DNA from: Cyclobacteriaceae bacterium
Lineage (GTDB): Bacteria; Bacteroidota; Bacteroidia; Cytophagales; Cyclobacteriaceae
Length of the DNA stretch: 64,000 nt
Assembly (NCBI GenBank): GCA_019694875.1
Contig: JAIBBC010000004.1
Coordinates: 116,110 to 180,109 of the forward strand
Direction: 5' to 3'
Shown here: positions 1-64,000 of the stretch, in pieces
Layout: every line of letters begins with the position of its first letter
How positions within the stretch are numbered: position 1 is the stretch's first letter
The notes under the pieces: model-generated
Seen by the model: the letters and a program-made list of their open reading frames with translations, nothing else
Databases searched by the model: none
What the model was told of the DNA's origin: nothing
Program-made: the position numbers and the translations under genes

Positions 1-2
1 TA

Positions 3-299
3 ATTCCCGGGTCGTTGCCCGTGGCGATTGAATCGATTGTACGGAATACCATCATCTCAGCAAACGATCCGCTGGTTATCAAATGCTACCTTGAAGATGA
101 GGAATATCTCGTTCTTCAATGCAAGCTGAACGATCGTTTGATCAAACACAGCGAAAGCATCCTGGCGCTCGCGCGGCTGCAAAAGTCATACACCCTGTAC
201 AGCGAAAAGCCTTTGATTCAGGTGAAAGCTTACGAGGAGAATTATATTAAATTGCCCGTTCTGCGTCTTGCAGAAGAAGCCCTGACGCACGAATCATGA
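3..299 (+). CDS. Sensor histidine kinase, LytS/YehU type, C-terminal end only (partial)
   Basis: The frame is open from the left edge of the window, so only the last ~98 residues are present and the start lies outside. The fragment aligns by eye with the HATPase end of LytS-type kinases of Bacteroidota: an N-box-like stretch (SIVRNTIISANDPL), a short beta strand, then the helix and last strand that normally follow the GxGL box. The family N-box is usually VENA(I/V)KH and is followed by GIGLxN. Here those positions read VRNT and SILALAR, so two nucleotide-binding motifs are poorly preserved. The stop codon overlaps the ATG of the LytTR regulator downstream (ATGA), so the two are cotranslated and form a pair. 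The assignment rests on the partner gene as much as on the fragment itself. Confidence 0.7.
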   Translation: MPGSLPVAIESIVRNTIISANDPLVIKCYLEDEEYLVLQCKLNDRLIKHSESILALARLQKSYTLYSEKPLIQVKAYEENYIKLPVLRLAEEALTHES

Positions 300-1069
300 A
301 GGTACTGATCATTGAAGATGAAATTCCTGCCGCAGAAAAGCTGAGCCGATACCTGGCGAAGTACGATGCTTCTATTGTTGTTATAGCTCACCTGACTTCT
401 GTACAGGAGGCGGTGGACTGGCTGCAGGAAAAACAGGACACAGTTGACCTTATTTTCATGGACATCCAGCTTACCGATGGGTTAAGTTTCCAGATCTTCC
501 AGCAGGTAAACATTCGCAAGCCCGTTATTTTCATTACGGCTTTTAATGAATTCGCGCTTGATGCCTTTAAAGTGAACAGCATCGATTATTTGCTGAAGCC
601 AATAACGTTTACGGATTTATCCTCAAGTCTTAAAAAGCTCGATAACCTGCGGGAACAATTGCAATGGAATCCTCAAAAAACGGAACAGCTGCAGGAAACT
701 TTTGTAACACCCAAGACAACTGCATATAAAAACCGGTTTATGGTGAAGCTGGGTGATCACATCCGTTCAATCACAGCCGATCAGATTGCTTTGTTTTATG
801 CCGATGGCCGCGATGTGTACCTCGTGACAACCCAGAATCGGAAGTTCATTGTCGACTATACACTCGAAACACTGGAGGATTTGCTGGAGCCGAAAACATT
901 TTTCAGGATCAACCGCACCTACATCCTTAACATCAACTCGATTAAAGATGTGATTGTCTATTCCAACAGCCGGTTAAAAATTACCCTGACGCAGGAATTC
1001 GATAAAGAAATTATTGTTAGCCGTGAGAAAGTGGGGCCATTTAAGGAATGGTTTGACGGCAGTCACTAA
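296..1069 (+). CDS. LytTR-family two-component response regulator
   Basis: This 257-residue protein has the LytR/AlgR layout. An N-terminal receiver domain (about 1-120) has the acidic pocket at E7-D8, the phospho-acceptor D56 in FMDIQL, and the conserved Lys in YLLKPI. A C-terminal LytTR DNA-binding domain (about 145-250) carries the family hallmarks FYADGRDVYLVT and FFRINRTYILN. In this family phosphorylation by the partner kinase switches binding to direct-repeat promoter sites. The start ATG overlaps the stop of the upstream kinase fragment. The gene runs convergently into a lipoprotein gene with a 4-base overlap, which leaves no room for a terminator between the two. Confidence 0.93.
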   Translation: MKVLIIEDEIPAAEKLSRYLAKYDASIVVIAHLTSVQEAVDWLQEKQDTVDLIFMDIQLTDGLSFQIFQQVNIRKPVIFITAFNEFALDAFKVNSIDYLLKPITFTDLSSSLKKLDNLREQLQWNPQKTEQLQETFVTPKTTAYKNRFMVKLGDHIRSITADQIALFYADGRDVYLVTTQNRKFIVDYTLETLEDLLEPKTFFRINRTYILNINSIKDVIVYSNSRLKITLTQEFDKEIIVSREKVGPFKEWFDGSH

Positions 1070-2205
1070 AGCGGGGCAAGCATTGGAATAAACTGCCGTT
1101 GTGACTGGCGAACATTGGTACCAATTATTTCACGGTACCCTAAGCCTGTAACCAACACGTTACCTTTATTCAAATGCCAATAGTTAGTTTGACTTACAAA
1201 CAGGCCATCGGTCACATAAATACCCATCGCAGGAAGTTCACCGTAGTAGGTATCAACAACTTCATCAAGAGACGTAATCTCATAGATATAGAATTTTCCC
1301 GACTCCGTAAGACCTCCCCATCCATGTTCGAGTTTCGCTTTTGAGGGAACAACATAAAGCGGATCGGCCTGTTCAACGTCTTCTCCTTCATCGTAAGTCA
1401 TGAGATAACCATTGTCTTCAAACCAATAACTATCTCCCTCTCCCCCGGAGAGGTAGCTAAGGTGAACTTTAAAGATATTTTTTGAAGGGAGCTTACTTTC
1501 TACCGTTACTGTCAACTCATCTTCGCCAAAAATTGACGACTCACTGTACGTCCAATAATTCCCGACTTCTAAAAAAGCAAAATCACCGTAGGTTATTGGC
1601 GGGGTAACCCGGGTAGTTGAGGCGGGGTTCCCGGCCACATATCGTACAAGACGCATACTTGCCGTCTCATCTTCAAAATTTCCTGTGCCAATCAAGCCCA
1701 CGGTTGGCGAAAAGTATTGATAGTATGTAGATGATCCCGTTTGTATTTTAACCTTTACAGCATCGGTAATCTCGTTTTGTCCGGTGGTGATCGAAACGTT
1801 CACCTCGTCAATCGAATAGGTGTAGGTTGCTGTGCCCTTCTTCACTTTCCACGAAGTTCCTTTTGGTTTCCCAAACTTACACTCGATTTGATACGCCTCC
1901 GGGTCACGTAGCCGGTATGATGTATAGAAGTTTCCGTCCTTCACGGTCCAATACTGCGTAGGGAATACGGTTATGAGATCGGAATAATTTCTGACGAGAA
2001 ATGTATCAACCCCAATTTGTTCCTCGATAACGCTCTTTATAGAGTCGTCTCCAAAAAAATTTAGCGCGTAGTAATGATATTCAGTTCCTTCAGCGAGGAA
2101 ACTTAGTTCAATTTTCGGACCACCAGAAGTCTCACCGTCATCGCTGCACGAAGACAATAAGGCCATGAATCCAAACAACAAAAAAGAGGCAACAAATAAT
2201 CTCAT
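1066..2205 (-). CDS. Lipoprotein of unknown function
   Basis: The product has 379 residues. The N-terminus is a lipoprotein signal with hydrophobic residues 3-17 and lipobox LSSC at 17-20 (lipidated Cys20). It is followed by SDDGETSGG, a flexible acidic/Gly stretch typical of exported Bacteroidota lipoproteins. The mature part is rich in Thr, Tyr and Ser with many short beta strands (TYTYSIDEVNVSI, STYYQYFSPTVG), suggesting one or two beta-sandwich-like modules. I recognise no catalytic motif or named family. It is probably anchored in the outer or inner membrane facing the periplasm or the surface. The gene lies downstream of the SUI1-J-protein pair with only 22 bases between them, so it could share their transcript. 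Confidence 0.85.
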   Translation of the reverse strand: MRLFVASFLLFGFMALLSSCSDDGETSGGPKIELSFLAEGTEYHYYALNFFGDDSIKSVIEEQIGVDTFLVRNYSDLITVFPTQYWTVKDGNFYTSYRLRDPEAYQIECKFGKPKGTSWKVKKGTATYTYSIDEVNVSITTGQNEITDAVKVKIQTGSSTYYQYFSPTVGLIGTGNFEDETASMRLVRYVAGNPASTTRVTPPITYGDFAFLEVGNYWTYSESSIFGEDELTVTVESKLPSKNIFKVHLSYLSGGEGDSYWFEDNGYLMTYDEGEDVEQADPLYVVPSKAKLEHGWGGLTESGKFYIYEITSLDEVVDTYYGELPAMGIYVTDGLFVSQTNYWHLNKGNVLVTGLGYREIIGTNVRQSQRQFIPMLAPL

Positions 2206-2227
2206 ATTAATTTTTTTTTGAGGCAGA

Positions 2228-2575
2228 TCAACCTACCCGCTTCGCTTTATATCCTTCTTTCAGTAAAAGCTGAACAATCTTATCGCGGTGGTCGCCCTGA
2301 ATAAGTATCTCACGATCTTTCACCGAGCCACCAACTCCACATTTGGTTTTAAGAAGCTTGCCCAACTCTTCAATCTCGCCTGTCTTGCCCGTAAACCCTG
2401 CAACAAGCGTAACCTGCTTTCCAGCCCGCATGCTTTTGTCAAGCATTACTTTTAAATTCTGTTGTTTTGCAGGAACATCATTTTCATTTTCCTCCTGCTG
2501 ATATTGATAATTGAAATCACTGTTGGTGGAGTACACTACACCCTCGCGATTCTTCCAGTCGTTCTTCTTGGCCAT
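2228..2575 (-). CDS. SUI1/YciH-type translation initiation factor-like protein
   Basis: The 115-residue product belongs to the eIF1/SUI1 fold family found in some bacteria as YciH. The core is visible as VTLVAGFTGKTGEIEELGK, then KTKCGVGGSVKDREILIQGDH, then the C-terminal strand and helix ending KAKRVG. The family pattern of Gly-rich turn plus CGxGGxVK is intact. YciH proteins bind the small ribosomal subunit and influence start selection in vitro; their role in Bacteroidota is not settled. I chose the ATG at 2575 (MAKKNDWK) rather than an upstream start, because the longer version would overlap the J-protein gene, whose stop lies only two bases upstream. The N-terminal 35 residues are polar and low-complexity. 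Confidence 0.88.
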   Translation of the reverse strand: MAKKNDWKNREGVVYSTNSDFNYQYQQEENENDVPAKQQNLKVMLDKSMRAGKQVTLVAGFTGKTGEIEELGKLLKTKCGVGGSVKDREILIQGDHRDKIVQLLLKEGYKAKRVG

Positions 2576-2577
2576 AC

Positions 2578-3351
2578 TTAAAACATTAATACCAGTGTAA
2601 AAAACAGCGCGAATCCCGTAAGTACGCACAACCCGAACCTGAATTCTTCATTGTCGCGCATCAGCAGGCAAATTAACGCTGTGATAAATACAATTATAGG
2701 CACGAATTTAAACGTTCCGTAAACGCTTCCAAACGTTGTAATTGCGTTGGCGCCATCCAGCGTTCGGATTTCGATAATTTTACGCAAGAGGCGCGATTCC
2801 ACAAGTTCCACCTGTGTTACGTCTTCAAAAGACCGGAATTCTTCTTGCAGAACCGGAATGTATCGCCCTTCAAAAAAAAGATAGTCGGTACCTGCCCGAT
2901 AATCGATCGTGATTGAAACCGTGCGGTGTATGTGGGGCAAATTATAATCGATCAACAGGATCAGGCATACCACTAACCCGGAAACACAAACTTTTTTGAC
3001 ATAATGAAAATAGCGCAACACCAGATCGTATTGTGTAGGCCTCCTGAAAACCGGACGAAAACCTCTCCGCTTGAAATACGGATCGCGGTTCCTGAGCGGT
3101 GAAGGCTCTTCAGGTTGTTGCTGTTGGGTATAAGTTTGATACGGATTGACAAGGCGATAGTCGTACTCAGATTTTTTCACTGAGTCGCTTAACACATCGT
3201 AAGCCTCGTTGATCTCCCTGATAAGCTCAGCCGCCTGCGGGTCGGGGTTCACATCGGGGTGATACCGTTGAACCAGCAGGCGGTACGAGCGTTTAATGGT
3301 TTGAATATCGGCACTTCGGCTAACGCGAAGAATGGCGTAGTAATCTTTCAC
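2578..3351 (-). CDS. DnaJ-domain membrane protein
   Basis: The first ~65 residues are a J-domain with the essential HPD tripeptide at 31-33 (RYHPDVN) and the usual helix IV ending DYRL. The rest is not a DnaJ Zn-finger or C-terminal substrate domain. A charged linker leads to one hydrophobic segment near 119-137, a soluble ~70-residue stretch (YDYRAGTDYLFFEGRYI), and two close segments near 215-257 that end the protein. The J-domain would lie in the cytoplasm and could recruit DnaK to the membrane. The downstream SUI1 gene starts two bases after the stop, so they form an operon. No substrate or partner can be named from sequence. Confidence 0.87.
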   Translation of the reverse strand: MKDYYAILRVSRSADIQTIKRSYRLLVQRYHPDVNPDPQAAELIREINEAYDVLSDSVKKSEYDYRLVNPYQTYTQQQQPEEPSPLRNRDPYFKRRGFRPVFRRPTQYDLVLRYFHYVKKVCVSGLVVCLILLIDYNLPHIHRTVSITIDYRAGTDYLFFEGRYIPVLQEEFRSFEDVTQVELVESRLLRKIIEIRTLDGANAITTFGSVYGTFKFVPIIVFITALICLLMRDNEEFRFGLCVLTGFALFFTLVLMF

Positions 3352-3385
3352 AGCTACGGTGCCGCTAATTAAATTTTACAGGGAA

Positions 3386-4240
3386 TTACTTCTTGATCAC
3401 ATACGTGAGTACCGGGCGCTTGCTGTGGCCCACCACATCTTCCGCTATGCTTCCCGCCAGCACATGCGCAAATCCGGTGCGGCCATGGGTAGCCATCGCA
3501 ATCATATCGGCATTGATGCTGTCGGCAAAATAAATGATACCCTCCTCTTCGCGCAGGTCATTGAAGATGTTGATGGTGTATTTCTTCAGCATCTGCTTTT
3601 TGGCGAACTCCTGCATCTGTTTTTTCACAACCACATCGCGCTGGAAGTTTCCCGGTGTGTTCACACGAACGAGATGAACAACCGAATCTTCGTACAGCCC
3701 CTGCATTTCCTTCAACACTGCTGCAAAAGGTTCTTCGTCTTTACTCAACGCTGTTGCGTACACAATATTTTTAAATTCCGTTTTTGAAGGTTTTTTCTGA
3801 ACCGTTAGCACGGGGCACTTTGCGTGACGGACAACTTTTTCCGTGTTCGTACCGATGATCATTTCCTGCATCTGGCTGTGACCGGCTGTTCCCATTACCA
3901 CCAGATCAACCTTATTTTCGGTAATGATGGTGCGCATACCGTGAAAAGGTGTGCCTACCCGCAATTGAGATCTCACTTTAACACCTGCCAGTTGCGGACT
4001 GTTTAACAATGCCTCCATCTGTTTTTTTGATTTCTTGATTAAGGCCATCGTAAACAATTTTTCTTCCATGCTACCATCCAGGTCCATCTGCCCTTCTACG
4101 TTGAACGACCCTCCGGTAACTTCTTCAATAACATGCAAAAACGTAATCTCAGCACCGGCTTTTTTAGCGATATCAGCAGCAACATCAACGGCTATCTGCG
4201 CAGGCTTCGAAAAATCGGTTGGAACAAGAATTTTTTTCAT
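3386..4240 (-). CDS. Universal stress protein, two tandem UspA domains
   Basis: This 284-residue protein consists of two UspA units of about 145 and 135 residues. The first starts MKKILVPTDFS and carries an ATP-binding pattern G-x2-G-x9-G-T at 117-131, followed by RHAKCPVL. The second begins with NIVYATALS and carries THGRTG...GS followed by HSKRPVLTY. Tandem Usp proteins bind ATP or AMP and are usually induced by starvation or oxidative stress. The first unit matches the ATP-binding subgroup better than the second, where the Gly spacing is shorter. The gene is monocistronic and divergent from a beta-barrel gene across a 148-base gap. Confidence 0.93.
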   Translation of the reverse strand: MKKILVPTDFSKPAQIAVDVAADIAKKAGAEITFLHVIEEVTGGSFNVEGQMDLDGSMEEKLFTMALIKKSKKQMEALLNSPQLAGVKVRSQLRVGTPFHGMRTIITENKVDLVVMGTAGHSQMQEMIIGTNTEKVVRHAKCPVLTVQKKPSKTEFKNIVYATALSKDEEPFAAVLKEMQGLYEDSVVHLVRVNTPGNFQRDVVVKKQMQEFAKKQMLKKYTINIFNDLREEEGIIYFADSINADMIAMATHGRTGFAHVLAGSIAEDVVGHSKRPVLTYVIKK

Positions 4241-4388
4241 AACACGGGGATTAAATAGAGTTCTAAATTAAGAAAAAAACGATGTGAAACAGGTATGATT
4301 TATATCAGTTAAAAAGCCGATTGAAGTCAGTTTGAAGAAAAGAAAACGATTACCTTAAGGTCTCTAAAAGTAAGTTAACCCTTTATTT

Positions 4389-5069
4389 ATGAAGAACTTA
4401 TTCATTCCTTTTGTCTTACTCGTTACTACGTTTGGTTATGGCCAAATTAGCAGAGGCACTATCTTCCTGGGCGGAAGCGTCAATGTTGCATTTGATCAAG
4501 TCGATTCCGATAAGCCTGATGATTTAGTATCAGCCTCCGATCTTAAACGTTTCTCTACAACCATTCAACCTTATGTAGGCATCTTCCTATCAGAGAAATG
4601 GCAGATTGGAGGCGGATTGGCTTTTAATTATTCAGCAACCAATATTATAAACTATTTTCCGTTTGCTGACGGTGGACACTACAGGCGTGATGATCGGGAG
4701 AGCACACACATCTATTCAATCGATTTATTTGCCACGCGTTATATCCGCTTGACGGAAAAACTATTTTTTACAGCAACGTTGGATATTAGCGGTGGGAAAG
4801 AAAACAGTTTGTATGAACGGGAAGGGTATGACGATTTGGACTATAAATCAACATTGTTAGGTATTGATTTGTCGCCCGGACTAACCTATTTTTTCTCGGA
4901 CCGTTGGGCAGTGGTGACAAACTTCGGAAGAGTTTTTGCCGACTTTCGGTGGAGAAAAGACTCCGATCCCTATCCTGCCAGTACTGTGAGCAGTTTTGGC
5001 GTCAATATGAAAGCCAATACCTTTTCAATTGGAGTTCAGTACTACTTAAATAATGGTTCATCGGAATAA
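4389..5069 (+). CDS. Outer-membrane beta-barrel protein
   Basis: The product has 226 residues, with a signal peptide of about 19 residues (MKNLFIPFVLLVTTFGYGQ) and then alternating polar and hydrophobic strands rich in aromatic and Gly residues. Each strand boundary resembles small OmpW/OprF-like barrels, for example the pairs around RFSTTIQPYVGIFLSEKW and IGGGLAFNYSATN. The last strand ends with the aromatic pattern FSIGVQYYLNN expected for BAM insertion. Eight strands fit the length. The substrate or role is unknown, and many Bacteroidota genomes carry dozens of such proteins. It stands alone between the divergent stress-protein gene and the DUF4268 gene. Confidence 0.82.
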   Translation: MKNLFIPFVLLVTTFGYGQISRGTIFLGGSVNVAFDQVDSDKPDDLVSASDLKRFSTTIQPYVGIFLSEKWQIGGGLAFNYSATNIINYFPFADGGHYRRDDRESTHIYSIDLFATRYIRLTEKLFFTATLDISGGKENSLYEREGYDDLDYKSTLLGIDLSPGLTYFFSDRWAVVTNFGRVFADFRWRKDSDPYPASTVSSFGVNMKANTFSIGVQYYLNNGSSE

Positions 5070-5099
5070 TGCGCAGCGCTGAAATCGTCAGATTTACGT

Positions 5100-5561
5100 A
5101 TGTACACCCGCGAGCAAGCTTCACACCTTCGGCATGAATTCTGGACTACGTTCGGGAAATACATGAGCCCGGTGCCCTCGGCTGAAGGCTTGCGCATCAA
5201 CTGGATAAACTATCATACGCGTGTCCGCGATGTTTACTTCCGCATGAATGCTGGAACAAAAGAAGCGGTTATCGCGATTACGCTTGAACATCGCGATGCC
5301 GGAATACGGGAACTTTACTTCGAACAGTTTCTTGAACTCAGGGATCTGCTTCACAACACCCTGGAAGAAGAATGGAACTGGGAAAAACAGGTAATACTTC
5401 CGGATGGCCGTGAAATTTCAAGAATTGGTAAAACACTTTCCGGAGCTTCAATCTTTAATAAAGATCAATGGCCCGACCTGATCTCATTCTTCAAGCCGCG
5501 CATCATTGCACTCGACAGCTTTTGGGAAAACGCCCGGTGGAGCTTTGAAGAATTGCGATAG
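5100..5561 (+). CDS. DUF4268 domain-containing protein
   Basis: This cytoplasmic protein has 153 residues, no signal peptide and no membrane segment. The sequence pattern (EFWTTFGKYMSPVPSAEG at the N-terminus, INWINYHT, then FYFRMNA-like and LELRDLLHNTLEEEWNW) is that of DUF4268, a small single-domain family of Bacteroidota. Related DUF4268 domains sit at the C-terminus of some restriction/nuclease-like proteins, but the stand-alone form has no established function. The ATG at 5100 follows a 30-base gap after the beta-barrel gene, and the CDF transporter starts 63 bases downstream, so cotranscription is possible but not shown. Confidence 0.85.
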   Translation: MYTREQASHLRHEFWTTFGKYMSPVPSAEGLRINWINYHTRVRDVYFRMNAGTKEAVIAITLEHRDAGIRELYFEQFLELRDLLHNTLEEEWNWEKQVILPDGREISRIGKTLSGASIFNKDQWPDLISFFKPRIIALDSFWENARWSFEELR

Positions 5562-5624
5562 TGTTGCACCTGCAACAACATTGCGATATATCGATAAAAA
5601 TAATTTTCCGGTTTACCTTTCGGC

Positions 5625-6530
5625 ATGGGGCATCATCACCATCACGGACATGATCACGCACATGATCATCATCACAGTACCGATAACATCAAGTTAGCAT
5701 TCTGGCTTAATTTGGGATTTGCGTTGCTGGAGTTTGTTGGTGGTCTTTACACAAACTCGGTTGCCGTTCTTTCAGATTCCCTTCACGACCTCGGTGACAG
5801 CCTTTCGCTCGGAACTTCCTGGTATTTCCAAAAGAAAGCCCAAAAACATCGCGATCAGCATTTCACCTACGGCTACCGGAGATTTTCGTTGCTGGGCGCA
5901 TTCATCAACAGTATCGTATTAACAGTTGGCTCGATATTCATTATCGCAGAGTCTGTTGAACGGATCGTAAGTCCTGCACAACCCGATGCCAAAGGCATGC
6001 TTATTTTAGCGGTGATCGGTATCGGGGTTAACCTGCTCGCGATGCTGCGATTGAAAAAAGGAAAATCAATTAACGAGCGCGTAATCTCACTCCATTTCCT
6101 GGAAGATGTATTAGGCTGGGCAGCGGTTTTGGTGGGCAGCGTTGTTATGATGTTTTATAACGTACCGATTCTTGACCCACTCCTTTCACTGGGGATTGCA
6201 GCTTTTATCCTATTCAATGTTTACCGGAACATGAAGTCGGTGTTTCAGATCGTTTTGCAGGGTGTGCCCGAAAATATGTCGGAAGAAAAAATAAAAGAAA
6301 CTGTGGCTTCACTCCCTGAGGTGAAAGGCCTCCACGATATTCATGTTTGGTCGATGGACGGCAATTACAACATCGTTACCCTGCATGTAGTCGTTTCAAA
6401 CACATTAACAGTCGATCAGCGCGAAGCGCTAAAAACCAGAATCAAAGAAACACTTGGGAAAATGTCGTTGCAGCACACCACCGTTGAGCTTGAAACCGAG
6501 GGCTACCCGTGTGCGAAGCCGGAAGTTTAG
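5625..6530 (+). CDS. Cation diffusion facilitator (CDF) metal exporter
   Basis: The 301-residue protein exports divalent metal ions (Zn, Co, Cd class) across the inner membrane in exchange for protons. The cytoplasmic N-terminus is extremely His-rich: within the first 18 residues are 11 His interleaved with Gly and Asp, a typical Zn-binding tail. Six membrane segments follow. The two metal-site motifs are visible as LSDSLHDLGDS in TM2 and LHFLEDVLGW in TM5. The C-terminal cytoplasmic ferredoxin-like dimer domain begins near residue 205 (QGVPENMSEEKIK) and contains LHDIHVWSMDG. This HDxxD/HxxxD arrangement points to Zn2+ (ZitB/CzcD-like). The gene converges on menA with a 4-base overlap of the coding ends. 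Confidence 0.94.
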   Translation: MGHHHHHGHDHAHDHHHSTDNIKLAFWLNLGFALLEFVGGLYTNSVAVLSDSLHDLGDSLSLGTSWYFQKKAQKHRDQHFTYGYRRFSLLGAFINSIVLTVGSIFIIAESVERIVSPAQPDAKGMLILAVIGIGVNLLAMLRLKKGKSINERVISLHFLEDVLGWAAVLVGSVVMMFYNVPILDPLLSLGIAAFILFNVYRNMKSVFQIVLQGVPENMSEEKIKETVASLPEVKGLHDIHVWSMDGNYNIVTLHVVVSNTLTVDQREALKTRIKETLGKMSLQHTTVELETEGYPCAKPEV

Positions 6531-7420
6531 AAGGCGACCAACTGCCCGACACCAAATAAAATTACAAAAAGCAGAGTCGACAAGGCCATGAACTTCAGGT
6601 AAGGATCGAGTTCATGCGATGGCTTTACCTGAATGTTGCGGCTGATTACTAAAAATGCCGGTGCACTCAGAATAAAAAGAAATTGTAGTGCCGATTCAAA
6701 ATGCGCTGCGACAAAAGCGACCGCGCTTCCGAGGCCTACAATCACCAAACTCCAGTGATACAAAGCAGCATTTTGTTTGCCGATCCGCACAGGAATCGAA
6801 AATTTGCCAGCCTTCCGGTCTGAATCGATATCGCGAATATTGTTGATGTTCAAAACACCTACGGCAAATACTCCGCAGCTTATGGCCGGCCATATGTATT
6901 GCCACGATAGTTGATGTGTAAAAAGATATAACGAACCCATCACGCCAACCAATCCGAAGAAAATAAAAACAGAGATGTCACCGAGGCCCGCATAGCCGTA
7001 AGGCCTTTTGCCAACCGTGTATCCGATCGCAGCAAGAATGGAAAGCACGCCAAGCCCCAGAAAAAAGAATATCGCGCTCCAGTTCAAACCGAAGGAAGTG
7101 AACAGCAAGCCGATTCCACTAACCAAACTCAGCAAAACAAAGACAAGAATACCCGCCTTCATCTGCGCAGGTGATATGCGGCCGCTTTGCACTGCGCGTG
7201 ACGGACCTTTGCGATCAACACTATCGGCACCATGTACTGAATCACCGTAATCATTCGCGAGGTTGGAAAGAATCTGGAGAAAGATGGTGGTGGCGATGCA
7301 GAGTAAAAAAATATCCCAGCGAAACACTCCGGCAGCGGCAGCCAAAAATCCACCCATCATAATAGAAGAGAGTGCGAGTGGTAACGTGCGGAGGCGGAAC
7401 GCGCTAACCCAATGTTTCAT
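6527..7420 (-). CDS. menA: 1,4-dihydroxy-2-naphthoate polyprenyltransferase MenA
   Basis: MenA attaches the polyprenyl chain to 1,4-dihydroxy-2-naphthoate in menaquinone synthesis at the inner membrane. The 297-residue protein has about eight membrane segments typical of the UbiA superfamily and both Asp-rich prenyl-diphosphate/Mg sites: NLANDYGDSVHGAD near 53-66 and NNIRDIDSDRKAGK near 190. The sequence opens HWVSAFRLRTLPLALSSI, a MenA hallmark. The upstream glutathione-peroxidase gene overlaps its start (ATGA), so the two are translationally coupled. No other men gene is in the window. Confidence 0.94.
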   Translation of the reverse strand: MKHWVSAFRLRTLPLALSSIMMGGFLAAAAGVFRWDIFLLCIATTIFLQILSNLANDYGDSVHGADSVDRKGPSRAVQSGRISPAQMKAGILVFVLLSLVSGIGLLFTSFGLNWSAIFFFLGLGVLSILAAIGYTVGKRPYGYAGLGDISVFIFFGLVGVMGSLYLFTHQLSWQYIWPAISCGVFAVGVLNINNIRDIDSDRKAGKFSIPVRIGKQNAALYHWSLVIVGLGSAVAFVAAHFESALQFLFILSAPAFLVISRNIQVKPSHELDPYLKFMALSTLLFVILFGVGQLVAF

Positions 7421-7929
7421 ACAATCTTATCAAGTATCTTTTTATCGAGTGGTTCTACCCGTGCGTTAAAAAAGCCGGTAACATTGCCTGATTTGTCGAT
7501 CAGGTATTTACAAAAATTCCAACTGGGCTTTTCTCCTGATTTCAATTGCAGCCACCTATAAAGCGGATGCTGATGAATGCCCTTCACCGAAATTTTCTCA
7601 AACATCTGAAAACTCACACCGTAGTTAACCTGGCAAAACTCTTCAATGTTTTTATTCGAACCTGGTTCCTGCCATAAGAAATTGTTTGCCGGGAATCCGA
7701 GCACCGTGACTTTGTCACCATATTGTTCGTGAAGTTTCTGCAGGCCTTCGTACTGGTACGTATATCCGCACTTCGAAGCCGTGTTTACGATCAGCAGATT
7801 CTTTCCGATAAATTGCGAAAAGTCAACCTCCTTGCCGGTCAACGACTTCATTTTAAAATCATAGATCGAAACAGGAATGTCGGTGCGATGGAATCCGAAA
7901 ATCCGGCTGATCAGTGAACGCAAACCCAT
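7417..7929 (-). CDS. Glutathione peroxidase family protein (non-exported paralogue)
   Basis: This is a thioredoxin-fold peroxidase of 170 residues that reduces hydroperoxides. The peroxidatic residue is C54 in NTASKCGYTYQY, a Cys rather than selenocysteine. The Trp-Asn motif is WNFCKYL. The usual FPCNQF loop reads FPANNF, so the commonly catalytic Gln is Asn and the resolving-type Cys of thioredoxin-dependent members is absent. An extra Cys sits beside Trp-Asn. There is no clear signal peptide; the N-terminus is a basic ~20-residue extension. The paralogue directly upstream is exported, and menA downstream overlaps by four bases. The actual electron donor is probably thioredoxin, by family habit, but this is inference. 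Confidence 0.92.
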   Translation of the reverse strand: MGLRSLISRIFGFHRTDIPVSIYDFKMKSLTGKEVDFSQFIGKNLLIVNTASKCGYTYQYEGLQKLHEQYGDKVTVLGFPANNFLWQEPGSNKNIEEFCQVNYGVSFQMFEKISVKGIHQHPLYRWLQLKSGEKPSWNFCKYLIDKSGNVTGFFNARVEPLDKKILDKIV

Positions 7930-7944
7930 TTTAAACTATCCGAA

Positions 7945-8445
7945 TTAAAGAGCTGCAGTTATCTTTGGATCAAGCGGATTGACTTTCGAAGGGAAGAATG
8001 TGATCGTTCCGTCAGGTTTAACAAGATACTTGCAGAAATTCCAGGTGGGCTCTTGTCCGGTTTTTTCTTTCAGGAACTTATAGAGCTCATGCTGATCACT
8101 GCCCTTAACCGAAATTTTTTCAAACATCTGGAAGGTCACGCCATAATTCTTCTGGCAGAACTCCCCGATCTCTGCGTTTGTTCCGGGTTCCTGCGCACCG
8201 AAGTTGTTAGCCGGAAAACCAAGGATGGTTATTTTATCTCCGAACTGCTCATGCAACTTTTGCAGATCAGCATATTGCGGGGTGTAGCCGCATTGCGAAG
8301 CAGTATTTACAATCAACAGTGTTTTGCCCTTGTATTGTGAGAAATCGATCAGTTTACCATCAAGCGAGTTAACCTTAAAATCATAAACCGAACTGGCAGA
8401 AAACATCGACAAACCAACCATAGCAATCATAGCAAGTATTTTCAT
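7945..8445 (-). CDS. Glutathione peroxidase family protein (exported paralogue)
   Basis: This is a close paralogue of the gene 15 bases downstream, with the same catalytic signature: C52 in NTASQCGYTPQY, FPANNF instead of FPCNQF, and WNFCKYL. I place the start at the ATG at 8445 (MKILAMIAMVGLSMFSAS), which gives a 166-residue product with a clear N-terminal hydrophobic signal; a longer frame reaching 8487 has no support. The predicted destination is the periplasm, so this copy and its neighbour would protect different compartments against peroxides. The two genes are tandem, on the same strand and probably cotranscribed with menA. Confidence 0.9.
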   Translation of the reverse strand: MKILAMIAMVGLSMFSASSVYDFKVNSLDGKLIDFSQYKGKTLLIVNTASQCGYTPQYADLQKLHEQFGDKITILGFPANNFGAQEPGTNAEIGEFCQKNYGVTFQMFEKISVKGSDQHELYKFLKEKTGQEPTWNFCKYLVKPDGTITFFPSKVNPLDPKITAAL

Positions 8446-8479
8446 AGCGAAAGATTTGAGTGTAAAGTAAACAAAAAAA

Positions 8480-8542
8480 GCCGTCATATTGTTCGCGCGA
8501 TAAACCCCGAATAAGAGTCCCTCGCAACGTCAACATGACGGC
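8480..8542 (-). terminator. Long-loop hairpin terminator after the M16 peptidase gene
   Basis: The arms at 8480-8491 and 8531-8542 are 12 bases each, with a 39-base loop and then a run of seven T on the minus strand. The single non-Watson-Crick position is a G-U wobble if transcribed from the minus strand but an A-C mismatch on the plus strand. This sets the orientation as the end of the M16 transcript. Confidence 0.65.
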
Positions 8543-8561
8543 CTTTTAAAACTCAGTTTAT

Positions 8562-11540
8562 CTACTGATTAGGCTGTTCGAGGTTAATTTTCTCTTGTTT
8601 TTCGTAGCCGAAAAGCTCATCCAGCGTAAGCTGCTTCACCGTTCCGTACTTTTCCAGATCTTTAAAATTAATCTTGTCCTTGCTGCCAATCAGGACTACG
8701 TTGTATTTGCTGTTCTTCAGATTCTCCTGCTGGAATTTCTCAACATCGGCCAGCGTAGCGGTCTGAACTTTCTCATAAATATCCTTCCGCACATCATGAT
8801 CCAGTCCGCGCTTGCGTGCCGTTTCGTAGTTGAACAGAATTCCGGCTTTCGTTACCCGCTGACTTTCGATCTGGTTCATGATCGCATTTTTGGCTACCAC
8901 GAAACCATTCTCGGATTTCGGAAAATTCTGAAGCAGATCAAGCATGGCTTTCATAGCTTCGGGCTGCTTGTCGGCTTGCGTACCGATGTACGCGTAAAAG
9001 GAATCATTGTCTTTATTTTTGCCGGCAACCCCGTAGTTCGCAAACGCTGAATATGCCAAACCTTGCGCTTCACGAAGCTCCTGGAAAACAGGCGAGCTCA
9101 TGCTGCCGCCAAAATATTCATTAAACAATCTGGCCATCGGCATTTGCTCAGCACTAAACTCTTTTCCTTTCGACAAGAACATAATCTCAGCCTGCACCAT
9201 GTCGTAGTCGGCCCAGTACACATTTGGTTTAGTGACGTCCTGCATCTTGAACTCTACAGGTGTCGGTACCGGGTTCAGCTTTTCCGGCAGAATATGATAC
9301 TGGTTAAGCGATGCAATAACTTCATTTTCCTTTTTCGGGCCATAGTATAATACCCTGTGTTCGGTTTTTGTGAAATTGTGGATAATGTCGATCAGCTCTT
9401 CCGATTTCAACTCATTCAGATCTTTATTTGTTACCACATTCGTGAAGGATGACTTCGGCCCGTACAAACCGTAGTTCATCAACCCGCTGAACATGATCGC
9501 GCTCTTGTCTTTCTTCACGTCATCGCGCTTTTTGAAAATACCATCGATCATTTTCTTTTTAGCTTCCTCATCGCCTTTCGCATTAGCAAGAAGTTTTTCG
9601 AAAAGCTGGATCGACTTGTCCATATTTTCATTCAAGCCTTCCAGGTACACGTACGTCTGCTCACCCGATGCAAACACGTTAAAGGTTGTGCCGAGCTTGT
9701 AGAATTCTTTCTGAATCTCCTCAGCCGACATGTCATCTGTACCTACATATTCGAGATACTCAACCGCCACATCCATTTTCGGGTTGTTGTTGGTGCCAAC
9801 ATCCGACAAATAATAAAGCGTGAACAGGTCATTTTCCTTGTTTGGCGTGTACAATACTTCCACATCCTTGTTCATCTTTGTCTTTACAAGGTCTTTGCTG
9901 TAATCCACATAAACGGGTTGCAGTTTATCAACCTTGTTTTCGACAATCTTCTTGTGGAAGGGCGAAACATCTTCTTTGTTCAGTGGCACTTTCGTGATGG
10001 AAGGTTTCGTCACCTTTTGTGCATTCGGGTCTTTGCCCGTGCGCTTGAATACAATCGCATAGTTGTTACCGTAATGCGCGTTGGCAAACTTCACAATATC
10101 TTCCTTGGTGTATTTGCGAAGCGCATCGGTGCGGGTTACATACTTATCCCATGGAATGCTGTTCGTGAACGCCATGACCAGATCATTTGCACGCGATCCG
10201 TTAAACTCCGATCCACGGATTTCTGATTTCTTCAGGTCATTGATAACGGCTTCAATCAGCCAGTCTTCAAACTCACCTTTCTTAACATGCTCAATCTGCT
10301 CCAGCATCAGGTCGCGAACCTGCTCCAGCGACTGACCTTCACGCGGCCGCGCACTGAACGTGTGAATTGAATAGTCGTTCAGGTAATCAACATAACTGGT
10401 TGGTTCAATTACTTTCTGGGCTTGCTTCAGGTTGATGTCGATCAATCCGGCCTTTGAGTTAGCGAGGATCATGTCCGTGAGGCGAAGCAACTGTGCGTCT
10501 TCGCTGCTGGTTCCGTTAAAACGGAAACCAAGCTGAATCCATTCCGCGTCAGGGCCATACACTTCTTTCGCAACCGGTGCTGTTAATGCAGGCTCTTCGA
10601 TTCTCGTCCACTGCGGAATCTGATCATTCGGCTGCCAGTCGCCAAAGTTTTTATCGATGAGCGCAATCGTCTTGTCAAAATCAAGGTCACCGCTCATGCA
10701 GATTGCCACGTTGTTCGGACGATAATATTTATCAAAATAATTTTTGATCTCGGTAATGGAAGGATTCTTCAGGTGTGCAATCGTTCCGATTACGGTTTGA
10801 GTGCCGTACTGGTGTTTCTGGAAGATGGCCTGGTAGAACGCTTCGTATGTTTTCCAGTAGTCGTTATCCAGACTGCGATTCTTCTCTTCGTACACAGCTT
10901 CCAGCTCGGTATGGAATAAACGTGGAACAATTTTCTTGAAACGGTTTCCTTCAATCTGCAACCAGTTTTCAACCTGGTTGGCCGGAATGTCATTTACGTA
11001 AACGGTTCTGTCCTCGGTCGTGTAAGCATTCGTTCCCTGTGCACCTATCTCGCCCACCATCTTATCGTACTCGTTCGCGATGGCGTATTTCGCGGCTTCA
11101 TTGGAAACCTGATCGATCTGCTTGTAGTAAGCAGCCCGCTGCAACGAATCCGTGAGTGTTCCGTAGTGTGTGAACATGTGTTCGATACTGTCGAGCAGCA
11201 CCGACTCTTTTTCCCAGTTCAGTGTACCGAAGTCAGCAGTTCCTTTAAACATGATGTGCTCCAGGTAATGGGCCAGGCCGGTGTTTGTTGCCGGGTCGTT
11301 CTTGCCTCCCGCTTTCACAGCAATGTTTGTTTGTATACGGGGCGAAGCTCCGTACTTGCTCAGATAAACTTTTAATCCGTTTTTGAGCGTGTAAATTCTT
11401 ACGTTAAGCGGATCGTTCTCCATGTACTCGTATGAGTACCCGTTGCTTTCCGCGGTCTTTAGTTTGCTGCCGGTTTCGTTCTTGCAGGCCGTAAAGGCGA
11501 TCAGCAATACGAAACAAAGTGCTTTAACTGTTCTAATCAT
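8562..11540 (-). CDS. M16 family zinc metallopeptidase, lipoprotein
   Basis: The product is a 992-residue insulinase/pitrilysin-type peptidase. A lipoprotein signal with lipobox FTAC gives lipidated Cys19. The inverted zinc motif HxxEH is at 91-95 (HYLEH), with the downstream metal-ligand Glu in LEAVYEEKNR about 80 residues later. This shows that the N-terminal M16 half is active-type. A second, inactive-type M16 half begins around residue 500; the C-terminal portion contains GGSMSSPVFQELREAQG, matching the R/Y substrate-tail motif of M16B enzymes. The protein therefore forms a full clamshell in one chain and is anchored to a membrane facing the periplasm. Substrates are unknown, probably peptides or misfolded fragments. 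The gene is monocistronic, with a strong terminator at its end. Confidence 0.93.
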   Translation of the reverse strand: MIRTVKALCFVLLIAFTACKNETGSKLKTAESNGYSYEYMENDPLNVRIYTLKNGLKVYLSKYGASPRIQTNIAVKAGGKNDPATNTGLAHYLEHIMFKGTADFGTLNWEKESVLLDSIEHMFTHYGTLTDSLQRAAYYKQIDQVSNEAAKYAIANEYDKMVGEIGAQGTNAYTTEDRTVYVNDIPANQVENWLQIEGNRFKKIVPRLFHTELEAVYEEKNRSLDNDYWKTYEAFYQAIFQKHQYGTQTVIGTIAHLKNPSITEIKNYFDKYYRPNNVAICMSGDLDFDKTIALIDKNFGDWQPNDQIPQWTRIEEPALTAPVAKEVYGPDAEWIQLGFRFNGTSSEDAQLLRLTDMILANSKAGLIDINLKQAQKVIEPTSYVDYLNDYSIHTFSARPREGQSLEQVRDLMLEQIEHVKKGEFEDWLIEAVINDLKKSEIRGSEFNGSRANDLVMAFTNSIPWDKYVTRTDALRKYTKEDIVKFANAHYGNNYAIVFKRTGKDPNAQKVTKPSITKVPLNKEDVSPFHKKIVENKVDKLQPVYVDYSKDLVKTKMNKDVEVLYTPNKENDLFTLYYLSDVGTNNNPKMDVAVEYLEYVGTDDMSAEEIQKEFYKLGTTFNVFASGEQTYVYLEGLNENMDKSIQLFEKLLANAKGDEEAKKKMIDGIFKKRDDVKKDKSAIMFSGLMNYGLYGPKSSFTNVVTNKDLNELKSEELIDIIHNFTKTEHRVLYYGPKKENEVIASLNQYHILPEKLNPVPTPVEFKMQDVTKPNVYWADYDMVQAEIMFLSKGKEFSAEQMPMARLFNEYFGGSMSSPVFQELREAQGLAYSAFANYGVAGKNKDNDSFYAYIGTQADKQPEAMKAMLDLLQNFPKSENGFVVAKNAIMNQIESQRVTKAGILFNYETARKRGLDHDVRKDIYEKVQTATLADVEKFQQENLKNSKYNVVLIGSKDKINFKDLEKYGTVKQLTLDELFGYEKQEKINLEQPNQ

Positions 11541-11568
11541 GCGTATTGGGTTAGTTGGGAATAGGTTT

Positions 11569-11576
11569 CAAAATAA
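11569..11576 (-). promoter_or_regulatory. Possible -7 element for the M16 peptidase gene
   Basis: The minus strand reads TTATTTTG, five of six fixed positions of the Bacteroidota -7 consensus TAnnTTTG, 28 bases before the ATG. No TTG element lies at the expected 17-23-base distance, so the call is weak. Confidence 0.3.
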
Positions 11577-11661
11577 ACGAAGAATCCGGTATGTGCCGTA
11601 CAGGCAATAGAAAATAATTCCATTAAAGGCATGGATGTATTACCGGCCAATAAAGTTTTGG

Positions 11662-13449
11662 TTACATGCGTTCCGGAACGGAAATTCCGAGCAGATTCAT
11701 CGATTTTTTGATGGCCGAAGCAATGCTGTCGGACAACGCTACCCTGAATTTCAGTTTCACAGGATCAGCTTCATTAAAAATGGAGATGTTCTGGTAGAAC
11801 TGGTTGTATTGCTTGGCCAGGTCGTACGCATAGTTGGCGATTACCGCAGGCGAGTAATCTTTCGCAGCTTCCCTGATCTTGTTCTCGAACAGGCTGAGCA
11901 AATGCAAAGCTTCGCGCTCGGACGGCTCAAGTGACGACAAACCCTTCAGATCATTTGCTGTGGATACAATATTCATGCTTTCTGCTTTGCGCAGAATGGC
12001 ACGGATCCGCGCATGCGTGTATTGAATGAATGGCCCTGTAAATCCCTGCAACTGGATCGATTCGTTGGGATCGAACAGCATCCGTTTCTTCGGATCGACT
12101 TTCAGCAGGAAGAATTTCAACGCCCCAAGGCCGATCATTTCAAACAACTGTTTTGATTCGGCATCACTTAATTCATCAATCTTGCCGAGTTCGCGTGTCT
12201 GTCGCTCAGCTTCATCCGCCATCTCCTGCATCAGGTCATCGGCATCGACAACCGTACCCTCGCGACTTTTCATTTTGCCTGACGGCAGATCGACCATACC
12301 GTATGAAAGATGGTAACACTTCTTCGCCCACTCGTAGCCGAGTTTGCCTAAGATCAGAAACAGCACTTTAAAGTGATACTCCTGTTCGTTGCCCACCGTA
12401 TAAATCTGACCTTCGATTTTCGGGAAATCGCGGAAACGCAAAATGGCTGTCCCAATATCCTGCGTCATGTAAACTGACGTTCCATCGGAACGAAGCAGAA
12501 CTTTTTGATCGAGTCCGTCAGCGGTAAGATCAACCCAAACTGAACCATCTTCTTTTTTGAAGAAAATTCCTTTCTCCACGCCTTTTAAAACTTCCTCTTT
12601 TCCGAGCAGGTAGGTGTCAGACTCGTAATACAGTTTTTCGAAATCAACACCCATCCGCTTGTACGTGGCATCAAAGCCTTCATACACCCAGCCGTTCATG
12701 GTTTTCCAAAGCTGAACCGTTCCCGGGTCTTTTGCTTCCCACTTCTGCAGCATGTCAACCGCGAGCTTCATAATGGGTGCCTGCTTTTCAGCTTCTGCCT
12801 CGCTCACTCCTTTCTCCTGCAGCTCCTTCGCCTGTGCTTTATAATTCTTATCGAATTCCACGTAATACTTGCCCACAAGCTTGTCGCCTTTCAACCCGCT
12901 GCTCTGCGGAGTTTCTCCGTTACCGTAGAGTTTCCAGGCTGCCATCGATTTGCAGATATGAATGCCACGGTCGTTGATGATCTGAACTTTATGAACATTG
13001 TAGCCATTGGCCTTATAAAGCTCCGCTACGCTGTATCCTAAAAAGTTATTGCGCAAATGCCCCAGGTGGAGCGGCTTGTTGGTGTTAGGTGAAGAATACT
13101 CCACCATAATCTCTTTTCCGTTTGCGGGAAGAGATCCATAATTTTTATTCGCGTAAATAGACGCAAAAGTTTCCGCCCAGGTTCTATCGGAAATTACGAG
13201 GTTAAGGAAACCTTTGACAACGTTGTAACGGGTAACAATCCCCGAATGCTGAACAAGATAATCCCCGATTGCTTTCGCAGTTTCTTCCGGTTTAAGTTTT
13301 GAAGCTCTTGTTAACGGAAAACAAACCAGCGTATGCGACCCTTCGAATTCCTGATTGGTAGGCTGAAGCTGCACCTGATCAATCGTGGCGTTAAAAAGCG
13401 CGGTGATAGCCTTCTGTATTTCGGAGCGAAGAGAGTGTTCTAAGTTCAT
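11662..13449 (-). CDS. argS: Arginyl-tRNA synthetase
   Basis: This 595-residue class I synthetase charges tRNA-Arg. The N-terminal ArgRS additional (Add1) domain spans about 1-90 and contains VVKGFLNLVI. The HIGH signature appears as HLGH at 128-131 in SPNTNKPLHLGHLRNN. The KMSKS-equivalent is MKSREG near 398, as is normal for ArgRS, which often lacks the second Lys. The DALR anticodon-binding helix bundle closes the protein (FTGPFIQYTHARIRAIL, then QFYQNISIF). Length and motif order are normal. The start ATG lies inside a 14-base direct repeat, described separately. It lies downstream of the deoxyhypusine-synthase-like gene on the same strand. Confidence 0.97.
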   Translation of the reverse strand: MNLEHSLRSEIQKAITALFNATIDQVQLQPTNQEFEGSHTLVCFPLTRASKLKPEETAKAIGDYLVQHSGIVTRYNVVKGFLNLVISDRTWAETFASIYANKNYGSLPANGKEIMVEYSSPNTNKPLHLGHLRNNFLGYSVAELYKANGYNVHKVQIINDRGIHICKSMAAWKLYGNGETPQSSGLKGDKLVGKYYVEFDKNYKAQAKELQEKGVSEAEAEKQAPIMKLAVDMLQKWEAKDPGTVQLWKTMNGWVYEGFDATYKRMGVDFEKLYYESDTYLLGKEEVLKGVEKGIFFKKEDGSVWVDLTADGLDQKVLLRSDGTSVYMTQDIGTAILRFRDFPKIEGQIYTVGNEQEYHFKVLFLILGKLGYEWAKKCYHLSYGMVDLPSGKMKSREGTVVDADDLMQEMADEAERQTRELGKIDELSDAESKQLFEMIGLGALKFFLLKVDPKKRMLFDPNESIQLQGFTGPFIQYTHARIRAILRKAESMNIVSTANDLKGLSSLEPSEREALHLLSLFENKIREAAKDYSPAVIANYAYDLAKQYNQFYQNISIFNEADPVKLKFRVALSDSIASAIKKSMNLLGISVPERM

Positions 13450-13520
13450 GAGTATTGAGTCATGAGTATTGAGTCCTTAGATAAGCATTGCTCAATACTA
13501 AAGACTCACTACTCAATACT
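13447..13520. repeat. Tandem 14-bp direct repeat forming an imperfect palindrome upstream of argS
   Basis: Two consecutive copies of a 14-base unit (CATGAGTATTGAGT, 13447-13460 and 13461-13474) face two inverted partners, CTCAATACT at 13491-13499 and ACTCAATACT at 13511-13520. The first copy contains the argS start codon. The whole gap between argS and the upstream gene is this structure, which can form a hairpin in either strand. It may end the upstream transcript or shape the argS leader. Confidence 0.75.
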
Positions 13521-13523
13521 ATT

Positions 13524-14501
13524 TTACATGTCAAGGATATACGCAAACATCAACGGAGCAACGATGGTCGCGTCCGATTCAACAATGTATTTCGGTGTGT
13601 CGATACTGAGTTTACCCCACGTAATTTTTTCGTTCGGTACGGCACCGGAGTACGAACCGTAGCTCGTGGTGGAGTCACTGATCTGGCAGAAGTAGCTCCA
13701 GAACGGAACGCCATCGCGCTCCAAATCCTGGTGAAGCATCGGCACAACGCAAATCGGGAAGTCACCGGCAATACCTCCGCCAATCTGGAAGAAGCCAATA
13801 CCATCCTTACCTGCATTTTCTGTATACCAGTCGGCCAGCCAAACCATGTATTCGATACCCGACTTCATGGTGCTCGCCTTCAGCTCGCCCGTTAAAACAT
13901 ACGAAGCAAAAATATTTCCCATCGTGCTGTCTTCCCATCCGGGAACTACCATTGGCATGTTGCGTTCGGCCGCAGCAATCATCCATGAATTTTTCGGATC
14001 GATTTCATAGTGCTGCTTCAGTTCACCGCTGTTGATCATGCGGAACATGAATTCATGCGGAAACAGTCTTTCACCTTTGTCTTCGGCATCTTTCCAAACT
14101 TTGAACAGGTGCGACTGAAGCTTACGGAAAGCCTCTTCTTCCGGAATGCAGGTATCCGTAACCCGGTTCAGGTGGTTTTCAAGAAGGTCCCATTCCTGCT
14201 GAGGAGTGAGGTCGCGGTAGTTGGGAATTCTTTTATAATGACTGTGGGCTACGAGGTTCATAATGTCCTCCTCCAGGTTGGCACCCGTGCAGGAGATGAT
14301 ATGAACTTTATTCTGACGGATCATCTCTGCGAAGCTGATGCCCAGCTCGCCTGTACTCATCGCTCCGGCCAGCGTCACCATCATTTTCTTGCCCTCGGCA
14401 ATGTGTTTTTTATATCCTTTGGCCGCATCGACAAGCGCAGCCGCGTTGAAATGCAAAAAGTTCTTTTCAATAAAAGAAGAAATCGGTTTGTTCTGACTCA
14501 T
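13524..14501 (-). CDS. Deoxyhypusine-synthase-like protein (probable polyamine enzyme)
   Basis: The 325-residue product is a full-length member of the deoxyhypusine synthase fold. NAD-binding features include TLAGAMSTGELG and ISCTGANLEED, and the aminobutyl-accepting Lys is K297 in ITWGKLSI, the equivalent of the catalytic Lys in the eukaryotic enzyme. The spermidine-pocket region GFFQIGGGIAGDFP and SDSTTSYGSYSGA are also present. Bacteria lack eIF5A, so protein modification is not expected. Homologues in bacteria have been shown or suggested to make homospermidine or otherwise transfer the aminobutyl group of spermidine. In other Bacteroidota this gene is often near arginase and arginine decarboxylase genes, both of which lie 5-8 kb away here. 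Confidence 0.9.
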   Translation of the reverse strand: MSQNKPISSFIEKNFLHFNAAALVDAAKGYKKHIAEGKKMMVTLAGAMSTGELGISFAEMIRQNKVHIISCTGANLEEDIMNLVAHSHYKRIPNYRDLTPQQEWDLLENHLNRVTDTCIPEEEAFRKLQSHLFKVWKDAEDKGERLFPHEFMFRMINSGELKQHYEIDPKNSWMIAAAERNMPMVVPGWEDSTMGNIFASYVLTGELKASTMKSGIEYMVWLADWYTENAGKDGIGFFQIGGGIAGDFPICVVPMLHQDLERDGVPFWSYFCQISDSTTSYGSYSGAVPNEKITWGKLSIDTPKYIVESDATIVAPLMFAYILDM

Positions 14502-14610
14502 AGTGGTTGTTTCAGATTTTACGGTGCGAAATTAATAATTTCAGCGGGTTTTACAGCCGTACATCCCAAGGCACGGATGTTGATGTGAAAAAAAGCTGTA
14601 TACTTAACCA

Positions 14611-15237
14611 ATGATGCGCCTCACCCTCGTAGTACTCTTCGTATCGGTATTTTTTCATGCGTATCCGCAGACGTCATCTTCTCCGGAGGAGTATGAAATC
14701 GTTCGGCAGGATGAACGGATTTTTCTATACGAACGCTGGGCCGATTTTCCGGGAACGACCATAAAAGCCCGGGCGCTCAAAGTTGTTTTTACCACGTCTG
14801 CACCGATGGACAAAATGATTTCGGTAATCACGCAGGAAGCCAAACTGAAAGAGTGGCAAAAGAATCTGGCCGAATTCAAATCGTACCCGAAAAATGATTC
14901 CACATGGCATATCTATACGTGGTATAAAATGCCCTGGCCGCTTACCGACCAGGATTACTATGCGTTGTACAAAATACGGGAGCGGAACTCAAACCGTGTG
15001 GTGTTAACCTTTGAACCTGCATTAAACGAAAAGATCGCCCCTAAACGCGAAAAGATCGACCGCATGAAGGCTTATGGAAAATGGATTCTCGAAAAAACAG
15101 CGGGAGGAAAAATCAAAGTCACGTACTTTATCACAGGCGAGCCGGTGAACCTGCCGCGGGCAGTTACCGATAACATTGTGCGAAACAATTTCATGAGCAC
15201 AATGAATGCGTTAATTTCGGTTGCTGAAACCAGGTAG
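14611..15237 (+). CDS. START-domain lipid-binding-like protein, exported
   Basis: This 208-residue protein has an N-terminal signal peptide (MMRLTLVVLFVSVFFHAYPQ). The mature part fits the START/SRPBCC helix-grip fold: a strand-helix opening (KVVFTTSAPMDKMISVIT), the signature WYKMPWPLTDQDYYALYKI, and a long C-terminal helix (RNNFMSTMNALISVAE). START domains hold a hydrophobic ligand in a tunnel; the ligand here is unknown. The serine-hydrolase gene downstream begins 22 bases after its stop on the same strand. Confidence 0.85.
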   Translation: MMRLTLVVLFVSVFFHAYPQTSSSPEEYEIVRQDERIFLYERWADFPGTTIKARALKVVFTTSAPMDKMISVITQEAKLKEWQKNLAEFKSYPKNDSTWHIYTWYKMPWPLTDQDYYALYKIRERNSNRVVLTFEPALNEKIAPKREKIDRMKAYGKWILEKTAGGKIKVTYFITGEPVNLPRAVTDNIVRNNFMSTMNALISVAETR

Positions 15238-15259
15238 AATTTTTAACGGTATTACTGAT

Positions 15260-16873
15260 ATGAAACACCTGTTCCTGTTCTTCATGGGTTGTACGATGTT
15301 TGTATCAGCACATGCACAGTCGTCTGATACGCTCAGCCGCATCGATGAAATCTTTACCCATTGGAACAATGCCACCCCGGGCGGATCGGTGTTGGTTTCG
15401 CGAAACGGATCGGTTATTTATCACAGAGCTTTCGGCCTTGCCGACCTCGAACATAACGTACCCAACACCACCGAAACAATTTTCGAAGGCGGATCTGTTT
15501 CAAAGCAATTTACAGCTGCTTCAATTTTGTTGTTGGCTACAGAAGGAAAACTCTTCACCCAGGATGATGTTCGCAAATATATTCCTGAGTTACCGGTGTA
15601 TGATGCGCCTATTACAATTCAGCATTTACTCAATCATACCAGCGGACTAAAAGACTGGGGTTCGGTCGGTTCACTTACGGGCTGGCCGCGGACAACACGA
15701 GTGTACACCCAGGAACTTGCACTTGAAATCATCTGCCAACAAAAGTCATTGAACTTTACACCCGGCACGGAATACGCATACAGCAACTCGAATTACACGT
15801 TGCTAGTCACCATCGTTGCGCGCGTATGCGGAATGTCGCTGGCCGAATTTACCAGAACCAGATTCTTTGAACCGTTGGGGATGACGCACACGCAATGGCG
15901 CGACAATTTTCGCGAGATTATTCCGAATCGCGCGATTGCATACAGCCCTGTCAGCTCCGGATACGAGCAAATGATGCCGTTCGAAAACATTCACGGTCAT
16001 GGCGGATTATTAACAACCACCGGTGACCTGATGAAATGGAATGCATTGCTTCAGACGCATTCGATTGGCGGTGATAAGATGTTTGCCATGCGCGTACAGC
16101 AGGGCCGGTTGAAAAACGGTAAACAAATTTATTATGCGGGCGGATTAAACATCGGAACGTTTAACAATTACACCGAGATCAGTCACAGCGGAGCGACAGC
16201 CGGCTACCGCGCATGGCTGGCGTATTATCCCGATAAGAAAATAACAATCGCTATTCTTAGCAACGATGCCAATGGAAACGTTGTCGCATCAGGAAAAAAG
16301 ATTGCTGAAATTTTACTGGGCAAACCGGAAACAAAAACACCGAAGCCGGCAAAGATTGATCTTCCGGAATCTGACCTGAAAAAATTTACCGGCACCTACC
16401 GCAGCATCCGGAACTTTGATGTGTTTACAATTTCAGTGCGCGACAACAAACTTTACTGGAATCAGATGGCGCTCAATCCGATTCACCGCGATACGCTTTA
16501 TTATAATGACTTGAAGTGGGCTTACGTGAAACCCGGGAGAATTCTGGTCAAGAATTCACAGGATACATCACTGTACCGCAAAGTAAACCCGATAGATTCA
16601 ACACAGCGGTACATTCAACCATTGGCGGGTACGTATGCAAGCAAAGAAGCCGACACAGAGTTTACTATTTCCGTGAAAGGCAACGAAGTGTGGATCAACC
16701 GCAAGCCCGGAACCTTCTACAAGCTCACTCCGCTCTACTACGATGGCTACCGGGGAGATGAATTTGAGCTGCTTGAATTCAAGCGTGACCGCAAAGGCAA
16801 CGTTACCAGCTTCGAAATAAGTCTCTCGCGTGCAGAAAGAATTCCGTTTACAAAAGTCACTGAAAACCGATAG
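15260..16873 (+). CDS. Serine hydrolase of the beta-lactamase class C / penicillin-binding superfamily, exported
   Basis: The start at 15260 gives a 537-residue protein with a signal peptide (MKHLFLFFMGCTMFVSAHAQ); an earlier in-frame start at 15221 overlaps the previous gene. The SxxK nucleophile motif is S79-V-S-K82 in EGGSVSKQF, the second motif is YSNSNY, and a HSG motif (ISHSGATAGY) stands for the third box. This is the serine beta-lactamase/D-Ala-D-Ala carboxypeptidase/esterase fold, which here more probably acts as an esterase or peptidase than as a lactamase. The C-terminal ~170 residues form small beta-barrel modules (around FTGTYRSIRNFDVFTI and LAGTYASKEADTEFTI) seen in other serine hydrolases of this type. 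It is cotranscribed with the SGNH esterase two bases downstream. Confidence 0.9.
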   Translation: MKHLFLFFMGCTMFVSAHAQSSDTLSRIDEIFTHWNNATPGGSVLVSRNGSVIYHRAFGLADLEHNVPNTTETIFEGGSVSKQFTAASILLLATEGKLFTQDDVRKYIPELPVYDAPITIQHLLNHTSGLKDWGSVGSLTGWPRTTRVYTQELALEIICQQKSLNFTPGTEYAYSNSNYTLLVTIVARVCGMSLAEFTRTRFFEPLGMTHTQWRDNFREIIPNRAIAYSPVSSGYEQMMPFENIHGHGGLLTTTGDLMKWNALLQTHSIGGDKMFAMRVQQGRLKNGKQIYYAGGLNIGTFNNYTEISHSGATAGYRAWLAYYPDKKITIAILSNDANGNVVASGKKIAEILLGKPETKTPKPAKIDLPESDLKKFTGTYRSIRNFDVFTISVRDNKLYWNQMALNPIHRDTLYYNDLKWAYVKPGRILVKNSQDTSLYRKVNPIDSTQRYIQPLAGTYASKEADTEFTISVKGNEVWINRKPGTFYKLTPLYYDGYRGDEFELLEFKRDRKGNVTSFEISLSRAERIPFTKVTENR

Positions 16874-16875
16874 CT

Positions 16876-17535
16876 ATGCTGAAAAGAACTGCTCTCCTCA
16901 GTATTTGTTTCTGTGTGACGATTGCGTTGCCTGCACAGGAGAAACATGTTTTCGAAAATGAAGTGAAGGCGCTGGTTCTTCGGGACAGTCTTATCACGAA
17001 CAGGAAAGACATCATTTTATTCACCGGCAGCTCCAGCATTCGCATGTGGACTGATCTTGAAAAAGACTTCGCGGATAAAAATGTATTGAACCGGGCCTTT
17101 GGCGGCTCAACCATGCGCGATCTGCTTTACTTTGCCGATCAGCTGATTGTTCCGTACAATCCTAAAACCATCTTTATTTATGAGGGCGATAACGATCTTG
17201 GATTTGCCAACGCCACCTCGCAACAAATTCTCGCTTCCGCGGATAGCCTGTTAACGATCATCCGCGCCAAGCTTCCTTCAAGCGTCAGGATTTACTTCAT
17301 TTCGCCCAAACCCAGCATCGCACGCTGGCATTTAAAAGATCAATACGTTCAGTTCAATAAAGACCTGCAAACCTGGACTAACTCAAAAAAGAACGTGTAT
17401 TTTATTGATGTGTGGAGTAAAATGCTGGATGCAGATGGCTCGTTGCGCAAAGACCTTTTCATTGAAGACGGTCTCCACATGAACCGCAAAGGTTATGACA
17501 TCTGGCGTGATACGCTTCGCAAATACGTGAAATAG
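16876..17535 (+). CDS. SGNH/GDSL-family esterase, exported
   Basis: The product has 219 residues with a signal peptide (MLKRTALLSICFCVTIALPAQ). It has SGNH hydrolase blocks: block I LFTGSSSIRMW, with the nucleophile Ser in GSSS; block II AFGGSTMRDLL, with the oxyanion Gly; block III YEGDNDLGFAN, with the oxyanion Asn; and block V IEDGLHMNRKGYDIW, with Asp and His. All four named residues are present, so it should be active on an ester or acetyl group, perhaps of a polysaccharide or lipid. The gene begins two bases after the serine-hydrolase stop, which suggests coordinated exported hydrolases. Confidence 0.92.
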   Translation: MLKRTALLSICFCVTIALPAQEKHVFENEVKALVLRDSLITNRKDIILFTGSSSIRMWTDLEKDFADKNVLNRAFGGSTMRDLLYFADQLIVPYNPKTIFIYEGDNDLGFANATSQQILASADSLLTIIRAKLPSSVRIYFISPKPSIARWHLKDQYVQFNKDLQTWTNSKKNVYFIDVWSKMLDADGSLRKDLFIEDGLHMNRKGYDIWRDTLRKYVK

Positions 17536-17655
17536 AAGCCGCACGTAATTCTCAAATAAAGGTTGCAGTAATCCTGCTTAAAAATCTTTTTTTTATAACT
17601 TCCAATCGGGTTACAAGCCCGGTTCTGACCTCATAAACGCCCTAAAAAACAACCC

Positions 17656-18216
17656 ATGTTTGAGAATCTAGATCCCCTGTTACGGATTTTCTGGTTCGTG
17701 GCCATCCCAACCAGTTTAATCTTTTTGATCCAAACCATTATGACCTTTGCCGGAGTCGATGCAACCGATGGCCTTGAGGCCGACTTCGATGGAGACATCG
17801 CACACGGTGAAACTCCGTTTCAATTGTTCTCGCTTCGCAACCTGATCAACTTCTTATTGGGTTTCAGCTGGACCGGAATTTCATTTTTTAACACGATTGA
17901 AAACAAAACCGTGCTGATCGGACTGGCCGTGCTGGTAGGTGCGGCTTTTGTCTATGTGTTCTTTCTCATCATCCGGCAAATTCAGAAGCTTGCAGAAGAC
18001 AATTCGTTTAAAATAGACAGTACCATCAATAAAACCGCAGAAGTATACCTCGCCATTCCGGAACGTAAATCCGGAAAAGGAAAAGTCATGGTAAGTGTAA
18101 AAGGAACATTCCATGAACTGGATGCCGTGACTGAGTATGAAAAAATCCCAAGTCATGCGATGGTCAGGATTGTGAAAGTCCTGAACGGTAATATCCTTCT
18201 TGTAGAAACGCTTTAA
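17656..18216 (+). CDS. NfeD-like membrane protein, flotillin partner
   Basis: The 186-residue protein has three N-terminal membrane segments (about 8-31, 63-79, 85-107) and a soluble C-terminal OB-like beta domain (about 120-186, KVMVSVKGTFHEL and KVLNGNILLVETL). This is the NfeD/YuaF layout. Such proteins work beside SPFH-domain flotillins in membrane microdomains. The flotillin gene follows after 18 bases, the classical pairing, so the functional link is strong. The gene is preceded by 120 bases without a coding region, where its promoter should lie. Confidence 0.85.
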   Translation: MFENLDPLLRIFWFVAIPTSLIFLIQTIMTFAGVDATDGLEADFDGDIAHGETPFQLFSLRNLINFLLGFSWTGISFFNTIENKTVLIGLAVLVGAAFVYVFFLIIRQIQKLAEDNSFKIDSTINKTAEVYLAIPERKSGKGKVMVSVKGTFHELDAVTEYEKIPSHAMVRIVKVLNGNILLVETL

Positions 18217-18234
18217 TCTAACCTCAAATACCCT

Positions 18235-19737
18235 ATGTCTCCAGTAATTTTAATTCTCGTTGCCGTTGTGGTCGGCTTTGTAACCATCACAGCACTTATT
18301 TCACGTTACAAACGATGCCCTTCTGATAAGATTCTCGTTATCTACGGCCGCACAGGCGGAAGTTCTGCCAAGTGCGTACATGGAGGCGGTGCGTTTATTT
18401 GGCCCGTTATTCAGGACTATGCCTTCCTCGATCTTAAGCCATTATCGATTGACGCGAACCTGACAAATGCACTGAGTCGTCAGAACATCCGCGTTGACGT
18501 TCCGTGTCGTTTTACCATTGCGATCTCAACCGAGCACGACAGCATGAACGCTGCCGCGGAACGTTTGCTTGGTTTAACGCATGGTCAGATCCAGGAACTT
18601 GCAAAAGATATTTTGTTTGGTCAGTTGCGCCTCGTAATCGCAACCATGACGATTGAAGAAATCAACTCCGATCGCGATAAGTTTTTGGATAACATTTCGA
18701 AAAACGTTGACAGCGAATTGAAGAAAATTGGTTTGAAGCTGATCAACGTAAACGTAACCGATATTAAAGACGAGTCGGGCTACATCGAAGCATTGGGTAA
18801 GGAAGCTGCCGCGAAAGCGATTAACGAAGCTAAAATTTCCGTTGCTGCTCAGGAAAAGATCGGTGAAACCGGTAAGGCCGCTGCCGATCGTGAAAAGGAT
18901 ACACAAATTGCTGAAACACACCGTGACCGGGATGTAAAAATCGCTATCACGCAAAAGGATAAAGAAATTAGCATTGCCGCAGCCAAGAAAGACGAATCGA
19001 TTGGTAAGGCTGAAGCGGAGCGCGATACGCGTGTAAAAACCTCCGAAGCCAACGCGATTGCGATTAAGGGTGAAAACGAAGCGAAGATCGCTATTGCACA
19101 ATCGGAAGCGGTAAGAAGAGAGAAGGAAGCGGAAGCGTTGCGCATTGCGTTAGCATCAGAAAAAGTACAGCAGGCAAAAGCACTGGAGGAGGCCTATTTA
19201 GCAGAACAAAAAGCTGAAACCGCTCGTGCGGAACGTGAACGTTCAACCCAGAATGCGAACATTGTGATCCCTGCCGAGATTGCGAAACAACGTGCGATCA
19301 TCGAAGCACAGGCGATGGCGGAAAAAATCCGGGAGCAGGCAAAGGGTGAAGCCGATGCGATCTACGCCAAGATGGAAGCTGAAGCGAAAGGTTTGTTTGA
19401 AATCCTGACTAAACAAGCAGAAGGTTACAAGCAGGTGGTGCAGGCCGCGGGTGGTGATCCTACTAAAGCCTTCCAGTTGTTGCTCGTAGAGAAATTACCT
19501 GAATTGATCAAGACGCAGGTTGAAGCCGTTAAGAATATCAAGATCGACAAGATCACCGTTTGGGATTCCGGTAACGGAGAAAATGGCGCCAACTCAACAG
19601 CCAACTTTGTTTCGGGTATGATGAAAACCGTTCCACCGCTGAACGACTTGTTCAACATGGCCGGCCTGAATCTTCCTACGTACTTAAAAGGAGAAGAGGG
19701 AAAGGAAGCGAAAGAGCTTCCGAAAAAAGAAAAATAA
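18235..19737 (+). CDS. Flotillin-family SPFH protein
   Basis: The product has 500 residues. A short N-terminal membrane anchor (VILILVAVVVGFVTITALI) is followed by the SPFH/band-7 domain (about 30-190, with ILVIYGRTGG and NVDSELKKIGLKLINVNVTDI). A very long Ala/Glu/Lys/Arg coiled-coil of flotillin repeats (EAKISVAAQEKIGE through EAEALRIALASEK) spans about 200-390, followed by a C-terminal oligomerisation region (QLLLVEKLPELIKTQVEAV). Flotillins scaffold membrane microdomains and organise signalling and secretion complexes. The coupled NfeD protein immediately upstream is its known partner type. The gene ends before an inverted repeat shared with the convergent arginase gene. Confidence 0.94.
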   Translation: MSPVILILVAVVVGFVTITALISRYKRCPSDKILVIYGRTGGSSAKCVHGGGAFIWPVIQDYAFLDLKPLSIDANLTNALSRQNIRVDVPCRFTIAISTEHDSMNAAAERLLGLTHGQIQELAKDILFGQLRLVIATMTIEEINSDRDKFLDNISKNVDSELKKIGLKLINVNVTDIKDESGYIEALGKEAAAKAINEAKISVAAQEKIGETGKAAADREKDTQIAETHRDRDVKIAITQKDKEISIAAAKKDESIGKAEAERDTRVKTSEANAIAIKGENEAKIAIAQSEAVRREKEAEALRIALASEKVQQAKALEEAYLAEQKAETARAERERSTQNANIVIPAEIAKQRAIIEAQAMAEKIREQAKGEADAIYAKMEAEAKGLFEILTKQAEGYKQVVQAAGGDPTKAFQLLLVEKLPELIKTQVEAVKNIKIDKITVWDSGNGENGANSTANFVSGMMKTVPPLNDLFNMAGLNLPTYLKGEEGKEAKELPKKEK

Positions 19738-19747
19738 GTTAAAGGTT

Positions 19748-19803
19748 ATTCGTTAATAGTTAATCGTCAAAGCAATACGGTTAACTATTAACTTTTAACG
19801 AAT
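19748..19803. terminator. Bidirectional inverted repeat between flotillin and arginase genes
   Basis: Two overlapping perfect stems are possible: 12 bases at 19752-19763 with 19781-19792, and 9 bases at 19748-19756 with 19795-19803. The stems are A/T-rich and sit exactly between convergent genes, fitting a bidirectional terminator. The two stems are mutually exclusive at bases 19752-19756. Confidence 0.55.
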
Positions 19804-19805
19804 AT

Positions 19806-20768
19806 CTATTCCGCCATCACGGGGCGACTGGCAATGGACTTCGCAGTTGCTTCCAGAATTTCGAACGCGCTTTCGGCCATACGGTTCTCTGTGTCAAGGG
19901 TTGGGTTTACCTCCACAATCTCCCACGAACAAACGCGCGGGTCTTTCACAAGCTCTACATTCAGCGCTTTTGCTTCATCTACGGTTAAACCATTCGGCAC
20001 AGGGGTTCCTGTCCCGGTAGATACACGGCTGTCGATGCTGTCGACATCAAACGAAATATAAATCAGGTCGCAATGATCAAGCATGGCGAGTACGCGTTTG
20101 GCGATTTCGACCGAACCTAACTTTTTAACATCTTCTGTCTCGATGAAATTAATGTTGTGCTTGTTGATGAGATAGTTCTCAGGCTTCTCCAGGTCGCGCA
20201 CAGCCACATACACGATATCTTCCGGATAAACTTTAGCTCCCGGAACACCTACGTTTTTCAGCTGTTCCCAGTATTCGAGCGTTTCGCCTTTCGGATCGTT
20301 TACTTTGCACTCCAGGTTATCAATGCCCGTTGCCATAGCCAGCGGCATTCCGTGCATGTTGCCGGAAGGTGTTGTGTAAGGTGTATGAATATCGGCATGC
20401 GCATCAATCCACACCACACCGAGCCTCGCACCCGGGTTTGCTTTTTTAATTCCGGAGATCGTTCCGTAAGCCGTGCTGTGGTCGCCCGCGATCACAAATG
20501 GAAAGTTGTCGTCCCATATGGTTTCGTAAACTTCCAGGCAAACACGTTCCTCCATAATCAGTACACCATCAATGAACTTGGCGTACGAGTGCTTCGCGCC
20601 ATCGAACAGGAGTTCGTTTACGTTTTCAACTTCAACCGAATCGTACGTTCTGAAAAAGTCCGATTTCAGGTCGAGGCTGGCAATCTTCATGGCCTCCACG
20701 CCCAGGCTGGCCCCGCGGGTGCCGGCACCGATCTCGGACTTAACCTCAATAATCTTAATCTCTTTCAC
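19806..20768 (-). CDS. Arginase (ureohydrolase family)
   Basis: Arginase hydrolyses arginine to ornithine and urea. The 320-residue sequence has all Mn-binding motifs of ureohydrolases: AGDHSTAYG, WIDAHADIHTP (His, Asp, His, Asp ligands) and ISFDVDSIDSRVSTGTGTP. The stretch TTPSGNMHGMPLA after the second motif is the arginase-type loop that reads the substrate alpha-amino and carboxyl groups; agmatinases differ here. I therefore favour arginase over agmatinase, although the neighbouring decarboxylase would make an agmatine-consuming enzyme plausible too. It is divergent from the decarboxylase gene across 248 bases and convergent with flotillin. Confidence 0.85.
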   Translation of the reverse strand: MKEIKIIEVKSEIGAGTRGASLGVEAMKIASLDLKSDFFRTYDSVEVENVNELLFDGAKHSYAKFIDGVLIMEERVCLEVYETIWDDNFPFVIAGDHSTAYGTISGIKKANPGARLGVVWIDAHADIHTPYTTPSGNMHGMPLAMATGIDNLECKVNDPKGETLEYWEQLKNVGVPGAKVYPEDIVYVAVRDLEKPENYLINKHNINFIETEDVKKLGSVEIAKRVLAMLDHCDLIYISFDVDSIDSRVSTGTGTPVPNGLTVDEAKALNVELVKDPRVCSWEIVEVNPTLDTENRMAESAFEILEATAKSIASRPVMAE

Positions 20769-20956
20769 AGGAGTACACTTAGAATGTTAAACGAACAGGG
20801 AAATGCTAAAGTTTGGAGCGGAAAAACAAAACGGTACCGTAACAGCCTCAGAAATCAGGCAGGCCATGCGCGATGGCGAAAACGGGATTGGGGTACCGGG
20901 TGTTCATGGGTTTTTTAGCATTGCAAAGATGGCAAATTTATCCCAATATTGCACCC

Positions 20957-20964
20957 TATTTTTG
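20957..20964 (+). promoter_or_regulatory. Possible -7 element upstream of the decarboxylase gene
   Basis: TATTTTTG matches the Bacteroidota -7 consensus TAnnTTTG at every fixed position. It lies 52 bases before the ATG. I see no TTG at the right distance upstream, so the assignment is tentative. The rest of the 248-base gap holds nothing else I can support. Confidence 0.35.
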
Positions 20965-21016
20965 TTGATTAAAACCGCGTTTTCGAGTTACTTAACCGCA
21001 TAATACAGAAAGATCG

Positions 21017-22408
21017 ATGAAGAGCTACCGGGACCTGATTGAGCAGACGTTTGAGTTTCCCCAAAAGGAATTTAAAGTTCGTGATCACGAGTTGTTATTT
21101 AACGATGTTCCGTTGATGGACATCATCAAGCAGTACGGCACGCCACTGAAGCTTACGTATCTCCCGCGGATTACCGAAAACATCCGGTCGACACAAGCAT
21201 TGTTTAACAGTGCGCTCGAAAAATTCAAATACAACGGCAAGTACACATATTGTTATTGTACAAAGTCTTCACACTTTTCATTCGTGATGGAGGAAGCGCT
21301 GAAGAATGAAGACGTGCACATGGAAACTTCTTCCGCGTTTGATATTCCGATTGTACGTTCGCTTTATGCGAAAGGCAAGCTCACCAAAGATTCGTATATC
21401 CTTTGCAATGGTTTTAAAATGCCGTTGTATACGCAATACATTTCAGAGTTGCTGAATGACGGTTTCAAGAACTGCATTCCGATCTTGGATGAAATGGGCG
21501 AGTTCGAAGAATACGAGAAAAATGTGGTGAACCCTTACCGCGTGGGGATTCGCGTAGCTGCCGATGAAGAACCGAAGTTTGAGTTTTACACATCGCGTCT
21601 CGGCATCCGCTACAGCGATATCATTCCGTTCTACAAAGAAAACATCGAGAAGAGCAAGAAGGCGTCCCTGAAGATGCTGCACTTCTTCATCAACACCGGT
21701 ATTAAAGACACCGCTTATTACTGGAGTGAATTAAGCCGTTTCGTATTCAAGTATTGCGAACTGAAAAAGATTTGTCCTTCACTTGACTCGATTGACATTG
21801 GTGGCGGTTTCCCGATCAAAACTTCGTTAACCTTCCACTACGATTACAAATACATGATTGAACAAATCGTGGAGAACATCAAGTGGATTTGCGACAAGAA
21901 CAACGTTGAAGTACCGAACATCTTTACAGAATTCGGCAGCTATACCGTAGGCGAAAGTGGTGCTGTGCTGTACCAGGTAATCGATCAGAAGCTTCAGAAT
22001 GACAAAGAGCTTTGGTACATGATTGATGGTTCATTCATTACTCACCTGCCGGATGCGTGGGGACTGAATCAGAAGTACATTTTGCTGGCGATAAACAAAT
22101 GGGATGATCCGTATCACAAAGTGAATATGGGCGGCCTTACGTGCGACAGCATGGATTATTATAACTCAGAAGCGCATACGGGCGAAGTGTTCCTTCCGAT
22201 GATCAATGATGAGGAGCAACTATTTATCGGCTTCTTCCACACCGGTGCCTACCAGGAATCGCTCGGTGGATATGGCGGCATTCAGCATTGCCTTGTTCCC
22301 GCCCCCAAGCACGTGCTCATCGACCGAAATGAAGATGGCGAGATTACAACCCGCCTATTCGCGGAACAGCAAAACGAACAATCGATGCTGAAGATTTTGG
22401 GCTATTGA
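21017..22408 (+). CDS. Arginine decarboxylase-like enzyme, PLP-dependent fold III
   Basis: The 463-residue protein belongs to the alanine-racemase-fold Orn/DAP/Arg decarboxylases. The predicted PLP-binding Lys is K83 in YCYCTKSSHF. The phosphate-binding Gly stretch is DIGGGFPIK, FGSYTVGES follows, and the C-terminal substrate site holds LTCDSMDYY, where the Cys-Asp pair is the usual catalytic dyad. Its length and style are those of the Bacteroidota arginine-decarboxylase group, shorter than E. coli SpeA. The substrate could be arginine or a related diamino acid; family context, arginase and a spermidine-using enzyme nearby favour polyamine synthesis. The stop codon overlaps the convergent DUF4412 gene by seven bases. 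Confidence 0.8.
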   Translation: MKSYRDLIEQTFEFPQKEFKVRDHELLFNDVPLMDIIKQYGTPLKLTYLPRITENIRSTQALFNSALEKFKYNGKYTYCYCTKSSHFSFVMEEALKNEDVHMETSSAFDIPIVRSLYAKGKLTKDSYILCNGFKMPLYTQYISELLNDGFKNCIPILDEMGEFEEYEKNVVNPYRVGIRVAADEEPKFEFYTSRLGIRYSDIIPFYKENIEKSKKASLKMLHFFINTGIKDTAYYWSELSRFVFKYCELKKICPSLDSIDIGGGFPIKTSLTFHYDYKYMIEQIVENIKWICDKNNVEVPNIFTEFGSYTVGESGAVLYQVIDQKLQNDKELWYMIDGSFITHLPDAWGLNQKYILLAINKWDDPYHKVNMGGLTCDSMDYYNSEAHTGEVFLPMINDEEQLFIGFFHTGAYQESLGGYGGIQHCLVPAPKHVLIDRNEDGEITTRLFAEQQNEQSMLKILGY

Positions 22409-23238
22409 CCCATACCCGGCATTGCAGTTTTTGTAAACCCTGTTGGTATTTCGAAATCGGAGGCCGGCAGGGTTTGCTTTTTTATCTCCAGCACTTCCAT
22501 AACCATAGTTCCCTGCGGCATAGTCATTTCCATTTTTAACGGAACTCCTTCCAGGTCTTTGTAGTACATGGATTGCTTTCCTTTACCCATTTGCTGATCG
22601 CCCATGCTCTTGAAATCAATACCCTTGAGTTCATTCGTTGTCCAGAAAACCTGCGTGATGGTATGACCATTTTCGGTGAGGGTAACCGTACTTTTGGTGC
22701 ACGTGTAGTTTAAGATTTTTTGAGTTTCAGCAGTTTTGGTAACCGTTACATCAGGATTATGTGCGGAAGTTTCCGAATCTGCATTATGCTGAATAACAGC
22801 ATACGTTTTACTCTCGCGGTTGATCAGGTACGTTTCATCCTTTCCTTTCTGATGAAGCGTTTCGGTTCCTCCCATGATTCCGCCTTCCAGCATAGACAGC
22901 GTATGACCATTTTTTGTTTTCAGAATCATTCCGGAAGGCATCATCGAATTCACATTGCCACCCTGCATGTTCTTCATCATCGATTCCATTTGAGCTTTCA
23001 GTTGCGGGTTAGACTCCATCATTTTTTTGAACTGAGGATCATTCATTTTCTCCATCGCCTGCTTCATCTGAGCCTGCGTGGCCGGATCCTTCATTTTACG
23101 TTCAGCTTCCTCCATCTGAGCCTTCATTTTGGGATCGGTGATATTCATTTTCATCGACCACTTGATGGTGCCCTCAAAATCCTGCGCCTGTACAAAATTC
23201 ACGAATAACAGTAACGCAACTAATAATCTGATTTTCAT
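22402..23238 (-). CDS. DUF4412 domain-containing exported protein with a Met-rich region
   Basis: I place the start at the ATG at 23238 (MKIRLLVALLLFVNFVQAQ), giving a 278-residue protein with a signal peptide; a longer frame to 23325 has no signal. The C-terminal half is the DUF4412 beta-rich domain (TCTKSTVTLTENGHT, GVPLKMEMTMPQGTMVMEV). Residues about 30-100 are unusual: a helical stretch with a Met every few residues and repeated DP turns (MNDPQFKKMMESNP, KAQMESMMKNM). Function is unknown; DUF4412 proteins are secreted Bacteroidota proteins of obscure role. The Met-rich stretch could bind Cu(I) or act as a protein-protein contact, but no experiment is implied by the sequence. Confidence 0.82.
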   Translation of the reverse strand: MKIRLLVALLLFVNFVQAQDFEGTIKWSMKMNITDPKMKAQMEEAERKMKDPATQAQMKQAMEKMNDPQFKKMMESNPQLKAQMESMMKNMQGGNVNSMMPSGMILKTKNGHTLSMLEGGIMGGTETLHQKGKDETYLINRESKTYAVIQHNADSETSAHNPDVTVTKTAETQKILNYTCTKSTVTLTENGHTITQVFWTTNELKGIDFKSMGDQQMGKGKQSMYYKDLEGVPLKMEMTMPQGTMVMEVLEIKKQTLPASDFEIPTGFTKTAMPGMGQ

Positions 23239-23374
23239 ACAATTGGTATTTAAGACAACCCAAGGTATCGGATTTTTTGAAAATTGTGGATGACCACAGC
23301 AAAAAACCACTGTCGGGTGCATCATTTTGCATGTCGGGCCGTAAAAATGCTATCGGTTAAACCCTTGCTTTTGC

Positions 23375-23382
23375 TTATTTTG
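23375..23382 (+). promoter_or_regulatory. Possible -7 element for the glycosyltransferase gene
   Basis: TTATTTTG (five of six consensus positions) lies 18 bases before the GTG start. No convincing -33 TTG is seen at a 17-23-base distance. Confidence 0.3.
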
Positions 23383-23400
23383 CGTAGATAACCACTGCCC

Positions 23401-24141
23401 GTGAGCGATTCAATCGTCATAATACCCACGTATAACGAAAAGGAAAATATCGAAGCCATCCTTTCGGCCGTATTCTCCCTTTCGCATCCGTTTGATGTGC
23501 TCGTGGTTGACGATGGATCGCCTGATGGTACAGCCGGCATCGTAAAAAATCTTCAGGCTCAATACAGTGGCAGACTTCATATTCTTGAACGTTCCGGCAA
23601 ACAGGGTTTAGGCACAGCATACATTGCGGGATTTCGTTATGCCTTATCGAACGCTTATGAATATGTGCTGGAAATGGATGCCGATTTTTCGCACGACCCA
23701 AAAGACCTCGTGCATTTGAGAAAATCATGTGAAGAAGGAAGTGATGTGGCGATCGGGTCGCGGTATGCTACAGGTGTAAACGTGGTTAACTGGCCCATGG
23801 GTCGCGTATTGCTTTCGTATTTTGCGAGTTTTTATGTGCGCGTGGTAACATCCATGCCCATCAGCGATACAACGGCAGGCTTTGTCTGCTACCGCAGAAA
23901 GGTGCTTGAAACTATCCCGCTCGACCAAGTGAAGTTTGTGGGTTATGCATTCCAGATCGAAATGAAATTTCTCGCGTGGAAATATGGTTTTATCCTGAGA
24001 GAAGTACCGATCATTTTCACCGAACGAACCAGAGGCCAGTCGAAGATGTCGGCCGGAATTTTCAAAGAAGCATTCTTTGGTGTTCTTCAGATGACTATTC
24101 AAAGTTGGTTTAAGAAATATATTCCCGTATCAACCCCGTAA
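23401..24141 (+). CDS. Glycosyltransferase family 2, polyprenol-phosphate mannosyltransferase (DPM1) type
   Basis: This 246-residue cytoplasmic-face enzyme starts at a GTG. The GT-A fold motifs are IVIIPTYNEKENIE at the N-terminus, VVDDGSPDGTAG with the nucleotide-contacting Asp pair, and EMDADFSHDPKDL with the metal-binding DxD-like motif. The catalytic loop TTAGFVCYRR and ERTRGQSKM complete the dolichol-phosphate mannosyltransferase pattern. The usual product is a mannosyl (or other hexosyl) phosphopolyprenol for later transfer in the periplasm. There is no C-terminal membrane domain, so it is the short, DPM1-like form. It stands alone between divergent DUF4412 and the DUF3857 gene. Confidence 0.9.
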   Translation: MSDSIVIIPTYNEKENIEAILSAVFSLSHPFDVLVVDDGSPDGTAGIVKNLQAQYSGRLHILERSGKQGLGTAYIAGFRYALSNAYEYVLEMDADFSHDPKDLVHLRKSCEEGSDVAIGSRYATGVNVVNWPMGRVLLSYFASFYVRVVTSMPISDTTAGFVCYRRKVLETIPLDQVKFVGYAFQIEMKFLAWKYGFILREVPIIFTERTRGQSKMSAGIFKEAFFGVLQMTIQSWFKKYIPVSTP

Positions 24142-24219
24142 CTGTTGAACTGCGAAGGACTGCGTTGCTGAACGAACAAATTGCTCAAACATATTTTTAA
24201 GTCACAATTTATACCCCTT

Positions 24220-26187
24220 ATGAAGCTTGTCTTAACAGCCATCATCTCCGTTATCACCTTCGTGGTCGTTGCTCAGGATCATGGGTTTCCCTACGGGCAA
24301 GTTTCGGCTGAACAACTCGCTGCCACCGGTTATGCCCGTGATTCATCGGCCAGTGCGGTTGTGTTGCGTGAGTTTGGGGATGCCTACGTTAGCTCATCTG
24401 CCGACCGCGGGCTCATTTTCGAACATCATTATCTGATTAAGATCTTGAAGACCGAGGGTCTTAATAAAGCGAATATCTCCATTCCCCTGCGAAGAAACGA
24501 TACCAAACAGCAGCAATTGTTATCCATCAAAGCTTCATCTTACAATCTTAAAAACGGGAGCGTTGAAGAGACTGCAATCAACACCAAGAACATCTTCACG
24601 GAAAAAACAAATAAATATTGGGATGAAAAAAAGATTTCGATCCCAAACGTCCGGGTGGGCTCGATTATCGAAGTACTGTATACGACCGATGACCCGTTTT
24701 TCTTCTACAACTTTCACACATGGGAATTTCAATCCGATATTCCGAAGGTATACAGTGAATACTGGGCTACCATTCCCGGAAACTTTATCTACAACATTAC
24801 CTGGCGCGGATTTCAGAAATTCTCTAAAAATGAAAGCGAGCTTATCCGGGAGTGTTACTCACCTGCTGGCCAAAAGGCCGACTGCGGCCGGTACAAAATG
24901 GCGATGGAAAATATTCCAGCCTTTAAGGAAGAAGGCTTCATGACAGCCAAATCAAATTTCATCTCAGCTGTTTACTTCGAACTTTCGGAAGTGCGTTATT
25001 TTGACGGCCGCGTGGATAAAATCACGAAAGACTGGAAAGATGCCGACAGTGAAATCCGCACGGAGCCAAAAATTGGCGGGCAGCTGAAAAGAGGAAAAGA
25101 TATTATCGGGAAGATTGAATCGGAACTGAACGCGATTAGCGATCCGCTGGAAAAAGCCAAACGCATTTACAACCATGTAAACACCACCATTCTCTGGAAT
25201 GAATACATGGGAATGGTTAGTGACGAAGGGATTAAAAAAGCGATGGAAAAGAAAACGGGTAATATTGCCGATATTAATCTGGCATTGATTGCGGGTATGC
25301 GCGCGGCCGATCTGAACGTAGAAATCGCGCTTATCTCCACCCGTTTAAATGGCGTACCAACGGAACTGCATCCGGTAATTACCGACTTTAATTATGTGGT
25401 TGCTAAAGTTAACATTGGCGACAAGTCATACCTCGTTGACGCAAGCGATCCATACCTGCCGTTTGGAATGCTGCCTTTTCGGTGTTTAAATGGAAAGGCA
25501 CGTGTGTTCCCGGAGAAAGGTCCATCGTATTGGTACGATATCGTTCCTGCGGAAAAGTTTAAGGAGGTATCCATCATGAACCTGACGCTACAACCGGAGG
25601 GGACTATCAAAGGAAACCTTGAATACGCCTACTACGGTTATGACGCATACGACAAGCGAACCGACCTGGCTTCGTTTAACACAAAAGAAGACTACCTCGC
25701 TGATCTCAAGAAAAAAATGAAGCTTGTTACCATTAATTCATTTGAGTTGATTGGCGAGGATATTTACGATCCGAAGGTTGTGCATAAATTTGATGTTGAA
25801 ATTGAAGCACTCAGCCAATTGGGTGATGGCTTTACACTAAATCCATTCTTCCTTGATAAACTTGAGTCGAATCCGTTTAAGTTAACGGAGCGGCTTTACC
25901 CGGTTAACTTCGGCACCACGCAGGAATACACGATTATCCTTAACCTAACCTACCCCGAGAATTTCATGATCGTTGAAAAGCCGGAGCGGAATACTCTTAC
26001 CATTCCGGGAGGCGGAGGAAAGTTTCTTTTTGAAGTTACCGACTCCGGAACCAAGGCTACGATGACGTATTCGCTTGTTCTTTCCAGGCCTGTATACACT
26101 TCGGCTGAATATAAATACCTGAAAGAATTGTTCAACCGGGCCTTACAAGTACAGAACTACGACTGGCTCTTTAAGAAGAAGCAATAG
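24220..26187 (+). CDS. DUF3857 and transglutaminase-like exported protein
   Basis: The start at 24220 gives a 655-residue protein with signal peptide MKLVLTAIISVITFVVVAQD. An in-frame TTG 39 bases earlier is less likely. The N-terminal beta-sandwich matches DUF3857 (HYLIKILKTEGLNKANI, then VGSIIEVLYTTDDPFF). The middle is a transglutaminase-like fold (LEKAKRIYNHVNTTILWNEY), with GNIADINLALIAGMRAADL where the catalytic Cys of active members would stand. Here the position reads Asp/Ile rather than Cys, so it is likely a non-catalytic member. A C-terminal beta domain finishes the protein. Such proteins are common, poorly understood Bacteroidota envelope proteins. The convergent ABC permease gene begins at the next base. 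Confidence 0.87.
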   Translation: MKLVLTAIISVITFVVVAQDHGFPYGQVSAEQLAATGYARDSSASAVVLREFGDAYVSSSADRGLIFEHHYLIKILKTEGLNKANISIPLRRNDTKQQQLLSIKASSYNLKNGSVEETAINTKNIFTEKTNKYWDEKKISIPNVRVGSIIEVLYTTDDPFFFYNFHTWEFQSDIPKVYSEYWATIPGNFIYNITWRGFQKFSKNESELIRECYSPAGQKADCGRYKMAMENIPAFKEEGFMTAKSNFISAVYFELSEVRYFDGRVDKITKDWKDADSEIRTEPKIGGQLKRGKDIIGKIESELNAISDPLEKAKRIYNHVNTTILWNEYMGMVSDEGIKKAMEKKTGNIADINLALIAGMRAADLNVEIALISTRLNGVPTELHPVITDFNYVVAKVNIGDKSYLVDASDPYLPFGMLPFRCLNGKARVFPEKGPSYWYDIVPAEKFKEVSIMNLTLQPEGTIKGNLEYAYYGYDAYDKRTDLASFNTKEDYLADLKKKMKLVTINSFELIGEDIYDPKVVHKFDVEIEALSQLGDGFTLNPFFLDKLESNPFKLTERLYPVNFGTTQEYTIILNLTYPENFMIVEKPERNTLTIPGGGGKFLFEVTDSGTKATMTYSLVLSRPVYTSAEYKYLKELFNRALQVQNYDWLFKKKQ

Positions 26188-27426
26188 TTAATCGAAGCGG
26201 ATTGCCTTGATCGGGGTGATTCGGAACACAATGGCCGTGGGGAGTAACAGCACGAGTGTTACCATAACAAACGTGAGCAGGTTAAGCATCAGCACAACAT
26301 CCCAATGCCAGCTGATGGGCACAAAACTCATGTAATAATCTTCGGGATTGAGTTTAATAATCTTAAATGTGTCCTGCAGGTAACAGAATCCGATACCCAG
26401 CAGGTTTCCGAGCAGCAGTCCTTTGATCAACAGGTTGATGCCATTGTAGACAAAAATTGACCGAATCAAACCACCGGAGGCACCGAGTGCTTTAAGCATC
26501 CCGATCATCTGCGTTCGTTCCATTACCAGAATCAGAATTATGGAAATCATGTTCACGGAGATCACAAAGAGAATAATGACCAGTAAAATCGCCACCTGGC
26601 GATCCAGCAAATTAAGCCATTCAAACACCTGGCTGTATTTTGCCGCGATTGACTCCACATCTTTATCGAAGTTCTTTTTCATGTCTGTCTCAAGAAGTGT
26701 CTCCAACTGAAGTTGTGCATCATCAGCATTAGCCCCGGGCTTCAAATATATTTCTATGCCCCCTGCGATACTATCCGCCCAGTCGTTCAATCGCTGAATC
26801 AGTCGGATATCACCTATCACAATTTTACCGTCAAAGTATTCGCTGAGGTTGGTTTCGTAAATACCGGTAACTTTTAGTCGTCTGAAACGGGGTGGGTTTT
26901 GAAAGAAATGGAGTGTTACCTGATCACCTGTTTTCACCTTCAGCTTACTGGCGATTACTCTGCTTAATACAACTTCGTTTGAATATCCGGAATCAGGAAA
27001 ATGAATAAACCTTCCGTCAACCATGTTAGTTTTAAAAGCAGCTGTGTCAAAGCTTTTGCCAACGCCCTTAAGCACCACGCCCAAAATTTCGTCATTGGTT
27101 TTAACTAAACCTGCCTTATGGGCGAACTCCTGCATGTGATCGACATAGGGCAAATCTTTGCTTTTCGTAAACACATCAAAGTTGATGTCGAACGGAACCT
27201 CCTCCACCGAATTGTCGGTTGAAAATTTCGTAATAAGCAACTGTCCATTGAAACTGTAAATCCGGTTCTTAACAGTTTCCTGAAATCCATTCATGATCAG
27301 GAAAGAAACGATAGCAGCACCGAGCCCGATGCCGATGCTTACAATAGCGATTGTATGAATGGTGGATGAAAAACCTGACTGCTTACCCTGGCTTATTCTT
27401 TTCGATATGAAATACGAAAGGTTCAA
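26188..27426 (-). CDS. FtsX-like ABC transporter permease, LolC/LolE type
   Basis: The protein has four membrane segments: TM1 near 15-45 and three at the C-terminus. A ~220-residue periplasmic domain (MacB-PCD type) lies after TM1. Hallmarks are SGFSSTIHTIAIVSIGIG near the start and MERTQMIGMLKALGASGG, the cytoplasmic coupling loop of LolC/E. The frame is open to 27564, but there is no plausible Met in the extension and it would overlap the divergent NamZ gene by 95 bases. I set the start at TTG 27426 (MNLSYFISKRI), which matches the family length of about 410 residues. It probably works with an ATPase encoded elsewhere to release lipoproteins. Confidence 0.9.
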   Translation of the reverse strand: MNLSYFISKRISQGKQSGFSSTIHTIAIVSIGIGLGAAIVSFLIMNGFQETVKNRIYSFNGQLLITKFSTDNSVEEVPFDINFDVFTKSKDLPYVDHMQEFAHKAGLVKTNDEILGVVLKGVGKSFDTAAFKTNMVDGRFIHFPDSGYSNEVVLSRVIASKLKVKTGDQVTLHFFQNPPRFRRLKVTGIYETNLSEYFDGKIVIGDIRLIQRLNDWADSIAGGIEIYLKPGANADDAQLQLETLLETDMKKNFDKDVESIAAKYSQVFEWLNLLDRQVAILLVIILFVISVNMISIILILVMERTQMIGMLKALGASGGLIRSIFVYNGINLLIKGLLLGNLLGIGFCYLQDTFKIIKLNPEDYYMSFVPISWHWDVVLMLNLLTFVMVTLVLLLPTAIVFRITPIKAIRFD

Positions 27427-27435
27427 GGAATGGCT

Positions 27436-27443
27436 TAATTTTG
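27436..27443 (+). promoter_or_regulatory. Possible -7 element for the NamZ gene
   Basis: TAATTTTG matches TAnnTTTG exactly and lies 26 bases before the ATG at 27470. A TTG at the preferred -33 position is not evident. Confidence 0.35.
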
Positions 27444-27455
27444 GCTTTACACCGG

Positions 27456-27463
27456 CAAAATAA
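27456..27463 (-). promoter_or_regulatory. Possible -7 element for the LolC/E permease gene
   Basis: The minus strand reads TTATTTTG, five of six consensus positions, 29 bases before the proposed TTG start. It is divergent from and close to the NamZ element, so the two promoters would overlap back to back. Confidence 0.3.
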
Positions 27464-27469
27464 AAAGAA

Positions 27470-28642
27470 ATGATCAGGTTATTGGTATTCGGATTTTTTT
27501 TGTTCCACGCGGTTGCTTGTCGTACGCAGCCTGCCGTTAAAACCGGAACCGCCAATGCTGCCATCCAGACTGGTGCCGATCAGATCGGTACATTTTACAA
27601 ATCCTTACTTAACAAGCGGGTGGCACTGGTAGTGAATCACACTTCGCTGATTGGCAAAACCTATTTAGCGGATTCATTAAAAGCGCTCGGTGTAAACATC
27701 GTAAAGATATTCGGGCCTGAACATGGCTTTCGCGGAAACGCAGCGGATGGCGAACATGTGAATGACAGTGTGGACATTAAAACGGGTATTGCTTTGGTAT
27801 CACTTTATGGAAAAAATAAAAAACCGACTCCGCAGCAACTTGAAAATGTCGATGTAGTAATTTTTGATATTCAGGATGTTGGAACGAGATTTTATACATA
27901 CATCAGTACGATGCACTATGTAATGGAGGCGTGCGCAGAATCAAATAAAAGGATGATCATCCTGGATCGCCCCAATCCCAACGATTTTGTTGACGGCCCG
28001 ATGAATGAAAAACCATTTCAGTCGTTTGTTGCCATGCATCCCATTCCAATCGCGCATGGATTAACCGTGGGTGAACTTGCGCAAATGATTAATGGCGAAG
28101 GCTGGCTTATCAATAAATTGAAATGTGATATCGAAATTGTTAAACTAAAAAACTGGAAACACGGACAATCATACGATCTGCCGGTGGGGCCATCGCCTAA
28201 CCTTCCTAACAATCAGGCTATCCGGCTTTATCCCTCGATTTGTTTGTTTGAGGGAACCGTGATCAGTGTGGGTCGCGGAACACCCTATCCCTTTCAGGCA
28301 ATCGGTAATCCGGAATTAAAAGAAATGACTTTCACCTTTACACCTGTAACGATTAAAGGAGTGGCGGTAAAACCTCCGCATGAGAACAAATTATGTTACG
28401 GCATCGATTTGAGGACGGAAACGCCTGCTCGGAAGATCAACCTCAACTATCTGTTCAAGATGTACCGGGCTTATCCTGAAAAGGAGAAATTTTTTAATTC
28501 CTATTTTGACGTTCTGGCGGCCACCCCGAAGTTAAAGCAACAAATTCAACAGGGGATGACTGAAGATCAAATCCGTGAAACGTGGAAGCCCGGCTTGGAT
28601 TCATACAACGCCATGCGAAAAAAATACCTGCTGTATCCATAG
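27470..28642 (+). CDS. namZ: DUF1343/NamZ family exo-beta-N-acetylmuramidase, lipoprotein
   Basis: The product has 390 residues with a lipoprotein signal and lipobox VAC (Cys17). Its sequence is that of the DUF1343 family, characterised in related bacteria as NamZ, an exo-lytic N-acetylmuramidase (GH171) acting on peptidoglycan fragments. Family blocks seen are RVALVVNHTSLIG, KIFGPEHGFRGNAADGE (a Glu-rich active-site loop), VVIFDIQDVGTRFYTYI and ILDRPNPN. The mature protein is full length. It would act in the periplasm on muropeptides during wall recycling. It is divergent from the LolC/E permease and 15 bases from nth downstream. Confidence 0.88.
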   Translation: MIRLLVFGFFLFHAVACRTQPAVKTGTANAAIQTGADQIGTFYKSLLNKRVALVVNHTSLIGKTYLADSLKALGVNIVKIFGPEHGFRGNAADGEHVNDSVDIKTGIALVSLYGKNKKPTPQQLENVDVVIFDIQDVGTRFYTYISTMHYVMEACAESNKRMIILDRPNPNDFVDGPMNEKPFQSFVAMHPIPIAHGLTVGELAQMINGEGWLINKLKCDIEIVKLKNWKHGQSYDLPVGPSPNLPNNQAIRLYPSICLFEGTVISVGRGTPYPFQAIGNPELKEMTFTFTPVTIKGVAVKPPHENKLCYGIDLRTETPARKINLNYLFKMYRAYPEKEKFFNSYFDVLAATPKLKQQIQQGMTEDQIRETWKPGLDSYNAMRKKYLLYP

Positions 28643-28657
28643 CGGGTTGACAATGTT

Positions 28658-29293
28658 ATGACCAAATCCGAAAAAGTTACCGACATCCTCAAGATTCTGG
28701 ATAAGCTCTATCCCAATCCGCCCATCCCGCTTGATCACAAGGATGCATATACATTATTGATTGCCGTGCTGCTGTCGGCACAATGCACCGATGTTCGCGT
28801 AAACAAAACAACACCCTCGCTTTTTAAGCTTGCCGACAATCCATTCGATATGATGAAACTTTCGGTGGACGAAATCCGCGAGATCATTAAACCCTGCGGC
28901 CTTTCTCCGATGAAATCGAAGGGAATCGCAGGCTTGTCGAAAATTCTGGTTGAACAATACAACGGTGAAGTACCCAACACATTCGAAGCGCTGGAGTCGC
29001 TGCCGGCCGTTGGTCATAAAACTGCCTCCGTTGTCATGACGCAGTGGTTCGGTGTACCTGCCTTTCCGGTCGATACGCATATTCACAGGCTTGCGTATCG
29101 ATGGGGATTAAGTACCGGAAAAAGTGTTGAGCAAACGGAGAAGGACCTGAAACGTTTGATTCCCGAAAAAAAATGGAACAAGGCACATCTTCAAATTATT
29201 TATTTCGGGCGGGAGTATTGTACAGCCCGCGGCCATGACTGGAAGACGTGCCCGATCTGTAAAAAATATATCCGCAAGGAATTACGTGATTAA
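28658..29293 (+). CDS. nth: Endonuclease III
   Basis: This DNA glycosylase/AP lyase of 211 residues removes oxidised pyrimidines. The helix-hairpin-helix reads LPAVGHKTASVV, with catalytic Lys121 and catalytic Asp139 in VDTHIHRLAYRWG, in the same order and nearly the same numbers as E. coli. The C-terminal cluster loop has only three Cys, spaced C-x9-C-x2-C (CTARGHDWKTCPIC), instead of the C-x6-C-x2-C-x5-C that binds [4Fe-4S]. Similar loops occur in other Bacteroidota Nth proteins, so the cluster may be absent. It is encoded 15 bases after namZ. Confidence 0.95.
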   Translation: MTKSEKVTDILKILDKLYPNPPIPLDHKDAYTLLIAVLLSAQCTDVRVNKTTPSLFKLADNPFDMMKLSVDEIREIIKPCGLSPMKSKGIAGLSKILVEQYNGEVPNTFEALESLPAVGHKTASVVMTQWFGVPAFPVDTHIHRLAYRWGLSTGKSVEQTEKDLKRLIPEKKWNKAHLQIIYFGREYCTARGHDWKTCPICKKYIRKELRD

Positions 29294-29341
29294 CATCTTT
29301 CAGCGGAAGACATTCTTTTCAGCCATATTTGTGGTTTCTGC

Positions 29342-30268
29342 ATGAATTCATTGAGAATAATTTTTATGGGAACGCCCGAATTTGCAGTTCCCAGTCTGGA
29401 GATCCTGGCTAAAAACAAATTCAATGTGGTGGCGGTAATCACGGCTCCCGATAAACCCCAGGGCCGCGGTCAGAAACTTACTGCCTCGCCTGTTAAGGAG
29501 GCTGCCTTGAAGCTGAACATACCCGTGTTGCAGCCGATCAATTTAAAAGAGCCCGAATTTATTGAAAAGCTGAAAAGTTATCAGGCAAACCTGCAGGTTG
29601 TGGTGGCATTCAGAATGCTGCCAGAAGTTGTGTGGGCCATGCCGCAGTTTGGCACGTTTAACCTTCATGCTTCCCTTCTCCCGCAGTACCGTGGCGCAGC
29701 TCCGATCAACTGGGCAATCATGAACGGTGAGAAAGAAACGGGTGTTACGACATTCTTCCTGAAACATGAAATTGATACAGGAAGCATCATATTCCAGGAG
29801 AAAGAACCGATCCACGATACCGATACGGTTGGCACCGTGTATGAACGGCTTATGAACAAGGGCGCACAGCTTGTTTTAAAAACTGTTCACGCCATTGAAA
29901 ACGGAAATTATCCATCGGTTCCGCAAGATGTACAAACTGAAATCAAACACGCGCCCAAGATTTTCAAGGAAACGTGCGAGATCAACTGGTTACAGCCTTC
30001 GCAGAAAGTGGTTGATTTTGTCCGGGGCCTGAGTCCGTACCCTGCTGCATGGACTATACTAAACGGAAAGACATTTAAAATCTTCGCGGCACAAAAAGCT
30101 CCCGAGCAAGGCCGGCACTTAACGATTGACAGCGGAGCAATCCGCACCGATAATAAAACGCATCTGGATATCCGGACCGCAGATGGCTGGATTTCAGTAG
30201 TTGAACTTCAGCCGGAAGGCAAAAAACGAATGTCGGTAGAAGAGTTTTTCAGAGGCAATAAGTTGTAA
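29342..30268 (+). CDS. fmt: Methionyl-tRNA formyltransferase
   Basis: Fmt formylates Met-tRNAi for initiation. The 308-residue protein has an N-terminal formyltransferase fold with MGTPEFAVPSLEIL, the folate loop and the catalytic segment FNLHASLLPQYRGAAPI (Asn-His), followed by the Asp of HEIDTG. The C-terminal OB-fold begins around residue 210. Length and motif order are normal. It is followed after 9 bases by folA, a logical neighbour because both rely on tetrahydrofolate. Confidence 0.97.
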   Translation: MNSLRIIFMGTPEFAVPSLEILAKNKFNVVAVITAPDKPQGRGQKLTASPVKEAALKLNIPVLQPINLKEPEFIEKLKSYQANLQVVVAFRMLPEVVWAMPQFGTFNLHASLLPQYRGAAPINWAIMNGEKETGVTTFFLKHEIDTGSIIFQEKEPIHDTDTVGTVYERLMNKGAQLVLKTVHAIENGNYPSVPQDVQTEIKHAPKIFKETCEINWLQPSQKVVDFVRGLSPYPAAWTILNGKTFKIFAAQKAPEQGRHLTIDSGAIRTDNKTHLDIRTADGWISVVELQPEGKKRMSVEEFFRGNKL

Positions 30269-30778
<510 letters not shown>

Positions 30779-30795
30779 CCATCCATCTCATTACT

Positions 30796-31173
30796 ATGGA
30801 ATCACATAAACGCATCCTTGGCATCCTGTTCATCATATCCGGAGTTTTACGAATCTTCGCGATGGTGATACTATTGGCATTTTTCTCCCTGCTATTTCCA
30901 ATGATCATGCACGAAGTACCGGCTGATGACATGTGGGCGATAGAATGGATCGAGCCTCTTATTCAAATTATCGGTTGGGGTATCATTTTTGTTTTTGCCA
31001 TCCCCCGAATCATTGCAGGTATCGGCTTGCTGAATAAAGCCCCATGGGCCATGATGATGGCTTTGATTTTCGGCTGTCTGGGCGTATTTAGTTTCCCCCT
31101 CGGCACGGCATTGTGCGGATACACAATTTGGGTTTACATCGAAGACAATAAAGCAAAACGTGCAGCAGCATAA
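30796..31173 (+). CDS. Small membrane protein of unknown function
   Basis: This hydrophobic protein has 125 residues and four membrane segments (about 7-30, 50-72, 78-97, 98-112). It has no charged catalytic motif. The loop ADDMWAIEWIEPLIQ separates TM1 and TM2, and the tail is Lys/Ala-rich. I do not recognise a named family; it resembles generic small DUF membrane proteins of Bacteroidota. Its stop codon overlaps the ATG of the next gene (TAATG), so it is translated together with the SDR, and it lies 17 bases after folA. Confidence 0.75.
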   Translation: MESHKRILGILFIISGVLRIFAMVILLAFFSLLFPMIMHEVPADDMWAIEWIEPLIQIIGWGIIFVFAIPRIIAGIGLLNKAPWAMMMALIFGCLGVFSFPLGTALCGYTIWVYIEDNKAKRAAA

Positions 31174-31982
31174 TGGCAAAACTTACGGGTAAAGTAATTT
31201 GGGTAACAGGCGCATCATCCGGTATTGGTGAGGCGCTGGTTTACGCACTGGCAAAGAAGAATGTAAAGCTTATCATTTCTTCGCGCAGAAAAGAAGAACT
31301 GGAACGTGTTAAGGGAAACTGCATCGCGCAGGCGCAGCCGAACATTCGCGTGCTGCCGTTAGATCTGGCGGAATCTTCAACGCTTCAGCTCAGCGTGGAA
31401 GCCGCCATTCAATTGTTTGGTCATGTTGATATTTTAATCAATAATGGTGGAATCAGTCAGCGCAGCCTGGCAAAAGACACCAACCTCGATGTTGATCGCA
31501 GAATTATGGAGATCGATTATTTCGGTACTATTGCACTTACAAAATTTTTGATGCCGCACTTTATCAAGCGCAAGAGCGGTCATTTCGTAACGATCACCAG
31601 CGTGATGGGCATTATCGGTACCGCATACCGCACAGGTTACGCAGCTGCCAAGCATGCACTGCATGGGTTCTTCGATTCGCTTCGCGCGGAACTCTGGCAC
31701 GAAAGCAAGAACATTCATGTGACGCTGGTTTGCCCGGGTTGGATTCACACCAACATTTCCGTGAATGCGCTGGTTGGCGATGGATCGAAAAACAAAACGA
31801 TGGATGAAACAACAGGTTCAGGCATGGACCGGCATGTGTTTGCCAAAAAAATGATTAAGGCCATTGAAGCACGCAAGGAAGAAGTGTACATCGGGGGCGC
31901 CAAGGAAGTGATGGCCATTCGCATGAAGCGGTTCTTTCCAGGATTTTTCTCCCGGATCGTTCGTAACGCAAAAGTGCGGTAA
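31173..31982 (+). CDS. Short-chain dehydrogenase/reductase (SDR)
   Basis: This classical SDR has 269 residues: TGASSGIGEA cofactor loop, NNGG motif (INNGGISQR), catalytic Ser in TSVMG, and Y-x3-K in GYAAAKHAL. The sequence around SSRRKEELERV after strand 2 fits NADP-binding, because Arg-Arg follows the strand. The overall pattern is that of the DHRS7B-like group of membrane-associated reductases. Substrate is unknown. It is translationally linked with the small membrane protein upstream. Confidence 0.93.
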   Translation: MAKLTGKVIWVTGASSGIGEALVYALAKKNVKLIISSRRKEELERVKGNCIAQAQPNIRVLPLDLAESSTLQLSVEAAIQLFGHVDILINNGGISQRSLAKDTNLDVDRRIMEIDYFGTIALTKFLMPHFIKRKSGHFVTITSVMGIIGTAYRTGYAAAKHALHGFFDSLRAELWHESKNIHVTLVCPGWIHTNISVNALVGDGSKNKTMDETTGSGMDRHVFAKKMIKAIEARKEEVYIGGAKEVMAIRMKRFFPGFFSRIVRNAKVR

Positions 31983-32006
31983 ATTTCAACTCCATTAAAT
32001 TTTCAC

Positions 32007-33308
32007 GTGAGCCAGCAGAAAAATGAACTTAAAAAAATTCTCGGGGCAGGTTTCGGTATTGCCGTGCTTGTGGGGGGAACAATTGGGGTCGGCATTCTGC
32101 GCGCACCCGGAATCATTGCCGGTCACATCCATAGTTACTGGCTGATCATATTTGCCTGGCTGTTTGTGGGCGGATATGTTTTGCTTGCCGCAGGACTTTT
32201 CGCAGAGATGGCTACAATGATGCCCAAAGCTGGCGGGCCTTATAATTATGTGAAACGCGCATTCGGTGATTATGCCGGTTTTATTTCAGGCTGGTTCGAT
32301 TATTTACTCAATTCCATTGCTCCCGCTTACTTCTGCATCGTGATAGGTGAATACCTCGCGTTGTTGTTTTCACCGCTGGCCGGATACGAAACCTTAATGG
32401 GCCTAATCTTTCTGGTTCTGTTCATGCTATTTCACTTAAGTGGCGTGAAGAGTGGCAGTATTGCGCAGCAAATAACCAGCGTTGCAAAGGTTTTGTTTTT
32501 TGTGGCGCTGGTGATAGCCTGCTTTTTTGTCGACACTGAAACGATCGCACCCGAAAAAGCGCAAAGCCTTGTCGAAAGCACAACTATCCTGGGTTTTCTT
32601 ACCGCTTTGCAACTGATTATGGGTGCGTACAATGGATGGTGGTCGGGGTGTTTCTTCGCAGAAGAAGATGTTGACCCCTCACGCAACATTCCGAAGTCGT
32701 TGTTTACAGGAGTGATCATGGTGATCGTCATTTACATTCTGCTCAATATGGCATTTATGCATGTGATCCCTCCGGCTGCACTGGCTAATTCACCGCTTGC
32801 CGCGTCCGATGTTGCCCGTGTCGTATTTGGTGAATCAGGTTCGAAGCTGGTAATTATTATTGCGATTGTATCCATCCTGAGTATTCTCAACGCGTACATG
32901 ATGATCCCCGCGCGTATCATGTTCGGATTAAGCCGCGACAGATTTTTTATCCGTCAGGGAACAAACATTAATAAAGGCGGCACTCCGGTAATATCGTTAC
33001 TGATAACTACCGCGTTCAGTTTTGTGCTGATTATTGTTGGTTCGTTCCAGCAATTGTTTGCATTGGCAGGATTTATGTCGCTGGTCGTTACCGGACTGAG
33101 CTTTGCTGCTCACATGAAATTAAGGAAATCGGAGCCTGACACTCCGCGGCCGTATCGCGCATGGGGTTATCCTGTAACTCCTGTCATTGTTTTGTTGGCA
33201 ACCGCTACCATGTTCATCGGCTTTGCAAAAAGTGATCAGTTCAATTTTCTGATCGTGATAGGCATCGGCATTATTTCATATCCCGCCTTCAGGTTAATCC
33301 GAAAATAA
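32007..33308 (+). CDS. APC-family amino-acid permease
   Basis: This 433-residue inner-membrane transporter has about 12 membrane segments. The first-helix motif GGTIGVGIL and the loop PKAGGPYNYVKRAFG are strong APC signatures; GWWSGCFFAEEDVDPSRNIPKS follows in the sixth region. The start is a GTG at 32007. The substrate is likely a neutral or cationic amino acid but cannot be read from sequence. It stands next to the SDR on the same strand, separated by 24 bases. Confidence 0.92.
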   Translation: MSQQKNELKKILGAGFGIAVLVGGTIGVGILRAPGIIAGHIHSYWLIIFAWLFVGGYVLLAAGLFAEMATMMPKAGGPYNYVKRAFGDYAGFISGWFDYLLNSIAPAYFCIVIGEYLALLFSPLAGYETLMGLIFLVLFMLFHLSGVKSGSIAQQITSVAKVLFFVALVIACFFVDTETIAPEKAQSLVESTTILGFLTALQLIMGAYNGWWSGCFFAEEDVDPSRNIPKSLFTGVIMVIVIYILLNMAFMHVIPPAALANSPLAASDVARVVFGESGSKLVIIIAIVSILSILNAYMMIPARIMFGLSRDRFFIRQGTNINKGGTPVISLLITTAFSFVLIIVGSFQQLFALAGFMSLVVTGLSFAAHMKLRKSEPDTPRPYRAWGYPVTPVIVLLATATMFIGFAKSDQFNFLIVIGIGIISYPAFRLIRK

Positions 33309-33360
33309 CCGGTTTACGGTTTTGCTGGATTGATTGACAGCTACTTGCTATCTTCATCCA

Positions 33361-34182
33361 ATGAAGTTGATATTTCCTGTCATTGTTGCATTCTTTATAT
33401 CTATCGGCTTGACTGTTAATGCACAGGAAACTCTCTTTCCATATAAACTGAATAAGAAAGATCTCTTCATAGCACCGGTTGGTGCGCTTGCTTATTACGG
33501 ATCGAAAGAACTTGGCAGTCGGAAAGATCACAATCTCACCGGTGATCAAATAGCCAAACTCGATCGTAACGATATAAACCGATTCGACCGGAATGCAACT
33601 TATTACTGGAACCGGTCGATGGATAAAACCAGTGATGCACTCTACAAAACTTTGCCATATCTCCCGGTTGCATTGGTCGTCCCTGAACTGGTGCATAAGA
33701 AATGGAATCACGCATTTACACTTGGTGTGATGTACCTCGAAGTTTTCTGGCTTACTACCGGTGTAACCGATATTTCAAAATCTGTTGTCGGGCGAACCCG
33801 ACCCTATCTGTATAATACTTCCTTTACACCCGAAGAACGATTGAACTTTCAGAATAACGAGGCGCCAACGGCCAGTACGTCTTTCATTTCAGGTCACAGC
33901 TCCCGAACATTTGCCTTTGCGGTGTTTGCATCAAAAACATTTACAGACATTTATGGTAAAGGAACTGCCAGCACAATAGTTTGGAGCGCTTCACTCACGG
34001 CCGCATCACTAACGGCTTATGCGCGTGTGGCTGCCGGGGAACATTTTCCGACAGACGTCATTGCAGGTGCTATTGTCGGAAGTGCAATCGGATATTTCAT
34101 TCCGGTACTTCATAAAAATACCCCGGACAATCTGACGGTGTCAATCATGCCGGGGTGCTTCAGTATTGCGTATAGGTTTTAA
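33361..34182 (+). CDS. PAP2-family phosphatase, exported
   Basis: I set the start at the ATG at 33361, giving a 273-residue protein with a signal peptide (MKLIFPVIVAFFISIGLTVNAQ). The three PAP2 motifs are present: KSVVGRTRP, FISGHSSRTF and RVAAGEHFPTDVIAG, with all catalytic Arg, Ser, His, Arg, His and Asp residues. The active site faces the periplasm, so it probably dephosphorylates a lipid (PgpB- or BacA-like activity on undecaprenyl diphosphate or phosphatidate). The number of TM helices is low, with only weakly hydrophobic stretches around the motifs. It converges on the paaN gene with no bases between. Confidence 0.9.
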   Translation: MKLIFPVIVAFFISIGLTVNAQETLFPYKLNKKDLFIAPVGALAYYGSKELGSRKDHNLTGDQIAKLDRNDINRFDRNATYYWNRSMDKTSDALYKTLPYLPVALVVPELVHKKWNHAFTLGVMYLEVFWLTTGVTDISKSVVGRTRPYLYNTSFTPEERLNFQNNEAPTASTSFISGHSSRTFAFAVFASKTFTDIYGKGTASTIVWSASLTAASLTAYARVAAGEHFPTDVIAGAIVGSAIGYFIPVLHKNTPDNLTVSIMPGCFSIAYRF

Positions 34183-35847
34183 CTACATCACCGGTTCACG
34201 GTGTCCAACCCACGTAAAGCGTTTCGTTACATATTCGGGATTCGTAAACGATGCATTACCTGCAGGATTTCCTCCCGTCACATGAAAGTCCGAGAATGCT
34301 GCATTCTGATTCATGTAAATACCTCCCGTAAGATTAAATGAAACCGGTGTTGCCGCCAGCGCCATTTCATCAGCAATCTTTTCGCGAACCGCGGGATTGG
34401 TTGTGTACGCGCCACATGAGATGGCTCCGTGATGGATTGCCATTTCCTGCGCTAGTTCGATTGATTGGTCCGTGTTTTTTGTTTTGATCAACAATACAAT
34501 CGGACCAAACAGCTCTTTGCTGAAAATTTCCTTTTTGGATGCACCTACCTCCACAATGACCGGAGTTGCTACCCGCGCATTCTTAAACATAGGATTTTCG
34601 AACGTACGCGACTTAAGCCAGACTTTACCCGTAAGTTTCTCCGCCTCCAGCACACGCTCGCTTGTTTTTTTGTTTTGAACTGCACCCAGCACGAACGGAC
34701 CCGCTTTCGGATTGTCGATCAGGCCGTTAATGTTATCCACCAGTTTCTGCGCAAACTCATCGAAACTCACAATTCCGTTAGGTGTTGAGATACCCCCTTC
34801 CGGGATGTAAAAATTCTGAGGCGCGGTACACATTTGTCCGCTGTAAAGGTTCACGGAAAACGCGAGGTTAGCTGCTGCCTTGTCAATATCTACAACTGAA
34901 TCAAGGATCACTGAGTTAACACCTGTTTTTTCGGTGAATACAATTTTCCCCGGCAACGCTTCCAGGTAACTGCCAAAATTTGAATTACCGGTGTAGTCGA
35001 TCAGCTTAACATCTTTGTGCTCCGCCAGTTCTTTCGTAATCATCTTATCATATGTGTCGACAGCGAGCTGGCATGTGTTCGGATCAAAATTATTCTCGCT
35101 TAACACTTTCTGAATCTCGGCTACAACAATTGCTATCGGAAGAATAGCGCCTGGATGAGGCTTTACGATTACTGCGTTGCCCGTAATCAGGCTACCATAA
35201 ATGCCGGTTACAGAGTTCCAGGTGGGGAATGTTGAGCAACCAATCACCACCGAAATGCCTTTCGGAACTGCCCGCCATTCTTTATTCAACTGGATATTAA
35301 ATTTACCCATCGGCTTATCCCACACTGCTGATGACGGAAAACGCTTCAGTTCTTCATAACCGGCTGCGATCGCTTCCAGTGCACGATCAGCAGCATGCGG
35401 CCCGGACGCCTGAAACGCCATCATATATCCCTGCCCGGTGGTATGCATTGTCGCGTAAGCAATTTCAAAGAAGCGGCCTTTCATGCGATTGAGCGACTCC
35501 ATCAAAATAGCCGCGCGATCTTCCACACTTGCTTTACGCCAGGTATGAAACGCAGCTTTCGCATTGTTGATTAATGTATCAACCGAAAATGTAGGATACG
35601 ATATGTTCAAAGGCTCCTGCAGGTAAGGCGACTCTTCCTGTCCGGCCCAACCTTCGGCATTTGTTTGCTTCAGTTCCGAAAACTTATTACCGACCGCAGC
35701 TTTAAATTTTGCCTGGCCATCAGCATCTGCGGTTTCTCCGTATACAGCCGGTGCCGGATGCTCAGGAAACGCAGCATAAAACTTGCGGCTGTGCAATGCA
35801 TCAATCGCTTTGGTTAGAACGGCATTATGTTTTTCAAAAAGACTCAT
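34183..35847 (-). CDS. paaN: PaaN-type aldehyde dehydrogenase
   Basis: This 554-residue protein fits the PaaN ring-opening/semialdehyde dehydrogenase family of phenylacetate degradation in its long, non-fused form. The N-terminal ~130 residues contain EGWAGQEESPYLQEPL, specific to this family. The ALDH core has the cofactor segment IGCSTFPTWNSVTGIYG, the catalytic Cys in YSGQMCTAPQNF, and FSKELFGPIVLLI. No other paa gene (oxygenase, ligase, hydratase) is in the window, so it either serves another aldehyde or works with genes located elsewhere. It is separated by 32 bases from the DUF4197 gene upstream. Confidence 0.88.
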   Translation of the reverse strand: MSLFEKHNAVLTKAIDALHSRKFYAAFPEHPAPAVYGETADADGQAKFKAAVGNKFSELKQTNAEGWAGQEESPYLQEPLNISYPTFSVDTLINNAKAAFHTWRKASVEDRAAILMESLNRMKGRFFEIAYATMHTTGQGYMMAFQASGPHAADRALEAIAAGYEELKRFPSSAVWDKPMGKFNIQLNKEWRAVPKGISVVIGCSTFPTWNSVTGIYGSLITGNAVIVKPHPGAILPIAIVVAEIQKVLSENNFDPNTCQLAVDTYDKMITKELAEHKDVKLIDYTGNSNFGSYLEALPGKIVFTEKTGVNSVILDSVVDIDKAAANLAFSVNLYSGQMCTAPQNFYIPEGGISTPNGIVSFDEFAQKLVDNINGLIDNPKAGPFVLGAVQNKKTSERVLEAEKLTGKVWLKSRTFENPMFKNARVATPVIVEVGASKKEIFSKELFGPIVLLIKTKNTDQSIELAQEMAIHHGAISCGAYTTNPAVREKIADEMALAATPVSFNLTGGIYMNQNAAFSDFHVTGGNPAGNASFTNPEYVTKRFTWVGHREPVM

Positions 35848-35879
35848 GGGAATTTTGATTAATTAAATCTCGAACAAAA

Positions 35880-36596
35880 TTATTTCTTGTAGCCGAACAC
35901 ACGCTTCAGCAGGTCGGTAGTCCGGGCAACCGGATCCTGACGGATATTTTTCTCTTCTTTTGCGATCATCACAAACAAACCTTCAATGGCTTTGTCGGTG
36001 GCGTAGTCATCCAGATTCGGATTAACCTTTTCCACTAAAGGAATTTGGTTATAGCGGGAAACAATCTCACCATAGTATTTCGTAGCGCTGACTTTATTGA
36101 GTGAGTTCTGAATAACAGGTTTGAATTTTTCTTTAAGCTGTGCGGATGTAGTTCGCTTCAGATATTCTGTTGCAGCGTTCTCTTCTCCGCGAAGAATGGC
36201 CCAGGCATCCTGAATCGTCATCGATTTGATGGCGGCAATAAAAATAGGTTTGGCTTCTTTCGCAGCATCTTCCGCACCGCGGTTCAGTGTCATCACAAAT
36301 TTATCTACCTGGCTTCCCAAGCCGATTTTGCGAACAGCGTCTTCAACTTTTTTTACATCGGGTGGAAAGGGAACTTTTATTTCAGGATTTTTAAAATAGC
36401 CATCCGTAACGGAAACCAGATCAGAACCGGTAGAAATTCCTTTTACCAGCGCCTCCTTCAGTCCTTCCGCAACCTCAGCCGTTGTCAAGGGCTTTTCGCT
36501 TCCTAAAGTCTTGTTAACATTATCGAGTGCCTGGTTAATCTGTGCAGACGTGCAACCGGTTAGCACTACTGCGAGAATCCATTTGATTTTACGCAT
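35880..36596 (-). CDS. DUF4197 lipoprotein
   Basis: The product has 238 residues with lipobox LTGC (Cys15). The body is all-helical and matches DUF4197: LTTAEVAEGLKEALVKGI, then YFKNPEIKVPFPPDVKKVE, and DAWAILRGEENAATEYLKR. The function is unknown; the family is widespread in Proteobacteria and Bacteroidota as a periplasmic lipoprotein. There is no enzyme motif. It lies between the FMN dehydrogenase and paaN on the same strand. Confidence 0.88.
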   Translation of the reverse strand: MRKIKWILAVVLTGCTSAQINQALDNVNKTLGSEKPLTTAEVAEGLKEALVKGISTGSDLVSVTDGYFKNPEIKVPFPPDVKKVEDAVRKIGLGSQVDKFVMTLNRGAEDAAKEAKPIFIAAIKSMTIQDAWAILRGEENAATEYLKRTTSAQLKEKFKPVIQNSLNKVSATKYYGEIVSRYNQIPLVEKVNPNLDDYATDKAIEGLFVMIAKEEKNIRQDPVARTTDLLKRVFGYKK

Positions 36597-36659
36597 ACAG
36601 GAGTTTTGTATCGGGGCTAAATTATAGGAAGGGCTATCAAAATCCTATTGAATTCTGAC

Positions 36660-37940
36660 TCACAACCCTGCGCTTCGAACAAGCATTTCCCGGTTTATTT
36701 CCGCAATATTTTTACATCCCGCAAGGGCCATCGTCAACTCAAAGTCAGCCATTATATTGCGCATCACTTCATAAACACCCTGCTCGCCCGCTGCCGCCAA
36801 TCCGTAAACATACGGCCGGCCTACGCACACAGCCTTTGCACCGAGGGCAAGCGCCTTTACTACATCTGCACCGCCACGCACACCAGAATCCAATAAAACC
36901 GGAATTCTGTTTTGCACTACCTCCACGATTTTCGGCAACGCGTCCATCGTGGCAATGGATCCATCCGTTTGGCGCCCGCCATGATTGGAAACAATTATTC
37001 CATCCATTCCGGCATCAAGCGCTCTACGCGCGTCATCACTATGAATAATACCTTTCAGAATGATCGGCAGCTTCGTGTTTTGCCGCAGAAAACTCAAGTC
37101 ATTCCAGGTGGTAGCCGGGTTTGAGTAAATACTCACAAATTTTCTGACAGCCTTTAACGGTTTCCCGGATTTAAGCTTTGAAAAAAATCCGTTGCCGGGA
37201 TAATTGTTAACCATCGATATCAATCCAAGCACCGATTGTAACGTCACCTTACGCTTGATGGGTTCGCTGTCGTCCGGTTCATCTAACAATTTTTGAAATA
37301 CCGGGTCGGAGGTGTATTGCGCAATACCCTTTCCTTCCAGAAACGGAAGATAGGCAACGTCCAGATCGCGGGTTCGCCATCCAAGCAACGTTGTATCAAG
37401 CGTAACTACCAGCGCTTTGCACCCACACCGTTCAGCACGCTGCAAAAAACTTAAAACAAGATCATTCGATTTGCTCCAGTAAAGTTGAAACCATTTCGGG
37501 CTGTTACCCATCACTTCTGCGCACGCCTCCATCGGCCTTGAGGCCTGGTTAGAAAAGATATACGGGAGTTGCAATCTGGCAGCAGCTTTCGCTACCGCGA
37601 TGTCAGCTTTTGCATGAACCATTTCAAGAACCCCTACCGGAGCAAATAAAAGTGGTGCAGGTAATCGCTGACCGAATAATTCAATGGAAGTATCCCGCCG
37701 GGAAACATCGTTTAACATTCGCGGAACAATCTGCCATTGATCGAATGCATTACGATTGGCTTGCAGGGTGGCTTCAGCACCTGCACCCCCGGCAATATAA
37801 GCGAAGGCTTCGCGCGACATTTTCTTTCTTGCCTTGCGCTCAAGTTTTTCGAACGACACTTTTACCGAAAACTTTTTTCCGGCAAAGCCGTTGAGGTAAA
37901 TTTCCCTTTGCCAGTCGGGGGCCGATAGCAATTCTTCCAT
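36660..37940 (-). CDS. FMN-dependent alpha-hydroxy-acid dehydrogenase (lactate dehydrogenase type)
   Basis: This is a 426-residue TIM-barrel flavoenzyme of the LldD/glycolate-oxidase/lactate-oxidase family. FMN and substrate motifs are LFAPVG, LKGIIHSDDARRALDAG (active-site Lys), VSNHGGRQTDGS (catalytic His and Arg) and DSGVRGGADVVKALALGA. GRPYVYGLAAAGEQGV closes the barrel. It oxidises an L-2-hydroxy acid such as lactate and passes electrons to the quinone pool or to oxygen. The sequence cannot separate lactate from other hydroxy acids. It is divergent from the CinA fusion. Confidence 0.92.
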   Translation of the reverse strand: MEELLSAPDWQREIYLNGFAGKKFSVKVSFEKLERKARKKMSREAFAYIAGGAGAEATLQANRNAFDQWQIVPRMLNDVSRRDTSIELFGQRLPAPLLFAPVGVLEMVHAKADIAVAKAAARLQLPYIFSNQASRPMEACAEVMGNSPKWFQLYWSKSNDLVLSFLQRAERCGCKALVVTLDTTLLGWRTRDLDVAYLPFLEGKGIAQYTSDPVFQKLLDEPDDSEPIKRKVTLQSVLGLISMVNNYPGNGFFSKLKSGKPLKAVRKFVSIYSNPATTWNDLSFLRQNTKLPIILKGIIHSDDARRALDAGMDGIIVSNHGGRQTDGSIATMDALPKIVEVVQNRIPVLLDSGVRGGADVVKALALGAKAVCVGRPYVYGLAAAGEQGVYEVMRNIMADFELTMALAGCKNIAEINREMLVRSAGL

Positions 37941-38038
37941 AGAGGTAAACTACAAAGAATCGGATTCCATTCAAATTGTTCACCTCGTTCCCGTTTCCCT
38001 GATTTTGCTGATATTTGCGTGCTTTTTATATAGAATTC

Positions 38039-40852
38039 ATGAAAAAGATACTGGCTGAACTGCTGACCATTGGTGATGAAATTCTGTACGGTCAAATTGT
38101 TGATACCAACTCACAATGGATGAGTGTGGAACTCGACAAAATCGGCATCAAGGTTATCCGTAAGACTACCGTGGGCGACCAGGAAGATGAGATTCTCACC
38201 GCTTTCGCGGAAGCTGAAAAACGGGCGGATGTGATTCTCATTACCGGAGGTCTCGGCCCAACCAACGATGACCTGACCAAACCCTGTCTTGCGAAATATT
38301 TTAACTGCGGGATGGCCCTAAACGAAGAAGCCCTGGCCGAAGTAACTGAGTTTTTTAAAAGTCGTGGTCGCGAACTTACCGAAGTAAACCGGCTGCAAGC
38401 CATGCTTCCAACAGCTTGCGAAAAAATTACCAATCAGATCGGTACAGCTCCCGGTATGTGGTTTCCGAAAGGCGATAAAGTTTTTATGTCGATGCCGGGA
38501 GTGCCGCACGAGATGAAAATGATGATGACCGACCATGTTCTTCCCAGACTTAAAGCAACATTCAAAACACCGATTATCTATCACAAAGTAGTCCGCACGA
38601 TCGGGGTGGGCGAATCGATTCTTGCAGAAAAAATTGCCGACTGGGAAAATGCGTTGCCTGAACATATTGGTCTTGCCTACCTGCCCAGCCTGGGCGAAGT
38701 AAAGCTGCGGATCACTGGCTTTGGAGATTCGCATGACAAGCTGGAAGCCGAAATAAACGGATTGACAAAAACACTTGAGGACAGGATTGGTCAATTTATT
38801 TTTGGCTATGGCGATGAGCCCATCGAAGCCGTGATTGGCAAAATGTTGATTCAAAGAAAACTTACGCTATCAATCGCGGAAAGTTGTACCGGTGGATACT
38901 TATCTCATCTGGTCACCAGTATCCCCGGCAGCTCCTCTTATTTTTTAGGAAGCATTGTTCCGTACGACTACCAGATCAAAATGCGGCAACTGGGTGTAAA
39001 GCCTGAAACGCTTGAAAAATATGGCGCAGTAAGCGAACCAACCATCATTGAAATGGCAAATATCGTTCGTGCAAAGTTCAACACCGACATTGGAGTGGCT
39101 ACAAGCGGCATTGCAGGACCGGGCGGTGCAACGCCCGACAAGCCGGTAGGAACTGTGTGGATCGCATACTCCGACAAGCATCACACGGTCACAAAAAAAC
39201 TTCAGCTTTCGAAAGACCGGATGATCAACATTCGCACGGCATCCATTGCCGTATTGAACCTGATCCGTCAAAGCTTGCCGAAATCGAATACCTTATTAGT
39301 GATTCTGATGCTGTTATCCTTTTTAACGTACGGGCAAACGGGCAGGCGGGACAGTTTAATTGCCGAGTTAAAAGAACATCCTCAGCAGGATACTGTGCGG
39401 GTCAATCTGTTAAATGCCATTACGCATAAATCATGGATAACAGATCCCCATAAAAATTTTGACTATGCAACAGAAGCGCTCAGGTTGTCTGAAACACTGA
39501 ACTATCAAAAAGGGGTAGCAACCTCATACCGTGAAATCGCCAACTATTATTGGAGTCAAACGGATTACGCACACGCCATGGACTATGCATTGCTGGCTCA
39601 GGAGGTGTATCGAAAGATGGGAGACCTGAAAGGCGTAAGCTGGTCGTACGGCATGATCGGCTTAAATTATTCACAGGCAAACAACTACGAAAAAGCCATC
39701 GAATATCACAAAAAAGCACTCGAACTAAATACGCAGATAAATCATAAAACAGGTATTGCCCGGGACTTTAATAATTTAGGCTATACGCATGAATTGATGA
39801 AGGACTTCACTTCTGCGCGTGACAATTATGTAAAGGCACTGAATATGCGTATGGCGATCGGTGATTCGGCCGAAATGATTTTACCCTTCCTTAATGTGGG
39901 AGCGATAAACATTACGCTGAAAAATTATCCTGCAGCCCTTGAGCATCTTTCAAAAGCGCAACGACTGGCAAAAAAATTCAACAACAATAACCTGATCGCG
40001 CTGATTGATCAGAACTTCGGTTCCATCGATGTTGCGAAGGGTAATTATAAGTCTGCCCTTGAGCATTACCAGGCCGCACTAAAGCTTGCCCATCAGATTG
40101 GAGATAAGAAACGCAAGGAAAATGTTTATGAGGACCTGCGAATCATGGAAGAGTCGAGAAAGAACTACCAGGGTGCTTATACCTATGCTCAGCGTCTTCA
40201 GGGAATCCGCGACACGCTTTATACCCAGGAGCAGACGATGAAAATGGCTGAGATGGAAGCCCGCACCGAACGGGAAAAGCAGGCTCAGGCGATTCAGCTA
40301 CTGGAAAAGGATAAACGAATTCAAACGCTTTGGACAAACATTTTAATAGCGGGATTTGTGCTTGTCGTGCTTGCTTTTACATTGACGTATTCAATTCAAC
40401 GGTACCGCAACCGTAAAAACCGTGAATTCCTGAATATTCAGATTGATTTATTGACAAGCCAGAATGAAGAATTAAGTGAAAAGTATAAACAGGCCATTAC
40501 GGGAACTTACAGCGACCCGGTTGAATCTGTTGATCAGCGATTGCTTCGAAAAGCACTGGAAGTAGTCGAGAAAAATATCGCTGATCCTGATTTCAATGTA
40601 GAGAAAATGGCTGAAAAAATGGCTATGAGCCGCGTTAACCTTCACCGCAAAATGAAAACTATCACAGGTTTCGCACCCAGCGAATTTATACGCAACGTGC
40701 GTCTGAAACGTGCTGCCAACCTGCTGCGAAACCATGCGGATTCGGTGTCTCAAATCGGTTATAGCGTTGGATTTGAAGACCAGTCGTATTTCTCTAAAAC
40801 GTTCAAACGCGAATTTGGAGTGTCGCCCTCTGAATACCGCATGCAATCGTAG
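38039..40852 (+). CDS. cinA: CinA fused to a membrane TPR-AraC transcription regulator
   Basis: One uninterrupted frame of 937 residues joins two proteins that are normally separate. Residues 1-413 are a complete CinA: the molybdopterin-binding-like domain with TIGDEILYGQIVDTNSQ and ITGGLGPTNDDLTK, then the C-terminal deamidase domain with SIAESCTGGYLSH, GSIVPYDYQI and TSGIAGPGGATPDKPVGTVW. CinA acts on NMN and ADP-ribose-type compounds. Directly after residue 413 follow a hydrophobic signal-like segment (LLVILMLLSFLTYGQ), six or so TPR units, a second membrane segment near 764-787 and an AraC DNA-binding domain (about 850-937, SVSQIGYSVGFEDQSYFSKTF). I chose ATG 38039; TTG 38015 is too far upstream. 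TTG 39275, GTG 39299 or ATG 39308 could start a separate second protein. Confidence 0.85.
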   Translation: MKKILAELLTIGDEILYGQIVDTNSQWMSVELDKIGIKVIRKTTVGDQEDEILTAFAEAEKRADVILITGGLGPTNDDLTKPCLAKYFNCGMALNEEALAEVTEFFKSRGRELTEVNRLQAMLPTACEKITNQIGTAPGMWFPKGDKVFMSMPGVPHEMKMMMTDHVLPRLKATFKTPIIYHKVVRTIGVGESILAEKIADWENALPEHIGLAYLPSLGEVKLRITGFGDSHDKLEAEINGLTKTLEDRIGQFIFGYGDEPIEAVIGKMLIQRKLTLSIAESCTGGYLSHLVTSIPGSSSYFLGSIVPYDYQIKMRQLGVKPETLEKYGAVSEPTIIEMANIVRAKFNTDIGVATSGIAGPGGATPDKPVGTVWIAYSDKHHTVTKKLQLSKDRMINIRTASIAVLNLIRQSLPKSNTLLVILMLLSFLTYGQTGRRDSLIAELKEHPQQDTVRVNLLNAITHKSWITDPHKNFDYATEALRLSETLNYQKGVATSYREIANYYWSQTDYAHAMDYALLAQEVYRKMGDLKGVSWSYGMIGLNYSQANNYEKAIEYHKKALELNTQINHKTGIARDFNNLGYTHELMKDFTSARDNYVKALNMRMAIGDSAEMILPFLNVGAINITLKNYPAALEHLSKAQRLAKKFNNNNLIALIDQNFGSIDVAKGNYKSALEHYQAALKLAHQIGDKKRKENVYEDLRIMEESRKNYQGAYTYAQRLQGIRDTLYTQEQTMKMAEMEARTEREKQAQAIQLLEKDKRIQTLWTNILIAGFVLVVLAFTLTYSIQRYRNRKNREFLNIQIDLLTSQNEELSEKYKQAITGTYSDPVESVDQRLLRKALEVVEKNIADPDFNVEKMAEKMAMSRVNLHRKMKTITGFAPSEFIRNVRLKRAANLLRNHADSVSQIGYSVGFEDQSYFSKTFKREFGVSPSEYRMQS

Positions 40853-40983
40853 CCGTTTGCGCAATTACCGATTGTTATGACCCTCTATCCGGACGGGCAG
40901 TTTTTTACTGATGACCAGATCAGCAGCGGATGGCGTTCCCACAAAAAAGGGTAATTTTACGCTCCGAAAACGTTAGAAATCGT

Positions 40984-42285
40984 ATGGCATCAGTAGAGCT
41001 AATCATGCCTAAAATGGGCGAAAGTATCATGGAAGCGACTATCCTTTCATGGTTAAAGAAGCCTGGCGACAAAATCGAGCAGGATGAATCCGTGCTGGAA
41101 GTTGCAACCGACAAGGTTGACACCGAAGTACCCTCCACCCATGCCGGAGTTTTGAAAGAAATTCTCGCGAAAGAAGGTGAAGTGGTGAAAGTGGGCAAAC
41201 CAATTGCCATTATCACAACGGAAGCAGAGGCATCCAATGGTTCCGCACCGGTAACACCTGAACCGAAAAAAGAGTCGAAAAAAGCTGCTAAAGAAACTGC
41301 CGAGCCTGTTATGAGCAATTCCAACGGAGCTTCGCATGCAGCCGCAGATTATAAATCATCAAACCGCTTTTATTCTCCGCTGGTGAAGAACATCGCGAAG
41401 GAAGAAAATATCTCGGTTGCAGAACTTGAGTCAATTGCAGGCTCAGGACTGGAAGGCCGCGTAACCAAAAAAGATATTCTCGGATTCGTTCAAAATCGCA
41501 AACTTGGCAAAACTATTCAGGCTACACCTGTTAAATCCGTGTCGTCTGCTCCGCTGGTTCCTGCATCGGTTAGCGCTGGTGATGAAATCATCGAGATGGA
41601 CCGCATGCGCAAGATGATTGCCGAACGCATGGTGGATTCGAAGCGTATTTCTCCGCACGTCACTTCATTTGTGGAAGCTGATGTTACCAACATCGTATTC
41701 TGGAGAAACAAAATGAAGAACGAGTTTCAGAAACGTGAAGGTGATGCACTAACATTTACACCGATCTTCATTGAGGCGATCATTCAGGCCATTAAAGACT
41801 ACCCGATGATCAACATTCAGGTGGATGGCGACCGGATCATCAAGAAAAAAGATATCAACATCGGTATGGCGGTAGCGTTGCCAACCGGCAACCTGATTGT
41901 TCCGGTAATCAGAAATGCCGATCAGTTCAACCTGACCGGTCTGGCTAAGGTGGTGAACGACCTGGCGAAACGCGCCCGTGAAAACAAACTTAAGCCTGAC
42001 GAACTTTCAGGTGGAACGTTCACCGTTTCAAACGTAGGTTCATTTGGTAACGTTATGGGAACACCCATTATCATGCAGCCTCAGGTTGGTATCATTGCAT
42101 TGGGCGCTGTACAGAAAAAGCCTGCTGTAATAGAAACTCCTTACGGAGACGCAATTGCGATCCGCCATAAAATGTTCCTCTCCCACTCGTACGATCATCG
42201 CGTGGTTGATGGTTCACTCGGTGGAATGGTGGTAAGGCGAGTGGCCGACTACCTCGAGAAGTTCGACATCAACAGAAGCATCTAA
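40984..42285 (+). CDS. 2-oxo acid dehydrogenase complex dihydrolipoamide acyltransferase (E2)
   Basis: The start at ATG 40984 gives 433 residues; an earlier frame start at 40930 lacks any domain. The order is a lipoyl domain (1-80) with lipoyl-Lys44 in ATDKVDTEV, a Ser/Lys/Glu-rich linker, a peripheral-subunit-binding domain near 125-160 (RFYSPLVKNIAKEENIS and GLEGRVTKKDIL), and an acyltransferase core ending SHSYDHRVVDGSLGG with the catalytic His and Asp. A single lipoyl domain and this core fit the branched-chain or 2-oxoglutarate complexes as well as pyruvate. E1 and E3 genes are not in the window. A strong terminator follows. Confidence 0.93.
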   Translation: MASVELIMPKMGESIMEATILSWLKKPGDKIEQDESVLEVATDKVDTEVPSTHAGVLKEILAKEGEVVKVGKPIAIITTEAEASNGSAPVTPEPKKESKKAAKETAEPVMSNSNGASHAAADYKSSNRFYSPLVKNIAKEENISVAELESIAGSGLEGRVTKKDILGFVQNRKLGKTIQATPVKSVSSAPLVPASVSAGDEIIEMDRMRKMIAERMVDSKRISPHVTSFVEADVTNIVFWRNKMKNEFQKREGDALTFTPIFIEAIIQAIKDYPMINIQVDGDRIIKKKDINIGMAVALPTGNLIVPVIRNADQFNLTGLAKVVNDLAKRARENKLKPDELSGGTFTVSNVGSFGNVMGTPIIMQPQVGIIALGAVQKKPAVIETPYGDAIAIRHKMFLSHSYDHRVVDGSLGGMVVRRVADYLEKFDINRSI

Positions 42286-42288
42286 AAT

Positions 42289-42320
42289 AAAAAAGCCCTG
42301 CGAAACAGGGCTTTTTTATT
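42289..42320 (+). terminator. Rho-independent terminator after the E2 gene (bidirectional)
   Basis: The stem is GCCCTG/CAGGGC flanked by A6 and T6, with loop CGAAA. Both strands have a T-tract, so the hairpin can end the E2 transcript and the opposing T9SS-cargo transcript. Confidence 0.9.
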
Positions 42321-42335
42321 TCAATCACTGTTCGA

Positions 42336-43490
42336 TTACTTCCGCAACGATAAGTATCCGCTTACCGATTCCCCCGCTTTTCTGCGTATCACGTAAAAAT
42401 AGTTTCCGGTTGGAAGATCTTTGCTTCCGCCTACATTTGATTTTCCGTTGAATCTTTTTGCAACGTCATCGTTGTCGTAGTTCTTCATCTCAAATATCAG
42501 GTCGCCCCAGCGATTATAAATAGAAACTACATCGCCTTCCACCAGGTTATCGATGTGGATATAACTGTTCAGGTTGTCATCTGAATTTGGGGAGATTGCG
42601 TTAAACACCACGATAGATTGATTCTCGGCCAGTACTCCCAGGGTAACAAATCCTGCAAAAGGAGATTGTTCACTTTCAGCAAGTGATGCGGTAGAACCCA
42701 ACCCTCTGCCAATGGATTTGAAATCGTCAGCAACGTCATTCGAATATGCAACTACAAACCGGCTCGCGGCAGTTGCATCCAAGCCTTCATCACCTTTCAC
42801 CGGTAGCACAATTTTAGCACCTTCCAGTGAACCCGAAGCAACGTCAACAGCCCAGTAGCGCTTGTCGGAAATATCATCAAGTGATGAATTTCTGTTAAGT
42901 GTTTGCCCGGCCTGTAATTCAGTCAGCGTTATTCCAATATCAGACGTTGTTGTGATTCCATTTATTTCCACGGGAAGGTAAGTTGTTCCATTTCCTACCG
43001 GGAAAAGTTTTGCTCCCGTTCCCTCCTGATAAACCGGTGCATTGATGTGCGATGCATCCGAACCTCCGGTAATAACTGCTGTTGGCGAAAAGTGTACCTT
43101 CGAGCCGTTCTGCGCAGTAATAATTCCGTCAGTCAATGTTAAACTTTCTGCCACCGTCAAATCAGCCAGAATCTGCTTGAGTCCGCCTCCACTGATTACA
43201 AGTTTACTAAACGACTGATTGTTGTGATTGATAATTTGCGGCTTCGAGGTATCTGTACTGTTGAAGGTAATCTGACCCTCACCTGCATCATACGTGCCGA
43301 GGTTTAGCCACGTACCGCCTACCACCATGTTACCGTTATTGATCAGTGTACCTTCGTTGATCAGACTGTCCTTTACACTAATCACACCCGTTGAGGAAAT
43401 ACTCACCGTTGTGCCGGATTTATTGTAAAAGTTTTGACCCAGAACAGATAATGCTCCAAGCAACAAAATAAAAGTTATTGATCCTTTCAT
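42336..43490 (-). CDS. Secreted protein with T9SS type B (CHU_C/gliding-associated) sorting domain
   Basis: The product has 384 residues with a signal peptide (MKGSITFILLLGALSVLGQ). The N-terminal part is made of beta-helix-like or sandwich repeats with Asn-Gly-Ser patterns (DSLINEGTLINNGNMVVGG). The last ~85 residues are the type B T9SS C-terminal domain: VFNAISPNSDDNLNSYI, VSIYNRWGDLIFEM, and LPTGNYFYVIRRKAG ending SGYLSLRK. It is therefore exported across the outer membrane by T9SS and either released or bound to the surface. The gene is seven bases from the repeat gene upstream and belongs to its operon. Confidence 0.88.
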   Translation of the reverse strand: MKGSITFILLLGALSVLGQNFYNKSGTTVSISSTGVISVKDSLINEGTLINNGNMVVGGTWLNLGTYDAGEGQITFNSTDTSKPQIINHNNQSFSKLVISGGGLKQILADLTVAESLTLTDGIITAQNGSKVHFSPTAVITGGSDASHINAPVYQEGTGAKLFPVGNGTTYLPVEINGITTTSDIGITLTELQAGQTLNRNSSLDDISDKRYWAVDVASGSLEGAKIVLPVKGDEGLDATAASRFVVAYSNDVADDFKSIGRGLGSTASLAESEQSPFAGFVTLGVLAENQSIVVFNAISPNSDDNLNSYIHIDNLVEGDVVSIYNRWGDLIFEMKNYDNDDVAKRFNGKSNVGGSKDLPTGNYFYVIRRKAGESVSGYLSLRK

Positions 43491-43496
43491 ATACTC

Positions 43497-46253
43497 TTAG
43501 TTTGTAACTCCGTTTCTAACGCGACTAATCGTAACCCAACCAACAGGCGTGGCCACCACCGTTATACTGTAAACATACGTGCTAACCTCCTGGTTAAAGA
43601 GCAGGAAATAGTTTCCACCCTGCGTTCCATCTAAAAAATCCTTGGGATCCTGAAGACCAACCCGTGCACCCGTTGATGGATCATCGCCCATAGCACGGAC
43701 TGTAATAATCCTGCCGATGTAAGACGATGACGGCGGAAGCGCTATATCCATCGGCTTCGCACTTGACGTGCGCTGCGCAATAATCATATAATCGTTGTCT
43801 TTTACGTCATAGTTGCTGGTCGAGGCCGGCAGTACGGTCAGGTTCACGAACTGAGAACCATTTACGTGCAAATTTCCTTTCGGTGACGCAGTATTTACCC
43901 CGAGGTAACTGTTCTTGCTGTCCCACACAAAATTGGTTGTGCTGGTTACGCTTGACGTTCCCGACCAGAACGTAACCTGATCAACATCGCCTCCACCGGT
44001 AACTCCACTGCCTGTTGCATCCGCAGACGGCACCCAGGCATTTAAAATGGTTGACCATTTTAATACCTGCCCATTGGTTGGCGCAGTCGTCGAAATTGCG
44101 CGGCCCTGCAACGCATCAACTGTTGGGTTTGGATACGTTCCATTGAGATCACCGCCAGCTGCTCCACCGGGAGCAACACCTGCAACAGTGGTACTGGTTG
44201 CGGCTGTTATTCTTCCTTGCGCGTCCACTGTTATTTGTGGAACTGTGGTAGCTGATCCATACGTATTTGCTGTAACACCTGTAGAAGCCAGCTTTACAGC
44301 TGTCACCGATCCGTCTGCTATCTCGGTAGTTCCCACTGCACCCGTGGCGATCTCTGCAGCGGTTACCGCATTCGCTGCGATTTGTAAACCCGCTGAAAAG
44401 CTGCCGCTGATATCTCCGGCTGCAGGTGCTTCCGTGTCGAGCACGACAGCCGTGTTCAGGCGGTTGGTATTAATCGTTCCGGAAGTCGATGCGTCATTGA
44501 TTGCTGTTACAACATTTGTTCCCGCTGTGTTAGCAATTGTCGGATTCGGGTACGTTCCAGCCAGGTTTCCACCAGCCGTTCCTCCCGGAGTTGTTCCGCT
44601 GATGGTTACGTTATTCCCTCCGCTGATCGCCAGTAATCCGGTTGCGGATGTATAGGTAAGGGTTTGACCATCCGTGTTGATCGTTGAAAGATTAACGGAG
44701 TTTCCACCGGATATTGTGAGATTTGGAGAAGTGAATGACAATGTCTGAGCGTCTGTTCCGACATTATCAGCTTGTGGAGTCCAGTTTGTTCCGTTCCATT
44801 TCAATACCTGACCGGAAGCAGCACCACCGGCTGTAATTTTAGAAGGCGCAACGGCAGATATTTTTATATCCGTTACCGAGGCATCGGCAAGTTTGGCAGT
44901 TGATATTGATCCAGTCGCGACTGTTGGATTGGGGTATGTTCCGGTTAAATCGCCACCTGCAGTTCCGGCAGGAGCTACACCCGTGATGGTTGTATTCACC
45001 ACTCCGGTAATTCGTCCCTGCGCATCCACTGTAAGTTGAGGTACTTGTGTTGCCGTTCCGTAAGTTCCGGAAGTAACAGCAGTATTCGCAAGCTTTAGCG
45101 CTGTTACGGAACCATCGGCCAAATCTGCGGTAGCAATTGTTCCATCAACAATCTTTCCAGAAGTGATTGTATTGGTTGCTACGGTCGGATTCGGATACGT
45201 ACCCGCTAAATCGCCACCGGCAGTTCCGGCAGGAGCTACACCCGTTATGGTTGTGTTTACAACCCCGGTAATTCGTCCTTGCGCATCCACCGTGAGTTGC
45301 GGTACCTGTGTTGCCGTTCCGTAAGTTCCGGAAGTAACAGCAGTATTCGCAAGCTTTAGCGCTGTTACGGAACCATCTGCAAGGTCAGCCGTAGCAATTG
45401 TTCCATCTGTAATTTTTGCTGAAGTAATAGCATTGTTAGCAACGGTAGGATTAGGATAGGTTCCTGCCAGGTCTCCCCCGGCTGCTCCACCCGGAGGAAT
45501 ACCCGTGATCGAAACTAATGTAACACCGGTAATACGTCCTTGTGCATCAACGGTTAATTGAGGAACCTGTGTTGCCGATCCGTATGATCCTGCTGTAACT
45601 GCGGTGTTTGCAAGTTTGGCAGCCGTTACAGAAGCGTTGGCAAGATCAGCTGTAGCAATGGTGCCGTCAGCAATATCACCGGAGGTAATTGTTCCGTCCG
45701 TAATCTCTGTAGTTGTAACCGCGTTCGCGGCAAGCGTTGGATTTGGATAGGTACCGGTTAAGTCGCCACCCGCTGTGCCTCCGGGAAGTGTTCCGGTAAT
45801 TGTCACTGCATTTCCCCCTGTGATGCTTAATTGCCCCGAAGCAGCAACGTAAGAAAGTGTCTGACCATCGGTATTAATGGTAGAAAGGTTTACACTGTTA
45901 CCTCCCGAAATGCTCAGATTAGGTGATGTAAAAGAAAGTGTTTGACTGTCGGTTCCCACACTGTCTTCAATGACTGTCCAGGCTGTACCACTCCAGTAGT
46001 AAAACTTTTTCGTATCCGTATCGAACACGAGCAAACCGGTTTCAGCGGTTGTAAGGGATGAGGTAAATGCCGCATCCGTTCGTTGTGCTGTAGTCAGGCG
46101 TGGCACAAGGAAACCCTGATTATTATTCGGTGATTTCAGTTCAAGAACAGCTTTCGCATTTGGAACATCGGTTCCAATGCCCACTTGAGCAAAAGCAGAG
46201 TAAAAACCAGCAGCGAAGAAGACAATAAGCAAATAGCGTAAAATGTGTTTCAT
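43497..46253 (-). CDS. Large repeat-built surface protein (GTYPNP repeats), paralogue B
   Basis: This 918-residue protein has a signal peptide (MKHILRYLLIVFFAAGFYSAFAQ). The first ~85 mature residues form a conserved head shared with the next gene upstream (VGIGTDVPN, FLVPRLTTAQRT, FYYWSGTAW). Then six GTYPNP-type units follow, with a common period of 87 residues (GTYPNPTVATNTITSGK and so on), interrupted by non-repeat Gly/Ser/Thr-rich linkers. The tail is different: STSNYDVKDNDYM and FLLFNQEVSTYVYSITV end the protein. No T9SS sorting domain is visible. Similar GTYPNP repeats occur in phage tail fibres and bacterial adhesin-like proteins, so a fibre or adhesin role is inferred. Confidence 0.85.
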   Translation of the reverse strand: MKHILRYLLIVFFAAGFYSAFAQVGIGTDVPNAKAVLELKSPNNNQGFLVPRLTTAQRTDAAFTSSLTTAETGLLVFDTDTKKFYYWSGTAWTVIEDSVGTDSQTLSFTSPNLSISGGNSVNLSTINTDGQTLSYVAASGQLSITGGNAVTITGTLPGGTAGGDLTGTYPNPTLAANAVTTTEITDGTITSGDIADGTIATADLANASVTAAKLANTAVTAGSYGSATQVPQLTVDAQGRITGVTLVSITGIPPGGAAGGDLAGTYPNPTVANNAITSAKITDGTIATADLADGSVTALKLANTAVTSGTYGTATQVPQLTVDAQGRITGVVNTTITGVAPAGTAGGDLAGTYPNPTVATNTITSGKIVDGTIATADLADGSVTALKLANTAVTSGTYGTATQVPQLTVDAQGRITGVVNTTITGVAPAGTAGGDLTGTYPNPTVATGSISTAKLADASVTDIKISAVAPSKITAGGAASGQVLKWNGTNWTPQADNVGTDAQTLSFTSPNLTISGGNSVNLSTINTDGQTLTYTSATGLLAISGGNNVTISGTTPGGTAGGNLAGTYPNPTIANTAGTNVVTAINDASTSGTINTNRLNTAVVLDTEAPAAGDISGSFSAGLQIAANAVTAAEIATGAVGTTEIADGSVTAVKLASTGVTANTYGSATTVPQITVDAQGRITAATSTTVAGVAPGGAAGGDLNGTYPNPTVDALQGRAISTTAPTNGQVLKWSTILNAWVPSADATGSGVTGGGDVDQVTFWSGTSSVTSTTNFVWDSKNSYLGVNTASPKGNLHVNGSQFVNLTVLPASTSNYDVKDNDYMIIAQRTSSAKPMDIALPPSSSYIGRIITVRAMGDDPSTGARVGLQDPKDFLDGTQGGNYFLLFNQEVSTYVYSITVVATPVGWVTISRVRNGVTN
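44100..45800 (-). repeat. Tandem GTYPNP-coding repeats of paralogue B
   Basis: There are six repeat units on the coding strand. Two consecutive copies are 261 bases apart (matching anchor bases at 44986 and 45247) and nearly identical. The unit encodes the 87-residue period and is a multiple of three, so gain or loss keeps the frame. Confidence 0.8.
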
Positions 46254-46276
46254 AGATTTTTAGATGACAGCAAACT

Positions 46277-46306
46277 CAAAATAAAGAATATCGATTGAGC
46301 CAACAA
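46277..46306 (-). promoter_or_regulatory. Promoter candidate for paralogue B (TTG-19-TTATTTTG)
   Basis: On the minus strand TTG (46306-46304) is followed after 19 bases by TTATTTTG (46284-46277). This fits the Bacteroidota -33 and -7 pair with one mismatch, and the ATG is 23 bases downstream. Confidence 0.45.
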
Positions 46307-46320
46307 GTGTGATATTTCAA

Positions 46321-49300
46321 CTAAGGTTTAAGCGGAACAACAGGTACAGCTTCTTTTCCTCCTTTTGCCTGAACAGGGGCTTTCCTTAACTTTTCATCTT
46401 TGCGCTTAATGTCTTCCATCGCTGCCGGTGAAACACTGGCAGAAGGAATTGTTCCGTTTTGCATCGTTAAGTTGTAATCAACGCCCATAGACTTCGGAAG
46501 ACCATAAGCTTCGGGATACAAATACTTTCCGCGTTCGTTCTCAGGCTTATCTTCTTCAACCTTCACACGGTTCTTTTCCGCATAAGGATCTTTTCGGATA
46601 CCGGTTAATTGCCATGATACTTTCAATCCCGGCGTGCCACCGGCTATACTGAACCGGTTATTGTTCACTTCTCTGGAAATGTATACTTGTGCGAAGCCTC
46701 CGATACAGGTAAGCTGATAACGATAATCTTTGTTCAATGCTCCAAACCATTCCGGCAGGGTGATTTCGGCCTGACCATTTTCATCAAGTACCACAACACC
46801 ATCATAAATATTTTTCATATCGGGTGATTCAACGAATGAGTGGTAGAGGTACTTATTTGTCGGATCGAGCGGATGATCGATCTTGAAGGTACCGCTTCCT
46901 TTGCTGAGCGCACCCGTTACGTTTACACGACCTGAAAAATATCCTGCATAGCCCAACGCAGTATTTCCAACCGTTCCATAAACACCCCAACCCGATCCGG
47001 CCTGGTATCCATACACCCCGATACCTAAACCGGTTGTACTGTTGTTAATCCCCCTAACGCCTGACGAAGAGCCACCAGCTGAAGTGGATAATACAACGCC
47101 CGTTACACCCGATGCATTTGCAGCGGTGGAGCTTGTTTCCCCTTGTACACCAGCGGCAGTTCCGGTGGCAGCTAAGTGAACTCCATACACACCAGATCCA
47201 TTTACATCCAAGGAATTTCCACTAATTCCATATTGCGCACCAGAACCATAAACCCCGGTGCTGGTTAAACCTCCCCCAATACCTGAGACACCCGTTCCAA
47301 AATCCTGATCGCTTCGTGCCCAGACACCGTTTCCGTTACCCGCAAGGATAGCCGTAAGATCGCCTGCAGTGTTCTGAAAATAACCTCCGTATGTTCCGCC
47401 TGTTGCCTTAACACCATATGAGCTTCCGGTTCCCATCACACCCACGCCAAAGTAGGTTCCATCATTCAGGTACGTTGTGCCCAGTGCACCGGTAGATGCA
47501 GTTCCTGCCGTTGAAAGCCCACCAAAAACACCATAACCACGGTCCGATGAATTTGCGAAATATCCCGCTATTCCATTTTGGGCAGACGCGGTTCCGGCAA
47601 CTCCATACGTAACACCCGAGCCTACCAGGGCAAATCCCCCTCCATTCGTTGATGCGCTGAGCGCAGGTATATTGCTCGCAGGATTATCTATCGATAACAA
47701 GGCGGCACGTCCAGTTCCCTGGTTTGTTAAGCTGAATAATGTTGAAGCACTGGTTTGTGTTGCTGCGTAGGGCAGAACAATTGTACCGACATCATCTGTC
47801 GAAGGAGTCCATGACGTACCATTCCACTCCAGCACCTGACCTGAAGTGGGTGCGGTTGTTGCAACTGAACGGCCTTGTAATGCACCAACGGTCGGGCCGG
47901 GATATGTTCCGGTTAAATCTCCACTCGCTGCACCACCGGGTGCTGTGCCCGCGATAGTTGTATTTGTTACCGCAGTGACGCGGCCTTGTGCATCGGTGGT
48001 AAATACCGGTACTTGTGTTGCCGATCCATATGTGCCCGCAGTTCCTGTGTTCGCCAATGAAATTGTACCCGTAGTGGTAATCGTTCCACCGGTTAAACCG
48101 GTTCCGGCTGTAATACTGGTAACACTTCCCGCATCCGTCTGAGGAACCCAGTTAGTGCCATTCCATTTCAACACCTGACCGGTTGTTGCGCCACCAGCTG
48201 TAATTTTAGAAGGCGCAACCGCTGAAATTTTTACATCGGTAACAGATGCATCTGCAAGGTCACCGGTAGCAATGGTTCCGTCAATAATTTTTGCTGAGGT
48301 AATTGCGTTAGCTGCAACGGTCGGGTTAGGATATGTTCCGGTCAGATCGCCACCTGCAGCACCACCCGGAGCTGTGCCGGCAATGGTTGTGTTCACAACA
48401 CCGGTTATCCGACCTTGTGCATCGACTGTCACTTGCGGAACCTGTGTTGCTGTTCCGTAGGTGCCCGAAGTAACCGCTGTGTTGGCCAGCTTCAATGCGG
48501 TAACTGAGCCATCGGCCAGATCTGCTGTTGCAATGGTACCGTCTGTAATTTTTGCAGAGGTAATAGCATTCGCAGCAACGGTAGGGTTAGGATATGTTCC
48601 GGTCAAATCACCACCCGCAGCACCACCCGGAGCTGTTCCTGCGATGGTTGTATTCACAACACCAGTGATTCGTCCCTGAGCATCAACTGTCAACTGGGGT
48701 ACCTGAGTGGCCGTTCCGTACGTACCCAATGTAACCGTAGTGTTCGCAAGCTTGGCGGCTGTTACCGATGCATTTGCTAGATCAGCTGTGGCTATCGTTC
48801 CATCGGTAATGTCTGCACTGGTTATACTTCCATCGGTGATCTCTGCGCTTGATATCGCGTTAGCAGCTACCGTAGGATTCGGATATGTGCCTGTTAAATC
48901 TCCGCCAGCAGCTCCACCCGGGGCGGTTCCGGTAATGGTTGTATTCACAACACCGGTTATCCGGCCTTGCGCATCCACAGTTAATGCCGGCACCTGCGTT
49001 GCAGTTCCGTAAGAACCGGAAGTCACAGCAGTGTTTGCAAGTTTTAGTGCTGTTACCGAACCATCTGCCAGATCGGCTGTTGCAATAGTTCCATCTGCAA
49101 CCTTTGCAGAGGTGATTGCATTGCTTGCAACGGTAGGATTAGGATATGTTCCCGTTAAGTCTCCGCCTGCAGCACCGCCCGGAGCTGTTCCTACAATGGT
49201 TGTATTTACGACACCCGTTATTCTTCCCTGTGCATCAACAGTTAGCGTTGGCACTTGCGTTGCCGTTCCATAGGTTGCAGGAGTAACAGCGGTGTTGGCA

Positions 49301-50091
49301 AGCTTGGCTGCTGTAACAGAACCATTCGCCAGGTCAGCTGTGGCAATTGTACCATCTGTAATATCTGCACTGGTAATACTTCCATCGGTTATTTCAGCAC
49401 TTGCGATTGCGTTCGTGGCAACAGTCGGGTTCGGATATGTTCCTGTTAAGTCACCGCCCGCTGCTCCCGAAGGTGCTATACCCGCGATCGTAACTAATGT
49501 CACTCCGGTGATTCGCCCCTGCGCATCAACTATAATCTGCGGCACCTGTGTTGCCGTTCCATATGTGCCTGCAGTCACCGCGGTATTGGCCAGCTTAGAT
49601 GCCGTTACAGCACCATCGTTGATCTTCGCTGCCGTGATCGCGTTGTTAGCAATCGTTGGATTAGGATACGCTCCTGTTAAGTCGCCTCCGGCAGTTCCTC
49701 CGGGAGCTGTTCCGGTAATGGTAACCGTATTTCCGCTGCTGATGGCCAATTGACCTGTACCGGGTGTAAAAGATAATGTCTGACTGTCTGTTCCTACGCT
49801 GTCTTCGATCACAACCCACGCAGTGCCGCCCCAATAATAAAATTTATTGGTATCGGTGTCGAACACCAACAACCCTTTCTCATTTGCTGTTAAAGCTGAG
49901 GTGAATGCTGTCGCGGTTCGCTGCGCAGTAGAAAGTCGGGGCACCAGGAATCCCTGGTTGTTGCCGGGCGACTGTAGTTCAAGTACCGCGCTCGAACTGG
50001 GGGTTTCAGTTCCGATTCCTACCTGAGAGAATAAAACATTTGGAAGAAAAGCCAGAGACAAGAAAAAGGACGCAAAAAGAAGCCTTTTCAT
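46321..50091 (-). CDS. Large repeat-built surface protein (GTYPNP repeats), paralogue A
   Basis: This 1256-residue protein has a signal peptide (MKRLLFASFFLSLAFLPNVLFSQ). The head (VGIGTETPS through FYYWGGTAW) matches paralogue B. Seven GTYPNP units follow; most have the 87-residue period, and some carry an extra ITDGSITSAD ten-residue insertion giving 97. After about 700 residues the protein changes to Gly/Val-rich GVYG-type modules (GVAGTASAQNGIAG, GVYGSGAQYGISG). It then ends in a distinct C-terminal module (FKIDHPLDPTNKYLYHS, ITLPEWFGALNKDY) seen at the ends of other bacterial repeat proteins. Very probably surface-exposed. The terminal Pro/Lys-rich tail has no T9SS domain. Confidence 0.85.
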   Translation of the reverse strand: MKRLLFASFFLSLAFLPNVLFSQVGIGTETPSSSAVLELQSPGNNQGFLVPRLSTAQRTATAFTSALTANEKGLLVFDTDTNKFYYWGGTAWVVIEDSVGTDSQTLSFTPGTGQLAISSGNTVTITGTAPGGTAGGDLTGAYPNPTIANNAITAAKINDGAVTASKLANTAVTAGTYGTATQVPQIIVDAQGRITGVTLVTIAGIAPSGAAGGDLTGTYPNPTVATNAIASAEITDGSITSADITDGTIATADLANGSVTAAKLANTAVTPATYGTATQVPTLTVDAQGRITGVVNTTIVGTAPGGAAGGDLTGTYPNPTVASNAITSAKVADGTIATADLADGSVTALKLANTAVTSGSYGTATQVPALTVDAQGRITGVVNTTITGTAPGGAAGGDLTGTYPNPTVAANAISSAEITDGSITSADITDGTIATADLANASVTAAKLANTTVTLGTYGTATQVPQLTVDAQGRITGVVNTTIAGTAPGGAAGGDLTGTYPNPTVAANAITSAKITDGTIATADLADGSVTALKLANTAVTSGTYGTATQVPQVTVDAQGRITGVVNTTIAGTAPGGAAGGDLTGTYPNPTVAANAITSAKIIDGTIATGDLADASVTDVKISAVAPSKITAGGATTGQVLKWNGTNWVPQTDAGSVTSITAGTGLTGGTITTTGTISLANTGTAGTYGSATQVPVFTTDAQGRVTAVTNTTIAGTAPGGAASGDLTGTYPGPTVGALQGRSVATTAPTSGQVLEWNGTSWTPSTDDVGTIVLPYAATQTSASTLFSLTNQGTGRAALLSIDNPASNIPALSASTNGGGFALVGSGVTYGVAGTASAQNGIAGYFANSSDRGYGVFGGLSTAGTASTGALGTTYLNDGTYFGVGVMGTGSSYGVKATGGTYGGYFQNTAGDLTAILAGNGNGVWARSDQDFGTGVSGIGGGLTSTGVYGSGAQYGISGNSLDVNGSGVYGVHLAATGTAAGVQGETSSTAANASGVTGVVLSTSAGGSSSGVRGINNSTTGLGIGVYGYQAGSGWGVYGTVGNTALGYAGYFSGRVNVTGALSKGSGTFKIDHPLDPTNKYLYHSFVESPDMKNIYDGVVVLDENGQAEITLPEWFGALNKDYRYQLTCIGGFAQVYISREVNNNRFSIAGGTPGLKVSWQLTGIRKDPYAEKNRVKVEEDKPENERGKYLYPEAYGLPKSMGVDYNLTMQNGTIPSASVSPAAMEDIKRKDEKLRKAPVQAKGGKEAVPVVPLKP
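47860..49720 (-). repeat. Tandem GTYPNP-coding repeats of paralogue A (261- and 291-bp units)
   Basis: There are seven repeat units. Successive anchor sites at 48383, 48644, 48935 and 49196 are 261, 291 and 261 bases apart. The difference of 30 bases is an added ten-residue sub-repeat, and all sizes are multiples of three. This array can change length by recombination without frameshift. Confidence 0.85.
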
Positions 50092-50127
50092 ATTGGTTGT
50101 GGGTGTTGGTAGTGGGGTTTAAGTTAC

Positions 50128-50135
50128 CAAATTTA
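50128..50135 (-). promoter_or_regulatory. Possible -7 element for paralogue A
   Basis: The minus strand reads TAAATTTG, a complete match to TAnnTTTG, 36 bases before the ATG at 50091. No TTG at the ideal distance was seen. Confidence 0.4.
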
Positions 50136-50185
50136 GGTGACTTGCTTAAATCGCGATTCTACCCGCAAAGTGACCAATCTGTTGT

Positions 50186-50193
50186 TATTTTTG
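50186..50193 (+). promoter_or_regulatory. Possible -7 element for the trans-sulfuration gene
   Basis: TATTTTTG is an exact match to TAnnTTTG, 21 bases before the ATG at 50215. The -33 element is not clear. Confidence 0.4.
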
Positions 50194-50214
50194 AGGCATA
50201 TTTAACTCACTATC

Positions 50215-51360
50215 ATGAAATTTGGTACCAAAGCCGTGCATGCCGGTGTTGCGCCCGATCCCTCTACCGGGGCGATCATGACACCCATCTATCAAACCTC
50301 CACCTACGTTCAGGAAGAACCTGCCAAACACAAGGGCTATGCTTATGCCCGGGGTGCGAATCCAACCCGCAACGCGCTCCAGAAAAGTCTGGCCGCACTT
50401 GAAAACGGAAAGTTTGCATTATGCTTCTCAAGCGGAATGGGCGCGACTGACGCAGTAATAAAGTTGCTTAACCCGGGCGATGAAGTAATCACCAGCAACG
50501 ATTTATATGGAGGCTCGTACCGGATGTTCAAACGGGTGTTCGAACGGTTCGGAATCAAGTTTCATTTCATCGACCTCACGCAGGCAACAGCCCTGACGCC
50601 ATACATCAACGCGAAAACGAAATTGATCTGGCTGGAAACGCCCAGCAACCCGTTGATGAACATCATCGACATCAAAGCTTGCGTTGACATTGCCAAAAAG
50701 AACAACATCATTGTTGCGGTTGATAACACGTTTGCTTCGCCTTACCTCCAAAACCCGCTTGACCTTGGTGCCGATATTGTGATGCACTCGGTAACAAAAT
50801 ACCTGGGTGGTCATTCAGATGTTGTAATGGGTGCTCTCATTACGAACGATGAGAAGCTTCACCAGGAGCTTGCCTTTATTCACAATTCATGCGGAGCTGT
50901 TCCGGGTCCGCAGGATTCATTTCTCGTACTTCGGGGAATCAAAACACTCCACCTTCGCATGGAGCGTCATTGTATAAATGGAAAAAAGATTGCCGAATTC
51001 CTTCGCTCACATCCTAAGGTTGGTAAAGTTTACTGGCCGGGATTTGCAGACCATCCTAACCATGACATCGCCAAAAAACAAATGCGCGACTTCGGAGGCA
51101 TGCTTTCATTTACATTGAAAGACGATAGCGTGGAGAAAGCTTCAACGTTGATGAAAAGTGTCGAGCTGTTCTCTTTGGCTGAATCGCTGGGTGGAGTTGA
51201 GTCGCTGATCAATCACCCGGCTTCTATGACACACGCCAGCATTCCGAAAGAAGAACGAATTAAAAACGGCTTGTCGGATTCTCTGATCCGGTTAAGCATT
51301 GGCATTGAAGATGCGGAAGACCTGATTGAAGATCTTAATCACGCATTAAGCAAAGTGTAA
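50215..51360 (+). CDS. Cystathionine gamma-synthase/lyase family PLP enzyme
   Basis: The 381-residue enzyme of the Cys/Met-metabolism PLP family interconverts sulfur amino acids. Signatures are TKAVHAG near the N-terminus, YARGANPTRNALQ, CFSSGMGATDAV, VDNTFASPYLQNPL, and the PLP-Lys in SVTKYLGGHSD. The sequence ESLINHPASMTHA belongs to the gamma-family C-terminal domain. The family includes cystathionine gamma-synthase (MetB) and gamma-lyase, which cannot be separated by eye. It stands alone between the repeat-protein operon and the TPR histidine kinase. Confidence 0.92.
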   Translation: MKFGTKAVHAGVAPDPSTGAIMTPIYQTSTYVQEEPAKHKGYAYARGANPTRNALQKSLAALENGKFALCFSSGMGATDAVIKLLNPGDEVITSNDLYGGSYRMFKRVFERFGIKFHFIDLTQATALTPYINAKTKLIWLETPSNPLMNIIDIKACVDIAKKNNIIVAVDNTFASPYLQNPLDLGADIVMHSVTKYLGGHSDVVMGALITNDEKLHQELAFIHNSCGAVPGPQDSFLVLRGIKTLHLRMERHCINGKKIAEFLRSHPKVGKVYWPGFADHPNHDIAKKQMRDFGGMLSFTLKDDSVEKASTLMKSVELFSLAESLGGVESLINHPASMTHASIPKEERIKNGLSDSLIRLSIGIEDAEDLIEDLNHALSKV

Positions 51361-51386
51361 AGAATTTTATTTGTTTGAGTAATAAC

Positions 51387-51409
51387 CAAAAGCCCTTCGG
51401 GGCTTTTTT
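51387..51409 (+). terminator. Terminator with UUCG tetraloop after the trans-sulfuration gene
   Basis: The stem GCCC/GGGC closes a UUCG tetraloop (an especially stable loop) and is followed by a T6 run; A-tract is on the other side. It can end both convergent transcripts and overlaps the last codon region of the kinase gene. Confidence 0.88.
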
Positions 51410-53477
51410 ATACCATCACCCCTTTGAGAACCGGGAAGCTGATGGTAAACTCACTGCCAACACCCGGTGTCGAATCAAGTTCAATCTTGCCTTCCATCCG
51501 GTCTACGAGTATTTTCACAATGGCCAAACCCAATCCGTTTGAAGTTTCGCCAGCTGTTGGCCGCGCACTCAGTTTTTTAAACTTCTGATAAAGGTGTTTT
51601 TTATCGCTCGGACTAAAGCCCGGGCCATGATCCTTCACTTCGATAATAAAATAACCGTTTGTCTTTTCGGCCGATATGATAACCAGTGAATTACGAGGTG
51701 AAAACTTAACCGCATTCGAGATCAGGTTGTCCATAATCCGTGCGAGGTATTCCTGATCAAGGTAGATATCATCAATGTTGCGTTCCACCAATTTGATTTC
51801 TATCTCCTTCACAGATGCATAATGACCGAAAGCTGCAACGCGGTCGCGAAGAAACGCGCTTAAGTTAAAAATTGTATATCGCGGTTCACGATTCACCTCA
51901 AGTGAATTAACATCCAGCAAGTCGACAATCAGATCCAGACCCGAACGAGTCGAATCCTTGATGAGGCCCATATACTTCTGCTGGCCTTTGGTAAGATTAC
52001 CTTCTATCTCTACAAGCTCCGACAAGCCAAAAATCCGGTTGAGTGGCGCTTTCAAATCGTGCGCGACAATATTCATCAGCGTATCCTTCTCGTGGTTCAA
52101 CTCAGAGAGTTCCTGGTTACGCTTTTCAAGCTTTTCGTTTTGATTTGCTATTTCTTGTTTTTGCTGTTGGATTTCAGTGTATTGCAATTCGAGCTTTTCA
52201 TTAATCTCGCGTTTTCTCTTGCTGTTTCGGTATTGCACGAAAAATAATGCACTTACAAATGCAATCACCGCGATCAAAATTACATTCTCCAATCGCTGTT
52301 GCGCGATGATGGCGTCATTCCTGGCACTGTTTGCCTTCAGGATTTCATTTTCACTTTCCTTTTTCTCAATCTCCAGTTGAAACTGGAGTTTTTCAATCTG
52401 CCGGGCAAGTTCAACACTTTGCAATGATTCCTTCAGAACAAGATAACGGTTTATGTGCAACGTAGCTTTTTCGTCATCTCCGTTCTTTTCATAAATCTGC
52501 GACAGATAAAAATGTGCATCGCGCTGAAGATCAAGGTTCGCTTCTGATGTAATTGTCAGAAGTTTCTTCAAATACGGCAGGGCTTTATCGTATTGTCCTA
52601 ATTTATAATGTACCTGCCCCATCAACAGATTTACCCGGGGAAGCAGTCTGTAATTTTTTGCATTCACCACGATCCAATACGCATTGTGTGCGAGGGTGTC
52701 AGCTTCATTGATGTCGCCATGGCTGGACAAAAATTCAGCCCAGCCAATTTTCAACTCAGCAAGACTGATCACATCATGAATGCCATAGGCGAGCGCATCG
52801 GCACGCCTGAAGCAGATGTTTGCGCTGTCCTTCTGTTCAACTTCCCCATAAACCAATCCGAGTTCGGTGAGCGCGGAAATGAGGAGCCTTGTGTCGCCAA
52901 TCTTTTCACGAATTTTAAACGCGTGGCGGGACATATTCAATGCCTTTACATAATCGCCCTGCGAGCGAAACAAGTTCGAAAGACTGCGCGCAACATAGGC
53001 TTTACCGATATCGTCATTTGTTTGCTCGAAAGTTTCATTCGCTTTAATGAAGTTATTGTAAGCACGCGTCAAATCGCCTTGCTCAAAAAATAACCGGCCG
53101 AAGTTATTATAACAATATCCCAACTGGATTGAATCTTCTTGTTCAGTTGCTACACGAATAGCCTCCTGGTGAAAATCAAACGAAGTTTTGTAGTCGCCCT
53201 TATACGCTGATGCAAGGCCTATAAAACTCAGCGGTTTCGCAAGATATTTCTTGAGCTTAAGTGATTTACCCAACTCGTAAGCCTGCTTGCAATAGTAGAT
53301 AGTACTATCGGGTGTGGCTAACCGGTATTCAAAACCAAGATCGTTAAGCAGGGTGAATTTCCTTTCACCGGTTGCTTCGCGCAGTTCAGCCTTAAGCGAA
53401 TCCATGCGGGAAACATTTTGGGCCTTTGTGGCAATCGAAAGTGCCAAAAAAACTATGAAAAGCCAGCAAACGCGCAC
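51408..53477 (-). CDS. TPR-containing membrane sensor histidine kinase
   Basis: The 689-residue protein has a signal peptide (MRVCWLFIVFLALSIATKAQ), a periplasmic part built from TPR repeats (about 60-380, for example YNNFGRLFFEQGDLTRAYNNF), one membrane segment (VILIAVIAFVSALFFV) and a cytoplasmic coiled-coil. The kinase core has the H-box MNIVAHDLKAPLNRIF with phospho-His, N-box DNLISNAVKFS, G1 DHGPGFS and G2 NGLGLAIV. The C-terminus ends in the last HATPase strand, so there is no attached receiver domain. The signal and cognate regulator are unknown, and no response regulator gene is adjacent. Confidence 0.93.
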   Translation of the reverse strand: MRVCWLFIVFLALSIATKAQNVSRMDSLKAELREATGERKFTLLNDLGFEYRLATPDSTIYYCKQAYELGKSLKLKKYLAKPLSFIGLASAYKGDYKTSFDFHQEAIRVATEQEDSIQLGYCYNNFGRLFFEQGDLTRAYNNFIKANETFEQTNDDIGKAYVARSLSNLFRSQGDYVKALNMSRHAFKIREKIGDTRLLISALTELGLVYGEVEQKDSANICFRRADALAYGIHDVISLAELKIGWAEFLSSHGDINEADTLAHNAYWIVVNAKNYRLLPRVNLLMGQVHYKLGQYDKALPYLKKLLTITSEANLDLQRDAHFYLSQIYEKNGDDEKATLHINRYLVLKESLQSVELARQIEKLQFQLEIEKKESENEILKANSARNDAIIAQQRLENVILIAVIAFVSALFFVQYRNSKRKREINEKLELQYTEIQQQKQEIANQNEKLEKRNQELSELNHEKDTLMNIVAHDLKAPLNRIFGLSELVEIEGNLTKGQQKYMGLIKDSTRSGLDLIVDLLDVNSLEVNREPRYTIFNLSAFLRDRVAAFGHYASVKEIEIKLVERNIDDIYLDQEYLARIMDNLISNAVKFSPRNSLVIISAEKTNGYFIIEVKDHGPGFSPSDKKHLYQKFKKLSARPTAGETSNGLGLAIVKILVDRMEGKIELDSTPGVGSEFTISFPVLKGVMV

Positions 53478-53538
53478 CTGTGGGGGATTATCCGGTAAAA
53501 ATAGGGATTTGGCTTGTTTTCAGAAAATCATCTCCGGG

Positions 53539-54774
53539 TTACTCTTTTTCTAGGAATGTAAGATCACGCCCAAATGTTTCCTTCAGTGCGCGGAGTGCCA
53601 CCAGCGAGATGATAATAGTACACAACCCAACCAGCAAAGCACTGTTAATAATGCCTATTCGGTCGTGAAAAAACTTGAAAGCCATAGTTAAAGGTACTAC
53701 TGTACCACGGATGAAATTTGGTACCGTAGTCGCAACGGTCGACCGGAGATTTGTTCCAAACTGTTCTGCAGCAATGGTAACGAACAACGCCCAATAACCT
53801 ACGCCAAACCCGAGGAAAAAGGTACATACATAGAAGAATGAAACGGATTTTACCGGTGTATACAGGTATACCAGAATACATACAACCGTGAGTAATATAA
53901 ACCACAAAACAACTTTTTTTCGTGATCGAACATACTGACTAAGCAAGCCACTGGTGATATCACCTCCTACCAAACCAAGATAGCTTATCATCACTGCGTC
54001 ACCTGCTACTACCTGGCCCGATAATCCGATCTCGCGCGCAAACTCCGGTGAAAATGTGATCAGAATTCCAATCACAAACCATATCGGCAAGCCGATAAAA
54101 ATGCAGCTCAAAAACCTGGAAAGCTTATCGCGACTGGTAAATAGCTTGAGGAAATTCCCGCGATCGGCAGTTTCTTCTTTTACCTTCAAAAATATTCCGG
54201 ACTCAAGCACACTGATTCGCGTGATCAATAAAACCAGGCCCAATCCACCGCCAATAAAATACGCGATCTGCCAGTTATCTTTCACGGTGTGAGCCACAAG
54301 GTTGGCTGCCACCGCGCCAAACAATCCTACACTTGCAACAATGGTTGTTCCATATCCGCGTAAGCGTGTCGGCAAAACCTCAGATACCAGTGTAATACCG
54401 GCACCGAGTTCACCTGCTAAACCGATACCGGCTATAAAACGAAGAAAGGCATACTGGTCAACCGTGGTAACAAAACCGTTGGCAATATTTGCCAGTGAGT
54501 ATAAAAGAATGGAGCCGAATAAAACCGAAAGCCGGCCGCGCTTGTCGCCCATTATGCCCCACAGGATGCCTCCCACCAGGAGGCCTGCCATTTGTGCGTT
54601 GATCAGGTAAATGCCTTTATCGAGCAGATCCTGTTCTGTAATAACGTTTAATGATTTTAAACTCGTTACCCGAACAATGCTGAACAATAACAGATCGTAG
54701 ATGTCAACAAAATAACCGAGCGCTGCGACAATAACCGGCAGACTAAAAAGTTTCTTCAGGTCGCCCTGTTCCAT
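53539..54774 (-). CDS. MFS transporter
   Basis: The product has 411 residues with 12 membrane helices. The MFS motif A between TM2 and TM3 appears as GIMGDKRGRLSVLFGS. GELGAGITLVSEVLPTRLRGYG is the TM4-5 region of the sugar/metabolite-porter type. The C-terminal half repeats the layout (GLVGGDITSGLLSQYVRSRKK). The substrate is not evident. It is the last gene of the OmpA-PLDc_N-MFS operon, six bases from the preceding small gene. Confidence 0.92.
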   Translation of the reverse strand: MEQGDLKKLFSLPVIVAALGYFVDIYDLLLFSIVRVTSLKSLNVITEQDLLDKGIYLINAQMAGLLVGGILWGIMGDKRGRLSVLFGSILLYSLANIANGFVTTVDQYAFLRFIAGIGLAGELGAGITLVSEVLPTRLRGYGTTIVASVGLFGAVAANLVAHTVKDNWQIAYFIGGGLGLVLLITRISVLESGIFLKVKEETADRGNFLKLFTSRDKLSRFLSCIFIGLPIWFVIGILITFSPEFAREIGLSGQVVAGDAVMISYLGLVGGDITSGLLSQYVRSRKKVVLWFILLTVVCILVYLYTPVKSVSFFYVCTFFLGFGVGYWALFVTIAAEQFGTNLRSTVATTVPNFIRGTVVPLTMAFKFFHDRIGIINSALLVGLCTIIISLVALRALKETFGRDLTFLEKE

Positions 54775-54780
54775 AGCCGC

Positions 54781-54957
54781 TTACAGGTTAATAATTCTGC
54801 GGCTAACGAGATACCATGCCAGTGGCCCGGCAATGGGCAACAGAAGAATCACCACCGACCACAGTAGTCGTTTCTCCAGATTGCTTTCGCGCTGCCATAC
54901 ATCAATAATTGCCAGAACATCAATTATTAAAACAAGGAAATATATAATTCTCACCAT
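54781..54957 (-). CDS. PLDc_N-type two-helix membrane microprotein
   Basis: This is a short frame of 58 codons. The product has two hydrophobic helices, the first VRIIYFLVLIIDVLAIIDVW and the second SVVILLLPIAGPLAWYLV. They are joined by QRESNLEKRLLW, the layout of PLDc_N (phospholipase D/cardiolipin synthase N-terminal) microproteins. The sequence PIAGPLAWYLVSRR is the family hallmark. It starts one base after the OmpA gene stop and ends six bases before the MFS gene, so it sits perfectly in the operon. Microproteins of this kind are anchors without enzyme activity. Confidence 0.82.
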   Translation of the reverse strand: MVRIIYFLVLIIDVLAIIDVWQRESNLEKRLLWSVVILLLPIAGPLAWYLVSRRIINL

Positions 54958-54958
54958 A

Positions 54959-55936
54959 CTAATTGGTTCCCAGTATTTTAAACAATTCGTCCAGGTTAGG
55001 CGTAATGATAATCTCCGTTCTGCGGTTTTTTTGTTTGCTCTGCGGAGTTGTATTGGGAGCCAGCGGAGAATATTCTCCTTTACCTGCTGCAGTTACCTGC
55101 GATGGAGCGAGGCCGGCTTTTGTAAGTATTTTAGTGATAGCTGTTGCTCGCATTACACTCAGATCCCAGTTGTCTTGCATGTACGCTGTCTTTTTAGAGA
55201 TCGGAACATTATCTGTATGCCCCTCAACCATAATGTTAATGTCGCGCTGGTCTTTGATGGCTTTGGCAAGCTGCTGAAGTGCACTCACACCTTTCGCGTC
55301 AACCTCCGTACTTCCGGAAGCAAACAATAATTGTTCAGCAAGCGAAACATAAACTTTACCATTTTTCACGTTTACTGTTAAATCATTTTCCTTGAAATTC
55401 AGTAAGGCGTTGCTGATGCTGTTTTTAAGATCATTAACAGCTTTATCTTTTGCAGCCATAATATTCTCAAGTTCACGAACTTTCTTCTCGCGCTCGGTCA
55501 GGCTGACGTTCAGTGAATCATTCAACTTCCGGGTACGATCAAGATTGTTTTGAATCGCCAGCAATTGCTCCTGTTGCTGGGCCATATCACGATTTAATTT
55601 CCCGCTGCTGTTCAGCAGGTTTTTATAGTATGCGTTGAGTTGGGAATATTCCTTGTCGAGTGCAGCCAGTTTGCCCGAAGCGGACCGTACATCTTGTCCG
55701 AGTGATGTGGTATCAGCCGAGAGTTTTTTCACGCGTTCGTCAAGGCTTTGAATGTTTTTGTTGGCCTGGCTAAGCAAAGTGTCGCGATCTGCCAGATCAG
55801 CGTCCAGCCTTACCTTTTGTGCGAGCAGTTCGTCATACTTTTTCTTCGACACAATGCACGATGAAAAAAGCGTCAGGAAAAGCAAAAAGAGCCCAACCTT
55901 CGCAAGCCGGAATACGTAACGTGCTGTTAGGTGCAT
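54959..55936 (-). CDS. OmpA-family peptidoglycan-binding lipoprotein
   Basis: The 325-residue protein has lipobox FSSC with lipidated Cys27. A long coiled-coil (about 35-200) of heptads follows, with AQKVRLDADLADRDTLL and so on. The C-terminal OmpA-like domain begins with LFASGSTEVDAKG and contains VEGHTDNVPI and NWDLSVMRATAI, with the conserved Asp and Arg that hold diaminopimelate of peptidoglycan. It connects the outer membrane to the wall. It is the first gene of an operon with a PLDc_N microprotein and an MFS transporter. Confidence 0.94.
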   Translation of the reverse strand: MHLTARYVFRLAKVGLFLLFLTLFSSCIVSKKKYDELLAQKVRLDADLADRDTLLSQANKNIQSLDERVKKLSADTTSLGQDVRSASGKLAALDKEYSQLNAYYKNLLNSSGKLNRDMAQQQEQLLAIQNNLDRTRKLNDSLNVSLTEREKKVRELENIMAAKDKAVNDLKNSISNALLNFKENDLTVNVKNGKVYVSLAEQLLFASGSTEVDAKGVSALQQLAKAIKDQRDINIMVEGHTDNVPISKKTAYMQDNWDLSVMRATAITKILTKAGLAPSQVTAAGKGEYSPLAPNTTPQSKQKNRRTEIIITPNLDELFKILGTN

Positions 55937-56073
55937 AATAATGAGTTTAAAAAAGCGTTATTCGGTCGCCAAAATACATCTTTTTTAGACAAAGCTTGGA
56001 AAACTGACCGCTAAATGCGGTTACAAAACCTTACCGGAACACATACAAAACACTAATCAAACACTAATTAAGT

Positions 56074-57126
56074 ATGAAACACCAAAAGCTGATTCTTTCA
56101 TTTTTCTTGCTGAGTACCATCCTGATATTGAGTTCATGTGGAGACGATGAACCCGGGAAAGCCAGCAAGGATGAAGTTAAGGCTGCGCTCCAAACGGCTA
56201 ACGATCAGGTATCTGCCGATTTAAATTCGTTTACAACAAGTTCAGGCTATGGAGCCATGAATCAATTATCGGCATTAACCGATGAAAGCAACCCCTTCGG
56301 CCGCAAATCGGCCCGTAAGCGTGAACAGGCAATTGAAAATCTAAAAGCGGGTATGTATGCGATTCGCGGAATGTTAAGATATTCTACCCGTCAGGCTCGC
56401 ACCAGCAGCGATGAGCCATTTGATTTCGAATCGAATACCGGTCAATACGAATGGAATTTTGACCAGGAAATTTTTGTGCGCACTGGCGATTCAGACATCA
56501 TTGAAATTTCCTTCCCAACAGAAGGCTCCGAATCGAATGATGCAACATTTAAGATGACCGCTTACGAAGAGATTGCTACACCGAACGGTGACGAGGCGTA
56601 TAGCCCAACCCTCATCATGGCTTCTATCGAAGTTGATGGCACAAAAGAACTCGAGTTGAACGCAGAAGTGGAGTACGGTGATGAAGATCAGCCCGTTAAA
56701 GGAAATATCTATTATTTTGTGAATCCCTTTGCACTGGAGATTTCTTTTGACGACACAAAATCAAAATCATCTTCATTCTCGGAAACCCTGAGCAAAAGTG
56801 GAAAAACACTGATTGGTTTCGGAGCATCAGTAACTTTTAATGATGCCACAAAAGACGAAAGTTCGGTATCCTCAGCCAGCGCGTATGTTCAATTGCTGAA
56901 CATCAGGTTCGTAATGACTGGAAAAATGTCGCAAACCGCTGAAGATATTAACGACATTATCAACATCACGATTAAGGTAGACAATAAGCAGGGTGGGAAG
57001 ATCGTCCTGGAACAGGATGCAACAACGGGTGAATTCATACCCTACATCAAATATAATGACGGCTCTACGGAACTTCTCTCAGATGTATTACAGGATCTGA
57101 GCCTGGAGCTTGGAAACTTGTTATAA
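56074..57126 (+). CDS. Lipoprotein of unknown function
   Basis: The product has 350 residues with lipobox LSSC (Cys22) followed by GDDEPGKASKDE. The rest is Ser/Asp/Glu-rich with beta strands (YEWNFDQEIFVRTGDS, IIEISFPTEGS) and a helical N-terminal part. I recognise no named domain. It resembles many long Bacteroidota surface lipoproteins. It is monocistronic and ends with a strong terminator. Confidence 0.82.
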   Translation: MKHQKLILSFFLLSTILILSSCGDDEPGKASKDEVKAALQTANDQVSADLNSFTTSSGYGAMNQLSALTDESNPFGRKSARKREQAIENLKAGMYAIRGMLRYSTRQARTSSDEPFDFESNTGQYEWNFDQEIFVRTGDSDIIEISFPTEGSESNDATFKMTAYEEIATPNGDEAYSPTLIMASIEVDGTKELELNAEVEYGDEDQPVKGNIYYFVNPFALEISFDDTKSKSSSFSETLSKSGKTLIGFGASVTFNDATKDESSVSSASAYVQLLNIRFVMTGKMSQTAEDINDIINITIKVDNKQGGKIVLEQDATTGEFIPYIKYNDGSTELLSDVLQDLSLELGNLL

Positions 57127-57140
57127 GATGTGAACATTTT

Positions 57141-57170
57141 AAAAAAGAGGCCTTGAGGCCTCTTTTTTTT
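57141..57170 (+). terminator. Rho-independent terminator after the lipoprotein gene
   Basis: The stem GAGGCC/GGCCTC has a TTGA loop, an A6 tract before it and a run of eight T after it. It is strong on the plus strand and cleanly separates the lipoprotein gene from the SDR-bio operon. Confidence 0.92.
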
Positions 57171-57188
57171 GCCCTAACTTGAACGGCT

Positions 57189-58046
57189 ATGGAAGGAATG
57201 TTAAAACCCGGATCATTATCCGGAAAAACAATAATCATCACAGGCGGAGGAACCGGCCTTGGCCGATCCATGGGAAAGTATTTCCTGGAGCTTGGTGCAA
57301 ACCTTGTAATCACCAGTCGCAAGATGGATGTGATTGAGAAAACCGCAGCCGAGTTAATCGCAGAAACAGGTGGAAAAGTTCTCGCAGTGCAGTGCGATGT
57401 ACGTAAGTATGAAGAAGTTGAAAATGTATTGCAACAAACTGAATCAACTTTCGGACAAATCAGTGGCGTTCTGAACAACGCAGCAGGAAATTTCATCAGT
57501 CCGACAGAACGACTTTCTCATCGTGCTTTTGATATTGTTGTCGACATTGTTTTAAAAGGAACATACTACACTACGCTGGCAGCTGGCAAAAACTGGATTG
57601 CCAAAAAACAGCCGGGTGTATTTTTAAACATTGTTACCACCTATGCGTGGACCGGATCAGGCTACGTAGTTCCATCAGCATGTGGCAAGGCGGGAGTTTT
57701 GGCATTAACACGTTCACTTGCTGTTGAGTGGGCTAAATATAAAATTCGCAGTAACGCGATTGCCCCGGGACCATTTCCTACCAAAGGCGCGTGGAGCAGA
57801 CTTTTACCGGGTGACCTTGTAAAACAATTTGATCCGGCTGAACGCATTCCATTGAAAAGGGTTGGTGAGCATCAGGAACTTGCCAATCTGGCTGCATACT
57901 TGATGTCGGATTATTCTGCCTATGTAAATGGAGAAGTTATAACCATCGATGGTGGCGAATGGCTGCGCAATGGCGGAGAATTCAGTCACCTGGAAGCGAT
58001 TCCGGACGAACTTTGGGATTCCATCGAAAAGATGCGCGGGAAATAA
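57189..58046 (+). CDS. SDR, 2,4-dienoyl-CoA reductase type
   Basis: The 285-residue SDR contains GGGTGLGRSMG (cofactor loop), NNAAGNF and LNIVTTYAWTGSGYVVPSACGKAGV. The Tyr of the usual Y-x3-K is Ser, leaving only the Lys. This is a trait of the dienoyl-CoA reductase subfamily, whose APGP(F) loop is also seen as IAPGPFPTKGAWSRLLPG. It should reduce unsaturated acyl-CoA with NADPH. It lies directly upstream of bioF, eight bases apart, in what looks like one operon with bioF-bioD-bioA. Confidence 0.88.
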   Translation: MEGMLKPGSLSGKTIIITGGGTGLGRSMGKYFLELGANLVITSRKMDVIEKTAAELIAETGGKVLAVQCDVRKYEEVENVLQQTESTFGQISGVLNNAAGNFISPTERLSHRAFDIVVDIVLKGTYYTTLAAGKNWIAKKQPGVFLNIVTTYAWTGSGYVVPSACGKAGVLALTRSLAVEWAKYKIRSNAIAPGPFPTKGAWSRLLPGDLVKQFDPAERIPLKRVGEHQELANLAAYLMSDYSAYVNGEVITIDGGEWLRNGGEFSHLEAIPDELWDSIEKMRGK

Positions 58047-58054
58047 ATTTCTAC

Positions 58055-59179
58055 ATGCCCGAGTTAAACACATTTCTCGCCAATAAACTTCAACAGCGCC
58101 AGCAGGAAAATGCCCTCAGACGCCTCACGCACAATAGTCAACTGATCGACTTCACATCAAACGATTATTTGGGTCTGGCGCATTCAGAAAAATTATTTCA
58201 ACAGATTCATGAAAAGGTAAGCACATTGCCGCATCTCAACGGTGCAACGGGCTCAAGACTTCTATCAGGTAACTCCGGGTATACCGAACAAGTTGAACAA
58301 AAGCTGGCTAAGATTTTCAAAGCCGAAGCCGCGCTGATTTTTAACTCCGGCTACGCAGCCAATCAGGCTGTCTTATCATGCATTCCTCAAAAAGGTGACA
58401 CAATTATCTACGATGAACTTGCTCATGCCTGTATTCGCGATGGGGCGCGACTGAGTTTCGCCAACCATTTTTCATTTCGTCATAACGACTTAGAGGATCT
58501 TGAGAAGAAAATGAAACAAGCAAGCGGCCGGATATTCATCGCAGTAGAATCTTATTATTCGATGGATGGAGACATCTGCCCTTTGAAAGAACTCGTTTCA
58601 TTGACGGATCAATACCAGGCTCACGTCATAATTGATGAAGCGCATAGTACGGGAGTCATCGGCCGGGAAGGATCAGGCTTATCCGTATCACAAAATCTTC
58701 AAGATAAGCTTGATGTCCGTATCTATACGTTCGGAAAAGCAATGGGCTGCCATGGAGCTTGCGTGGCTGGTTCAAAAACATTAATTGATTTCCTGATCAA
58801 TTTCGCACGTCCATTTATTTTCACAACAGCCATGCCACTTCATAGTATTGCTGCAATTGATTGCTCATTCGATTACCTGCGTCAGAATACCGAACTTCAA
58901 CATGTGTTGCAACAAAAGAAAGAGTTATTTGTTTCTCTGGGTAAGAAACAGAATCTTCGTTTAATGAATAGTAGTACTCAGATTCAGGGCGTTATTCTAC
59001 CAGGAAACGAACAAGTAAAAGCTTTGTCTATGCATTTAAGGACTAGAGGCTATGACATCCGTCCGATTCTGTCGCCCACAGTACCGAAAGGTTCTGAGCG
59101 TTTGCGCATTTGTTTACATACTTACAACTCGGATCAGGAAATCACAAGCCTGGTCAATGATCTAGCATCAAAGGCATGA
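58055..59179 (+). CDS. bioF: 8-amino-7-oxononanoate synthase
   Basis: The start at ATG 58055 (MPELNTFLANK) gives 374 residues; an earlier frame start would overlap the SDR. BioF condenses pimeloyl-ACP/CoA with alanine. Seen are the N-terminal motif IDFTSNDYLGLAH, the glycine-rich NGATGSRLLSG, the PLP-contact DEAHSTGVIG, and the Schiff-base Lys in YTFGKAMGCHGA. The family also includes KBL and ALAS, but the context with bioD and bioA settles BioF. The stop overlaps the bioD ATG (ATGA). Confidence 0.95.
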   Translation: MPELNTFLANKLQQRQQENALRRLTHNSQLIDFTSNDYLGLAHSEKLFQQIHEKVSTLPHLNGATGSRLLSGNSGYTEQVEQKLAKIFKAEAALIFNSGYAANQAVLSCIPQKGDTIIYDELAHACIRDGARLSFANHFSFRHNDLEDLEKKMKQASGRIFIAVESYYSMDGDICPLKELVSLTDQYQAHVIIDEAHSTGVIGREGSGLSVSQNLQDKLDVRIYTFGKAMGCHGACVAGSKTLIDFLINFARPFIFTTAMPLHSIAAIDCSFDYLRQNTELQHVLQQKKELFVSLGKKQNLRLMNSSTQIQGVILPGNEQVKALSMHLRTRGYDIRPILSPTVPKGSERLRICLHTYNSDQEITSLVNDLASKA

Positions 59180-59775
59180 ATTATTTCGTAACCGGAATCG
59201 ACACCGACTCAGGAAAAACACTCGTGTCTGCAATATTATGCGAAGCCGTGGGCTTTGACTACTGGAAACCCGTTCAGTCCGGCTTTCCAAAAGATTCTGA
59301 TACTATCAAAAGCTTATCGCCCAGAACAAAAATTCATCCCGAACAATACGTTCTCCATACACCGGCATCTCCACATGCATCCGCGAAAATCGATGGCGTT
59401 CACATATCATTGGATGCATTGTCATTGCCACAACAGGACGGCCTTGTGATTGAAGGAGCAGGTGGCTGCCTGGTTCCATTGAACGACTCAAATTTTGTAA
59501 TTGATTTGTTTCCAAAACTGAACGCAGAAATTATTCTCGTAGCCGATTTATACCTGGGAAGCATCAATCACACGTTACTTTCGGCAAACCTGCTAAGAAC
59601 ACGAAACTACCGGGTGAAGGGAATTGTCTTTAATGGCCCTTCCACTCCTGAAAGCGAACGTATCATTTTGCACCATACCCAATATCCGTGCATTCTTCGT
59701 ATTGAAAAGGAAAAAGAAATTACGAGCGCCACGATTAAGAAATACAGCGACCAGCTTAGGAAAAATCTTTCATGA
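59176..59775 (+). CDS. bioD: Dethiobiotin synthetase
   Basis: The 199-residue ATP-dependent enzyme closes the ureido ring. The P-loop is GIDTDSGKTLVSA (catalytic Lys in SGKT), the substrate Lys is in YWKPVQSG, and EGAGGCLVPLN follows. It lies between bioF and bioA with overlapping stop and start codons on both sides, showing translational coupling. Confidence 0.95.
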   Translation: MNYFVTGIDTDSGKTLVSAILCEAVGFDYWKPVQSGFPKDSDTIKSLSPRTKIHPEQYVLHTPASPHASAKIDGVHISLDALSLPQQDGLVIEGAGGCLVPLNDSNFVIDLFPKLNAEIILVADLYLGSINHTLLSANLLRTRNYRVKGIVFNGPSTPESERIILHHTQYPCILRIEKEKEITSATIKKYSDQLRKNLS

Positions 59776-61052
59776 ACGACCTATCATCACAGGATAAAAA
59801 GAACATCTGGCATCCCTTTACTCCGTTGGAAGGCGGCCCAGAACCCATTTTAATTGAAAAAGCAGAGGGAGTTTATTTACACACCCCCGAGGGCCGCAAA
59901 ATTATTGACGCCATATCCTCATGGTGGGTTAACCTGCATGGACATTCACATCCCGTCATTGCTGAAGCAATCGCACAACAGGCTCGAAAACTTGAGCATG
60001 TTATTTTTGCCGGGTTTACTCACGAGCCCGCCATAACCTTATCGGAAAATCTGCTGGGTATTCTTCCGCAAAGCTTTGCTAAAATTTTTTATTCCGACAA
60101 TGGAAGTACCGCAGTTGAAGTAGCGCTTAAAATGGCTATGCAATATTGGCATAATCAGGGCATCGCACGGAAAAAGATAGTCGCCATAGAAGGCAGTTAT
60201 CATGGCGATACATTTGGAGCTATGGCTGTGGGCGACCGGAGTATCTTTACTGCACCCTTCTCGCCATATTTGTTTGATGTCGAATTTATCCCATTTCCGT
60301 TCGCGAACGATGAAGTTTCTGTTATTCAAAAATTCAGGAACATTGCCGAATCAGGTGATGTAGCTGCATTCATCTACGAACCGTTAATCCAGGCTGCTGG
60401 TGGAATGCGCATGTATTCACCCGGTACACTCAATCAACTGCTCTTGCTGGCTAAAGAAAAGGGAATCATCTGCATCGCGGATGAAGTATTTACAGGTTTT
60501 GGTCGTACCGGAAAACTTCTGGCCAGCGACCATGTCGAAACCAAACCTGATCTGGTAGCGCTTTCGAAAGGGCTAACCGGAGGAACGTTACCATTAGGTG
60601 TAACGGCAGTTTCGGAAAAGATTCTCGTTGCGTTTCAAACAAAAGAATTCACAAAAACATTTTTCCACGGACATTCATTCACCGCTAATCCGCTTTCCTG
60701 CGCAGCAGCGAATGCAAGCTTTACCCTTCTGCAAAGACCCGACTGTCAGCAACGGATCAATTCAATTTCAGATCAACATCAGAAATTTGCAGCAAAGGTT
60801 AGGAACAACTCTGTTGTGAAAGAAGTCAGAACACTGGGAACAATTCTGGCTATCGAACTGGAGTCAACCGAAAAAACTTCTTATTCGAATTCTATCCGGC
60901 AAAGGATCTATCAGTATTTTCTGGATAGAGACATTCTACTTAGACCGCTTGGTAATACATTTTATATCGTAGCCCCCTATTGCACAACAAACGAGCAACT
61001 GTCAGATATCTACGCAGCAATAGACGATTTCCTCAGCGAACTTACTGTATAA
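59772..61052 (+). CDS. bioA: Adenosylmethionine-8-amino-7-oxononanoate aminotransferase
   Basis: This 426-residue class III PLP aminotransferase makes 7,8-diaminopelargonate. IWHPFTPLEG and ISSWWVNLHGH are specific for BioA. Further motifs are YSDNGSTAVEVALKMA, IADEVFTGFGRTG, and the PLP-Lys in LSKGLTGGTLPL. bioD precedes it with a 4-base overlap. The coding end overlaps the convergent 884-residue gene by 11 bases. bioB and bioC are absent here. Confidence 0.95.
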   Translation: MNDLSSQDKKNIWHPFTPLEGGPEPILIEKAEGVYLHTPEGRKIIDAISSWWVNLHGHSHPVIAEAIAQQARKLEHVIFAGFTHEPAITLSENLLGILPQSFAKIFYSDNGSTAVEVALKMAMQYWHNQGIARKKIVAIEGSYHGDTFGAMAVGDRSIFTAPFSPYLFDVEFIPFPFANDEVSVIQKFRNIAESGDVAAFIYEPLIQAAGGMRMYSPGTLNQLLLLAKEKGIICIADEVFTGFGRTGKLLASDHVETKPDLVALSKGLTGGTLPLGVTAVSEKILVAFQTKEFTKTFFHGHSFTANPLSCAAANASFTLLQRPDCQQRINSISDQHQKFAAKVRNNSVVKEVRTLGTILAIELESTEKTSYSNSIRQRIYQYFLDRDILLRPLGNTFYIVAPYCTTNEQLSDIYAAIDDFLSELTV

Positions 61053-63696
61053 TCAGGGAGTTTCGATCAATCAGGAAAATCTTTGGCATCTCACCGCGCG
61101 CTGAACGAAGTTCAATCGCACCTCCCTGCAAAGGGGCAGATGTTAACAAATTACCCTGAGCATTGTAAACAAAGGATAATTCCTGCTCCAGGTCGGTCAC
61201 GGTATAGAATACTTTCCCTGCACCGAAATCATAGAACTTAACTTCAGCTGCATTCATGCCGATACTTGCATTAGAAAAAATCTCGGTTCCGTCTGGCTTA
61301 AGTACCGCAAGGCGTTTGGTGTCTTGCCGCTTAATAACATACGACTTACCATTTTGCTCTGCAACCAAGCTGAATTGTGTTTCAAACGAAGGCTTGATGA
61401 GCGTTTCGCGGCTCATGATTTGGCCCTGAAGACTAAACCGTATCCGGAAACCATCCTTGGAAATGCAAACAAAATTTGGTGTTGAACTGCCGGCTTCAAG
61501 ATAGAACTCACCCATTGGGCGGGCCTCCAGGTTGAGCGGAAAGCCTTTGATCATTTCACCTCTGCGTGTCGTCAGGCAAGCATATCCATCTTTGCGGACT
61601 GCAAGAATATAATCCTTTCCGCGAATGCGATAGTGTTTAGCCGGGCCAATTAAGTCTCCACCGGTAACAAACGGGGTCCAGCCTTCCAGGTTCGTCCCCT
61701 CCTTATCAAACATCCATAACTTACCAGCTTTATCAGCAAGCAGGAATCGGTACTTTTTGCTTTTATCGTAATCAACTAATGTCGTGTATAAAATGTCCCT
61801 TGGTTTAATTTCCTGAGGGTACGGGTTGACATAATTTCCCAAGCGATCGATAACATGAAGCTTGTTTGCAGTTGCAAAAAAGAACTGAAGTTTTCCGTTA
61901 GCATAGAAATCAACCTGGTAGATCTTTCCAACAATGGGCTCGTAAATTTCCTTTTGCCACAACACCTTACCGTCAGATGACAGATGATAAAGAACATACG
62001 TTGAATCCTGGACAAGAACTTCGTCATCACCGTTAACGTGGCTTTTTACCACCGTTGGTTTTGAAATAATGGACGTTGCAAAACTTGCCACAAGCCGATC
62101 GCTTGGAGTTGCTTTCTTCTTACCATCGGTTTCCTGATAGTCTGAATATGTCCATGTCAGATTGGTGTAAAAGCTTTCATTCAAATGACTGAACTGAATC
62201 GCACCATAGTCGAAAGAATTCAGTAACGATTTGTTACTTCGAATAAACTGCTTCCAGGGTGGGCTAAGCTTCTCCGTTACGTTACTCCACACAAGTGGTG
62301 TATTGATGTAAATACTAAGGTTTGATTCAAGTAACGTTGATTCAGCGAACTTATTAAAGGCAACTGATTTACCCCAAACGTTCTCCTGGTCGATATCTTC
62401 CAGAAATCCTTTCATGGTCTCAATGCTTCCAGAAAGAATAATATAATTGCCGATAGATGAGTAATATGTGACAGCCGTACCGGACACTAGGGGCCCGAAT
62501 AACTTTCCCGGAAAATTATTGATCCCAATTTCACGTATTGTATAGGTTGAATAATTCTCAAAGAAAACCGTGTCTTCCTTGCGGCTTTCCTCAGATAACT
62601 GATCAAAAGCCGTTATCCAATCACGTGGTTTTTGTGTCTCAAAAACAACTGCTGTTGAAACATCATCGCCTGATTCAAGGTAACAGACAGCCAATTCCTT
62701 TCCGAGCGATGAGAACAATTTCGGATAGTCAAGGGAAGCATATGAATTAAGCGAGTCGAGTACAGCTTTGTTCTGCGACAAAGAAAGTTTGTTATAGAAA
62801 GCAAGCCCGTCACTTATTCCATAGTTCACACCAACCAGCGTTTGATTGGATATGTATTGTTTAATCGTGAACTGTACAGGAGATTGATTTTGAAGATAAG
62901 ACAGCAGTGCATTTTTATCATCCTTTTTTGCCAGGCTAAAGCCATTCAGAACAATGGAATTCTCTGTTTGTTTGATGTCAAGCAATCCCGCATCACCCAG
63001 TTCCATAAGCTGACTGGAGAAACTCTCCGGAAAAACTTTTAATAGCTTAATAACATTACCAAGGTGAACATAGATATCACCCGCATCATCGCTTACGTGT
63101 GGAAGTGCGTATACGTTGGAAAGCTCGCTTTTGAAGTTCTTTTCATCTTTGGCTTCAAAGGTGCGAACAACATCTTCTATGAGGAAAGGGGTAAAACTGC
63201 CGGCCCACGCGTCATTCAATTGAACGCATGAAAACAGTTTTTTATTGACGGTAAATTCCAGAATTTTAAAACCGTTCAGTTCCCGTTCGGTAAACCGGAT
63301 TCCCCGTGTATCCTTCCATTGACTGAACAGTGATTTGAAAATATTAGCCTGCTTGCCGGTAAAGTAATACACAGCGTCAAAATCATCCTTGCTTACAACA
63401 TGGAGCGAAATTGCCTTCCCCGACTGTGGGGTGAATAAAAAATCGAACGTCTTTGTAAGTGAATCCTGATCGCTGGTGTCCAGCAGCAACTTTTGAACAA
63501 GTTGATTGATGTTATTGCTTGAACTGATCGGGTTACAGTCTTTGCATTCGTGCGGTTCGTAAATCAATACCGTCTGTTTGGGAACCATTTCCCAAACGGT
63601 AGTGGCATGTTCTTTAAAGAAGTACTGATAGACAAAAATAGAGCCCGCCACCAGCAGAAATAAACCGAGCGTTATTAGAAAAGGCGCTTTTTTCAC
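61042..63696 (-). CDS. Large membrane-anchored protein of unknown function with a beta-propeller-like C-terminus
   Basis: The 884-residue protein has one N-terminal membrane anchor (PFLITLGLFLLVAGSIFVY, about 5-25), so most of the chain is in the periplasm. A CKDC motif follows near residue 55. The first ~500 residues are alpha/beta with beta strands such as YIHLGNVIKLL-like patterns and LAVCYLESGDDVSTAVVF. From about 550 on, repeats such as STYVLYHLSSDGKVLWQKE, KLHVIDRLGNYVNPYP and LWMFDKEGTNLEGWTPF match PQQ/WD-like propeller blades. No enzyme motif was seen. It converges with bioA, ahead of the rRNA operon. Confidence 0.8.
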   Translation of the reverse strand: MKKAPFLITLGLFLLVAGSIFVYQYFFKEHATTVWEMVPKQTVLIYEPHECKDCNPISSSNNINQLVQKLLLDTSDQDSLTKTFDFLFTPQSGKAISLHVVSKDDFDAVYYFTGKQANIFKSLFSQWKDTRGIRFTERELNGFKILEFTVNKKLFSCVQLNDAWAGSFTPFLIEDVVRTFEAKDEKNFKSELSNVYALPHVSDDAGDIYVHLGNVIKLLKVFPESFSSQLMELGDAGLLDIKQTENSIVLNGFSLAKKDDKNALLSYLQNQSPVQFTIKQYISNQTLVGVNYGISDGLAFYNKLSLSQNKAVLDSLNSYASLDYPKLFSSLGKELAVCYLESGDDVSTAVVFETQKPRDWITAFDQLSEESRKEDTVFFENYSTYTIREIGINNFPGKLFGPLVSGTAVTYYSSIGNYIILSGSIETMKGFLEDIDQENVWGKSVAFNKFAESTLLESNLSIYINTPLVWSNVTEKLSPPWKQFIRSNKSLLNSFDYGAIQFSHLNESFYTNLTWTYSDYQETDGKKKATPSDRLVASFATSIISKPTVVKSHVNGDDEVLVQDSTYVLYHLSSDGKVLWQKEIYEPIVGKIYQVDFYANGKLQFFFATANKLHVIDRLGNYVNPYPQEIKPRDILYTTLVDYDKSKKYRFLLADKAGKLWMFDKEGTNLEGWTPFVTGGDLIGPAKHYRIRGKDYILAVRKDGYACLTTRRGEMIKGFPLNLEARPMGEFYLEAGSSTPNFVCISKDGFRIRFSLQGQIMSRETLIKPSFETQFSLVAEQNGKSYVIKRQDTKRLAVLKPDGTEIFSNASIGMNAAEVKFYDFGAGKVFYTVTDLEQELSFVYNAQGNLLTSAPLQGGAIELRSARGEMPKIFLIDRNSLIIQ

Positions 63697-63736
63697 GTAG
63701 ACAAAGATAGATTTTAGCGGGAGAATCCCCTAAAAG

Positions 63737-63768
63737 CAAAAACCCTTCCAGTAGTCCTGAAAGGGTTT
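63737..63768 (-). terminator. Second terminator hairpin downstream of the 5S rRNA
   Basis: The stem is 11 base pairs, with one G-U wobble on the minus strand (an A-C mismatch if read on plus), followed on minus by T5 and more T-rich bases. It is a backup for the rRNA operon. Confidence 0.75.
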
Positions 63769-63786
63769 TAATAAAATAGAGGCAAC

Positions 63787-63827
63787 GATGCTGACGTTTG
63801 AGTCAGCATCCTGACGGTAGCGTCAGG
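63787..63827. repeat. Two adjacent perfect inverted repeats between the rRNA terminators
   Basis: A 9-bp stem GATGCTGAC/GTCAGCATC at 63787-63810 and a 7-bp stem CCTGACG/CGTCAGG at 63810-63827 lie head to tail. CTGACG occurs in both, so alternative pairings are possible. Confidence 0.8.
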
Positions 63828-63834
63828 ACATAAA

Positions 63835-63866
63835 AAAAGCCCCGTGCGTTAACACGAGGCTTTTGA
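63835..63866 (-). terminator. First terminator hairpin downstream of the 5S rRNA
   Basis: The stem GCCTCGTG/CACGGGGC (minus-strand reading) has an intervening TTAACG loop, one U-G wobble on the minus strand and a following run of seven T. Orientation and strength fit the end of the rRNA operon. Confidence 0.85.
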
Positions 63867-63873
63867 TAAAAAG

Positions 63874-63984
<111 letters not shown>

Positions 63985-64000
63985 GGTTTTCAATATCGTT

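Follow-up and report, generated by a model that had tools for sequence, protein, structure and literature searches.

A cinA gene joined in frame to a TPR-AraC membrane regulator gene in two genomes of the Cyclobacteriaceae

Results

The fused frame and its domain layout

The window analyzed in this work is a stretch of 64,000 nucleotides from a Cyclobacteriaceae bacterium (contig JAIBBC010000004.1; its own genome is G000), and it was compared with Cyclobacteriaceae MAG-352 (JAEUUJ; genome G004, locus L037) and MAG-351 (JAEUUI; genome G005, locus L038), each pair of genome and locus being taken as one genome. An uninterrupted frame of 937 codons occupies positions 38039-40852 of its plus strand, from the ATG at 38039 to the TAG at 40850-40852, and encodes, in this order, a complete CinA, a hydrophobic segment, TPRs, a second membrane helix and an AraC-type DNA-binding domain. 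It is followed by the gene of an E2 acyltransferase (40930-42285), whose true start probably lies downstream of the listed ATG at 40930: MAG-351 shares an ATG near 40985 (MASVELIMPKMGES). On the minus strand, a 918-codon frame at 43497-46253 encodes a repetitive protein of GGAAGGDLxGTYPNPTV-type units with a signal-like start. The features of the fused locus are listed below, each with its basis.

38039..39283, plus strand: CinA part, residues 1-415 (Pfam; NF001813; PDB relatives 6mr3 and 4ct8; CinA of MAG-351)
39284..39334, plus strand: junction and first membrane segment, residues 416-432, SNTLLVILMLLSFLTYG (comparison of codon 416; hydropathy; N-termini of stand-alone relatives)
39285..40942, plus strand: piece common to the window and MAG-352, absent from MAG-351 (blastn; alignments of both edges)
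39335..40324, plus strand: TPR region and coiled coil, residues ~433-762 (Pfam TPR_12; low-confidence AlphaFold2 model)
40340..40396, plus strand: second membrane helix, residues 768-786 (hydropathy 2.45 in the window, 2.59 in MAG-352)
40529..40849, plus strand, with the stop TAG at 40850-40852: AraC-type DNA-binding domain, residues ~831-937 (Pfam HTH_18 and HTH_AraC; dN/dS)

Pfam matches over cut-off were obtained along the whole product: MoCF_biosynth (8-172), CinA_KH (182-256) and CinA (260-412), followed by TPR_12 (best stretch 536-604), HTH_18 (857-935) and HTH_AraC (897-934). When hydropathy was taken over 19 residues, residues 768-786 gave the strongest peak in both fused proteins, that of the window and that of MAG-352. 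The first segment reached 1.43 in the window (412-430) and 1.38 in MAG-352 (416-434), and a third peak within the TPRs (605-623; 1.24 and 1.34, respectively) is almost as high, so the first membrane segment is modest by this measure. A single in-frame chain with a coherent topology, as proposed in an earlier sequence-only reading of this DNA, is supported by the open frame, the Pfam matches and the hydropathy profile. The second part carries TPRs, a membrane helix and an AraC HTH on one chain, as seen by Pfam, hydropathy and alignment to L002 and L025-L028, and in these features agrees with the membrane TPR-AraC regulators.

An AlphaFold2 model of the fused chain (mean pLDDT 71.3, pTM 0.35) places the C-terminal helix of CinA at 394-412, followed by a short loop, a helix at 418-431, TPR hairpins at 437-708, a long helix at 716-755, a helix at 776-806 and the HTH domain. 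Given that the pLDDT is below 50 at residues 415-435 and 710-836, the model supports the predicted order of the parts and is silent on contacts between domains.

The CinA half

The CinA part shows full-length matches to the NCBIfam equivalog NF001813 (423.9 bits, cut-off 379) and to TIGR00200 (361.7 bits, cut-off 243.15), and is 93% identical to the CinA of MAG-351, which ends at the same codon. By similarity it would comprise a COG1058/MoCF-like ADP-ribose pyrophosphatase domain, a KH-type domain and a PncC (NMN deamidase) domain. In an alignment with the PDB relatives, counted by hand, Lys-301 and Thr-340 of the Thermus thermophilus protein (TtCinA), whose catalytic roles are described in PMC4246079, fall on K314 and S356, both invariant across the 16 aligned sequences.

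The CinA domain PF02464 has a single match in the window's genome and a single match in MAG-352; the fused gene is the sole carrier of this domain in both genomes, and must therefore supply whatever CinA function these cells need. In MAG-351 there are two matches, the second one in a 166-codon frame, a single-domain PncC gene (G005:C7:377137-377556) for which neither fused genome gave a counterpart. Another genome (G109:C22:174608-176495) has two CinA C-terminal matches less than 2 kb apart, the second in a 117-codon frame, possibly a partial duplication of cinA.

Position of the join

In MAG-351, the cinA product terminates in LNLIRQSLPK and the next codon is TAA, placed exactly at codon 416 of the window's frame (39284), which is TCG in the window and in MAG-352. 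The sequence-only reading was right that CinA is complete, and its end needs to be moved from about residue 413 to residue 415 (RQSLPK), codon 416 being the first foreign one. Among the unfused cinA loci, 11 (those read in the right frame) stop after 412-417 residues. Together with the TAA of MAG-351, this indicates that the fusion is the derived state and that the break lies at the stop codon, in agreement with the earlier suggestion of two genes joined by the loss of a stop codon.

The blastn alignment of MAG-351 to the window breaks off at 39284 and resumes at 40943; where the window has the intervening piece, MAG-351 has ~82 bp of unmatched sequence, followed by the flank of the E2 acyltransferase gene. 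In the genome G151 a different gene lies between cinA and the E2 gene. In a search of 395 phylum genomes for a donor of the regulator, the two loci of the window itself were the only ones matched at E 1e-50 or better. Among 195 relatives, matches were found in 8 genomes, the best unfused ones at 35-36% identity, and of the 1722 plasmid records matched by the regulator, none had one place covering 80% of the query.

A second fused genome and selection on both halves

The homologue with both domains in one chain for which the sequence-only reading had proposed a search was found in MAG-352. Its frame has the identical length of 937 codons and its product is 93% identical to that of the window, while the DNA of both loci is 84% identical across 6 kb. 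The proportion of synonymous differences between them (Nei-Gojobori pS) is 0.60 in the CinA half and 0.52 in the TPR-AraC half, and neither frame contains a stop codon or frameshift; since the full-length frame was kept in a second genome at this divergence, it goes beyond what is expected by chance. The CinA half gave a dS of 1.20, a dN of 0.031 and a dN/dS of 0.026, the TPR-AraC half a dS of 0.89, a dN of 0.051 and a dN/dS of 0.057, and the AraC domain (residues 841-937) a dN/dS of 0.016, values which indicate that purifying selection acts on both halves of the fusion.

The sequence-only reading had also proposed a check for a sequencing or assembly error around the join, which might have removed a stop codon. 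MAG-352 is a metagenome-assembled genome and the genome of the window is in 5 contigs, which leaves some room for such errors; nevertheless, since two genomes whose DNA differs to this extent agree in having TCG at codon 416 and in keeping the frame open, an artefact is extremely improbable. Judged from these two sequences, the join is real and not an assembly slip.

Distribution of the fusion

The fusion is present in 2 of the 17 genomes of the genus, the window's own and MAG-352, which disposes of the notion that all relatives keep two genes: one relative is fused, and the other 15 have no fusion. In these 15 the CinA frame has 321-476 codons and the match stops at residue 413-425 of the query; in one of them (G014), at a contig end, the match begins at residue 97. 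We also searched with a query spanning the junction (residues 335-594). Of 390 family genomes, 98 had any match at E 1e-30 and 2 a whole-length one; of 395 class genomes, 64 had any match at E 1e-20, and only that of the window was matched over the whole length. The two samples overlap and neither is complete, MAG-352 is not among the matches of the class search, and CinA genes too distant for these cut-offs did not appear. Several TPR matches to this query start up to ~20 residues within the CinA tail, for example in G817 (family) and in G1184 and G1062 (class).

Some long CinA frames were considered as further candidates and rejected. Among the matches listed, of 261 genomes with a match, those of G397 (672 codons), G282 (621) and G264 (541) have a normal end after CinA and their extra length lies upstream, as it does in G1003 (620 codons), and the frame of G964 (771 codons) consists of cinA, a TAA and the next gene. 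The CinA-TPR-AraC chain is a rare new domain architecture, and a literature search on titles and the beginnings of abstracts found no description of such a protein; the single paper in which CinA, AraC and tetratricopeptide occur together deals, by its title, with a CRISPR array.

Translation across the junction

No stop codon separates the two parts, so that any ribosome translating cinA to completion necessarily continues into the second part, and the fused product is to be expected each time this happens. Codons 416-420 (SNTLL) precede the first of the conserved start candidates; the window and MAG-352 differ there by 3 substitutions, all of them synonymous, an outcome expected for 153 of the 12285 possible triple substitutions of these 15 bases (1.2%). 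Five conserved codons are weak evidence by themselves because the non-coding flanks differ at only 17 of 128 and 13 of 96 aligned bases (13-14%).

In Bacteroidota, TAnnTTTG is the -7 promoter motif. This motif is absent from the 480 bases before the join, and no sigma-70-like site was found on the plus strand from 38037 to the end of the scanned stretch. The nearest occurrence of TAnnTTTG lies within cinA, at 38797, about 490 bases before the join; it is shared by MAG-352 and may reflect coding constraint only. Low synonymous divergence at codons 389-408 was considered as a trace of an internal promoter and discarded, given that 29% of 2000 shuffles reach the lowest value of the gene and that other stretches are lower; no significant synonymous conservation was found before the join.

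Start candidates and the N-termini of stand-alone relatives

The N-terminus of the stand-alone relatives consists of a Met, usually a basic n-region, a hydrophobic core and often an A/G/S-Q end, followed by the TPRs. These relatives are only ~21-36% identical, and the comparison is one of type, not of orthology. Their start was assigned by rule, as the nearest ATG before the hydrophobic core. The distance from this Met to a DSL-type anchor is 20-47 residues in the 37 measurable of 41 loci, and K or R occurs in the n-region of 34 of the 41. For further analysis 36 N-termini were retained, after dropping L063, L076 and L083 (no anchor), L074 (no upstream ATG) and L075 (doubtful anchor at 47), and counting both of the tandem near-copies L047 and L048; their median distance is 25, and none is at 17 or less. 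An (A/G/S)Q pair is present in 25 of the 36, as compared with a mean of 10.9 and a maximum of 20 in 2000 shuffles. As for output domains, those identified are AraC in L002 and L025-L028, which are TPR-AraC proteins, and AraC-like sequence towards the end of the longer frames L045 and L046. L021, L022 and L024, whose contigs are partial or whose chosen range contains a stop, were excluded from the TPR-AraC and CinA alignments.

In the fusion the anchor is D438 and the hydrophobic segment is internal. The sequence-only reading had named three possible starts, TTG 39275, GTG 39299 and ATG 39308, located 25, 17 and 14 residues from the anchor. Only the TTG would provide a start with a basic n-region, and only in the window, since it is TTA in MAG-352; GTG 39299 is ATG in MAG-352, and this codon and ATG 39308 would give n-regions devoid of K or R. 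The conserved candidates after the join would thus give signal peptides shorter than those of any of the 37 measured relatives. From the distances in the relatives, the ancestral start would be expected at about residues 413-415, that is, in the tail of CinA itself, where K415 now provides a basic residue before the first segment.

Discussion

These results suggest how the fusion may have arisen. A gene for a TPR-AraC membrane regulator would have come to sit directly 3' of cinA, and the two would have been joined at the cinA stop codon; the last cinA codons would have replaced the start codon and the basic n-region of the regulator, whose signal peptide would have turned into an internal membrane segment. 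Residues 416-432 are probably this former signal peptide. In G964, a genome of the same family, a gene whose product has a lipoprotein-like signal sequence (L086:872-3184) begins, in frame, with an ATG directly after the TAA of cinA; judged on its first residues, this product is of a sequence type unrelated to TPR-AraC. This arrangement shows that the spot behind cinA can hold an abutting gene for a secreted protein, and it is possibly a half-way stage to such fusions.

We consider it somewhat better than an even chance that the product is one membrane-tethered chain, formed by the join of cinA and the regulator gene at the stop codon, in which CinA and the AraC domain face the cytoplasm and the TPRs lie in the periplasm. 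CinA would be tethered through its C-terminus, the second helix would bring the chain back from the periplasm, and the AraC domain would bind DNA near the membrane in answer to what the TPRs sense, while CinA would ride along as a tethered enzyme and, possibly, as an aid to dimerisation. The positive-inside rule and the comparison with the relatives underlie this predicted topology: R410 and K415 precede the first segment, and RYRNRK follows the second one. The fusion was found in two genomes only, which weighs against this reading, and the model, with its low pTM and with residues 415-435 below pLDDT 50, is of no use for contacts between the domains.

The other readings are not exclusive of one another. 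The main rival of an intact membrane protein, which we hold to be possible and appreciably short of probable, is that one chain is made and that signal peptidase I then cuts it before Gln433, after TYG in the window or SYG in MAG-352, to yield equal amounts of a membrane-tailed CinA and an ordinary TPR-AraC regulator, the fusion serving co-expression only. The first hydrophobic segment is short, of modest hydropathy and cleavable-looking (YGQ), and in both fused genomes it keeps the (A/G/S)Q end of the relatives' signal peptides, so the chain may indeed be cut; however, a signal peptide behind a folded domain of 415 residues may escape cleavage, and the motif may be a mere matter of ancestry. 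It is rather unlikely that the regulator is mostly a free protein made from an internal start, with the loss of the cinA stop being tolerated. TTG 39275 could start such a protein in the organism of the window, for the signal peptide it would give, MPKSNTLLVILMLLSFLTYGQ, looks normal and has the expected length, and GTG 39299 is ATG in MAG-352; against this, the TTG is not conserved, the remaining starts would give short, uncharged signal peptides, neither TAnnTTTG nor significant synonymous conservation was found in the 480 bases before the join, nor a sigma-70-like site on the scanned plus strand, and an internal start would leave the fused product in place.

Still less probable is a neutral accident, with neither half affected by the joining of the frames. 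The scarcity of the fusion in the genus would fit such an accident; on the other hand, the frame has stayed open, free of stops and frameshifts in both genomes, though more than half of the synonymous sites have changed, both halves appear to be under strong constraint, and no second CinA domain is there to compensate. Within the preferred reading of an intact membrane-tethered chain, a doubtful further step would be that CinA, by moving or dimerising under the action of its substrate, gates the AraC domain, which would lie on the same side of the membrane, so that expression follows both a periplasmic signal through the TPRs and cytoplasmic NMN or ADP-ribose; such metabolite-gated regulation is speculation, and the coupling to NAD-metabolite turnover put forward in the sequence-only reading found no support in the present results.

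The locus appears to capture a gene fusion in which a stop codon and the start of a signal peptide were lost at one point, and which has persisted through changes at more than half of the synonymous sites. As an experiment of nature, it allows one to ask whether cleavage of a former signal peptide still takes place when a large cytoplasmic enzyme precedes it, and whether an enzyme of NAD salvage can be linked to a regulator in the membrane.

The CinA of T. thermophilus (PDB 4ct8, 4uoc; PMC4246079) has the same COG1058, KH-type and PncC domains, and the catalytic Lys and Ser/Thr positions are kept in the fusion; that protein ends near the join and is a dimer of three-domain chains, whereas the fusion runs on into a membrane regulator. 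PncC proteins with N-terminal extensions and MocF-CinA fusions, reported in PMC3855486 along with occasional other fusions, likewise join the CinA domain to other parts, but the extensions described are N-terminal and the addition described here is C-terminal, membrane-spanning and, by its domain, predicted to bind DNA. The TPR-AraC proteins of the same family (L002, L025-L028), 34-36% identical, have the TPRs, the second helix, a juxtamembrane stretch and the AraC domain in common with the fusion, and differ from it by having their own start and a signal-like N-terminus. Finally, the model of FimS-like TPR sensor histidine kinases (NF053520) matches residues 538-797, that is, the TPRs and the membrane helix, with 95.2 bits, below its cut-off of 600; by name its output is a kinase, whereas that of the fusion is AraC.
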